Shown: piece by piece, positions 1-32,216 of the stretch
Numbering within the stretch: the stretch's first letter is position 1
How the letters are laid out: every line of letters begins with the position of its first letter
Source: a virus
Strand: one strand, 5' to 3'
Length of the DNA: 32,216 nucleotides
IMG/VR virus record: IMGVR_UViG_3300039159_000147
Span: 1-32,216 of that record
Notes under the pieces: model-generated
What the model saw: only the letters and a program-made list of their open reading frames with translations
Told to the model about the DNA's origin: nothing
Databases searched by the model: none
Translations under genes and position numbers: made by a program

Positions 1-52
1 AGACCCTACAAAAATAGTACAAGATGGAAATAACAATTTAATACGAGTATAA
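1..52 (+). CDS. C-terminal end of an upstream phage gene (partial)
   Basis: Reading from base 2 gives 16 codons ending in TAA at 50-52, one base before the ATG of the next gene. That tight spacing is typical of the tail operon, so this is probably the end of a tail or baseplate gene lying outside the window. Too little remains to name a family. A second frame ending at 33 is also open, so the frame choice rests on the spacing. Confidence 0.5.
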   Translation, partial: DPTKIVQDGNNNLIRV

Positions 53-53
53 A

Positions 54-1064
54 ATGGCAGATTTTACAAGCGTAAGAGTTGGCGAACTGCCACCAGCGAT
101 ATTTAGCCCTTCGGATTTAATCCCTCACGAAATAGGTGGGCTATTAAAAAGGGGGACGTTAACGGATATGGCCACGGCTATTTCATTAATAATTGGTGCA
201 ACTGCTGGCGTAGGATTTAGAGCTGTTCAAGTAAATGACGGCGATACGTTGCCAACAACGACGCAACAAGAATTTATTTTAGTAGGACGCGGGACTTATT
301 TTAACGTCGATGGAGGTGCGACAGTAGTAGCTAATGAAGGTTTAAACGTATTAGTGTCAAATGGCACTTTTTGGAGTTTAGGCGTTTCTATTCCTATAAT
401 AACCCCTGAAGTTGTTGTAAAAAATTACAGTCAATTAATTTTAAGAACGGTAAACCCTCAAAATTACACGTTGCCAGATAATACCCAAGTGCAAATTTTA
501 CACAAAAACGGTGGTTTTTTATACCCTAATTTTTGGGTACAAAACGGCAATATTTTAACGATTACAGACGGTTTTGACCCTAATGGATTAGACGAAATAG
601 TAATTACGGGAATACAGCAAGAAACGCAGAATACACAACCTTTTACCGATATTTTATTAAATCAGGTTATAATGCTGCAAGTGGCGACATCATTTATATC
701 TTCTAACTTTGATTTGTCAGGTTTAGGAGTTGGCGCATTTACAAAATATGCAATTTGCAACGGCAATAACGGAACAGAAGATTTTGGAGGACGCACGCCT
801 ATAGGATTTGATACAGTTAAATATCCGACGCTTGGAGCTAAATTAGGCTCTGAAAATGCGGTTTTAGTTCAGCATTCACACGTAGTTAAATTACAACCAT
901 TAAATTCAAATAACGATTTTGGTAGTGGCAAATTGTCTACTGGTAATCAACCTACAGAAGGAATAATACCTGATATAAATACAGAGTTAGCGGGGGAAAG
1001 CGGAATAGGTAAAAATATGCAGCCTTCAATAGTTGTATTATACATAAAAAAAATAACTTCTTAA
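54..1064 (+). CDS. Phage tail-collar domain protein
   Basis: This 336-residue structural protein probably sits at the tail tip or fibre base. The C-terminal third looks like a phage tail-collar domain: a YAICNGNNGTEDFGGRTPIG segment near residue 240, then a histidine pair (QHSHVV) and the ending QPSIVVLYIKKI, a common close for collar proteins. The N-terminal half has no family I can name but includes beta-rich, Gly/Asn-rich sequence suited to a trimeric fibre. It starts one base after the previous stop and is followed after 10 bases by the long fibre gene, so it belongs to the tail operon. The collar call is family recognition; its position in the virion is inferred. Confidence 0.75.
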   Translation: MADFTSVRVGELPPAIFSPSDLIPHEIGGLLKRGTLTDMATAISLIIGATAGVGFRAVQVNDGDTLPTTTQQEFILVGRGTYFNVDGGATVVANEGLNVLVSNGTFWSLGVSIPIITPEVVVKNYSQLILRTVNPQNYTLPDNTQVQILHKNGGFLYPNFWVQNGNILTITDGFDPNGLDEIVITGIQQETQNTQPFTDILLNQVIMLQVATSFISSNFDLSGLGVGAFTKYAICNGNNGTEDFGGRTPIGFDTVKYPTLGAKLGSENAVLVQHSHVVKLQPLNSNNDFGSGKLSTGNQPTEGIIPDINTELAGESGIGKNMQPSIVVLYIKKITS

Positions 1065-1074
1065 TTAAACAAAA

Positions 1075-3285
1075 ATGAAAAAGTATTTATTATTATTGCT
1101 ATCAATCGGGGCATTTGCGCAAACAAATCCAACGGCATTTAACAAGCTTAGTATTAAGCAAAACATTGAGGATAATTTAGCAAATCGGGTAGTAGTTCAA
1201 GATCCCGTTACGGGCGAATTAAAATGGGTTTTAAAACCTAGTTTAGTGCCACAAGCCAACGCTACAACAAGCGGAACGGTTAAAACTACAACGGCGGAAG
1301 TAAACCCACAAGTGTACACAGTTTCGATAGCGGACAATTTACTTAACGCAAAAGTAGATAAAACAACTACTATCAACGGTCAGGCCTTAAGTGGTAATAT
1401 TACGATAGCGACAGGAACCGTAAACAGCACCGATGCACAATTACGAGATAGAGCCACGCATACAGGAGTTCAGGCTATTGCCACGGTAACAGGATTGCAA
1501 ACGGCTTTGGATGGCAAGCAAGCTACAGGAGATTTTGCCACAAACACAACGGTAACTAATGGACTAAACTCAAAAATAAACACCTCTGAAAAAGGAGTAA
1601 TTAATGGAGTTGCTACACTTGGTGCTAACGGCAAGATTCCAAACTCACAAATTCCCGCCCTTGCAATTTCAGAAACTTTCCTAGTTGGTTCACAGGCTGA
1701 AATGTTAGCTTTAAGTTTAGCAGATCAAGGCGATATTGCTATTAGATCAGATGTAAGTAAAGCTTTTATTTTAAGACAAACGCCCTCTTCTACGTTAGGC
1801 AATTGGAGTGAGTTATTAACGCCAGCATCGACCGTCACAAGTGTAGCTGGAAAAGTTGGAGCAGTTGTTTTGAATAGTGGAGATGTAGGACTTGGAAATG
1901 TTCCAAATACTGACTTTACAAGTGCTGTAAATTTAAACACCGCAAAAGTTGGAATGACAACCGCTCAAAGTAATGCGATTGTGGCTAATACAGCCAAAGT
2001 AAGTAATGCCACACACACAGGAGACGCAACAGGAAGTACAGCTTTAACCTTAGCAACAGTTAACAGTAATGTTGGAAGTTTTGGAAATTCAACAACTGTT
2101 CCCACAGTTACGGTAAATGGAAAGGGATTAGTTACTGCAGTTTCTGCAACATCTATTCCTATAGCTTCAACATCAGTTACAGGGTTGTTAACTTCAACAA
2201 ATTTTAATAATTTTAATGCTAAAATATCAGGCACAGGCACAACAAACCAAATAGCTAAATTTACTGCTACTGGTGCGGTTGGGAATAGTTCTATATTTGA
2301 TAATGGCAACGTAGGTATAAACCAACCCAACCCAACAGAAAAACTCGACGTAGTAGGTAATGGGAAGTTTAGTGGTACAGTAACAGCCACTTCATTCGCT
2401 AGAAATGGTGGTTTGTCTACAGATGCTCAAATGGCAAACGGAACGGTAAAGGCCATGGGTAATGTAGACAACACAAGTGACGCAAACAAACCTATTTCAA
2501 CAGCTACGCAAACGGCTTTGGATTTAAAACCAAATACTACTTCTTTAGGTTCAAATGCTTTTAATTCTATAAATTATTTACCAATTAGTAATACGTTTGG
2601 AATACTTAAAGATTGCAATGCATATAGCAGTTCAAATATAGAAATTGGTTTTAATTGGGTTAATTCTCCTGTAAATGATATTGCTGCTCTTACTACAATT
2701 TTTTATTCTGAAGATTGGATAAGTCAAACATTTACTCTAATTAGTGATCGGCTTTTAACGTATACAAGGAATAGATATAGTGGCACTACATGGTCTGAAT
2801 GGTCTATTCAAATAAACTCAAATAACCATCAAAATTATTCATTACCATTAACTGGGGGGACTATAACAGGTACAGTAACAGCGTCGCCAGCCACACTACC
2901 AACTCAATTAGCTACTCTAGGACAGGTAAACGCTGTAGCCTCTAGCGGAACTTATACACCTAATATTACAAACGATAATAATTCTGGAACATTCACAGGC
3001 ATTTCTGCAAGTTATACTAAAATAGGCAATATAGTAAATGCTACAGTTAGTTTTGGATGTTCATCAACTACTTCAAATACTTTAACAATAATAGATATAA
3101 CGTTACCATTTGCCAGTGACGGGGCGAGTATTGGAATGGGTAATTTAAGTTTGTCTGACGAAGGTGGTATTTTAGGATTTGGTAGAATACTTAGAAACGG
3201 CAGGATTGAATTTAAATCAGTAAGTACCCTTGATCACCTTGTTGTTGTTAATTTTCAATACGTAGCTAGCGATATACTTAATTAA
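1075..3285 (+). CDS. Long tail fibre / receptor-binding protein with signal-like N-terminus
   Basis: A 736-residue repetitive, Thr/Asn/Ala-rich protein of tail-fibre type. Residues 1-16 (MKKYLLLLLSIGAFAQ) look like a secretion signal. The middle carries many short repeats built around NTAKVxxATHTG and SGTVTAT-like units, and a segment GNVGINQPNPTEKLDVVGN of a kind frequent in Bacteroidota fibre proteins. Around residues 500-580 a stretch ending in TYTRNRYSGTTWSEWSIQI resembles a pyocin-knob lectin fold. The C-terminus is a beta-rich head that may contact the receptor. The signal-like start is odd for a virion protein that need not be exported. Fibre identity is fairly sure; receptor role is inferred. 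Confidence 0.75.
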   Translation: MKKYLLLLLSIGAFAQTNPTAFNKLSIKQNIEDNLANRVVVQDPVTGELKWVLKPSLVPQANATTSGTVKTTTAEVNPQVYTVSIADNLLNAKVDKTTTINGQALSGNITIATGTVNSTDAQLRDRATHTGVQAIATVTGLQTALDGKQATGDFATNTTVTNGLNSKINTSEKGVINGVATLGANGKIPNSQIPALAISETFLVGSQAEMLALSLADQGDIAIRSDVSKAFILRQTPSSTLGNWSELLTPASTVTSVAGKVGAVVLNSGDVGLGNVPNTDFTSAVNLNTAKVGMTTAQSNAIVANTAKVSNATHTGDATGSTALTLATVNSNVGSFGNSTTVPTVTVNGKGLVTAVSATSIPIASTSVTGLLTSTNFNNFNAKISGTGTTNQIAKFTATGAVGNSSIFDNGNVGINQPNPTEKLDVVGNGKFSGTVTATSFARNGGLSTDAQMANGTVKAMGNVDNTSDANKPISTATQTALDLKPNTTSLGSNAFNSINYLPISNTFGILKDCNAYSSSNIEIGFNWVNSPVNDIAALTTIFYSEDWISQTFTLISDRLLTYTRNRYSGTTWSEWSIQINSNNHQNYSLPLTGGTITGTVTASPATLPTQLATLGQVNAVASSGTYTPNITNDNNSGTFTGISASYTKIGNIVNATVSFGCSSTTSNTLTIIDITLPFASDGASIGMGNLSLSDEGGILGFGRILRNGRIEFKSVSTLDHLVVVNFQYVASDILN

Positions 3286-3297
3286 ATATAAATAAAA

Positions 3298-3465
3298 ATG
3301 AAAAATTGGAAAACAACAGTTGCAGGCATGGCCGTAGCAATTTTATTAATAGCGGTTCAAATGGGCTACATTAGTCAAGAAGTAGCAACAGCAATTACAA
3401 CAATTGCAGTATCTCTGGGGCTTATTGCTTCAAAAGATGCGGGAGTAACGGGAACAAGAAAATAA
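3298..3465 (+). CDS. Small two-segment membrane protein, holin-like
   Basis: A 55-residue protein starting MKNWKTTVAGMAVAILLIA and ending KDAGVTGTRK. Two hydrophobic stretches (about residues 8-23 and 28-43) flank a short polar turn, and both ends are charged. Small proteins of this shape sit beside lysozyme genes in many Bacteroidota phages and are plausible holins, which would permeabilise the inner membrane and time lysis. It lies 12 bases after the fibre gene and just before a strong terminator. Holin function is inferred from size, topology and neighbours; no sequence motif proves it. Confidence 0.6.
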   Translation: MKNWKTTVAGMAVAILLIAVQMGYISQEVATAITTIAVSLGLIASKDAGVTGTRK

Positions 3466-3475
3466 ACTATTAAAT

Positions 3476-3499
3476 GGGGATTAATTATCCCCTTTTTTT
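3476..3499 (+). terminator. Rho-independent terminator after the fibre/holin genes
   Basis: Perfect 6-bp stem GGGGAT (3476-3481) / ATCCCC (3487-3492) with a 5-base loop, followed by seven T at 3493-3499. It closes the tail-fibre/holin transcript. The next gene has its own -7 box overlapping the T run. Confidence 0.85.
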
Positions 3500-3506
3500 A
3501 TCTTTA
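3499..3506 (+). promoter_or_regulatory. -7 box TATCTTTA placed 4 bases before an ATG
   Basis: TATCTTTA matches the Bacteroidota -7 consensus TAnnTTTG except the last base. It ends exactly four bases before the ATG at 3511, so transcription would start at or beside the ATG. I see no clean TTG at the -33 distance. It directly follows the terminator, so the downstream lysis genes need a new promoter. Confidence 0.5.
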
Positions 3507-3510
3507 CTAA

Positions 3511-3825
3511 ATGCAGGAAAACTTACAATACTTAGGCGCAATTATATCGGGAATAATCTTGTTTATTACAGGCAGAAAAAGCAAAAGCATATTAGAGAAA
3601 AAAGACAATGCAAACGCCGTTGAAGCAATGCAACGAGCATACGATATTTTTTTGAAGCATTATAAAGACCAATACGATGGGCTATTGAATAGACTAGATG
3701 GGCTTGAGCTTAGAAATGCAATTTTGATGGAAAGTGCTGAAACATGGGAAAAGAAATTTAAGGAGCTCGATAAAAAATACAAGGATTTGCAGGTTATTTG
3801 CGAAGGTTTAAAAAAAAAGAGATGA
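3511..3825 (+). CDS. Membrane-anchored coiled-coil protein of the lysis cassette
   Basis: 104 residues: an N-terminal hydrophobic segment (about residues 6-20, LQYLGAIISGIILFI) followed by a long charged helix (residues 25-104) rich in Lys, Glu and Leu with heptad-like spacing, so a single-pass protein with a coiled coil. The gene overlaps the lysozyme gene by ATGA (3822-3825), indicating translational coupling. Possible roles are a second holin/antiholin or a spanin-like partner; sequence alone does not decide. A -7 box four bases upstream suggests a leaderless start. Confidence 0.6.
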   Translation: MQENLQYLGAIISGIILFITGRKSKSILEKKDNANAVEAMQRAYDIFLKHYKDQYDGLLNRLDGLELRNAILMESAETWEKKFKELDKKYKDLQVICEGLKKKR

Positions 3826-4340
3826 GAGTAAATGACAAAGGCATTACAGCTTTACATAAAAGAGAAGGACTAAGATTAAAGCCTTATTTAGACACAAAAG
3901 GCGTTCCTACTATTGCAATGGGCAACACTTATTACTTGGATGGACGGAACGTAAAGATGAGCGATCCTGAACTATCGCATATAGAAGCCAATAAATTAAG
4001 TATATTTGTCGCTAATGATTTTGGAAAGTATGTAAATAGTAAAGTTACATCAGCAGTTAATCAGTATCAATTTAATGCACTTGTTTCCATCGCTTACAAT
4101 ATTGGAAAGAAAGGATTTAACACCTCTACTTTTTTAAAACTGCTGAACAAAAACCCAAATGACCCTAAAATTGCAGCGGCCATCATGATGTGGACAAAAG
4201 ACAAGGAGTTAATCCCTCGCAGATTAGAAGAAGTAAATCAGTACTTTACAAACATTCCTAACGCGCAAATTAAAGGCTTAGAAACAAAATACATGGCAAT
4301 TTATAAAGCCTATAAAGTTATTTTGGCACGTAATTTGTAA
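3822..4340 (+). CDS. Endolysin: T4-type lysozyme (glycoside hydrolase 24)
   Basis: A 172-residue muramidase that would cleave the N-acetylmuramic acid to N-acetylglucosamine bond of peptidoglycan during lysis. The catalytic triad of the T4 lysozyme family is visible with exact spacing: E15 (in HKREGLRLKPY), D24 and T30, matching the E11/D20/T26 intervals of T4. The region from QYQFNALVSIAYNIG to the C-terminus matches the helical lobe of the family. I chose ATG at 3822 because it overlaps the preceding stop as ATGA and leaves a normal N-terminus; an open frame extends eight codons further upstream. No signal peptide is seen, so export probably depends on the holin. Confidence 0.92.
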   Translation: MRVNDKGITALHKREGLRLKPYLDTKGVPTIAMGNTYYLDGRNVKMSDPELSHIEANKLSIFVANDFGKYVNSKVTSAVNQYQFNALVSIAYNIGKKGFNTSTFLKLLNKNPNDPKIAAAIMMWTKDKELIPRRLEEVNQYFTNIPNAQIKGLETKYMAIYKAYKVILARNL

Positions 4341-4346
4341 TATATT

Positions 4347-4805
4347 ATGAAAACAACATCATGGAAAAAATCATTACAAAAATCAGCAAATTACTTTTTG
4401 GCGATAATTACGGCGCTTCTATTTTTAGGTTGTAGTGCAAGAAAAACAGAAAATACAAAAGTAAAAAAACTTGAAAAATTAGAATCCGCTAAATTAGATT
4501 TTAGCGGCTCAATTTCGTCTAACACTCAAATGGATAAAAGTATTATTTTCGTTCGGGAAATCTACGAGAAAGGCGAAATTAAAGAAAAGCAAACAACTAC
4601 TCAAAATAATAAATTAGATCAAAAAATAAAGATTGAGTACCGATATATTAAGCAAAAGCAAACTATTTATAAAACAATAACTTTAAAAAATAAAAAAACC
4701 CAAAAAGAAGCTGTTTCTAATTGGGTTTGGTTCGTTGGATTGTTTTTAGTTTTTTTGTTTGCTATTCTAAAATGGAATAAAGAACTTTTTAGGTTTCAAA
4801 ATTAA
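4347..4805 (+). CDS. Probable unimolecular spanin (lipoprotein with C-terminal membrane segment)
   Basis: 152 residues with two membrane anchors at opposite ends. The N-terminus is a lipoprotein signal: Lys-rich residues 1-12, a hydrophobic stretch to 27, then a lipobox ending LFLGC with C29 as the acylated cysteine. A charged periplasmic domain (about 30-122) is followed by a strong C-terminal segment WVWFVGLFLVFLFAILKW (about 126-144). This is the layout of phage T1 gp11-type u-spanins, which bridge outer and inner membranes and fuse them at the last step of lysis. It lies six bases after the endolysin stop. Position and topology support the call; no sequence homology was tested. Confidence 0.7.
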   Translation: MKTTSWKKSLQKSANYFLAIITALLFLGCSARKTENTKVKKLEKLESAKLDFSGSISSNTQMDKSIIFVREIYEKGEIKEKQTTTQNNKLDQKIKIEYRYIKQKQTIYKTITLKNKKTQKEAVSNWVWFVGLFLVFLFAILKWNKELFRFQN

Positions 4806-4852
4806 TTTTCATAATTATAATACATTTATGTCTTTTAGCTAATAGTAAACCG

Positions 4853-5023
4853 CTATTTAAACGAAACTCGATAAACAATCATATCTCCAACAGAAATTGG
4901 AAACGGTAGCATTTTAAGCGAGTGATAAGGTAAATTGAATTCTATACACAACTTTTTAAAATTACCTCTGCAAATCGGTTCTTTATCGGGCTGGATTAAT
5001 ATTATTACGTTTTGTCTTTGCAT
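4853..5023 (-). CDS. Small protein, third gene of a reverse-strand mini-operon
   Basis: A 56-residue reading frame on the minus strand, ATG at 5023, TAG at 4853. The start codon overlaps the stop of the preceding gene as TAATG, strong support for translation. The sequence starts MQRQNVIILIQPDKEPICRG and includes FNLPYHSLKM and FPISVGD. That arrangement of a conserved Cys and a Leu-Pro-Tyr turn is familiar from small Bacteroidota phage hypotheticals, but I know no function. It converges on the spanin gene with 47 bases between stops and no obvious GC-rich terminator. Confidence 0.65.
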   Translation of the reverse strand: MQRQNVIILIQPDKEPICRGNFKKLCIEFNLPYHSLKMLPFPISVGDMIVYRVSFK

Positions 5024-5214
5024 TATATTAATATTTTTTTTACAAGTATAGTTCCTAAGTTATAAGAATCCCCAAATAAAGTTATTCCCAAAAATCCACG
5101 CTTTATATTTGAATTATTTACGGTGTGAATTAAATGATCAGTATGTAAAATAGTATCTCCGTTTTTTATAGTGGAGATATGAACCTCCACTATTTTATAT
5201 TTTGATAAATCCAT
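5023..5214 (-). CDS. Small hypothetical protein, second gene of the mini-operon
   Basis: 63 residues, MDLSKYKIVEVHISTIKNGD at the start, no membrane segment or motif I recognise. It begins two bases after the stop of the upstream gene and ends with a TAATG overlap into the downstream gene, so it is the middle of a three-gene operon. A perfect 9-bp inverted repeat lies inside codons 9-17 (5168-5193) and could fold in the mRNA near the start. Confidence 0.65.
   Translation of the reverse strand: MDLSKYKIVEVHISTIKNGDTILHTDHLIHTVNNSNIKRGFLGITLFGDSYNLGTILVKKILI
5168..5193 (-). repeat. Perfect inverted repeat inside the start of a small gene
   Basis: Arms ATAGTGGAG (5168-5176) and CTCCACTAT (5185-5193) with an 8-base loop. 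The fold would lie about 20 bases into the coding region on the mRNA. The hexamers GTGGAG and CTCCAC are the same as those in the two loops of the RNA at 12125-12216. It may be chance, since codon content alone can produce it. Confidence 0.5.
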
Positions 5215-5216
5215 AA

Positions 5217-5354
5217 TTAAGCGGTCATGTATAGTGCTTTTTGTCTCGCTGTTTTTAAGTAATCAACTTGATTCCAAAACTTTTCAACTAATATAAAAGC
5301 TTCATTTTCTGAATAACCCATTTTAATAATTTCGTTTTGTGTTTTAGTTTTCAT
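5217..5354 (-). CDS. Small hypothetical protein, first gene of the mini-operon
   Basis: 45 residues, starting MKTKTQNEIIKMGYSENEAF and ending KALYMTA; helical and charged. The ATG at 5354 lies about 33 bases downstream of a consensus promoter on the minus strand, and the stop is two bases before the next start. The pattern NEIIKMGYSENEAFILVEKFW resembles the start of the 5616-6002 protein (EEIIQEAYLKLGYSKSDIETYV), so the two may share a small helical module. Function unknown. Confidence 0.65.
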   Translation of the reverse strand: MKTKTQNEIIKMGYSENEAFILVEKFWNQVDYLKTARQKALYMTA

Positions 5355-5390
5355 AATAATTATTTTTAGTGTTTCGCTTTATTGCTGGTG

Positions 5391-5420
5391 TAAAGATACA
5401 ACTGATATTTATATAAACAA
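5391..5420 (-). promoter_or_regulatory. Consensus Bacteroidota promoter for the reverse mini-operon
   Basis: On the minus strand: TTG (5420-5418), a 19-base spacer, and TATCTTTA (5398-5391), close to the TTG-N19-TAnnTTTG promoter recognised by the Bacteroidota primary sigma factor. Transcription should start near 5386, about 30 bases before the ATG at 5354. Confidence 0.75.
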
Positions 5421-5470
5421 TACTTTTTTGTAATTATTTTTAAAATATTTACTAATTTGCAATAAACATC

Positions 5471-5609
5471 GCACAACAGCATATTTGCGCTAGTGGCAGG
5501 CTTGGTTTGTGTCCGAAAAGACTCGGATAGTATTAATTATTGTTTTGTGCTTTTTGGCATCGGTCTTGAATTTCCGCCACCATCGCAAGATATGCGGAAC
5601 GTTAGGAGC
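5471..5609 (-). repeat. attC-like hairpin repeat A
   Basis: Outer boxes GCACAAC (5471-5477) and GTTAGGAGC (5601-5609) flank inner arms GCATATTTGCG (5479-5489) and CGCAAGATATGC (5584-5595), which pair with one bulged base. Between them are further small stems, for example TCCGA/TCGGA near 5512-5527. The layout (outer AAC/GTT boxes, inner complementary boxes with an extrahelical base, variable centre) is that of integron attC sites, but the outer boxes do not match RYYYAAC/GTTRRRY exactly. It follows the gene at 5616 on the minus strand. Confidence 0.5.
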
Positions 5610-5615
5610 AACCGC

Positions 5616-6002
5616 CTAATATAGTGGTAATTTTATGGTTTCAATTATTTTATAATAACCAAGATTTAATTTCCAAAACTCCCTTTGTAATCTATCCTCA
5701 TTAATATTTTCTTTACAAACCCAACTTGTTAATAAAATTTTACCATCGTTTTCAAGAGCAAAACAATCACAATCAAATTGTGGCATATCATTTTCACAAT
5801 ATATTTTCACCCAACCATTATTGTTTTCAATTTTAAATAATTCTTCTGGTCTAAAACTAACTCCAGAATTATGTCCTGTTAATATTTTAGAGTTTCCAAG
5901 TACATGTCTACTCCACCCGTTCACACTTACGTATGTTTCTATATCAGATTTTGAATAACCTAATTTAAGGTACGCTTCTTGTATTATTTCTTCTTTTGTC
6001 AT
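5616..6002 (-). CDS. Hypothetical protein carried between attC-like repeats A and B
   Basis: 128 residues from ATG at 6002 (MTKEEIIQEAYLKLGYSKSD). An upstream in-frame ATG at 6047 would put the first 15 codons inside repeat B, so I prefer the later start. The N-terminal 25 residues look like a helical hairpin; the rest is mixed alpha/beta with two nearby Cys (QFDCDCFALENDGKILLTSW) and a Trp-rich C-terminal half. No family is recognised. The stop is only a few bases from repeat A, as for a gene cassette. Confidence 0.6.
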   Translation of the reverse strand: MTKEEIIQEAYLKLGYSKSDIETYVSVNGWSRHVLGNSKILTGHNSGVSFRPEELFKIENNNGWVKIYCENDMPQFDCDCFALENDGKILLTSWVCKENINEDRLQREFWKLNLGYYKIIETIKLPLY

Positions 6003-6036
6003 TTGATTATTTTTAAAAATTAGTATTGTGTGGTAT

Positions 6037-6171
6037 GCTCCTAACACTCGTTTGCACGCATTGCGGGTCTTGTGGTTTAATCATATTTTCGTTTCGCAAG
6101 AAATTTAGTAATATCCAAAAAATTAAGTTTTCGAAATTTGTCATATCGCCTATCTGCAAAACGTTATAAGC
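6037..6171 (-). repeat. attC-like hairpin repeat B
   Basis: Outer boxes GCTCCTAAC (6037-6045) and GTTATAAGC (6163-6171); inner arms CGTTTGCA (6049-6056) and TGCAAAACG (6155-6163) pair with one extra A. The outer box GCTCCTAAC is the exact inverse of the GTTAGGAGC box of repeat A, so the gene between A and B is bounded by the same nonamer in opposite orientations. Just outside (6175-6200) lies a TAACCACAATAT-type motif also seen beside repeat C. Confidence 0.5.
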
Positions 6172-6333
6172 AACAGCTTATATTGTGGTTAAAATTTTTT
6201 TTACATATTTTTTACCGCTCAAGCATTGTATGGCGTATTTATATGACGTTTTCCCTTTTACGTTTTAACGTTTATCTGTTTTTTTCATGCTTAAGGTTAA
6301 TAAAGTATTACTCTTTATAGATCTGTTTAGAAG
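6172..6333. other. AT-rich non-coding stretch
   Basis: Between repeat B and the stop of the sigma-like gene I see no convincing gene on either strand. Plus-strand open frames here are low-complexity Phe/Leu runs. The segment would be the 3' tail of the middle cassette. Confidence 0.5.
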
Positions 6334-7218
6334 TTATTGCATATTTTGGTTGGAGTACAAAACGCCATCCATAATAAAGCACTTTTTATTTTTAATGTTC
6401 TTTTCTATTGAATTATTTACTGCATTTTTTGAGTCTTGTTTTAAAGACTTCCCTTCGTTAATTTTTAAGACTAATCTAAGTTTTTCAATATCTATTTTAT
6501 TATCATTTTTAGATAAAATAAACATTATTTTTTCTTTATATGAAGCTTCAAAAGGATATTCATTGTAATAGTATTTTTTATTATCTAGTATTTCAAACAT
6601 AGAGGTTTTTTCACTATCACGACCTATAATATCTTCATAAGAAATATCATTGTTTAATATGTTTTTTTCTTTCATTTTTTTAAATAGTTTTTTTCTTGAA
6701 AAATATGTTTTACTTCTTAATTCGTCTTTTTCTAGTCCCAAATATTTGGACAATTTTTCATTACCTACGTGTTTTATTTTTAACTTTAAAATGCGTTTTT
6801 GTTCATCATTGTCAAAATCTTCTATTATATCTAAAATATCTTTTTCTGTAACTTTTTCTTTTAGAATCCCGTTTTTTTCTGTTTCAAATATCATAGCTAT
6901 AATGTCAACTGGTTTGTGGGTATAACCTAACTCAGTAAAATAGTTTTTTTCTACTTTTGCCCTATTCCACTTTTTTTTAAGATAATTATAATAAACCGAT
7001 TTCATTCTTAAATAAGATATTGCTACAAAATGATCTTTACTATTTACTATACATTTTTCACTTTCTATATACTTTTTAATAGAAAAATAATAATCGTGTA
7101 GCAAATCATCAGAAGTGTAAATGTTATCATTAAATCCTAGTTGGTTTCCTTTGTAATAAACAATTCTACTTCTTTCTTTTAATTCATTATAAAATTCTTT
7201 AAAAAGAGTATTTAGCAT
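6334..7218 (-). CDS. Sigma-70-family-like protein carried between attC-like repeats
   Basis: 294 residues from the ATG at 7218 (MLNTLFKEFYNELKERSRIV). Residues ~37-90 (TSDDLLHDYYFSIKKYIE, then SYLRMKSVYYNYLKKKW) resemble region 2 of ECF-type sigma factors; residues ~150-195 (DEQKRILKLKI, KLSKYLGLEKDEL, YFSRKKLFKKMKE) resemble the region 4 helix-turn-helix. A further ~100 Lys/Asn-rich residues follow and are not typical. It could redirect host RNA polymerase, or be a degenerate relative. An in-frame ATG 22 codons upstream (7284) would lie inside repeat C, so I reject it. Lys/Glu/Ile-rich composition is more extreme than in the phage core genes. Recognition is by pattern only. Confidence 0.5.
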   Translation of the reverse strand: MLNTLFKEFYNELKERSRIVYYKGNQLGFNDNIYTSDDLLHDYYFSIKKYIESEKCIVNSKDHFVAISYLRMKSVYYNYLKKKWNRAKVEKNYFTELGYTHKPVDIIAMIFETEKNGILKEKVTEKDILDIIEDFDNDEQKRILKLKIKHVGNEKLSKYLGLEKDELRSKTYFSRKKLFKKMKEKNILNNDISYEDIIGRDSEKTSMFEILDNKKYYYNEYPFEASYKEKIMFILSKNDNKIDIEKLRLVLKINEGKSLKQDSKNAVNNSIEKNIKNKKCFIMDGVLYSNQNMQ

Positions 7219-7227
7219 AAAAACATT

Positions 7228-7366
7228 CACTAACAACGGTTTGCACGCATTGTTGCATTGTGATTCTTTGTTAAAATCTGTCATAAGGGTTATATTTTTT
7301 ATTATTAGTAATTATTTGTGATGAAATTCAACAACGACGTGCAAACCGCAAACCGTTATAAGTAAC
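7228..7366 (-). repeat. attC-like hairpin repeat C
   Basis: The clearest of the three. GGTTTGCACGCATTGTTG (7238-7255) is complementary to 7329-7347 with one indel and one mismatch. Outer boxes are CACTAAC (7228-7234) and GTTATAAG (7355-7362); a second GCAAACC copy sits at 7348-7354. It begins at the end of the 93-residue gene and ends just before the sigma-like gene. The GTTATAAG box and adjoining TAACCACAATGTTGA motif match repeat B. Confidence 0.55.
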
Positions 7367-7367
7367 T

Positions 7368-7649
7368 TTACTCAACATTGTGGTTAAAATTAATCTGACA
7401 TTCTTTTTGGAACAAAATTATTAGTAAATTAAAGTCGCTGATCTCATTTTCTTGCTCATTACTGATGCGTCTTTTAATAAATGTATTTCCTCTTTTAAAA
7501 TACATTTTACTAACCCAAGTTAAAAAATCAACAGCAAATGTTTCAGCAATTTTTACTACTTTTCCAGTATGGTTATATTTTAGAGGGCAATCATTATAAC
7601 AATCCCAATATTGCGTGTGTGGTCTTATTTGTTCTTCTAAACTTTTCAT
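7368..7649 (-). CDS. Hypothetical protein, first cassette gene upstream of repeat C
   Basis: 93 residues, MKSLEEQIRPHTQYWDCYND at the start; an early Cys pair (DCYNDCP), a basic centre (KRGNTFIKRRISNEQE) and a hydrophobic C-terminal helix (NLLIILFQKE). No family recognised. Its last codons contain a TAACCACAATGTTGA stretch whose counterpart lies outside the coding region beside repeat B, as if the cassette end were captured in the gene. Upstream (7662-7692) a TTATAA box and a GGCAATATTGCC palindrome may be a decayed fourth repeat. Confidence 0.55.
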   Translation of the reverse strand: MKSLEEQIRPHTQYWDCYNDCPLKYNHTGKVVKIAETFAVDFLTWVSKMYFKRGNTFIKRRISNEQENEISDFNLLIILFQKECQINFNHNVE

Positions 7650-7729
7650 AATAAAAAGCTACTTATAAAAGTTGTTTGGCAATATTGCCATATTGTGATT
7701 AATTTAATAATTGTTTTGCGTATGTTTTT

Positions 7730-7753
7730 AAAGTAGTCGAATTTGACCACTTT
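7730..7753. repeat. Inverted repeat between regulator operon and cassette region
   Basis: AAAGTAGTC (7730-7738) and GACCACTTT (7745-7753) form a 9-bp stem with one G-U pair and a 6-base loop. It lies 38 bases after the stop of the HTH regulator gene and could end that transcript, but no T run follows on the minus strand. Confidence 0.45.
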
Positions 7754-7790
7754 GGATTTATTTTCCTAAATACACTGTTAACCTCAGCCG

Positions 7791-8045
7791 TTAATATTCA
7801 AAAGTTACGACTATTTTGTGTCCTAAATTTTCTGCAGCTTTTTTAGCAAATTCCAAAAGGCTATCAGTATCATATATGAAAAAATTGTGTACTTCAATAT
7901 TGTTTTCTTTGCAAACCTTTTCAAACGTTTCTAAAGATGGTGATGTAGTTCCTAATTCCCATCTTTTAAGCTGAAACTGACTAATACCTACAACTTCTTT
8001 TTTAGCCCTTAAAATAGCTGTTAATTGCTGTTGAATTTTACTCAT
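7791..8045 (-). CDS. HTH (XRE-like) regulator, candidate phage repressor
   Basis: 84 residues. Residues ~5-50 (ILRAKKEVVGISQFQLKRWELGTTSPSLETFEKVCKEN) have the layout of an XRE/Cro-type helix-turn-helix, with the common WELGTTSPSLETFEKV tail. The C-terminal half (DSLLEFAKKAAENLGHKIVVTFEY) is short, so no peptidase domain is present and induction by RecA-type cleavage is unlikely. The start overlaps the stop of the upstream gene as ATGA. Position, reverse of and just before the early operon, fits a lysogeny repressor or Cro-like switch; which one is not decided by sequence. Confidence 0.7.
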   Translation of the reverse strand: MSKIQQQLTAILRAKKEVVGISQFQLKRWELGTTSPSLETFEKVCKENNIEVHNFFIYDTDSLLEFAKKAAENLGHKIVVTFEY

Positions 8046-8242
8046 AATTTTATAGGGTTTTCAAAAATTGGGTTGTTAATTAAAATGTTTAACGACAATC
8101 TATGTATCCTTTCCTCTAATTCAATGTTTTCTTTTTGCATCGCTATTATTCTAGTAGATTGATAAGACATATATTCGTTTATGTCCATGCCTAAAGCTGC
8201 TGATTGCGCTATGTGCTTGTGTTGAATTTCTATTTCTTTCAT
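8042..8242 (-). CDS. Small helical protein cotranscribed with the HTH regulator
   Basis: 66 residues, highly charged and helical (YQSTRIIAMQKENIELEERIHRL looks like a coiled coil). First gene of the leftward operon, 15 bases downstream of a TATTTTTG -7 box and coupled to the regulator by an ATGA overlap. It may dimerise or modulate the regulator. No family recognised. Confidence 0.65.
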   Translation of the reverse strand: MKEIEIQHKHIAQSAALGMDINEYMSYQSTRIIAMQKENIELEERIHRLSLNILINNPIFENPIKL

Positions 8243-8257
8243 AATATTTTTTTTCTA

Positions 8258-8265
8258 CAAAAATA
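8258..8265 (-). promoter_or_regulatory. -7 box of the leftward regulator promoter
   Basis: On the minus strand this reads TATTTTTG, a match to TAnnTTTG, ending 15 bases before the ATG at 8242. No good TTG is seen at the -33 distance. The AACATTAATG repeat (8268-8277) sits immediately upstream of it. Confidence 0.6.
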
Positions 8266-8267
8266 GT

Positions 8268-8298
8268 AACATTAATGATTAATAAAATAACACTAATG
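8268..8298. promoter_or_regulatory. Candidate operators: two 10-bp direct repeats 21 bp apart
   Basis: AACATTAATG (8268-8277) and AACACTAATG (8289-8298) differ at one base and are spaced two helical turns apart, so both face the same side of the DNA. They lie between the two divergent -7 boxes and overlap the leftward promoter, where a phage repressor would bind. The second copy extends into the palindrome CACTAATGTG. Confidence 0.5.
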
Positions 8299-8342
8299 TG
8301 AAATTTAACATTTTATTAACTATTACACATCTACTTATAATT

Positions 8343-8350
8343 TATCTTTG
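8343..8350 (+). promoter_or_regulatory. -7 box of the rightward early promoter
   Basis: TATCTTTG is an exact TAnnTTTG match, 13 bases before the ATG at 8364. The -33 element is weak (TTA rather than TTG), as might suit a regulated promoter. It fixes the true start of the first early gene: the open frame upstream of 8364 is not transcribed from here. Confidence 0.7.
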
Positions 8351-8363
8351 TCAAAAAAAAACT

Positions 8364-8579
8364 ATGGACACAACAGATTACACATACAAAGCTCCTTACT
8401 TGCAAGAAGAAGGAGAAATAGAACAAGTAACAGTAGATGCTTGGTATCATGACGACCTTATTAAAATAGCTAAACTAACTAAGGAGTATTTTAAAATTTT
8501 TAATTTCCCGATGGAAAAAACAAATGAAGAACTTTTAAAAATGTACAATATTAAAAAACAATTGAACAAATTACTATGA
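8364..8579 (+). CDS. Early protein, first gene of the rightward operon
   Basis: 71 residues from ATG at 8364 (MDTTDYTYKAPYLQEEGEIE). I chose this start because the promoter -7 box ends at 8350; the frame is open to 8298 but that part would precede transcription. Acidic N-terminus, helical C-terminus, no recognised domain. Its position as the first early gene suggests a Cro-like or host-takeover role, but nothing in the sequence shows DNA binding. Overlaps the next gene by ATGA. Confidence 0.65.
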   Translation: MDTTDYTYKAPYLQEEGEIEQVTVDAWYHDDLIKIAKLTKEYFKIFNFPMEKTNEELLKMYNIKKQLNKLL

Positions 8580-8728
8580 AAGAAAAAATTATATTCGAGA
8601 ATGAATCACTTGCTTATAAGCAATTAATGATATTAGGGGCAATAAGCTACAAGGTTAAGGGCAACGAGATTACAGGAATAGACGCAAAAGGGAAAAAAAT
8701 ACAAACCGTAATAATTAAAGAAAAATGA
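8576..8728 (+). CDS. Small early protein
   Basis: 50 residues starting MKEKIIFENESLAYKQLMIL and ending IIKEK. Alternating charged and hydrophobic residues suggest a compact alpha/beta fold. Both ends overlap neighbours by ATGA, which supports translation. Function unknown. Confidence 0.6.
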   Translation: MKEKIIFENESLAYKQLMILGAISYKVKGNEITGIDAKGKKIQTVIIKEK

Positions 8729-8862
8729 AAATATCGGAAAAATATGCACACTATAGAATAGATTGCAAATTCCCTTCAAAAACACTTATTGATTTTTGGA
8801 TAAAATGGTATGAAGAAAAATTAACTGAATTAGAACGATTAAATTTTAAGAAAATATGTTAA
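8725..8862 (+). CDS. Small early protein
   Basis: 45 residues, MKISEKYAHYRIDCKFPSKT at the start, with an aromatic helix (IDFWIKWYEEKL). Starts in an ATGA overlap with the upstream gene and overlaps the following gene by seven bases. No family recognised. Confidence 0.55.
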   Translation: MKISEKYAHYRIDCKFPSKTLIDFWIKWYEEKLTELERLNFKKIC

Positions 8863-9206
8863 TATCGCAATTAGATCCTTATAATAAAAAAAAGGCTCTC
8901 GAATATCAAAATTTTTATCCTAGTTGTACAAAAAATAAAGAATCAATTGATAGTTTTTTGTGGGATCAAACGACCGAAGGAGGTGATTATTGGCTAAAAC
9001 TACATGATACCAATCCAAAACCAAATCATTACGACAACGGAACAGATAAAGATGTTATTGATTTCTGTAATGATTATAGTCTTAATTTTTGTAAAGGTTC
9101 GGCAGTTAAGTATATTGCAAGGGCTGGCAAAAAAGATGACGAAATAGCCGACCTAAAAAAAGCAATTGACTTTTTGCAACGCGAAATTAAATTTTTAGAA
9201 AAATGA
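8856..9206 (+). CDS. DUF3310 family phage protein (related to T7 gp1.7 nucleotide kinase)
   Basis: 116 residues. The C-terminal 65 residues show the DUF3310 signature: KPNHYDNGTDKDVIDF, then LNFCKGSAVKYIARAGKKDD, then EIADLKKAIDFLQREI. The family includes phage T7 gp1.7, reported to be a nucleotide kinase, so a role in nucleotide metabolism during infection is possible. The N-terminal ~50 residues are not typical of the domain. Coupled by short overlaps to both neighbours. Confidence 0.75.
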   Translation: MLISQLDPYNKKKALEYQNFYPSCTKNKESIDSFLWDQTTEGGDYWLKLHDTNPKPNHYDNGTDKDVIDFCNDYSLNFCKGSAVKYIARAGKKDDEIADLKKAIDFLQREIKFLEK

Positions 9207-9574
9207 ATCAGGATATAGAGATTTTTAACACAATGATAGCGAAGTCTATTTTATCTCTACAAAATGCGCTATCACACATGGACGTACTTAAAAGAACGCC
9301 GTATTGGAAAGCCGATATTAAAAAGCATGGCAACGCTTTAATTTTACTTTTGATTAAAAATGAAAAAGGCAATTTTAATAAAATGGAACTTGCAACAATG
9401 GAATTAGAAGGAATGAAAGATACAATCGACGACGCCTTTCATGCTACACAAAAAGCCACAGACTTAATGGCCAAAGCGACTGTTTATGGTTACGATGATT
9501 TCGATTTAGTTTTTAGAGCTATGTTAAAAGATCGAGATAGCATATTGGGAATCGCTAAAAAAATAATGAAATGA
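9203..9574 (+). CDS. Hypothetical helical early protein
   Basis: 123 residues starting MNQDIEIFNTMIAKSILSLQ; strongly helical and charged, no membrane segment or known motif. ATGA overlaps at both ends place it in the same early transcript. Function unknown. Confidence 0.6.
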   Translation: MNQDIEIFNTMIAKSILSLQNALSHMDVLKRTPYWKADIKKHGNALILLLIKNEKGNFNKMELATMELEGMKDTIDDAFHATQKATDLMAKATVYGYDDFDLVFRAMLKDRDSILGIAKKIMK

Positions 9575-9759
9575 ATCCCAAAAAAGCACTTGATTTATTT
9601 TTTACCATTAAAAATAATTCCTTAAATAACATAGCTAAAATACTTGGAATTAAACCTGGTGTAGTATCTAATATAATCGATAACGAAATAAAAGGAAAAT
9701 ATGATTATACAAGGCCAGACTTCTTATTAATTGAATCAAAATTAAACTATGAAAAATGA
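9571..9759 (+). CDS. Small HTH protein
   Basis: 62 residues. Residues ~15-38 (NSLNNIAKILGIKPGVVSNIID) look like a helix-turn-helix with a Gly-containing turn; a short basic tail follows. It may be an early transcription regulator. Coupled by ATGA to both neighbours. Confidence 0.6.
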   Translation: MNPKKALDLFFTIKNNSLNNIAKILGIKPGVVSNIIDNEIKGKYDYTRPDFLLIESKLNYEK

Positions 9760-9902
9760 GTAGAAGAACAATAAACACAGTAGAAAAAAGATTGACAATT
9801 TCTGAGGAGTTAAGTAACCAATTGCCAAACGCGAAAAAAGTAGTCGCAGCTTCAAAAGATTTACCACATTTACAAAAACCTATAAAGTACTTATTTAAAT
9901 AA
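9756..9902 (+). CDS. Small basic protein ending the early operon
   Basis: 48 residues, MSRRTINTVEKRLTISEELS at the start and KPIKYLFK at the end. ATG overlaps the previous stop as ATGA. It ends 17 bases before the RNA locus. No family recognised. Confidence 0.55.
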   Translation: MSRRTINTVEKRLTISEELSNQLPNAKKVVAASKDLPHLQKPIKYLFK

Positions 9903-9906
9903 ATAG

Positions 9907-9914
9907 TATATTTA
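9907..9914 (+). promoter_or_regulatory. -7-like box upstream of the tmRNA locus
   Basis: TATATTTA, one base off TAnnTTTG. No TTG at the proper distance, so the RNA may also be transcribed from the early operon. Confidence 0.4.
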
Positions 9915-9918
9915 CAAA

Positions 9919-10204
9919 ATAATTAATTCATTGACGTATTATAATTTTTTGTAAGATCGGAGTTCGAATCTCCGCAGCTCCACAAATCGAATCAGTGTAA
10001 AGTTTTGATGGTTTGGCCAGCCGATATACAAATGGTTTTTTGGGGCTGACTGGTTTTGATTGCAATGCAATAGTAATAAATAGAATTAATTTACCATAAC
10101 CGACAAAGTTATAAATCTTTTCAATGCTCCATTAAGAATGGTGGCATAGTTACGTAAAAAGAACGAAATCTTTAAATCTAACCACTGTAACAAGTGGTTT
10201 TTTT
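9919..10204 (+). ncRNA. ssrA: Candidate circularly permuted (two-piece) tmRNA
   Basis: The hallmarks of tmRNA are present in swapped order. First comes a T arm, CGGAG-TTCGAAT-CTCCG (9958-9974), the 3' acceptor strand CAGCTCC (9975-9981) and discriminator A9982. About 60 bases later comes the 5' hallmark GGGGCTGACTGGTTTTGAT (10042-10060). The two acceptor strands pair over all 7 bp, with G-U at the third pair (G10044-T9979), the alanine identity element of tmRNA. TTGCAA (10061-10066) can pair with TTGTAA (9950-9955), where helix P2 belongs. The locus ends in a terminator at 10180-10204. Bases 9983-10041 would be an excised spacer; CCA is not encoded. The tag frame is uncertain: 10126-10149 would encode APLRMVA then TAG, about 85 bases from the mature 5' end. 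The role would be rescue of stalled ribosomes. Known permuted tmRNAs are from alpha- and beta-proteobacteria and cyanobacteria. Confidence 0.75.
10180..10204 (+). terminator. Rho-independent terminator of the tmRNA locus
   Basis: AACCACT (10180-10186) and AGTGGTT (10193-10199) form a perfect 7-bp stem with a 6-base loop, followed by a T run through 10204. Confidence 0.85.
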
Positions 10205-10229
10205 ATTTCTTAAATTATTGTTAATATAT

Positions 10230-10261
10230 TTGTTTACTATTGCAAAACTATTGTATATTTG
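10230..10261 (+). promoter_or_regulatory. Promoter of the recombination/replication operon
   Basis: TTG (10230-10232), 21-base spacer, TATATTTG (10254-10261). The ATG at 10288 follows 26 bases later. A second TATATTTG overlaps the -33 region (10225-10232), so start sites may be tandem. Confidence 0.75.
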
Positions 10262-10287
10262 TATCGTAGAAAGAAAAAACAAAAATT

Positions 10288-10410
10288 ATGTATATTAAAG
10301 AATTAAACAAAGTCACTTTATTTGTAGTAACAAATGGATTCGATATGATAGGAGGTTATTACAAAACAAAGAAAAGAGCTGAGAAATTACTAAATAAATT
10401 AACCAAATAA
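10288..10410 (+). CDS. Small protein, first gene of the recombination operon
   Basis: 40 residues, MYIKELNKVTLFVVTNGFDM then a basic helix (KTKKRAEKLLNKLTK). It follows a consensus promoter and ends one base before the next ATG. Probably beta-beta-alpha; function unknown. Confidence 0.55.
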   Translation: MYIKELNKVTLFVVTNGFDMIGGYYKTKKRAEKLLNKLTK

Positions 10411-10411
10411 A

Positions 10412-10534
10412 ATGAAAAAAAACGTAACCTATTCCCTGGAGGAATCAGAAATTAAAAAGCTAAAAGAATTAGCTAAGCGAGAAAAAAGAAGTCAGTCTAA
10501 TATGATTGCAGTATTAATAAATAAACAAAATTGA
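10412..10534 (+). CDS. Small ribbon-helix-helix-like protein
   Basis: 40 residues: a beta strand (KKNVTYSLEE), a charged helix (SEIKKLKELAKREKRS) and a second helix (QSNMIAVLINKQ). This is the compact CopG/Arc ribbon-helix-helix pattern, a DNA-binding dimer, probably regulating this operon. One base from both neighbours. Confidence 0.6.
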   Translation: MKKNVTYSLEESEIKKLKELAKREKRSQSNMIAVLINKQN

Positions 10535-10535
10535 A

Positions 10536-11069
10536 ATGGAAAAAAATATAGATTGCATGAAATATCGTAAATCAACGCATTTAGCAGGCGTTGATGTAGA
10601 AACGATTATATCAGAAAAAGGAAATTGCATTTTAACTATCAAAGAGGCATTTTATGATACAGGCGTTGATGTATCAGGAAATAAAACAGACGGTTATTTT
10701 ATAACATTTGTAGAAGCTGTTAAGCCAATGGTAGTTAATTCTGTGAATAGAAAAACTATTTCAGATATTATAAAAATAGAAAGAAAATGCACAGCAACAC
10801 AAAGCAGAAATATTGGAAATTGGGTTGGTTTAAAAATTGAATTGATTTTTAATGCTGACGTTAAAATGATGGGTAAAATTACAGGAGGTATCAGGATAAC
10901 ACCTAAAAGCCCAATCCCTACTATTTCAGATACTAATGGATTAAAAGTATTAAACGAATGTAAAACGCTTGCTGAACTGCCTACGTACTGGAGTAAATTA
11001 TCTAAAGACGAGCAAGCGTTGCCAACGGTTAACGCATTAAAAGAAAAACTTAAAACTACACTGAAATAA
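10536..11069 (+). CDS. Conserved phage protein next to the exonuclease
   Basis: 177 residues. It opens KYRKSTHLAGVDVE and contains VEAVKPMVVNSVNRKTI and KMMGKITGGIRITPKSP, a pattern I associate with a phage protein usually found beside a YqaJ-type exonuclease or single-strand DNA-binding protein. The C-terminal ~45 residues (LKVLNECKTLAELPTYWSKL) form a separate helical piece. A recombination accessory or single-strand DNA-binding role is likely from context; no catalytic motif is visible. Its stop overlaps the start of the exonuclease by one base. Confidence 0.6.
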   Translation: MEKNIDCMKYRKSTHLAGVDVETIISEKGNCILTIKEAFYDTGVDVSGNKTDGYFITFVEAVKPMVVNSVNRKTISDIIKIERKCTATQSRNIGNWVGLKIELIFNADVKMMGKITGGIRITPKSPIPTISDTNGLKVLNECKTLAELPTYWSKLSKDEQALPTVNALKEKLKTTLK

Positions 11070-11713
11070 TGATAAACTACAAAGAAATTAAACAAGGGAG
11101 TTTGGAGTGGCACGAAATGCGCTGGGGTAAAATCGGTGGTACTTTATCCTCTGGTTTATTTGTAAAGTCAGATACATTAATGATCGACATACTTTCGCAA
11201 AGAATGGAAGGCTTTGAACCATCTGATAGCTACCAAAATGAAGCGATGCAAAGGGGGTCGGATATGGAACCGTTTGCCCGTGAATATTTAAACCAGTACA
11301 CAGGCGTTAATTTCTTAGAGTCTGGGTGGTTACAAAGTGAAGAAAATGAATTGTTAGGAAACTCACCAGATGGAATTTCTGAATGCGAAACCGTGCAGTG
11401 TGAAATTAAATGTTTTGGTAGAAAAAAGCATTTTGAGGTTATTTTAAACGATGAAATACCTTTGGAAAACATAAACCAATGTTTACATTACTTCACGGTT
11501 AATCCTAATCTGAAAAAGTTATATTTTATAGCATTTAGGCCAGAAGCTCCAAAGCACTTTGTGAAAGAACTAACTTTACAAAGCATTATAAATATTGGTA
11601 CAAAAGCAAAACCGAATAAAATTACGGTCGAAGCTGCACGAGATTACGCAAAAGAATTTGCAGAAGAATTACTAGAACAAATAAAACAAAAAGAACAACA
11701 ATTAAATTTTTAA
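11069..11713 (+). CDS. YqaJ-like (lambda-type) exonuclease
   Basis: 214 residues of the PD-(D/E)XK recombination exonuclease family, which resects double-strand DNA ends to single strands for annealing. Visible motifs: QGSLEWHEMRWGKIGGT (residues 7-23), RGSDMEPFAREY (~55-66), SPDG with D101, and E112-x-K114 in the EIKC motif. Length is normal for the phage form. It is coupled to the preceding gene and followed three bases later by the DUF3127 protein. A separate annealase (RecT/Erf type) is not seen; the upstream 177-residue protein may fill that role. Confidence 0.88.
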   Translation: MINYKEIKQGSLEWHEMRWGKIGGTLSSGLFVKSDTLMIDILSQRMEGFEPSDSYQNEAMQRGSDMEPFAREYLNQYTGVNFLESGWLQSEENELLGNSPDGISECETVQCEIKCFGRKKHFEVILNDEIPLENINQCLHYFTVNPNLKKLYFIAFRPEAPKHFVKELTLQSIINIGTKAKPNKITVEAARDYAKEFAEELLEQIKQKEQQLNF

Positions 11714-11716
11714 ATT

Positions 11717-12001
11717 ATGAGTCAAGAAATTATTATCACAGGAACGGTTAAAAAAATCAAAGAAGTAGAAGAATTTGCAAACGACTTCACAAAACAACAA
11801 ATAGTAGTTTCAACCGATGAACAATACCCACAAGATTTGCCCATTGATTTTATAAAAGATAAAATTGGTAAATTAGACAGCATTAATATAGGAGATAAAG
11901 TAGAAGTAAAAGTAAACCTTCGTGGATCGGAATACAACGAAAAACATTACTCATCACTTAACGGTTGGTATCTGAAATTAATTGAAAAAGCAAGTTATTA
12001 A
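11717..12001 (+). CDS. DUF3127 family protein, probably single-strand DNA-binding
   Basis: 94 residues beginning IIITGTVKKIKEVEEFANDF and containing TKQQIVVSTDEQYPQDLPIDF, KIGKLDSINIGDKVEVKVNL and a C-terminal SSLNGWYLKLIEK. These follow the DUF3127 pattern, a small beta-barrel (OB-like) family common in Bacteroidota phages and thought to act like SSB. Its place between exonuclease and primase supports a replication/recombination role. Confidence 0.75.
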   Translation: MSQEIIITGTVKKIKEVEEFANDFTKQQIVVSTDEQYPQDLPIDFIKDKIGKLDSINIGDKVEVKVNLRGSEYNEKHYSSLNGWYLKLIEKASY

Positions 12002-12113
12002 ACCCCCCACATTCTCAGACCTAGAAAAAGAAAAAATTTCAGCAACCCCAAAAAGGCGCAAAGAAATTCAAGATTATTTAGATTTTATGTATTGGGGTAT
12101 TGAGAAAAAATAA
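11982..12113 (+). CDS. Small protein with probable TTG start
   Basis: 43 codons from TTG at 11982 to TAA at 12111, overlapping the end of the DUF3127 gene by 20 bases. The product (KKQVIKPPTFSDLEKEKISA..., ending FMYWGIEKK) has balanced, protein-like composition rather than random translation. There is no ATG in frame before codon 34. Function unknown. Confidence 0.5.
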   Translation: MKKQVIKPPTFSDLEKEKISATPKRRKEIQDYLDFMYWGIEKK

Positions 12114-12121
12114 TATATTTG
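12092..12121 (+). promoter_or_regulatory. Promoter of the kissing-loop RNA
   Basis: TTG (12092-12094), 19-base spacer, TATATTTG (12114-12121): an exact match to the Bacteroidota consensus. The expected start, 4-5 bases after the box, coincides with the first base pairs of the RNA's first hairpin. The -33 element lies inside the TTG-start mini-gene. Confidence 0.8.
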
Positions 12122-12124
12122 TGA

Positions 12125-12216
12125 TTCAATAACTGGTGGAGCATTTATTGAAATGAAGAAATTTTTAAAAAGCCTTACAGTGCGGAACTCCACTTCCAAT
12201 CTGTAGGGCATTTTTT
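12125..12216 (+). ncRNA. Compact structured RNA with complementary hairpin loops (novel candidate)
   Basis: Hairpin 1: TTCAATAA (12125-12132) pairs perfectly with TTATTGAA (12145-12152); its 12-base loop exposes GTGGAG (12136-12141). Hairpin 2: GCCTTACAG (12172-12180) pairs with CTGTAGGGC (12201-12209) with one G-U, then GGAA (12184-12187) pairs with TTCC (12194-12197), leaving the apical loop CTCCAC (12188-12193). The two loops are perfect 6-base complements, so the RNA can form a kissing complex within one molecule or between molecules. A T run at 12211-12216 makes hairpin 2 a terminator. With its own consensus promoter this is either a ~90-base small RNA or an attenuating leader for the primase operon. 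I recognise no known RNA family. Confidence 0.7.
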
Positions 12217-12224
12217 ATTTAAAT

Positions 12225-12329
12225 ATGAAAAAATACATAGACCAACAAAAAAGTATTGACCAGATATTGTCAATAGCAATAAAATTCGCTAAAACGCTTC
12301 GTACTGAAATAAATAAAATCGTACAGTAA
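12225..12329 (+). CDS. Small helical protein before the primase
   Basis: 34 residues (MKKYIDQQKSIDQILSIAIK start). Its TAA overlaps the ATG of the primase gene as TAATG, suggesting translational coupling, possibly as a leader gene. It begins just after the terminator of the structured RNA. Function unknown. Confidence 0.55.
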   Translation: MKKYIDQQKSIDQILSIAIKFAKTLRTEINKIVQ

Positions 12330-14641
12330 TGGAAGAAAGTAAAATAAAAAAACTATTAGAAAAATTTTCTTTGGTTACAGTTGCAAATAATAAAATTCCA
12401 AATTTTACTTGGAAATCTTTACAATCTGAGAAACTATCTGAAAAAGATTTTTTTGATCGATATAATTATCAAGGCGGGTATTTTAAACAAGACGGAAGCG
12501 AAAGACCCGCTACGGATGCATTTGGAATTGTTACAGGTTTTGAGTTTTTAGAAGTAATTGATATTGATTTAAAAGTACTTTCAACGGCTCAGGAGCAAAA
12601 AAGTTTTTGGAATGAATATTTAGGATATTTGCAAGATAATATTTTAGATTTTGAGGAAAAATTTTCGGTTTATAAAACTAAAAATGCTGGATACCACATT
12701 CTTTATAAAACAAAAAGGATTGAAGGCAATTTAAAACTAGCTAAATTAAAAGGTCATAAAGAAGCTATTATAGAAACTCGCGGTATTGGAGGGTATGTTT
12801 TCGCATATCCTGATAATAAAGTTTTTAAAAAATCTTACTATGACATAGATTTTATATCGGACCAGGACAGAGAAATTATAATGTATTTTTCTAAAATGTA
12901 CAATTACGTAGAGGAAAATATTTATGTTCCAGAAAAAGTAATTAAAGAAACCTATGTAAATAAAACAGGCGTAACCCCGTGGCAAGACTACAACGATAAA
13001 ACAGAAATTTGGGATTTAATTAGTAATGAGTTTTCTATTCCTCAGGGTGGCAACAAGTCAAAACATATCTTAGTAAAAAGATTTGGATCTACTTCACCTC
13101 ATAGCGGATATATTTACAAAGATAGCGGTTGCATGTATTTATTTACTACAGGAACTATTTACCCTCACGAAACATTATTAACTCCTTTTTCTGTTTATAC
13201 GTGGAAAGTGCATAACGGTAATTTTTCAGAAAGCGCAAAAGAACTTTATAGATTGGGGTTTGGCTCCCGAGTAGAGAAATTACTAAAAGAGCAAATTAAA
13301 AAACTCCCTGACAATACAGAAGTAATTAAGGAATATCTATACAACAAAGAGGATTTAGTCTTTCCTATAGACATATTTCCAAAACCGATGCAAAGTTATA
13401 TTATAGAATGTAATTCAAAATTAGACTCTAATATTGATTATATGGGTTGTTCTTTACTTTGGCTTATATCCGTATCAATTGGAAATAGTATTGAAATTGA
13501 AGTAAAAAAAGGATGGAAGGAAAACGCAACAGTTTGGTTTTCTTTAGTTGGTAAGGCTGGTATTGGAAAAACACCTAGTATAAATAATATAATATTTCCG
13601 TTACAAAAAATAAATAGTAGGGAAATCAAAAAATATTTTAAAGAATACGAAAAATTTGAATTTTACGACAATCTATCTAAAAAAGAAAAAGAAGATCACC
13701 AAGAAGTGCAAAAACCTATTAAAACTCAATTTATAGCTAATGATATTACTTTAGAAGCGTTAATTGACCTGCACCAAGAAAGCGACAACGCGGTTGGGGT
13801 TTTTAAAGATGAACTTGCGGGGTGGCTTAAAGACATGAATAAATACAGAGCTGGTTCCGACCTTGAATTTTGGCTTAGCTGCTGGAGTGGAAAAAGCGTT
13901 TCTTTAAATAGACTTACCAGAAAAGGATCTTTTGTAGAAAAACCATTTGTTCCGGTTTTAGGAGGGATACAACCGGGCATATTAAACTCGTTTTATACTG
14001 ATGAAAATAAAGACAACGGTTTTATGGATAGGATGCTTTTATCTTTTCCAGATAGCACAGTCGGTAAGTATAATGAAATGGAATTAGAATATGATGTTAT
14101 AGAATGGTATAAAGATAATATTGTTATGTTTTACGATACGATAAAAGGGATAGTTAAAAGAGACAATGATGGCGTTATTGATTCGCTTACAGCTAAGTTT
14201 TCCGACGACGCAAAAAAAGAATGGATGCGGATATTTAATGAAATATCAAATTATCAAAATGACGATAACGAAAACGAATATTTAAAAAGCATGTACCCAA
14301 AACAAAAATCATACATTCCAAGATTTGCGCTATTAATACATGTTTTTGACGAGTTCTTTTCTACAGGTGGTAATACTTTACTAATTTCAAAAGAAAGCGT
14401 CTTAAAAGCCGAAAAACTTAGTAAATATTTCATAGCCACAGCAAAAAAAGTAAAAGTAAACAGCGTTGAAGTTTTTAATATTAAAAAAACAGTCAAAGAG
14501 GGCAAGACTAATGAACAAAAATTAATGTTGATTTATAAAGAAAATTCAGATTTTAATAGATCACAAGCTGCGGAACTTTTAGGCGTTAGCAGAATGACAA
14601 TAAATAGACTTATAAAGGCAATAGAGCAAAAAAAAGTGTAA
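12329..14641 (+). CDS. Primase/helicase with DUF3987 domain and C-terminal HTH
   Basis: 770 residues. The N-terminal ~200 residues resemble a primase-polymerase-type domain, with acidic motif D78-I-D80 in EVIDIDLK and a YHILYKTKR segment. A DUF3987 helicase-like domain (about 345-620) has a Walker A motif GKAGIGKT (408-415), acidic motif VFKDELAGWL near 490 and GIQPGIL near 545. Residues ~725-770 (FNRSQAAELLGVSRMTINRLI) form a helix-turn-helix that could bind the iterons overlapping the gene end. It probably unwinds and primes DNA at the adjacent origin. The stop codon lies within the first iteron block. Domain calls are by pattern; DUF3987 is the surest. Confidence 0.82.
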   Translation: MEESKIKKLLEKFSLVTVANNKIPNFTWKSLQSEKLSEKDFFDRYNYQGGYFKQDGSERPATDAFGIVTGFEFLEVIDIDLKVLSTAQEQKSFWNEYLGYLQDNILDFEEKFSVYKTKNAGYHILYKTKRIEGNLKLAKLKGHKEAIIETRGIGGYVFAYPDNKVFKKSYYDIDFISDQDREIIMYFSKMYNYVEENIYVPEKVIKETYVNKTGVTPWQDYNDKTEIWDLISNEFSIPQGGNKSKHILVKRFGSTSPHSGYIYKDSGCMYLFTTGTIYPHETLLTPFSVYTWKVHNGNFSESAKELYRLGFGSRVEKLLKEQIKKLPDNTEVIKEYLYNKEDLVFPIDIFPKPMQSYIIECNSKLDSNIDYMGCSLLWLISVSIGNSIEIEVKKGWKENATVWFSLVGKAGIGKTPSINNIIFPLQKINSREIKKYFKEYEKFEFYDNLSKKEKEDHQEVQKPIKTQFIANDITLEALIDLHQESDNAVGVFKDELAGWLKDMNKYRAGSDLEFWLSCWSGKSVSLNRLTRKGSFVEKPFVPVLGGIQPGILNSFYTDENKDNGFMDRMLLSFPDSTVGKYNEMELEYDVIEWYKDNIVMFYDTIKGIVKRDNDGVIDSLTAKFSDDAKKEWMRIFNEISNYQNDDNENEYLKSMYPKQKSYIPRFALLIHVFDEFFSTGGNTLLISKESVLKAEKLSKYFIATAKKVKVNSVEVFNIKKTVKEGKTNEQKLMLIYKENSDFNRSQAAELLGVSRMTINRLIKAIEQKKV

Positions 14642-14908
14642 CATTTCGCTTAAAATGTTACACCTAATGTTACACCTAATGTTACAGTAGTTTATTAGTG
14701 TTTATAGGTGTTGACAAGCTTTTTACTGTAACATGTTACACTTAGACGAAAATAAAAAAATAAAAAAAATAAAAAAAAATATTTTTTAAAATAAACTAAG
14801 TGTAACTGTTACACCTCAAAAACTTTGCGAGACCCTATAAACGTTTAAAAACCAATGTAACATTTCGCTTAAAATGTTACACCTAATGTTACACCTAATG
14901 TTACAGTA
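14637..14908. repeat. Iteron-rich probable replication origin
   Basis: A 53-bp direct repeat occurs identically at 14637-14689 and 14856-14908. Each unit opens with an inverted repeat, TGTAACATTT / AAATGTTACA around a 6-base loop, and continues as ATGTTACACCTA units at 12-bp period. Between the units are the perfect palindrome TGTAACATGTTACA (14727-14740), the mirror GTGTAAC-T-GTTACAC (14800-14814) and an A/T-only tract around 14752-14790. That gives about a dozen TGTTAC half-sites flanking an easily melted segment, beside the primase. This is the classic iteron-origin layout. Confidence 0.75.
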
Positions 14909-14924
14909 CAAAAAACAAAAAAAA

Positions 14925-15062
14925 ATGATAAACTTAATGCAAAAACACTTCGACAAAATGACTGATTTATTTATTAGTGGTTATTTGTCTTTAGAGATAT
15001 ATCAAAAAATAGAAAGCAAATTTATTAAAGATATTAAAATATTTACTGTATGTATGAATTAA
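14925..15062 (+). CDS. Small helical protein between origin and helicase
   Basis: 45 residues from ATG at 14925 (MINLMQKHFDKMTDLFISGY). The frame is open back to 14874 but that part is iteron DNA and reads as a Met-Leu-His repeat, so I reject the earlier start. It overlaps the helicase gene by 13 bases. Residues 8-33 look like two short helices around a SGYLSLEIYQKI turn. Function unknown. Confidence 0.55.
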   Translation: MINLMQKHFDKMTDLFISGYLSLEIYQKIESKFIKDIKIFTVCMN

Positions 15063-16720
15063 TAGAATATCAAAAAATAGTTTACGATAAAATAAAATCT
15101 GCAATAGCAAAAGGAGATAGAAAAATATTAATTTCTGCACCAACAGGATTTGGAAAAACTATATTATCTTACGTGATAGCAAAAAATGCGATCGCAAAAG
15201 GCAACAGAGTATTATTTACAAATCATAGAATAACATTAGCTGAACAAACTATTGAAAAATTTAAGGATCTTAACCCGGAATTATTGCAAGGCGAAAATAA
15301 AATAAAAGATGAAAATTCACTATTAATTATTGGAACGCTGCAAACATTGTTAAATAGCGAAATTAAAAGTCCTAAAATTATTTTAATTGATGAAATACAT
15401 TACGGATATAAAGGCGAATTAATACAATCATTATTTGTTAAATTTCCTGACGCAATTGTTATAGGTCTTTCAGCAACTCCCGTCGATGATAAAGATTTTT
15501 TATTAGATGGGTTTGATTCTATAATTGACGATTACCAAACAGAAGATTTAATTAAACTAGGTTATTTAACTCCCTTTAAGTGTTACGCTCCATTTTCTAT
15601 AGATACATCAAACGTAGAGCGATCTATTAACGATTTTGATAATAAAGATTTAGAAAAAATAATAAATAAGGATAATATAAATAATTCTATAGTTGACGAG
15701 TATATTAAATTGGGAGAAGGACGCCAATTTATTTGTTTTGGAGTAAACGAAATACACTGCAAAGAATTAAAAAAAGCCTTTGAATTAAAAAATATAAAAG
15801 TTGAATTTATTGGAGCTAAGACAACGAAAAATAATAGAGATAAATATACTGATGGAATAAAAAATAATTCACTGACGGGGCTTATTTCTATTGAGATACT
15901 AACTGCTGGATATGATGAGCCGTTAATTAGTTGTATTATTATGGCAACAGCAACAATGCAATGGAAGAAATACATTCAATGCGCTGGACGTGGAATTAGA
16001 TTATTAGGAAGATCAATAAAAGAATCAATAGCTAACGGAAAAAAAGACTGTTTATTTTTAGATTTTTGCGGGAATATAGAAAAACACAATCTACCAGATA
16101 AAAGAAAAGTTTTTAATTTTGGCGTAAAAATAAGCAAAGTATTAGACAGGGAATTTAATTTGGATATTAAAAACAAATTAAGGAAAAATATTTCCAATGT
16201 AATTACAGAAGAAAAACAAGTTTATTTAATAAAAATAGGTGGGTTATTAGATTTGTATGATGGAAAGGTTTATAAAAAAGAATCCGATTTGCAAGACGAT
16301 GTAAATAATTACCTAAACAAGACTAATTATTTTTATTGGAGACAAAACTCGGGCGCAATGTATAAAGAAGGTAGATGGATTAGTTTCGCATCTAAAAGCG
16401 GTTTGCCTGATAATTCAGTTTTTTTTAACATGTCATCTATTTTTATAGGTATGGAATTAAAATTAAAATACGGAAAATTAACTGAGCATCAAAAGAAAAC
16501 TTTGCCCGAAATGATAAGTAAAAACATTTTAGTATTTATAATCGAATCGGTATTCGATGTTTACAAAGCGATTGAGCATATAGAAAATAATATTATGGTT
16601 TTAGATGAAGGCATATTTATTAAAAATTCAATTTACGATTTACCTAACAATCAAATTGAATATAGAAAGAAACTAAAATTACCATTAATTAAAACAATAG
16701 CCTTAAAAAAAGCTAAATAA
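15050..16720 (+). CDS. SF2 helicase fused to a C-terminal VRR-NUC nuclease
   Basis: 556 residues. The N-terminal two thirds is a superfamily 2 DEAD/DEAH-type helicase: Walker A SAPTGFGKT (29-37), motif Ia LFTNHRITLAEQ (~62-73), DEIH (114-117), SATP (~142), and C-lobe motif VI with QCAGRGIRL (~308). Residues ~410-530 match a VRR-NUC endonuclease: D454 in GLPD, E469-x-K471 in GMELKLK, then a GKLTEHQKKTLPEM helix. Stand-alone VRR-NUC proteins are common in phages, often near a helicase; here the two are one chain. It probably remodels and cuts branched DNA during replication or recombination near the adjacent origin. Confidence 0.85.
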   Translation: MYELIEYQKIVYDKIKSAIAKGDRKILISAPTGFGKTILSYVIAKNAIAKGNRVLFTNHRITLAEQTIEKFKDLNPELLQGENKIKDENSLLIIGTLQTLLNSEIKSPKIILIDEIHYGYKGELIQSLFVKFPDAIVIGLSATPVDDKDFLLDGFDSIIDDYQTEDLIKLGYLTPFKCYAPFSIDTSNVERSINDFDNKDLEKIINKDNINNSIVDEYIKLGEGRQFICFGVNEIHCKELKKAFELKNIKVEFIGAKTTKNNRDKYTDGIKNNSLTGLISIEILTAGYDEPLISCIIMATATMQWKKYIQCAGRGIRLLGRSIKESIANGKKDCLFLDFCGNIEKHNLPDKRKVFNFGVKISKVLDREFNLDIKNKLRKNISNVITEEKQVYLIKIGGLLDLYDGKVYKKESDLQDDVNNYLNKTNYFYWRQNSGAMYKEGRWISFASKSGLPDNSVFFNMSSIFIGMELKLKYGKLTEHQKKTLPEMISKNILVFIIESVFDVYKAIEHIENNIMVLDEGIFIKNSIYDLPNNQIEYRKKLKLPLIKTIALKKAK

Positions 16721-17084
16721 TAATAACACCTATCTTGGCAAAATCAAAGACATATCGCAATACGGAATTACATGTAAAAAACAAAGAGCAAAATATACGT
16801 TTTAAAGGACTTTTTAAATTAATATGACCTTATTATGCTAAAAAGCTTTCTATTGCCTTAAATATGCCTATATTAAAGCCGATAATCGAAATACACACTA
16901 TTTAAGGTTTAGCTTGGATGACTATAACGCAAAAAATTCATAGATTTCAGTCAAAAGGGTATTGCGTAGAGGAAATAAATTTAACTTTAAATATAAAATA
17001 AAAGATGAAAAAATTATACGAAAAAACAAGCTGTTTATTATTTGGAGGAATAAATTTCAATCCTAAATGATAAATTATTATAAT
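16721..17084 (+). other. Intergenic stretch with several tiny open frames
   Basis: No large gene. Possible mini-genes: TTG 16735 to TGA 16827 (30 codons, AKSKTYRNTELHVKNKEQ), ATG 16918 to TAA 17001 (listed separately) and ATG 17005 to TGA 17070 (21 codons). The stretch between about 16828 and 16917 has multiple stops in all forward frames. Confidence 0.4.
16918..17001 (+). CDS. Tiny HTH-like protein
   Basis: 27 codons, MTITQKIHRFQSKGYCVEEI then NLTLNIK. The sequence resembles the first two helices of a helix-turn-helix that stops early, so it may be a fragment of a larger regulator or a real mini-protein. Support is composition only. Confidence 0.35.
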   Translation: MTITQKIHRFQSKGYCVEEINLTLNIK

Positions 17085-17115
17085 TTGCTTTGTAACTTAT
17101 ATTTTAGTACTTTTG
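17085..17115 (+). promoter_or_regulatory. Promoter of the methylase/packaging operon
   Basis: TTG (17085-17087), 20-base spacer, TACTTTTG (17108-17115). It ends five bases before the ATG at 17121, so the mRNA would be nearly leaderless and the upstream in-frame ATG at 17067 is not used from this promoter. Confidence 0.75.
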
Positions 17116-17120
17116 AATTT

Positions 17121-18611
17121 ATGGAATTAATCAAAATATCAGAAATAAAACCGAACCCAAATAATCCGAGAACCATAAAAGATGACAAATTTGCAAAGTT
17201 GGTAAAGTCGATTAAAGACTTTCCTGAAATGCTTAATTTAAGACCGATTGTAGTCAACGACTATATGATTGTATTAGGTGGAAATATGCGATTAAAAGCA
17301 TGTAAAGAGGCGGGATTAAAAGAAGTGCCGATTATCAAAGCGTCAAACTTAACCGAGCAACAACAAAAGGAATTTATCATAAAAGATAACGTAGGTTTTG
17401 GCGAATGGGATTGGGATAGTTTAGCAAACGAATGGGAAGCTTACGAGTTAACAGAGTGGGGTTTGGATGTTCCAGAATTTAATACGGAAGTTTTAGAAGC
17501 AGAAGAAGATGACTTTGATACAACGCCGCCTGAAATACCTATAACCGTTTTAGGCGACCTTTATGAAATTGGAGAGCATCGGTTATTATGTGGAGACAGC
17601 ACCTATCCAGATACCGTTGCAAAGTTAATGAATGGGCAGAAAGCAGACTTAGGGCATAACGACCCACCGTATGGAATGAAAAAGGAAAATGAGGGAGTTT
17701 TAAACGATAACTTAAACTATGCTGATTTACTAGATTTTAATAAACAATGTATTCCTTTACAGTTTTCACACCTAAAAGAAAACGGAAGTTTTTATTGTTG
17801 GGGGATTGATGAGCCGTTAATGGATATTTATTCAGAAATATTAAAACCATTTATACAAGAACAAAAAGTAACCTTTAGGAATTTAATAACGTGGAATAAA
17901 GGACACGGTCAAGGTCAAAATTCAGAGAATACAAGAAGCTATGCAGTAGCAGACGAAAAGTGCTTGTTTTTTATGTGTGGGGTTCAGGGGTTTAATAATA
18001 ATGCAGATAATTATTTTGAAGGGTGGGAACCAATAAGAGATTATTTATTAGAGCAAAGATTAAAATGTGGTTGGGATATTCCAACAATGAAAAAAATAGC
18101 AGGGCATTCAGATTTGTATAGGGATCATTGGACTTGTAAGAGCCAATGGAATATGCCAACAAAAGAAGTTTATATTTGTTTCCAAAATTGGGCTAAAGAA
18201 AACAAACCCGATGCCTTTAAAAAAGAATACGAAGAGTTAAAAAAAGAATACTATTCTACAAGGGCATATTTTAATAATACACACGATAATTTTAACAATG
18301 TTTGGAATATTGAAAGAACAGGAAACAAGGAAAGAGAAACAACAGGAAACCACGCAACACCAAAACCAATACAGCTATGTGAAAGGGTAATTAAATCAAG
18401 TTGTCCAGATAATGGTTTAGTTTTAGATGTATTCTTAGGTTCAGGCTCAACAATGGTAGCAGCACACCAATTAAAAAGAAAATGTTACGGCATGGAATTA
18501 GACCCAAAGTACTGCGATGTAATTGTAAACAGAATGCGAAAACTAGACCCTACATTGATAATTAAGCGAAACGGAGTAACAATTGAAAAACAATTGAAAA
18601 ATGGCAAATAA
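17121..18611 (+). CDS. ParB/Sulfiredoxin-like domain fused to DNA adenine methyltransferase
   Basis: 496 residues from ATG 17121. Residues 1-95 are a ParB-N/Srx-type domain (ISEIKPNPNNPRTIKDDKF, VLGGNMRLKACKEAG). The methylase follows: motif IV DPPY at 181-184 and, much later, the AdoMet-binding motif I DVFLGSGST from about 436, with MELDPKYCDVIVNRM after it. The order IV-target domain-I is that of beta-class N6-adenine (or N4-cytosine) methylases. It would transfer methyl from AdoMet to phage DNA, probably for protection from host restriction or to mark DNA for packaging. It overlaps the small terminase gene by 11 bases. Upstream start 17067 is rejected because it precedes the promoter. Confidence 0.9.
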   Translation: MELIKISEIKPNPNNPRTIKDDKFAKLVKSIKDFPEMLNLRPIVVNDYMIVLGGNMRLKACKEAGLKEVPIIKASNLTEQQQKEFIIKDNVGFGEWDWDSLANEWEAYELTEWGLDVPEFNTEVLEAEEDDFDTTPPEIPITVLGDLYEIGEHRLLCGDSTYPDTVAKLMNGQKADLGHNDPPYGMKKENEGVLNDNLNYADLLDFNKQCIPLQFSHLKENGSFYCWGIDEPLMDIYSEILKPFIQEQKVTFRNLITWNKGHGQGQNSENTRSYAVADEKCLFFMCGVQGFNNNADNYFEGWEPIRDYLLEQRLKCGWDIPTMKKIAGHSDLYRDHWTCKSQWNMPTKEVYICFQNWAKENKPDAFKKEYEELKKEYYSTRAYFNNTHDNFNNVWNIERTGNKERETTGNHATPKPIQLCERVIKSSCPDNGLVLDVFLGSGSTMVAAHQLKRKCYGMELDPKYCDVIVNRMRKLDPTLIIKRNGVTIEKQLKNGK

Positions 18612-18933
18612 CGAAAACTTATTAAAACGCAAAGGTTTTGACGTTAACCCGCAAAACATTAACCGTAAAGGCGCACCAAAAACAAAACTCTTAAAAGATG
18701 TTTTAACGGCTGAATTACAGACCGAAAGCAACGGCATTGATAAACTAACAGCTATTATTAACAAGCTTACTACAATGGCAGTCAAAGGCGATATGAACGC
18801 TATTAAGGAAGTATTGGATCGGTACGCTGGTAAATCTACTCAAGTAGTGTTTCAAGAAAATGTTAACCATAATATTGAATTAACACCTGAAAGAGCAAAA
18901 GAAGTAAAGAAAATATTTGATGCTGACTATTAA
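18601..18933 (+). CDS. Probable terminase small subunit
   Basis: 110 residues. The N-terminus reads GFDVNPQNINRKGAPKTKLL, a basic motif like the N-P-x-N-x-x-G-R/A-P-K start of DUF5681-type phage proteins, followed by a helical domain (KLTAIINKLTTMAVKGDMNA) and a hydrophilic tail. Position directly before the large terminase, with a 14-base overlap, supports DNA recognition for packaging. No clear HTH is seen, so the assignment is from context plus the N-terminal motif. Confidence 0.65.
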   Translation: MANNENLLKRKGFDVNPQNINRKGAPKTKLLKDVLTAELQTESNGIDKLTAIINKLTTMAVKGDMNAIKEVLDRYAGKSTQVVFQENVNHNIELTPERAKEVKKIFDADY

Positions 18934-20317
18934 CGATTTAACGGTTAATGATAAATTAAAATTTTGTGAAGCGCATTTGTTAAACTTTACAAAATACATC
19001 TATAAAGAAAATCACAGGCGTAATTTTAATATTGCACCTCATTTTATATTAATATCTAATAAATTAATGGACGTTATAAATGGTAAGACCAAGAGGCTCA
19101 TTATTAACGTCCCCCCGTAACCTAGATACGGCAAAACGGAATTGGCAGTAAAAATGTTCATAGCTTACGGATTAGCTTTAAATAATCAATCAAAATTTAT
19201 ACATCTTAGCTATTCAGACGACTTAGCTCTTGATAATTCCAGCCAAACAAAAGAATATATTGAAAGCGATGCGTTTCAAGAGCTATGGAATATGCAACTA
19301 AAAAAAGATGCACAAGGGAAAAAGAAATGGTTTAATCAGTTTGGCGGTGGCGTTTATGCCACGGCTTCTGGTGGGGCAATCACAGGATTTGGAGCTGGGG
19401 TAAGTGATAGCGAGATTTTCAGCGGTGCAATTATCATTGATGATCCTTTAAAGCCTGACGATGCGTTTAGCGAAGTCAAAAGAAAAGCTGTAAACGAAAG
19501 GTATAATTCAACAATTAGAAGCCGTGTAAATGACAGGAACACGCCAATTATTGTAATTATGCAAAGATTGCATGAAGAAGATTTAAGCGGTTATTTGTTA
19601 GACGGCGGGAGCGGTGAAGAATGGGAACATTTATGTTTGCCTGCCTTAGATAATAACAATAATCCATTATGGGAACAAAAGCATACGTTTGAAGAATTAG
19701 AGCAAATAAGACAAGCCAGCCGTTATAATTTTGCGGGTCAATATATGCAAATTCCTTCACCGGAAGAGGGCGGGGAATGGAAAAAAGAATGGTTTAAAAT
19801 AATCGACAAGTCCGATTTGCCTCCAGATATTGAATGGGATATGTTTATAGATGGGGCTTACACAAAAGACACAAAGAACGATCCAACGGGAATACAAATA
19901 GGCGCAAAAATTGGCAACAACTATGTAATTTATAGTAGTATCGATAAATACCTTGAAATGCCTGAGCTTATTAAATTTATACCCGCACACATTCAAAGTT
20001 TAGGATTGAGGGTTAAAATGATATACGTTGAGCCTAAAGCAAGTGGTAAATCTATAAAGCAATTAATACAATCACAAACTAGGTTAAATATATCGGAAAT
20101 TAAAAGTAACTTTGTAAACGTTTCAAAAATAGAACGTGCAAGAACAACGGCTCCGTATATTGAAAGTGAAAGAGTTATTTTAGTTAGAGGCAATTGGAAC
20201 GAAGCATATTTACAACAAGTCGCAATGTTCCCTAATGCGAAACATGATGAGCATATCGATTTAACAGCTTACGGTGTCGAAAAGAATTTGATAACAGAAG
20301 ATTTTTTTATATTTTAA
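18920..20317 (+). pseudogene. Terminase large subunit interrupted by an in-frame TAA
   Basis: Two collinear open parts in the same frame. 18920-19120 encodes 66 residues ending RLIINVPP; then TAA (19118-19120), CCT, and the frame continues RYGKTELAVKMFIAYGLALN to 20317. In relatives the ATPase motif reads as an uninterrupted PPRYGKT, so the extra six bases put a stop exactly inside Walker A. The rest is intact: Walker B IIIDDP (~residue 180 overall), and RNase H-like nuclease acids in FIDGAYTKDTKNDPTG, VEPKASGKS and EHIDLTAYG. The product should be the DNA-translocating packaging motor. Either packaging is dead in this prophage, the stop is read through, or the six bases are an error. An internal start (TTG 19142, ATG 19154) would lack Walker A. 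Confidence 0.85.
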
Positions 20318-20329
20318 TTATAATTTAAT

Positions 20330-20337
20330 TATATTTG
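20330..20337 (+). promoter_or_regulatory. -7 box TATATTTG four bases before the portal ATG
   Basis: Exact TAnnTTTG match ending four bases before the ATG at 20342. The -33 region is T-rich without a clean TTG. It predicts a leaderless mRNA for the head genes. Confidence 0.6.
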
Positions 20338-20341
20338 TCGT

Positions 20342-21730
20342 ATGGCTAACAAAATACAAGCGTTTTTTAATTCCTTTACAGGAAATAAACCAAATGACAA
20401 AGATTTATATAACGCATTATTTGGAATGATGGGGGGTAAGTTCTCAGCTTACGATAATAAAAAAACTACCATCTTAGAAAAGGGTTACGGAATAAATCCT
20501 GATGTTTTCGCTATAGTTAATAAATCAGCATTAAAAGCCATTTCAATACCTTACGAAATTAAGAGGGTAAAAGACAATAAATCACTAAAAAAACTAAAAT
20601 CATTTGAAATAGAATTATCTGCGGTTCAGTTACTAAGAAAACAAATAATAGAATCCAAAGCCTACGAAAGCGAGACTTTAGAGTTTCCAATGGAGCAGCC
20701 AAACCCATTACAAACATGGAGCGACATATTTTCGTTATATAAAACTTATATTGACGTTGTAGGTGATTTTTATTTGTATATGATTTGCCCTGAGGACGGA
20801 GCGAATAAAGGCGTGCCTAAACAATGTTATGCTTTGCCTGCAGATAAAATGCAAATTGTGCTTAAAAAAGAAGTTGATTTAATGAGCGATGAAAGCCCAA
20901 TTGATTACTATTTATTTACAGAAGGCACGGGCTATATTGAATTTCCAGAAAAAGACGTTATACACATAAAAACAGTTAATCCATTCTACAGTTTAAACGG
21001 AAGTCATTTGTATGGATTAAGCCGTTTAAATGCTGCGTTAAGAAATATACAATCGAGTAATGCAAGTATTGATAACAATATAAAAACAATGTCTAATAGT
21101 GGTGTTTTTGGTTTTATTCACGGAAAACAAGGCGGAACTCCATTAACGGGAGACCAAGCGCAATCATTAAAACAAAGATTATTAGAAATGGATAGAGATC
21201 CTGGACGTTTGGCAAATATTGCGGGAGGTTCTGGAGAAATTGCTTTTACACGAATATCACTTACGACTGATGAATTAAAACCGTTCGACTTTTTGAATTA
21301 TGATAGGGGGGTTATTTGCAATGCGTTGAACTTTCCTTTGGTGTTATTGGGGCAGGATGATAAGAGTGGGTTAGGCTCATCTGATAGAACTATTGAGGCT
21401 AAAAAAACTTTAGTAGTCGATAATATTATCCCTGATCTTAAAATATTAGCGGAATCTTTGCAAAAACATTTCTTTCCTAGATTTAAAGGTTATGATAATT
21501 GCGTTATGGATTTTGATATTTCAGAATTGCCAGAAATGCAACAAGACATGACTGCATTAGTTGGTTGGCTGGAAAAAGCTCCTATTACTAAAAACGAATT
21601 TAGAGCAGCATTGAAATACTTGCCTCTGCAAATCGAGGGAATGGATAATATTTATTTACCGATGAACTTACAGGCAATAGACGCGGAAACAACAAATACA
21701 AACGAAATAGATAGAGCGTTTAATGAATAG
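20342..21730 (+). CDS. Portal protein (HK97/SPP1 type)
   Basis: 462 residues, normal for phage portals, which form the dodecameric DNA channel at one capsid vertex. Typical features: YGINPDVFAIVNKSALKAIS near residue 47, PNPLQTWSDIFSLYKTYIDVVGDFYLYM (~120), KDVIHIKTVNPF, LYGLSRLNAALRNI and a FLNYDRGVICNALNFPLVLLG segment near 325. It lies just after the terminase and overlaps the head morphogenesis gene by eight bases. Confidence 0.88.
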   Translation: MANKIQAFFNSFTGNKPNDKDLYNALFGMMGGKFSAYDNKKTTILEKGYGINPDVFAIVNKSALKAISIPYEIKRVKDNKSLKKLKSFEIELSAVQLLRKQIIESKAYESETLEFPMEQPNPLQTWSDIFSLYKTYIDVVGDFYLYMICPEDGANKGVPKQCYALPADKMQIVLKKEVDLMSDESPIDYYLFTEGTGYIEFPEKDVIHIKTVNPFYSLNGSHLYGLSRLNAALRNIQSSNASIDNNIKTMSNSGVFGFIHGKQGGTPLTGDQAQSLKQRLLEMDRDPGRLANIAGGSGEIAFTRISLTTDELKPFDFLNYDRGVICNALNFPLVLLGQDDKSGLGSSDRTIEAKKTLVVDNIIPDLKILAESLQKHFFPRFKGYDNCVMDFDISELPEMQQDMTALVGWLEKAPITKNEFRAALKYLPLQIEGMDNIYLPMNLQAIDAETTNTNEIDRAFNE

Positions 21731-22508
21731 CGATACTTACATAGCACTTCATGCTAAATACGAAAAGAAAGCGTTTGTAATTCTGCGAAAGCACATTAAA
21801 AAGATAATTGCAAAAATTCCCGTAGATAGTTTAACCCTAGAAAATACCGAGGCAACTATATTATTAAATTTTGACAAAGAAGCGATAAATAAAGCCTATA
21901 TTGAAATATACACGGTAATAGGATTGGCTCACGGTAAGTTTGTTTTAAAAGATATTGAAAACCAAACTAAAGCATTAAGTTTCTTTGAAACATTATTTAA
22001 CAATAGCCTATTAAGTTGGATGGGTTTAAACGTAGGTCAACGAATAATATCGGTTAATGAAACCTTAGCAAAAACTATTATAGATATTATTAAGCAATCT
22101 TTTAATAATGAATTAAATATTATTCAAATTAGGAATTTAATACAGAAAAGACTAAATTTAGCAAACTTTTACAGGTGGCAATCGATGAGAATAGTTAGGA
22201 CGGAAACGACAACAATTTCAAACTATTCGGCTTTTAAAGCTAGCGAAAGCAGTAATTTAGTTTTAGACAAAGAATGGGTTTCTATTCAAGACACTAGAAC
22301 TAGAAGATTGCCTAAAAACGAGTTCGATCATTTAAACATGAACGGTGTTAAAGTGCCGTATGAACAGGAGTTTTTTGTGAATGGGGATTTAGTTCTGTAT
22401 CCAGGTGATCCAACAAGTGTATTTGCTGGGAACGTTGTAAATTGCAGGTGTACATTTAATTTAGTTCCTAGACGAGACGCAAATGGGACGTTAATAAGAA
22501 AAACATAA
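21723..22508 (+). CDS. Phage head morphogenesis protein (Mu F / SPP1 gp7-like)
   Basis: 261 residues. The C-terminal ~110 residues carry the family pattern: RIVRTETTTISNYSAFKAS, DKEWVSIQDTRTRRLP, DHLNMNGVKV and a Cys-containing close AGNVVNCRCTFNLVPR. These minor capsid proteins bind the portal and enter the head during assembly. The N-terminal half is helical. It starts inside the portal gene end and is six bases from the protease. Confidence 0.85.
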   Translation: MNSDTYIALHAKYEKKAFVILRKHIKKIIAKIPVDSLTLENTEATILLNFDKEAINKAYIEIYTVIGLAHGKFVLKDIENQTKALSFFETLFNNSLLSWMGLNVGQRIISVNETLAKTIIDIIKQSFNNELNIIQIRNLIQKRLNLANFYRWQSMRIVRTETTTISNYSAFKASESSNLVLDKEWVSIQDTRTRRLPKNEFDHLNMNGVKVPYEQEFFVNGDLVLYPGDPTSVFAGNVVNCRCTFNLVPRRDANGTLIRKT

Positions 22509-22513
22509 TAAAA

Positions 22514-23173
22514 ATGAATTTTAAACAAATTTCATACGATTTAAAAGACTTAGACGAAACAAAAGGCGTTGTCGTTGCTTATGCTAATGTTTATAATGTA
22601 AAAGATGCTGACGGAGACATTTCCAGTTTTGGAAGTTTTGATAAAACGGTAACTGAAAACTTTAAACGGATTCGAGTGCTAAAAGATCATGACCCTAGAC
22701 AAATGATAGGTGTGCCATTATCAATTGACACTAAAGATACTTATGGGCTTCTTACAACGTCTCAATTTAACATGAAAAAAGATTTAGCACGAGATATGTT
22801 TTATGATGTTAAATTGATGCACGAAAGCGGTTTAAACGCTGAATTGTCAATCGGTTATAAAGTAATGCAAAGAGATACTAAAAATAAAAATATCATTAAC
22901 GAATACAAGTTAATGGAATATTCTTTTTTATCTTCTTGGGCTGCAAACGAACTTTCGACCGTTCAAAGCATTAAGGGAATTAACAGCTTTTACGGAATTA
23001 TGGAAATTGCGCAAAAGGCTTATAATTTAGATTATTCAGATACAAGGCTTCGAGACCTTGAAACAATATTAAAAGCACTATCACAAAAGCCGTCAGAATT
23101 TGACACTCAAAAAGAACAGCCGCTTATTTTAAAAACGTTAAAATCATTTTCACAAACACTAAACATTAAATAA
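22514..23173 (+). CDS. Prohead maturation protease (HK97, S78/U35 family)
   Basis: 219 residues. The serine-protease landmarks are visible: H59 in LKDHDPRQMIG, S112 in AELSIGYKV, and the EYSFLSSWAANE segment (~137). It cleaves the capsid protein's N-terminal scaffold region and itself during head maturation. The tail after residue ~160 may be a removable assembly segment. It lies one base before the capsid gene, as is typical. Confidence 0.88.
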   Translation: MNFKQISYDLKDLDETKGVVVAYANVYNVKDADGDISSFGSFDKTVTENFKRIRVLKDHDPRQMIGVPLSIDTKDTYGLLTTSQFNMKKDLARDMFYDVKLMHESGLNAELSIGYKVMQRDTKNKNIINEYKLMEYSFLSSWAANELSTVQSIKGINSFYGIMEIAQKAYNLDYSDTRLRDLETILKALSQKPSEFDTQKEQPLILKTLKSFSQTLNIK

Positions 23174-23174
23174 G

Positions 23175-24410
23175 ATGGACGAAAAGTTATTACTAGAATT
23201 AAAGTCAATTCAAACAGGATTAGAGACTAAGAGCGCAATGGAAATAAAAACTGCGCTAGATGCTTTTGAAGCGAAAGCAAGCAAATCCACAGAAGAGGTG
23301 AAAGCTACTTTTGCAACTGAATTAAAAGCGGTTACTGACGCAATGGAAGTGAAATTTCTTGCTGATATTAAAGCGGTTCAAGATCATGCTGATAAGTTGG
23401 ATCTTAAACTGCAAAAGAAAGACATTCAAAATAAAGGTAACGCAAGTTTTAACGATCAATTAGCAAAGGCTATCTTAGAAAAATCTACAGATATCGAAGC
23501 GTTTAGAGACAAAAAAACGAAAAGTGTTGAGCTTGAATTGAAGGCAGTAGGAGACTTTACAACCGCAAATGTTACAGTTGGTACCAGATACGGTCAAGTA
23601 TTTGCCCCGCAAATTATGGGTGTTACTGAACGTAAAATGCACATGGATCAAATCATTCCAGGTGGAACAATTGGTGCTGGAAATTCATTTACGTTTATGC
23701 GTGAAGTTGGAAACGGTGAGGGTGCTATTACTCCAGTTGCAGAAGGAGCGTTAAAGCCTCAGTTCGATTTAGATTTAGAAGAAGCTACAGTACAAATCGA
23801 AACTATTGCGGGTTGGATTAGAGTAACGCGTAAGGCAATGGCAAACATACCGGGATTTATTTCTTACTTACAAAGAAAGTTACCAGAATTGTTTAGAAAG
23901 GTTTTAGACAACCAAATTCTTTACGGCAATGGAGTAACTCCAAATATCAAAGGAATGTTAACCGCTGGAAATTTCACAGCTTCGACTGTACCGGTTGCAA
24001 CTCCATTAATCGAAAAAATCATTTTGGACGTTGCTAGATTAGAAGATACTTTTGAACGTAACGCTGATGCAATTTTATTGCGTCCCGCTGCTTACTACGG
24101 TTTTTTCTTAAATAAAGCGGTTGGTTCTGGCGAGTATGACTTGCCACAAGGTGTAAACATCGTTAATGGTCGTTTATCCTTCTTAGGTATTCCAGCTTAC
24201 CCAACAACTGCATTAACGGAAACGGATTATGTGGTGATGGATAGTGAAGGAGTTCAATTGCTTACTCAAGAATCAATGAGAATTGAGTTCTTCGAGCAAG
24301 ATGGAACGAATGTACGTGAGAATAAAGTAACAGTAAGAATCGAAGGAAACTACGCTCTACCAGTTTACGGATCTACTTACATTATTAAGGGAACGACTGC
24401 AACAGCATGA
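23175..24410 (+). CDS. Major capsid protein (HK97 fold)
   Basis: 411 residues. Residues ~1-105 are a charged, Ala/Lys/Glu-rich coiled coil, matching the HK97 delta (scaffold) domain removed by the protease. From ~120 the capsid domain shows TPVAEGALKPQFDLDLEEAT, RVTRKAMANIPGFISYL, DNQILYGNGVTPNIKGML and a closing TVRIEGNYALPVYGSTYI. Codons look more regular than in neighbours, as expected for an abundant protein. A strong terminator follows at 24442. Confidence 0.92.
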   Translation: MDEKLLLELKSIQTGLETKSAMEIKTALDAFEAKASKSTEEVKATFATELKAVTDAMEVKFLADIKAVQDHADKLDLKLQKKDIQNKGNASFNDQLAKAILEKSTDIEAFRDKKTKSVELELKAVGDFTTANVTVGTRYGQVFAPQIMGVTERKMHMDQIIPGGTIGAGNSFTFMREVGNGEGAITPVAEGALKPQFDLDLEEATVQIETIAGWIRVTRKAMANIPGFISYLQRKLPELFRKVLDNQILYGNGVTPNIKGMLTAGNFTASTVPVATPLIEKIILDVARLEDTFERNADAILLRPAAYYGFFLNKAVGSGEYDLPQGVNIVNGRLSFLGIPAYPTTALTETDYVVMDSEGVQLLTQESMRIEFFEQDGTNVRENKVTVRIEGNYALPVYGSTYIIKGTTATA

Positions 24411-24441
24411 TTTTTCATAGTTAGTTTTTTTTTTTAGTTTT

Positions 24442-24472
24442 AAACCCGCTGCTTAATTGTAGCGGGTTTTTT
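24442..24472 (+). terminator. Strong rho-independent terminator after the capsid gene
   Basis: AAACCCGCT (24442-24450) and AGCGGGTTT (24461-24469) form a perfect 9-bp GC-rich stem, with T continuing through 24472. It lies between the capsid gene and the convergent insert genes. Confidence 0.9.
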
Positions 24473-24474
24473 GT

Positions 24475-24708
24475 TTACTCTTTTTTATCAATCATTACAC
24501 TACAGCTTAATTCCCAGGCTTCGGGATATTGCTCGTTTCCGCTATCACAATCAACAATCTTTAAATTAACTAACTTTGCCAAGTCGTTTATGTGAAGTCG
24601 GTTTAAAAAGCCTTTAATAAATTGCTTTTTCATTATTTCACGCGAACCATCGTTGATGTCGTAGGTGTGTTTCAACTTAATTTCTGAATGTTTTAGTTTT
24701 GTTTTCAT
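24475..24708 (-). CDS. Hypothetical protein in a reverse-strand insert between head and neck genes
   Basis: 77 residues (MKTKLKHSEIKLKHTYDIND start), with a helical centre (MKKQFIKGFLNRLHINDLAKLV) and a beta-like end containing two Cys (IVDCDSGNE, ELSCSVMI). No family recognised. Its orientation opposite to all structural genes marks it as a moron-type insertion with independent expression. Confidence 0.6.
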   Translation of the reverse strand: MKTKLKHSEIKLKHTYDINDGSREIMKKQFIKGFLNRLHINDLAKLVNLKIVDCDSGNEQYPEAWELSCSVMIDKKE

Positions 24709-24815
24709 GGTTTCTGATTTGTTTTAATACTTGTTTGTGCAAAAATTTTTATAATCATTTGTTAATTCTCCTTTTGGTAGCACGTAAAAAGTAAGCCTTA
24801 TTAAATACATAGCTA

Positions 24816-24971
24816 TTAATTTTCTAAATTTTTTAATAAATCTAAAGTTTTTATAAATTTTAAAATTGTTTGCTTATCCTTTTGGTTAATCCAAAAAGAT
24901 ACATTTTTCTTTACGCCTTTAGGACGTCCAGCGCCTTGTCTTTTCCCTCCCTGAGGGCTTTTCTCTCGCAT
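24816..24971 (-). CDS. Small basic protein with a GRPKG motif
   Basis: 51 residues. The N-terminus SPQGGKRQGAGRPKGVKK matches the Arg-Gly-Ala-Gly-Arg-Pro-Lys motif seen at the start of many small Bacteroidota mobile-element proteins and resembles an AT-hook. The rest (NVSFWINQKDKQTILKFIKT) is a strand then a helix, somewhat like a ribbon-helix-helix. It probably binds DNA. A TATCTTTG -7 box lies 54 bases upstream on the same strand. Confidence 0.6.
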   Translation of the reverse strand: MREKSPQGGKRQGAGRPKGVKKNVSFWINQKDKQTILKFIKTLDLLKNLEN

Positions 24972-25025
24972 AAGTTATCTATGTTGTAAAGCGGTTAATA
25001 AATGGGCTAATACTATAATTAGCGT

Positions 25026-25033
25026 CAAAGATA
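25026..25033 (-). promoter_or_regulatory. -7 box of the leftward insert promoter
   Basis: On the minus strand this reads TATCTTTG, a consensus match; CTG lies at a 19-base distance (25055-25053), one base off TTG. It drives the 51-residue gene and perhaps the 77-residue gene. Confidence 0.6.
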
Positions 25034-25040
25034 ATATAAT

Positions 25041-25069
25041 ATTTGATTTAAGCAGTAGTGAAATCAAAT
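25041..25069. promoter_or_regulatory. Inverted repeat between divergent promoters (candidate operator)
   Basis: ATTTGATTT (25041-25049) and AAATCAAAT (25061-25069) are perfect 9-bp inverted arms 11 bases apart (centre to centre 20 bp). It overlaps the leftward promoter spacer and ends 18 bases before a rightward TATATTTA box (25087-25094). The basic 51-residue protein is an obvious candidate binder. Confidence 0.5.
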
Positions 25070-25086
25070 TATTTTAAATTAATTTG

Positions 25087-25094
25087 TATATTTA
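25087..25094 (+). promoter_or_regulatory. -7-like box for the neck/tail genes
   Basis: TATATTTA, 22 bases before the ATG at 25117. No TTG at the -33 distance. Since a strong terminator follows the capsid gene, the downstream genes need a promoter near here. Confidence 0.5.
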
Positions 25095-25116
25095 CGTAAC
25101 TTTAAAACTTAAAGAC

Positions 25117-25236
25117 ATGAAACTAATACTTTTAAGAGATCACACGTACGGCAAAAAAGGCGATAAAATAACCGTTGCTGACGAAAAATCAACTTACTTA
25201 ATTCAATGTGGAATAGCTAAAATTGACAAAAAATGA
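25117..25236 (+). CDS. Small structural-region protein
   Basis: 39 residues, MKLILLRDHTYGKKGDKITV start. The pattern (hydrophobic strand, YGKKGD turn, strand, STYLIQCGIAKI) resembles small beta proteins found between capsid and connector genes in Bacteroidota phages. Coupled by ATGA to the next gene. Confidence 0.6.
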   Translation: MKLILLRDHTYGKKGDKITVADEKSTYLIQCGIAKIDKK

Positions 25237-25373
25237 TAAGATTTGTAAAAGAAGGTTTTGACACATTAAAGTCTAAATCTATAAAAATAGGTGAGGTTAT
25301 CGACTTGGGAGAACTTAGAAATAAATTAGCAATCAAAAGGGGTTTAGCTGTTGCAGAAAAACAAAAGAAATGA
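25233..25373 (+). CDS. Small structural-region protein
   Basis: 46 residues, MIRFVKEGFDTLKSKSIKIG start, with KIGEVIDLGELRNKLAIKRG: beta strands plus a helix, like its upstream neighbour, so the two may be related. ATGA overlaps at both ends. Role in head or neck assembly is inferred from position. Confidence 0.6.
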   Translation: MIRFVKEGFDTLKSKSIKIGEVIDLGELRNKLAIKRGLAVAEKQKK

Positions 25374-25816
25374 GTTATTTAAACGTAATTACGTTAGAGC
25401 AAGCGAAGGTATATTTAAGGATTGATGAAGATCAAACCGAAACTGACAACGAAATAATCGCAATGATTAACGGCGCATTTTCATTTATTGAAAAACGGAC
25501 TAATCATATTATGTCCCCGCGCGTGAAAACATATTACGGAGAGCACAATATTAACATTTACGACTTCCCGATAAACGAACCTGTACCAATTGACAATGCA
25601 AGACTAAAGTACTCTAACTATTCAAGGTTTACACTTACCGATGAAATTACGCTAAACGTTGGATATACAACGCCGTTAGATGTTCCAGAAGAACTAAAAC
25701 AGGCAGCGTTGCAAATGTTAAAGGTTTGGTATTACGAAGCGGAAAGACAAGTAAACACGACGCTAATACCTGAATCCGTACTCATGGCATTAGACGTAAA
25801 TAGAAGATTCTTATGA
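25370..25816 (+). CDS. Head-tail connector (HK97 gp6-like)
   Basis: 148 residues. The N-terminus VITLEQAKVYLRIDEDQTETDNEI followed by a helix (IIAMINGAFSFIEKRTNHIM) and a C-terminal helical hairpin (LKQAALQMLKVWYYEAERQV) matches the gp6-like connector family, a ring below the portal. It overlaps the next gene by ATGA. Confidence 0.82.
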   Translation: MSYLNVITLEQAKVYLRIDEDQTETDNEIIAMINGAFSFIEKRTNHIMSPRVKTYYGEHNINIYDFPINEPVPIDNARLKYSNYSRFTLTDEITLNVGYTTPLDVPEELKQAALQMLKVWYYEAERQVNTTLIPESVLMALDVNRRFL

Positions 25817-26139
25817 TAGCTAGAAAGTATGATAAAAGAATTGAATTATTTACTTTAACTCCACTTAATGATGGTTTTGGAGGTTTTACTGTTATACCTA
25901 CATCAATGGGTAAAAAATGGGGACATATCGAAACGAAAGTAAGTGTTAGAAGTGTGGACAACGGAATTGTAGAGAACTATCAAACAATAGCTATTTCTTT
26001 TCGTGGAAAAGGATTTAATCTAAATGTAAAGACCGACTATATCATGTACAAGTCAAAAAAATACGTGATAAATAAATTGGATAATTCAGACTTAACAGGA
26101 ATAGACTTAACCGCTTACTGCACGGAATCAGATGGCTAA
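25813..26139 (+). CDS. Head closure / head-tail adaptor protein (SPP1 gp16-like)
   Basis: 108 residues. It opens KYDKRIELFTLTPLNDGFGGFTV and has KTDYIMYKSKKYVINKLDNSDL near the end, the usual beta-barrel pattern of phage head-tail joining proteins. Overlaps the next gene by eight bases. Confidence 0.78.
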   Translation: MIARKYDKRIELFTLTPLNDGFGGFTVIPTSMGKKWGHIETKVSVRSVDNGIVENYQTIAISFRGKGFNLNVKTDYIMYKSKKYVINKLDNSDLTGIDLTAYCTESDG

Positions 26140-26572
26140 AGTAGGAATAAAAGGAATATCAAAGACTATAGATGAATTGCGTAAATTTGGCTCAAAAGCG
26201 GAGCAAATTGTTAATGATAATATCGAGGCTACGTCTTTAGAAATGGTGCAAAAAGCGGTTTCATTAGTGCCTAAAAACTTTGGTAAATTAGCGCAATCAA
26301 TACAATCGGTAAAGGTAGATAATTTGCATTATAGAGTTGAAGCAGGAGGAGGTGTCGCACCTTATGCGCCTTATGTAGAATATGGTACAGGTGGGCTTGT
26401 TGATGTGCCAAAAGAGTTTAAAGAGCAGGCGTTACTTGCTAAGGGAAAGGGAATAAAACAAGTTAATTTGATGCCAAGACCATTTATGTACCCAAGCTTT
26501 GTATTTGGGTCTAAAGACTTGTTAAAAAATTTAACAAAAGAATTAGAAGTTTTAACAAAATCAACGAAATAA
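26132..26572 (+). CDS. HK97 gp10-like neck/tail completion protein
   Basis: 146 residues. The pattern matches the HK97 gp10 family: GIKGISKTIDELRKFGSKAEQ, KAVSLVPKNFGKLAQSI, APYAPYVEYGTG and LMPRPFMYPSF. These proteins take part in joining tail to head. In the canonical position after the adaptor. Confidence 0.85.
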   Translation: MAKVGIKGISKTIDELRKFGSKAEQIVNDNIEATSLEMVQKAVSLVPKNFGKLAQSIQSVKVDNLHYRVEAGGGVAPYAPYVEYGTGGLVDVPKEFKEQALLAKGKGIKQVNLMPRPFMYPSFVFGSKDLLKNLTKELEVLTKSTK

Positions 26573-26575
26573 CAT

Positions 26576-26583
26576 TATATTTG
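26576..26583 (+). promoter_or_regulatory. -7 box TATATTTG four bases before an ATG
   Basis: Exact consensus, ending four bases before the ATG at 26588. It overlaps the region just after the upstream stop (26572). No clear -33 TTG. Same spacing as at 20330, 3499 and 32145. Confidence 0.55.
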
Positions 26584-26587
26584 TTAC

Positions 26588-27010
26588 ATGTTAAAAAGCA
26601 ACCCGAATAAATGGATTAGAAAGGCAATACACACTGCTGTTAATAATATGGTTGTTAACGGCTTAACTATCCCGTGTTATGATACTAGGGTAAAGGCTGG
26701 AGAGAATCCGAACTACTATGTTTTAATGACTTCGCAAAGTAAAAGAAGGCTTAATATTAATAAATGTGAGGAGTTCTGGGAAGCAGATATACTGTTAGAC
26801 ATAGTGACTATTTACCCCGCATTTGGAGCAACAGGAAGCCGTGTTTTAGTTGATGACATGGAAGATAAAATACGAGAATTAACAACAGTTTTAAACGTTG
26901 AAAATTTTACGGTCTTATTTCAAAACGTAGATCAAACAGGCTTAGACAATATTAACGATAACACAATGGTATATCGAAATTTATACAGAATTACATTAAC
27001 ACTTAAATAG
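26588..27010 (+). CDS. Tail completion/terminator-like protein
   Basis: 140 residues beginning MLKSNPNKWIRKAIHTAVNN. Features such as YVLMTSQSKRRLNINKCEEFWEADILLDIVTIYP and a C-terminal VYRNLYRITLTLK suit the gp17-like or DUF3168-type tail terminator fold that caps the tail tube. The call rests largely on order: after gp10-like, before tail tube. Confidence 0.65.
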   Translation: MLKSNPNKWIRKAIHTAVNNMVVNGLTIPCYDTRVKAGENPNYYVLMTSQSKRRLNINKCEEFWEADILLDIVTIYPAFGATGSRVLVDDMEDKIRELTTVLNVENFTVLFQNVDQTGLDNINDNTMVYRNLYRITLTLK

Positions 27011-27018
27011 CAATTATT

Positions 27019-27477
27019 ATGGCAGATTTCATCAAAGGAGAAGCAAACATTATTTTCTTTTATCAAACTACCGCACCTATCGGATGGAAGCCAATAGCGT
27101 GCCTTACTTCAAACTCATTAGCGACTGAATTAGCTACTATTGAATCGCAAACAAAATGCGATCCGGGTGTAGTTATTAAGCAACCGGGAACTTTTGCTTA
27201 TACAGTAGAATTAGAAGGTCAATATATTGACACTACTACAGCGGGAGGCGATACTACTAAAACTTCGCATGATGCGCTTTTAGCAACTCAAATGTTAAAA
27301 CAAAACAAGCAATGGAAAATCGACACGAATGTAAACAATCCTAATAGTGTAAAGTATTTCGGAACTGCAAACATTTCATCTTTAAATTTAGATGCTGCTG
27401 CGGGTGATGAACTAATGACTTTTAGCGCAACGTTAGACGGTTCGGGTAATATTTTAACAGTAGATCCAAATGTTTAA
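27019..27477 (+). CDS. Major tail tube protein
   Basis: 152 residues, with GWKPIACLTSNSLATELATIESQTKCDPG and a C-terminal LDAAAGDELMTFSATLDGSG, typical of siphophage tail tube proteins (TP901-1/phiETA-like). It polymerises into the tail tube around the tape measure. The following tail chaperone gene overlaps it by eight bases, as expected. Confidence 0.82.
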   Translation: MADFIKGEANIIFFYQTTAPIGWKPIACLTSNSLATELATIESQTKCDPGVVIKQPGTFAYTVELEGQYIDTTTAGGDTTKTSHDALLATQMLKQNKQWKIDTNVNNPNSVKYFGTANISSLNLDAAAGDELMTFSATLDGSGNILTVDPNV

Positions 27478-27826
27478 CAGTGTTGAAATTGAAATAGGAG
27501 GCGAATTAAGAAAATTTCATTTTGGGCTTGGTTTTTTAGGCGAATTAATTGATAGTTTTGATTTAGATATTGTTTCGCTTGGCGAGGTGGCTTCTAAAAA
27601 TCCATTAAAATACGATCCAATTATTATGTATTGTAGTGCTGTCTACGCTCTCAAGAGAGAAGGCAAAACGGTAGACTTTACTCAATATGATTTTATTGAT
27701 TGGATAGAAAATAGTGGGGGTATTAAAAGTGAACCGATGTTAAAATTTAACGAAGCATTTATAAAATCACTTACGAAAGATGTTCCAATTGACACTACAG
27801 AAGTAAAAAAAAAAGTGAGAAAATAA
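27470..27826 (+). CDS. Tail assembly chaperone, short (gpG-like) product
   Basis: 118 residues, MFNSVEIEIGGELRKFHFGL start, acidic and helical. It sits between tail tube and tape measure, the place of lambda gpG. The last codons run through ten A (27805-27814) read GTA AAA AAA AAA GTG before stopping at 27826. That run is a slippery site for a -1 shift into the downstream frame (see the extension to 28149). Confidence 0.78.
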   Translation: MFNSVEIEIGGELRKFHFGLGFLGELIDSFDLDIVSLGEVASKNPLKYDPIIMYCSAVYALKREGKTVDFTQYDFIDWIENSGGIKSEPMLKFNEAFIKSLTKDVPIDTTEVKKKVRK

Positions 27827-28149
27827 ATTGGTCGAAAGATGTCATTTCTTTTGCTATTGGCGAATTTGAAATACCTACCTTACAGAGTGTTTACGACATG
27901 ACTTGGGCAGAGTTTCAAATTCGCCTTTTTGCTTATAATCGAATACAAAAAAGGATAGATTTTCGCTTTCGTGAAGTTGCTTACGCATCGCTAACTGGTT
28001 CACATTCAGATCCAAAACGATTACCCAAAACAATAGAAAAGTTTTGGAGTTTAGACGGTAAAAAACAAGCTGTAGGACTTAATGAGATTCAAAAAAAAGC
28101 TATTTTAAAAGCACAAGAACAATACCTAAAAAATATAAAAGATGCCTAA
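27470..28149 (+). CDS. Tail assembly chaperone, frameshifted (gpGT-like) product
   Basis: A -1 slip on the A10 run (27805-27814) joins the gpG-like frame to an open frame that continues SEKINWSKDVISFAIGEFEI and ends at 28149, giving a fusion of about 226 residues. No ATG begins the downstream frame until 27898, and the coding quality starts well before it, which argues for frameshifting rather than a separate gene. In lambda-like phages the G and GT forms both bind the tape measure during tail assembly. The T part overlaps the tape measure start by eight bases. Confidence 0.78.
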
Positions 28150-29932
28150 AATTGAAATTGAAATTGGCGCGGACAATTCAGACTTAAAAAAGAAAATCAA
28201 AGAGGTTGAGTTTGACGTCAAAGAACTTGCGAAAGTCAAAGTAGATAGGATAAAATTAGGCTTAGATACTACGGAAATAACAGCGCAAATAAAAGACACT
28301 AAGGCTACATTAACAGGGCTTAGGAGTACGTTAAAAGATACAGGCGATTCTTTTACAGCTATGAAGCCAAAAGTGGCTAACGGGTCGAATGCATTAATGC
28401 AATTTTCACGTATTGCACAAGACGCACCATTTGGCATAATGGGTATTGGTAACAATATAACCGCTACAACAGAAGCGTTTGGATATTTAAAGCAAAGTAC
28501 GGGAAGTGCAAGCGGCGCGTTAAAAGCCATGGCATCTTCATTGATTGGAAGCGGGGGTATTTTATTAGCCGTATCTTTAGTTACCAGTGCATTTACATAC
28601 ATGTCAATGAATGGTATATCAGTAGGTGATGTTATCGATAAGGTTACGGGAAAATTTAACGCTTTCGGTGAATCGTTAAAAAAAGCTTATGATGAATCGG
28701 CAAAAAGTGCGCTTGAAGAAACAGGAGCATTAAAGGGACTTATTGCAGTTGCTCAAAGCGAAACCGTTTCGAGAGAGGCAAGGACTCAAGCCGTTGAAGA
28801 CTTACAAAGTAAATACCCCGCTTATTTTGGCAACTTGTCAAAAGAGGAAATAATGTACGGCAATTTAACGGGGGTTGTAAATGAAGTAACAAAAGCGTTA
28901 ATAAATAAAGGTATAGCGGAAAAACTATCGAAAGACGCCATAGGTCCTACTTTAGATCTATATAAAGCAAATGCGCTTTTAGTTTCTCAAAAAGAAAAAC
29001 AAATACAACTAGAGAGAGATTTAGCAACAGAACTAAAAAAGACAAAAGAAGCTGGTTTTGGCGGTGCGACAAATGCAACTGTAAATTTAAGAAATGCAAT
29101 TAAAAATAACGGTTTTGCGATAAAGGAAACTAGAGGTGATATTGTAGATTTAACGAAAGTTGTTGATTCTTACGAAAGTAATATAAGCAGAGTTAGCCAA
29201 GCCTCGTCGAAATTATTAATTAAAGCTCCTGCAAAAACAAAGGCTGGTAAATCGTCAAGTCCAACTTCAAGTACAACAGTAAATACTCCCGAAATAGCAC
29301 CTTTAGCAAGTTCGCTTTTACCAACAGGACTAGTGCCTGTTATTGGAGCGCAATTAATGGCAGAGATACCAGCTATAAAATTAGCTACAGAAGCAATAAG
29401 CGCGGAGTTATTGGCTTTTAACGATAATGCAAATCAGCTTATAATGGGCTCTATAACAGACACTTTTGCAGGACTTGGAAGCGCTTTAGGCGAAGCATTA
29501 GCAACAGGGGGTAATGTATTAAACGCATTAGGCAAGTCGCTTTTAAATTCTTTAGGTTCGTTTCTTGGATCCTTAGGTAAGCAAATGATTGCGTTTGGGA
29601 TAACCGCTTTGTTTTTTGATAAAACTAAAAAATCATTATTTAGCGGCGTAGGAACTCCAGCGGCAGCTATTGGATTGATTGCAGCGGGAGCTGCTTTGAG
29701 TACAATAGGCTCAGCTATTGGGTCAATGGCAAGCAAAGGATCGGGCACAGGAGGCGCATCAACAAATACAGGCGGTGGCACATATCAATCTAGCGGAGGC
29801 AGTAACGCGGGTTTTAGTTCTGGAAGCGGTGGCGGGACGGTTGTATTTAGAATTTCAGGACAGGATTTAATCGGAGTATTGAGTAACACCTTAGATAAAA
29901 ACAGTCGCTTAGGTGGCGCAATATCATTATAA
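28142..29932 (+). CDS. Tape measure protein
   Basis: 596 residues. N-terminal helical coiled coil (DNSDLKKKIKEVEFDVKELA, then a TALTGLRSTL-type repeat), a hydrophobic zone near 130-160 (SLIGSGGILLAVSLVTSAFTYM), charged helices, and a Gly/Ser-rich C-terminal membrane-like region (GTPAAAIGLIAAGAALSTIG followed by Gly-Ser repeats). This is the usual tape-measure architecture; it sets tail length and enters the host envelope. At ~600 residues it predicts a tail of modest length. Position after the chaperones supports the call. Confidence 0.85.
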   Translation: MPKIEIEIGADNSDLKKKIKEVEFDVKELAKVKVDRIKLGLDTTEITAQIKDTKATLTGLRSTLKDTGDSFTAMKPKVANGSNALMQFSRIAQDAPFGIMGIGNNITATTEAFGYLKQSTGSASGALKAMASSLIGSGGILLAVSLVTSAFTYMSMNGISVGDVIDKVTGKFNAFGESLKKAYDESAKSALEETGALKGLIAVAQSETVSREARTQAVEDLQSKYPAYFGNLSKEEIMYGNLTGVVNEVTKALINKGIAEKLSKDAIGPTLDLYKANALLVSQKEKQIQLERDLATELKKTKEAGFGGATNATVNLRNAIKNNGFAIKETRGDIVDLTKVVDSYESNISRVSQASSKLLIKAPAKTKAGKSSSPTSSTTVNTPEIAPLASSLLPTGLVPVIGAQLMAEIPAIKLATEAISAELLAFNDNANQLIMGSITDTFAGLGSALGEALATGGNVLNALGKSLLNSLGSFLGSLGKQMIAFGITALFFDKTKKSLFSGVGTPAAAIGLIAAGAALSTIGSAIGSMASKGSGTGGASTNTGGGTYQSSGGSNAGFSSGSGGGTVVFRISGQDLIGVLSNTLDKNSRLGGAISL

Positions 29933-29934
29933 AT

Positions 29935-32136
29935 ATGGCAAAGAAAATAATCATAAGTTTTGCCAGTAATCTAACGGTTGGGCAAACATTAGGTTACAAT
30001 ATAAAAGTAAATAATCAAAATATTGCTTATAATTTATTAGGAAATAATGTTTTTAATATTGGCTTTAGTAACAACAACAGTATTGCAAGTAACGTTAAAA
30101 TAAGATCAACAGCAGACGAAACTTTAAACGAGCTTTTTTTAGTTCTAAACACGTATTGGGGCGCAAATGGTATTACTTACTCTTTAGTCGGCAATACAAT
30201 AGAAGTAAAAGTATTTAGCGAAAATGCAACTATAGAATCGGTAATTAATCCCGTTAGTATTATAGTTTCTATTGTTGAAATTGTAATAAATTCAGAGCCT
30301 ACACTATTCTATTTCATGGAATATTCAGATCCCTTAAACGTGCCGTATAGGGTAAATATTTATAAAAAAAATAATAATCTTGCACCTAGATTAATTCATG
30401 GTTATGCGACTTTGGAAGCGGGAAGCGTAAAAGACAATTTAGATCCTATCCGTGGGAGTGGATTAACCTTGAATTTAGAAGCGACTTTAGAGTTAAATTT
30501 AGAAGATTTATACAGTGAAGATGAAAACGAATTTACAGTGCAATTTTACAGAAATAATCAATTATTATTTAATGGATTTATTAAGCCCGATGGTGTGTTT
30601 CAATCTTTCGTAAATGATAGATGGGTTATTAGTCTAGATTGTGTTGATGGGTTAGGAATATTGAAAGATTTAGCATTTGTCAAGCCAAACGGATTGCAAT
30701 TTATAGGTAAGCAAAGCGCGCTAGAAATTATTTATAATTGTCTTATACGCACAAATATATCTATGGATTTAAACACTTCTGTAAACATTTATTACGAAGG
30801 ATTATCGCCCTCTACTATATTAGATCCTTTGACTGAAATATACTTATCAGTAAGCAGATTTGTAAAAACAGATAAGGAAACTATTATGAATTGTCAAGAG
30901 GTTTTAATATCGATTTTAACTTTATTTAAAGCCTCAATAACGCAATTAAATGGAGAGTGGTATATTTATCGGTCAAACGAGTTAAGCGTTAACCCTATAG
31001 TCCAATTTAGAAAATACTCAAAGAAAAATAATTTATTTATAGGCGTAAATTCACGGGATTTAAGAAAAAATTTAGGTAGCCACATTAATGGTAAATATCC
31101 ACATCATGCAAATAGCAATCAACAGATTGAAATTAAAGGGAGTGTTTCGGCTTTTCGTGTAAATTATAAATACGGTTTTGAAAAAGGCTTATTCCTTAAC
31201 TCAGACTTGAGATACACAGGAAATACAAAGCAAAATATTAATTATTTGAATTTTATAGAAGGCGACTTAACTAAAGTGGTGGTCGATAGTTCTGTAAATA
31301 ATGGGTTAAGATTTTTATTGTTTCCCTCAAATAATGATAATTTAGTAGTTTTAACATCTGAAAATATCCCTTTTTTAATCAATGAAAATTTAAAGTTTCA
31401 ATATAGTTTTACTATTTCTGGAGACACGCAGGGGTATTTAAGGTTTAAAGTAAGAATAGGAAACTTATTTCTTAATTTTAATGGAGAATGGGTGACAGTC
31501 GACAATCAGGATACTATGTTAACTACATCTAGCAATTTCGGCTTTATTCAATCCCAGCCTTTGCCCGTGTCTGGAAATTTATTTTTTGAAGTTTACAGCC
31601 CTAGAAATTATTTCTTTACGGGACCTTCAACAATGATAATATCTAGTTTAGACATAATAAACACAACTAATACAAACAATGGCGCACAAGGCGAATTTCA
31701 CACGGTACAACGACAAAATAGGCCTTCGTCAATTGCTAAGGAAACAGAGGAAATATTTAATGGCGATAGTCCTTCTATCATTTATGAAGGCGCAATATTT
31801 AAAGCGGATAAAATTACTCCTACTTCAAAATGGTTCAGAAAGTCAAAAGTAGAAAGTAAGCCAATATTGCAAATATTAGGTGAGGACGTTTTAAGGATGA
31901 GTCAAAAGCCTGCTAAAGTATTTTCTGGCGATGTTTACGGGTATATTCCTTATTTATCGGTTGTCAATATAGATTCATTAGAGGGCAGTTTCATGGCGAT
32001 AGAACATTCTTTTGATTCAAAAGCAAATATCACTAAATGCAAATTTTTACAAATAATGCATGATGAATTAACGGACTTAAATTATAAATTAACCTTTGAT
32101 TACGGAAACGTGAATAAAGTCACAATTGTTAGCTAA
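29935..32136 (+). CDS. Large tail-tip/baseplate protein
   Basis: 733 residues, beta-rich (MAKKIIISFASNLTVGQTLG start). It follows the tape measure by two bases, the place of distal tail or tail-associated (Dit/Tal-like) proteins. Segments such as VQFYRNNQLLFNGFIKPDG and FVNDRWVISLDCVDGLGILKD resemble Bacteroidota phage tail proteins that open with a baseplate-hub-like domain, with a later domain (SVVNIDSLEGSFMAIEHSFD) typical of hub ends. Exact family not named. A new -7 box follows the gene. Confidence 0.7.
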   Translation: MAKKIIISFASNLTVGQTLGYNIKVNNQNIAYNLLGNNVFNIGFSNNNSIASNVKIRSTADETLNELFLVLNTYWGANGITYSLVGNTIEVKVFSENATIESVINPVSIIVSIVEIVINSEPTLFYFMEYSDPLNVPYRVNIYKKNNNLAPRLIHGYATLEAGSVKDNLDPIRGSGLTLNLEATLELNLEDLYSEDENEFTVQFYRNNQLLFNGFIKPDGVFQSFVNDRWVISLDCVDGLGILKDLAFVKPNGLQFIGKQSALEIIYNCLIRTNISMDLNTSVNIYYEGLSPSTILDPLTEIYLSVSRFVKTDKETIMNCQEVLISILTLFKASITQLNGEWYIYRSNELSVNPIVQFRKYSKKNNLFIGVNSRDLRKNLGSHINGKYPHHANSNQQIEIKGSVSAFRVNYKYGFEKGLFLNSDLRYTGNTKQNINYLNFIEGDLTKVVVDSSVNNGLRFLLFPSNNDNLVVLTSENIPFLINENLKFQYSFTISGDTQGYLRFKVRIGNLFLNFNGEWVTVDNQDTMLTTSSNFGFIQSQPLPVSGNLFFEVYSPRNYFFTGPSTMIISSLDIINTTNTNNGAQGEFHTVQRQNRPSSIAKETEEIFNGDSPSIIYEGAIFKADKITPTSKWFRKSKVESKPILQILGEDVLRMSQKPAKVFSGDVYGYIPYLSVVNIDSLEGSFMAIEHSFDSKANITKCKFLQIMHDELTDLNYKLTFDYGNVNKVTIVS

Positions 32137-32144
32137 AAAAATTA

Positions 32145-32152
32145 TATATTTA
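32145..32152 (+). promoter_or_regulatory. -7-like box TATATTTA four bases before an ATG
   Basis: Ends four bases before the ATG at 32157; TTG occurs near 32127 at roughly the -33 position with an 18-base spacer or less. Same ATG spacing as the boxes at 3499, 20330 and 26576. Confidence 0.5.
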
Positions 32153-32156
32153 CGAT

Positions 32157-32216
32157 ATGAAATTTACAAATGGCGAAGATCGAATTTTATACATAAAACT
32201 TTTAGGCGTTTTTTTG
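32157..32216 (+). CDS. Start of a downstream tail-region gene (partial)
   Basis: The first 20 codons, MKFTNGEDRILYIKLLGVFL, run off the window edge. An ATG follows a -7-like box by four bases. The hydrophobic stretch after residue 10 could be a membrane segment or a buried strand. Identity cannot be judged. Confidence 0.5.
   Translation, partial: MKFTNGEDRILYIKLLGVFL

Follow-up and report, generated by a model that had tools for sequence, protein, structure and literature searches.

Organization of the cassette region

The window analysed here is an IMG/VR virus record of 32,216 bases (IMGVR_UViG_3300039159_000147) that carries portal, terminase and other phage genes. On its minus strand, with an HTH regulator (7791..8045, minus strand) on one side and the lysis region on the other, three open reading frames (orf93, orf316 and orf143) were found together with three repeated elements. 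Element C (7232..7357, minus strand; AAC at 7357, GTT at 7234, 126 nt) lies upstream of orf316, and is followed by element B (6043..6165, minus strand; AAC at 6165, GTT at 6045, 123 nt) and element A (5475..5603, minus strand; AAC at 5603, GTT at 5477, 129 nt). The preliminary description had taken these repeats for integron-type attC sites of 135-139 bases. Their existence was confirmed by sequence, coordinates and homology to a wider family, while their length came to 123-129 nt from AAC to GTT, the larger figure having counted the boxes in; this size fits the 117-129 nt mode of the family. Inner complementary arms had been ascribed to every element. However, this held well only for C, which folded with a z of -3.3 (0 of 200 shuffles as good); the arms of A (GCATATCTTGCGATGGTGGCGG / CTGCCACTAGCGCAAATATGC) folded weakly (z -1.2) and B gave no fold (z +0.9). 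The folds of A and B were within the range of shuffled sequences, leaving one well-folding site of three. The motif GTTATAAG is common to B and C, with TAACCACAAT ahead of it in both, as had been noticed at first reading.

Each element has relatives in other phages. C was 75% identical over 121 nt to an element at L120:4622-4749 and 90% identical to one in L022, and A was 78% identical over 105 nt to L110:4625-4750. In B the 5' arm has diverged, and the 3' half matches intact sites from elsewhere at 87-92% identity, for example 89% for L042:4519-4643 and 87.5% for Flavobacterium psychrophilum phage 2A; from its sequence B looks decayed. The homologs of A, B and C in L110, L042 and L120 all stand in arrays that bear a recombinase, indicating that the window array is a CALIN-like remnant of a phage integron system. 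Like a CALIN, a cluster of attC sites lacking an integron-integrase (PMC9024848) and called from at least two attC sites with no integrase nearby, the window has three sites by homology and no integrase. It differs from a CALIN in that it lies within a phage, its sites belong to a phage family and at least one of them is decayed. The absence of an integrase, reported earlier, was upheld for the whole 32-kb record, in which integron integrase and Phage_integrase models detected no tyrosine recombinase; the record may be a fragment. Rfam searches of the window at gathering and permissive thresholds returned no relevant match.

The ends of the cassettes were then compared. orf143 (5616..6047, minus strand; weak match to phrog_27445, function unknown) lies in a cassette body at 5601..6045 (minus strand) bounded by GTTAGGAGC (6045-6037) and GCTCCTAAC (5609-5601). 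The boxes of A and B had been described as exact inverses, which is correct, and the inversion extends to 10 nt. A 7-nt inverse match at these edges would arise by chance with a probability of about 6e-5, a figure that applies since the edges are fixed independently by element homology; when all GTT/AAC pairs of the region were scanned with positions unanchored, end matches were not above chance. For orf93 (7368..7649, minus strand) the cassette end AAAGTTACTTATAAC is inverse at 13 of 15 positions to the leader TTTATAAGTAGCTTT. The leader site ahead of this first cassette, AAC^TTTTATAAGTAGC (7651..7673, minus strand), is shared with the related phage contig L007 and resembles the attI-like site described below with two mismatches; the window has five matches this good, the one at 7673 among them, and the resemblance may be due to chance. 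attI proper was not present as such in the window record. The rule failed for orf316 (6334..7284, minus strand), whose cassette ends GTTAGTGAA and GCTTATAAC do not match and in whose tail the orf93 tail motif ATTTTAACCACAAT occurs again. From these two features we read the orf316 cassette as a fusion (fused or decayed). It had been noted that two genes would start inside repeats if their longest frames were used: the start codon of orf316 can indeed fall in C, where an in-frame ATG opens MTDFNKESQCNNACKPLL..., and orf143 has its own ATG at about 6002. The suggestion of a sigma-like cassette was not substantiated, as orf316, of unknown function, had no significant match in Pfam or PHROG and its AlphaFold model was poor (pLDDT 38) and unusable.

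Comparison with L007 delimited the variable block. Both flanks are common to the two phages (87-89% identity; 90% in the HTH regulator, the conserved 5' flank), different genes lie between them, and the differences are confined to this block. Its 3' limit is at 4845..4846 (minus strand), where L007 homology picks up at (A)AC^TATTRGCTAARAGAC. Positions 4686-4846 of the window correspond to 3888-4048 of L007 (88%), and the L007 junction, ..TTATAAC^TATTGGC, is the point where homology to the window resumes.

Other features of the window were recorded separately. A promoter-like leader of about 100 nt (5342-5451) precedes a 45-aa gene and recurs with 71-89% identity before genes of several further phages, among them phage 11b and, at another place, L007. 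At 17067-18611 a 514-aa protein joins a ParB-like N-terminus to a DNA methyltransferase. ARAGORN called a tmRNA at 9893-10240 (tag DKVINLFNAPLRMVA), for which Rfam gave nothing at its cut-off; the call is probably false.

A family of attC-like elements in flavobacterial phages

A strict two-armed DNA pattern had no match in viral contigs. A one-armed pattern, made from the short stretch of 3' arm common to B, C and the F. psychrophilum phages, succeeded: it matched 23 viral contigs, and on inspection the same element was clear in about 18. Among 84,980 bacterial and archaeal genomes the same pattern gave four matches, of which one was plausible; it lies in a Flavobacterium MAG, on a contig of 22 kb that may be phage DNA. 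A chromosomal origin of the phage elements was considered and rejected on this single plausible contig. The family comprises more than 200 elements, and the integron type was found in more than 100 flavobacterial phage contigs. Walking outward from the recombinase yielded 205 cassettes, and a single array had as many as 10 of them within 6 kb. Most elements measured 117-127 nt, and others formed a second class of 65-87 nt.

As in known attC sites, an imperfect hairpin is conserved in the family with little conservation of sequence. The stem score of the walked elements was 14.1 vs 7.1 +- 1.9, and arms paired with their own partners scored 14.3 vs 6.4 +- 1.7 with swapped ones. When 52 elements were aligned, 16 of the 17 helix pairs showed compensatory changes. 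One pair is a nearly invariant G-T (42/52 elements), a wobble which hints that the gene strand is the one that folds. That the elements are chance inverted repeats between phage genes is hardly credible in view of these data: the folds of A and B within the shuffled range and the unanchored scan of the window would have allowed it, but covariation across the family and matching cassette ends, in a set of more than 200 elements, refuted it.

Recombinase, attI-like site and the rule of cassette ends

Several element-bearing contigs encode a tyrosine recombinase of 265-280 aa directly behind the array, and two recombinase searches brought the collection to about 140 loci in viral contigs. Neighbours of the recombinase include portal, head, terminase, primase and DnaB genes, so these contigs are phages. 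About 55 nt ahead of the recombinase start, an attI-like AAC^TAYTATATGTA was present in 102 of 139 loci, and the sequence ahead of its AAC differs between loci. As at attI of integrons, which lies beside the integrase where cassettes join, an identical site was found to carry different cassettes. The end rule was examined by taking the 7 nt before this AAC, reverse-complementing them and seeking them upstream as GTT+7. The ends of the last cassette were inverse in 66 of 77 non-redundant loci, as the GTTRRRY and RYYYAAC ends of an integron cassette are, against 11.6 +- 2.9 expected and a maximum of 21 in 200 trials in which words were swapped between loci. The reading of the repeats as attC sites and of the genes between them as cassettes gained support from a phage family with fold, end rule, attI-like site and recombinase. 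Such cargo had been called unusual for a phage; in fact it is widespread among flavobacterial phages, and the window is one instance.

Movement of cassettes

Closely related phages showed that the cassettes move. In L066, L067, L068 and L069, attI and recombinase are 98.7-100% identical, and four unrelated first cassettes begin at AAC^. L069 and L070 share cassettes that are 97.7-100% identical, nearly all 100%, in different order; one of them adjoins attI in L070 and has an internal position in L069. Of the F. psychrophilum phages in culture, FPSV-F7 lacks two whole cassettes that 2A carries, cut at TAACG^, and one of the two, of 904 bp, stands elsewhere in a third phage (L011), also at TAACG^. 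The presence or absence of single cassettes in relatives, proposed at the outset as a check, was therefore seen, together with shuffling and sharp breakpoints. In these comparisons nearly every breakpoint mapped to ...TAAC^G, where the element has its 5' edge, and not to the GTT box ahead of the gene, where the cut had been expected. On the right, shared cassettes ended at their own AAC (0 to +4 in 12 cases, -24 in one, further in for two) and never after a downstream element. A unit made of an ORF and its downstream attC was accordingly rejected, right-hand homology ending at AAC and never at +120. The left ends fell at the AAC of the upstream element or, in about half, at its GTT/L' arm, indicating that elements are also exchanged or converted. 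These genome comparisons show cassettes inserted, lost and reordered at ...YYYAAC^G..., from which we infer recombination in the phage arrays.

The elements could alternatively be conserved spacers, serving as translation starts or hairpins, between genes exchanged by homologous or short-homology recombination with no site-specific recombinase. One junction between 2A and FPSV-F7 falls inside an element, which means that ordinary recombination occurs too; several left ends likewise lie inside elements (at 54-118), site B looks chimeric, and the F. psychrophilum phages lack the cassette recombinase. Against this, most junctions are at TAAC^G between flanks of 99-100% identity, inverse ends specific to each cassette are not expected of homologous exchange, and a recombinase with a conserved attI-like site adjoins the array. 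We therefore consider spacers exchanged in this way an improbable explanation. It is very probable that the window holds a short cassette array of a phage integron, with no integrase gene in the record, whose unit is an attC plus its downstream ORF cut at ...YYYAAC^G....

The F. psychrophilum phages (L001, L002; 1H, 23T, 6H, FPSV-D15/D17/D35) differ largely by cassettes. In 2A and FPSV-F7 the only tyrosine recombinase found was of another type, about 400 aa long (186 aa as cut in 2A).

Polarity and translation starts

Almost all cassette ORFs (201/202) point at the recombinase. In integrons, Pc at the integrase end drives the cassettes away from it, which the ORF direction of the phage arrays does not follow. 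A gene comes after its own attC, and about one cassette in three has the start codon within that attC. A unit of attC plus downstream ORF accounts for reading frame and element staying matched. Sixty-four ORFs start within the upstream element, and for 44 of them no ATG beyond GTT would preserve 80% of the length. The cytosine methyltransferase of L099 (326 aa) has no ATG, GTG or TTG from GTT up to catalytic motif I, and its translation must therefore start within the attC.

Seen from the opposite strand, the arrangement has integron geometry (int divergent, attI, G^TTRRRY-cassette-RYYYAAC-attC), except that its ORFs are inverted. The recombinase may fold and recombine one attC strand as IntI does and insert circular cassettes at attI; transcription would come from the phage operon, and the attC would help to supply translation starts. 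What moved the cassettes of the window was probably a recombinase that acted in trans or has been lost since, or one that may lie beyond the contig ends.

An integrase without the IntI-specific domain and its chromosomal sister

The closest solved relatives of the phage recombinase are XerC-like/XerA proteins and VchIntI4. Relative to VchIntI4 (2a3v) it has 20 residues where IntI has 63, about 43 fewer at the IntI-specific insertion. This domain, a defining mark of integron integrases (PMC9024848, PMC4792948), was absent from all 45 non-redundant phage recombinases, and TIGR02249 scores were 146-178, under the cut-off of 265. An integrase of the IntI clade with the extra domain, as integrons have, is thus not what these phages encode. 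A Bacteroidota IntI had been proposed at the outset for a test of recombination; the system is of integron type, but its recombinase is not a classical IntI. In the tree, the phage proteins form one clade with Leef1_38 and Ingeline1_28 (support 97/80), Flavobacterium chromosomal proteins are sister to it, and IntI and XerD fall outside; Leef1_38, Ingeline1_28 and the outgroups are on long branches and their exact positions are unsure. Xer recombinases act on dif in chromosome dimer resolution. The phage proteins share with XerA, XerC and XerD the fold family, the domain layout and the lack of the IntI insert; they differ in standing beside cassette arrays and outside the XerD branch. The recombinases at L017:1955-2788 and L020:4200-5036 are mosaic, with nearly identical catalytic halves and diverged N-terminal halves.

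Of 299 Flavobacterium genomes, 175 have a recombinase homolog at 1e-40, with full-length identity no higher than 48%. In 18 of 20 chromosomal loci inspected (L215-L234) an attI-like ACATATANACAA^GTT lies just downstream of the recombinase gene, and in the other two the contigs end too soon. G231 carries 15 consecutive matching-end cassettes with attC sites of the same build as the phage sites, and all its ORFs of at least 77 aa are directed away from the recombinase. The chromosomal arrays (L241-L243, from G081, G118 and G231), with a 347-aa recombinase of NF040815 type, resemble the phage arrays in attC architecture, end rule, lack of the IntI insert and sister-clade position. They are unlike them in that the recombinase gene runs toward attI, the ORFs run away from it and the protein has an N-terminal extension of about 70 aa.

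AttC-type sites, GTTRRRY/RYYYAAC ends and this sister integron on Flavobacterium chromosomes would also suit classical cassettes that a phage captured from a host chromosome and that a host IntI, complete with the IntI-specific domain, recombines. However, about 20 phage contigs contained the element motif, compared with a single plausible bacterial contig from 84,980 genomes, the phage recombinases are a clade of their own without the IntI domain, and cassette polarity is opposite to that of host arrays. Capture from the host is accordingly a very remote explanation in our judgement. In common with class 1 integrons and the Vibrio superintegron, the phage system has a tyrosine recombinase, one attI-like site, cassette arrays, a GTTRRRY start inverse to the RYYYAAC end, a hairpin attC with variable loop, an AAC/G^TT insertion junction and cassette shuffling. 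It is distinct from them in its 265-279 aa recombinase without the IntI-specific domain, its attI motif, its inverted ORFs often starting in attC and its place within phage gene clusters. The annotated integron integrase of Shewanella phage vB_SspM_M16-3 (MZ568829) is likewise a phage-borne integron-type integrase; it is, however, a genuine IntI of 319 aa that has the insert and for which a LexA site is annotated, and its identity to the phage recombinase is only 28%. Published surveys reported almost no integrons in Bacteroidota (PMC9024848), and in the open-access literature searched we found no account of phage or Flavobacterium integrons.

Cargo and significance

Pfam names among 105 cassette proteins comprised six C5 and six N4/N6 methyltransferases, two Dam, two Mom, two PAPS reductases (four by PHROG), a TET-associated glycosyltransferase and acetyltransferases; most of the others are of unknown function. 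The identifiable cargo, mostly DNA methyltransferases, Mom and PAPS reductases by family name, suggests counter-defence, and the likely benefit would be a stock of anti-restriction and DNA-modification genes that can be exchanged quickly. Flavobacterium phage hemulen6-1 (L240, MN812208) has three adjacent DNA methyltransferase genes, one of which overlaps a family element.

Isolated phages carry the system as well. Polaribacter phage Leef_1 has three matching-end cassettes ahead of its 'integrase' (L237, MT732473 25636-31397), and Cellulophaga phage Ingeline_1 (L238, MT732435 19203-24979) probably has cassettes and recombinase. The Leef_1 paper took the integrase as a sign of temperate life, without mention of integrons (PMC8776804). 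In both phages the annotated 'integrase', near structural genes, is probably the cassette recombinase and not (only) a prophage integrase.

Taken together, we think it likely that phages of Flavobacteriia run an integron class of their own, with a domain-less integrase and inverted cassettes whose attC supplies start codon and N-terminal tail, used as a fast exchangeable arsenal for anti-restriction and DNA hypermodification and sister to an overlooked chromosomal class in Flavobacterium. Integrons are known from bacteria, which capture genes with them; in these phages a complete and apparently active one is present, whose recombinase would escape the usual IntI filters. Since this recombinase lacks the domain associated with single-strand attC recombination, the system makes the origin of integron integrases testable. 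With F. psychrophilum 2A and FPSV-F7 and Polaribacter phage Leef_1 available as isolates, it can be worked on in the laboratory. The cargo suggests that phages bank counter-defences and swap them cassette by cassette.

Follow-up and report, generated by a model that had tools for sequence, protein, structure and literature searches.

The sequence studied here is IMG/VR record IMGVR_UViG_3300039159_000147, a linear viral record of 32,216 bases, the whole of which is referred to as the window. The record carries helicase/primase, terminase, portal, capsid and tail genes. Its only leftward block holds a small HTH_3 protein (7791-8045, minus strand) and, adjoining it, a 316-residue protein (6334-7284, minus strand) that matched no PHROG or Pfam family and is possibly a regulator. 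Amid the small early genes lies a tmRNA locus, the one RNA gene called there by ARAGORN, in which the 3' tRNA-like part stands upstream of the 5' part and a short gap separates the two (the acceptor 3' strand ends at 9981 and the 5' strand begins at 10042). The features of the locus are as follows.

9907..9914, plus strand: putative promoter, -7-like box TATATTTA of the Bacteroidota type, one mismatch to TAnnTTTG
9929..9936, plus strand: conserved TTCRTTGA element CATTGACG at the start of the acceptor piece, present upstream of P2 in most relatives
9949..10149, plus strand: circularly permuted tmRNA gene, predicted from ARAGORN, RF04321 and covariation
9949..9954, plus strand: 3' strand of helix P2, TTGTAA, partner of 10060-10065
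9958..9974, plus strand: T arm, CGGAG-TTCGAAT-CTCCG, with a stem that covaries in 44 members
9975..9982, plus strand: acceptor 3' strand CAGCTCC (9975-9981), seven pairs with 10042-10048, and discriminator A9982
9983..10041, plus strand: intervening sequence between the acceptor strands, with predicted removal; supported by length and partial conservation in relatives
10015..10037, plus strand: intervening hairpin GGCC-AGCCGATATACAAAT-GGTT, loop conserved and stem largely paired in ten near relatives
10042..10059, plus strand: acceptor 5' strand GGGGCTG (10042-10048) and D-arm region ACTGGTTTTGA, from the RF04321 alignment and acceptor pairing
10060..10065, plus strand: 5' strand of helix P2, TTGCAA, partner of TTGTAA at 9949-9954
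10102..10149, plus strand: tag frame DKVINLFNAPLRMVA and stop, resume codon GAC, from ARAGORN and the gapless alignment of relatives' tags
10129..10141, plus strand: hairpin CCATT-AAG-AATGG at the end of the tag frame, with covariation of two pairs in 32 tags that no shuffle reached
10180..10207, plus strand: intrinsic terminator, a hairpin (10180-10199) followed by a T run

The T arm, the acceptor strands, GGGGCTG, the P2 strands and the terminator had been placed in an earlier note on this DNA, and re-reading the coordinates confirmed these positions. All seven acceptor pairs form in the window, with the G-U at the third pair that had been claimed, and GGGGCTG is directly followed by ACTGGTTTTGAT. 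The T arm has a TTCRANN loop, the P2 helix connects both pieces, and the tag frame and its stop lie inside the coding piece. Before CCA is added, the acceptor piece is predicted to have its 3' end at A9982, and the coding piece is predicted to begin at G10042. The terminator said to end the locus was also recovered, one being found where shuffles gave an expectation of 0.2.

The earlier proposal of a circularly permuted tmRNA in a phage, together with the suggested check by Rfam models and permutation-aware finders, was upheld by several searches. ARAGORN returned the permuted call (tmRNA*) with the tag DKVINLFNAPLRMVA. The Rfam model RF04321 (tmRNA_permuted) aligned over its full length to 9937-10149 with 42.8 bits (E 1.7e-5, window against all families), slightly short of the gathering score of 47 bits, which was reached by all 16 relatives scanned (49.6-75.8 bits). 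The betaproteobacterial clade model RF01850, the best of its clan for the window, gave 27.5 bits where 84 are required; members for which RF01850 or RF01851 was best of the clan scored 25-48 bits against cut-offs of 84 and 70. When the sequences of eight other phages, without that of the window, were made into a profile, it detected the window with 98.5 bits (E 1.9e-29). As a direct DNA query against the phage collection the locus gave no match, and a query of concatenated relatives was required. The folding energy of the whole locus was only mildly better than that of shuffles (z -1.4).

Approximately 50 relatives were found in viral contigs, phage records and two Bacteroidota prophages. The permuted form is not unique to this phage, and the family is wider than the earlier note supposed and is partly present in public records. 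Viral contigs were scanned with a search pattern in which T arm, acceptor, gap and GGGGNTGNNTGG follow one another as in a permuted gene; three such scans yielded 2, 25 and 45 stretches. Among these matches, one group was of the proteobacterial type, with TTTCGAC and tags such as DNNYMSFATSYALAA and ANDERFALAA. The remaining matches formed one set with TTTTGA or TTTGAC and window-like tags, including DKVINLFAQPLRMAS, GKVINLFNSEAKVAA, DKVINMFSPSLRAVA, GKVIQMFAQPVRLAA and GKTIQMFPTQLRAVA. The sole pattern match in named genomes was in Sunxiuqinia indica, a member of the Bacteroidota (tag GKTIQMFDYEAKVAA, RF04321 75.8 bits), where the permuted gene adjoins phage-like genes (RecT-like, exonuclease-like, antirepressor- and repressor-like, from ORFs read by eye). 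This genome also has a one-piece tmRNA with the tag GENNYALAA. Similarly, genome G266 carries a permuted gene with the tag GKVIQMNNAPVRLAA in a phage-like region, and its own one-piece tmRNA has the tag GEDNYALAA. A scan of 395 Bacteroidota genomes with RF04321 under strict filters, giving a lower bound, found at least two cases, namely these two genomes. ARAGORN also made tmRNA* calls in Maribacter phage Panino, Chryseobacterium phage MA9V-3 and the crAss-like phages cr10_1, cr50_1, cr114_1 and cr125_1. The tmRNA gene is accessory, since none of 111 near-relative loci carried it (0/31 portal-related and 0/80 primase-related loci, many of them fragments).

Covariation was analysed in 44 non-redundant members. 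All seven acceptor pairs form across the 44 members, but constancy is weak proof where the search patterns had fixed the bases, as they did for much of pairs 1-4 and for the 5' strand at pairs 6 and 7. Pair 5, which was free of the pattern, was G-C in 23 members, A-U in 10, C-G in 8, U-A in 2 and G-U in 1; it was never broken, whereas it was paired in 52% of shuffles. The free 3' partners at pairs 6 and 7 were complementary in every member, and pairs 4 and 6 also vary (G-U; C-G for U-A) in members obtained independently from a scan with the intervening motif. In addition, T-stem pairs 1, 2 and 4 covary. One member (L208, 1342-1498) has the T loop GGCAGAA instead of TTCGANN and a shifted D region, with the acceptor and the tag AKVINLFSAPIRLAA intact.

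The P2 helix lay outside the search patterns. At the first two pairs of this helix, 25 members have CA/TG, 10, including the window, have TT/AA, and 6 have CT/AG, while AT/AT, CG/TG and CG/CG occur once each. Mean duplex energy was -5.5 kcal/mol for native strands and -3.0 kcal/mol for swapped strands (z -10.1, 44 members); the window's P2 by itself was not stronger than many swapped pairings. The P2-like pairing TTGCAA/TTGTAA read in the earlier note is part of a helix kept by compensation across the 44 members, and the covariation it had called for in related phages exists both between the acceptor strands and in P2. A near subfamily, consisting of the window and nine relatives, was examined for P2, the T stem, the acceptor and the intervening hairpin. 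In this subfamily 91% of helix cells were paired (100% in the T stem) and 12 pairs were altered on both sides; neither value was matched in any of 500 shuffles, and sliding the partners abolished the signal. Between the beginning of the acceptor piece and the stretch past the tag, pairing did not exceed that of swapped pairs (P 0.07).

The tag comprises 15 amino acids, DKVINLFNAPLRMVA, encoded by codons 10102-10146 and followed by the stop TAG at 10147-10149. The earlier note had offered APLRMVA (10126-10149) as an altered tag; the tag does differ from those of the hosts, but APLRMVA is only the C-terminal part of the 15 residues. An alignment of thirty 15-residue tags needs no gaps and shows 270 synonymous against 118 non-synonymous single-base codon differences. 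This synonymous excess indicates that the frame is translated and under purifying selection. The family consensus is [GD]K[VT]I-x-[ML]F-x-x-P-[LV]R-x-[VA]A, and phage tags of about 15 residues end mostly in [LV]R[AML][VA]A. Through the covarying hairpin at the end of the frame, the triplets LRA, LRM and VRL are connected with base pairing. The window's tag ends in -VA and those of other members in -VA, -AA, -AV, -AS, -TA or -VV. Judging by ssrA variants such as LVA and AAV, ends of these kinds may slow proteolysis by ClpXP. ARAGORN overlooked several members or assigned a wrong tag, which leaves an annotation gap; its tags for three relatives (L138, L167 and L205) were miscalls and were replaced by those from the aligned frames.

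An exact TAnnTTTG box was present upstream of 18 of 43 members (85 bases searched), mostly 43-56 bases before P2, compared with 7% in shuffles. The window's TATATTTA at 9907 occupies the same place as the box of the relatives, and several members without the box stand directly behind tRNA genes. Within the intervening sequence, the hairpin of the window's subfamily has a conserved 15-base loop, AGCCGATATAYAAAT, and a stem that is 92.5% paired in the ten near-subfamily members, with changes on both sides at three of four pairs. When this motif was sought in viral contigs, nine of ten matches fell between tmRNA pieces. The likeliest role of the hairpin would be that of a processing signal. The intervening sequences of five other members (L127, L142, L168, L119 and L123) share a recurring element, CTAAC-C[CG]GT-CGC-[GT][AT]TAG-T-AC[CG]G, which resembles a small pseudoknot and in which CCGT/ACGG becomes CGGT/ACCG.

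The host of the window is most likely a member of the Bacteroidota, because relatives occur in Bacteroidota prophages and in phages isolated on Maribacter and Chryseobacterium, and a promoter box of the Bacteroidota type precedes many members. The best named matches of the window's primase are Cellulophaga phages, at 28% identity. One-piece tmRNA was found over the cut-off in 60 of 61 sampled Bacteroidota genomes, in agreement with the earlier statement that these hosts use the one-piece form. The host tags have 9-10 residues, mostly ending in YALAA, YAMAA or YRLAA. The Bacteroidota one-piece tmRNA (RF00023) shares the tRNA-like domain and the rescue role of the phage form, but is not permuted and has tags of 9-10 amino acids against approximately 15 in the phages. 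Phages may also carry the one-piece form: Cellulophaga phage Calle_1 (L193, 1174-1540) and phage phi38:1 (L201) have a one-piece tmRNA with a 22-residue tag, AQIEANMEAVNAILNLEVAVGV, which the Calle_1 record annotates 52 bases too far downstream and the phi38:1 record does not list.

The permuted tmRNAs of alphaproteobacteria, betaproteobacteria and cyanobacteria (RF04321; RF01849, RF01850, RF01851) have the same order of acceptor piece, intervening sequence and coding piece, as well as the G-U at acceptor pair 3, the T arm, the cross-piece P2 and a tag in the coding piece. In contrast, the window has TTTTGAT after the D arm instead of TTTCGAC, and the phage tag is about 15 amino acids long with D/G-K-V/T-I and [LV]R[AML][VA]A. 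The tmRNAs of Panino, MA9V-3 and the crAss-like phages have the same permuted order as the window according to ARAGORN. The Panino tag, GKVMNVSFAPTVRQFA, resembles that of the window, whereas the crAss-like tags (GNNFVTDYT...) do not, and the crAss-like intervening sequences may be longer, with 96 bases in cr10_1 (L198) and 211 in cr50_1 (L196). A tRNA-Asp call in Panino (L195, 1422-1494) overlaps the acceptor piece of the tmRNA and is probably a false tRNA arising from the T arm.

The public records for Panino, MA9V-3 and four crAss-like phages are labelled only tmRNA or SsrA; the crAss-like gut phages (L196-L199), with their permuted tmRNAs and GNNFVTDYT... tags, are recorded as plain tmRNA. 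The parts of the Panino and MA9V-3 papers that were available report a tmRNA and do not mention permutation. Among 133 unique phage tmRNA structures, 53 two-piece forms have been described, mostly from marine or aquatic phages (PMC9004378, 2022). These include the permuted tmRNAs of methylophage Melnitz and the pelagiphages, which are likewise phage-encoded but are of the alphaproteobacterial type, with another kind of tag, in Proteobacteria phages and with a linked glutamine riboswitch (PMC9004378). Some of the phage tmRNA sequences reported here are likely to be in a database already. The open papers searched assign permuted tmRNA to alpha- and betaproteobacteria, cyanobacteria and mitochondria, and none describing a Bacteroidota-phage permuted lineage was found among the main texts of openly available papers.

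For the family, an attP core of an ssrA-integrating phage is refuted: the lone 3' part that the earlier note had considered is not what relatives carry, both parts being present and covarying. It is extremely improbable that the window's own copy is an attP remnant, with T arm and acceptor copied from the host ssrA and a 5' part that is a chance match or a decayed fragment. Integration commonly takes place at tmRNA genes (PMC11915505), but here a 5' part exists with changes that compensate those of the 3' part, the T stem and GAT of the window are unlike the 3' ends observed in host one-piece genes, no tyrosine integrase (PF00589) was matched in the record, and the tag frame is under purifying selection. 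The RNA might instead act as a decoy: by binding SmpB or ribosomes it would block trans-translation in the host, as is the case for the RNA of mycobacteriophage DS6A, which lacks a CDS. A phage tmRNA without a coding part inhibits tmRNA in E. coli, according to PMC11915505, which cites earlier work. A decoy would need no tag frame, yet a 15-codon frame with its stop and a synonymous excess has been retained, and this reading is very unlikely.

A degenerated copy of a once functional permuted tmRNA would fit the RF04321 score below the cut-off, the weak P2 and intervening stem with their wobble pairs, the near relatives without the gene, and GAT in the window where relatives have GAC. Such decay is nevertheless very unlikely, as every acceptor and T pair is intact, the tag frame still runs to its stop codon, and both the hairpin in the tag and the terminator are preserved. 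We consider it very probable that 9949-10149 is a functional, phage-borne, circularly permuted tmRNA gene, because the ARAGORN call, RF04321, the profile, the compensation in the helices, the selection on the tag, the promoter box of the relatives and the Bacteroidota prophage and phage carriers all point to it.

As a functional gene, the locus would be transcribed from the promoter near 9907 through the terminator at 10180-10207. Host tRNA-processing enzymes would excise 9983-10041, with RNase P cutting before G10042 and the 3' end lying after A9982. CCA would be added by the host, since it is not encoded in the gene, and the acceptor stem and P2 would hold both pieces together. Alanyl-tRNA synthetase would charge the RNA with alanine, as proposed from the G-U at acceptor pair 3. 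No SmpB gene was found in the record, so the phage would have to borrow SmpB from the host. With this protein the tmRNA would enter stalled ribosomes, where translation would resume on the tmRNA's frame from GAC 10102 onwards, giving the addition A-DKVINLFNAPLRMVA. During infection, ribosomes stalled on broken mRNAs would thus be rescued with the phage tag in place of the YALAA-type host tag, which would probably alter the degradation of the products.

The earlier note had also proposed that a Bacteroidota phage represents a separate origin of the two-piece layout. Support for the host phylum is indirect. The tRNA-like domain scores 0.78-0.80 in similarity to permuted forms of proteobacteria and to one-piece host forms alike. 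A separate origin is not established, since the domain that can be aligned resembles permuted forms of proteobacteria no less than the members of its own set. The resume codon is uninformative on origin, as hosts use G, A and D starts. A separate Bacteroidota-phage two-piece lineage, with its own permutation event, a tag replacing the YALAA type and an intervening sequence whose structure serves the processing of the RNA, is possible but somewhat doubtful.

Two-piece tmRNA has been known from three bacterial lineages and mitochondria, and to these is added a large phage-borne set, the confirmed hosts of which are Bacteroidota that have one-piece tmRNA. The set is a direct case of a virus supplying both a ribosome-rescue RNA and a degradation tag of its own. 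With it, one can test whether phages change what becomes of rescued proteins, and whether two-piece tmRNA has re-arisen or has been spread by phages.
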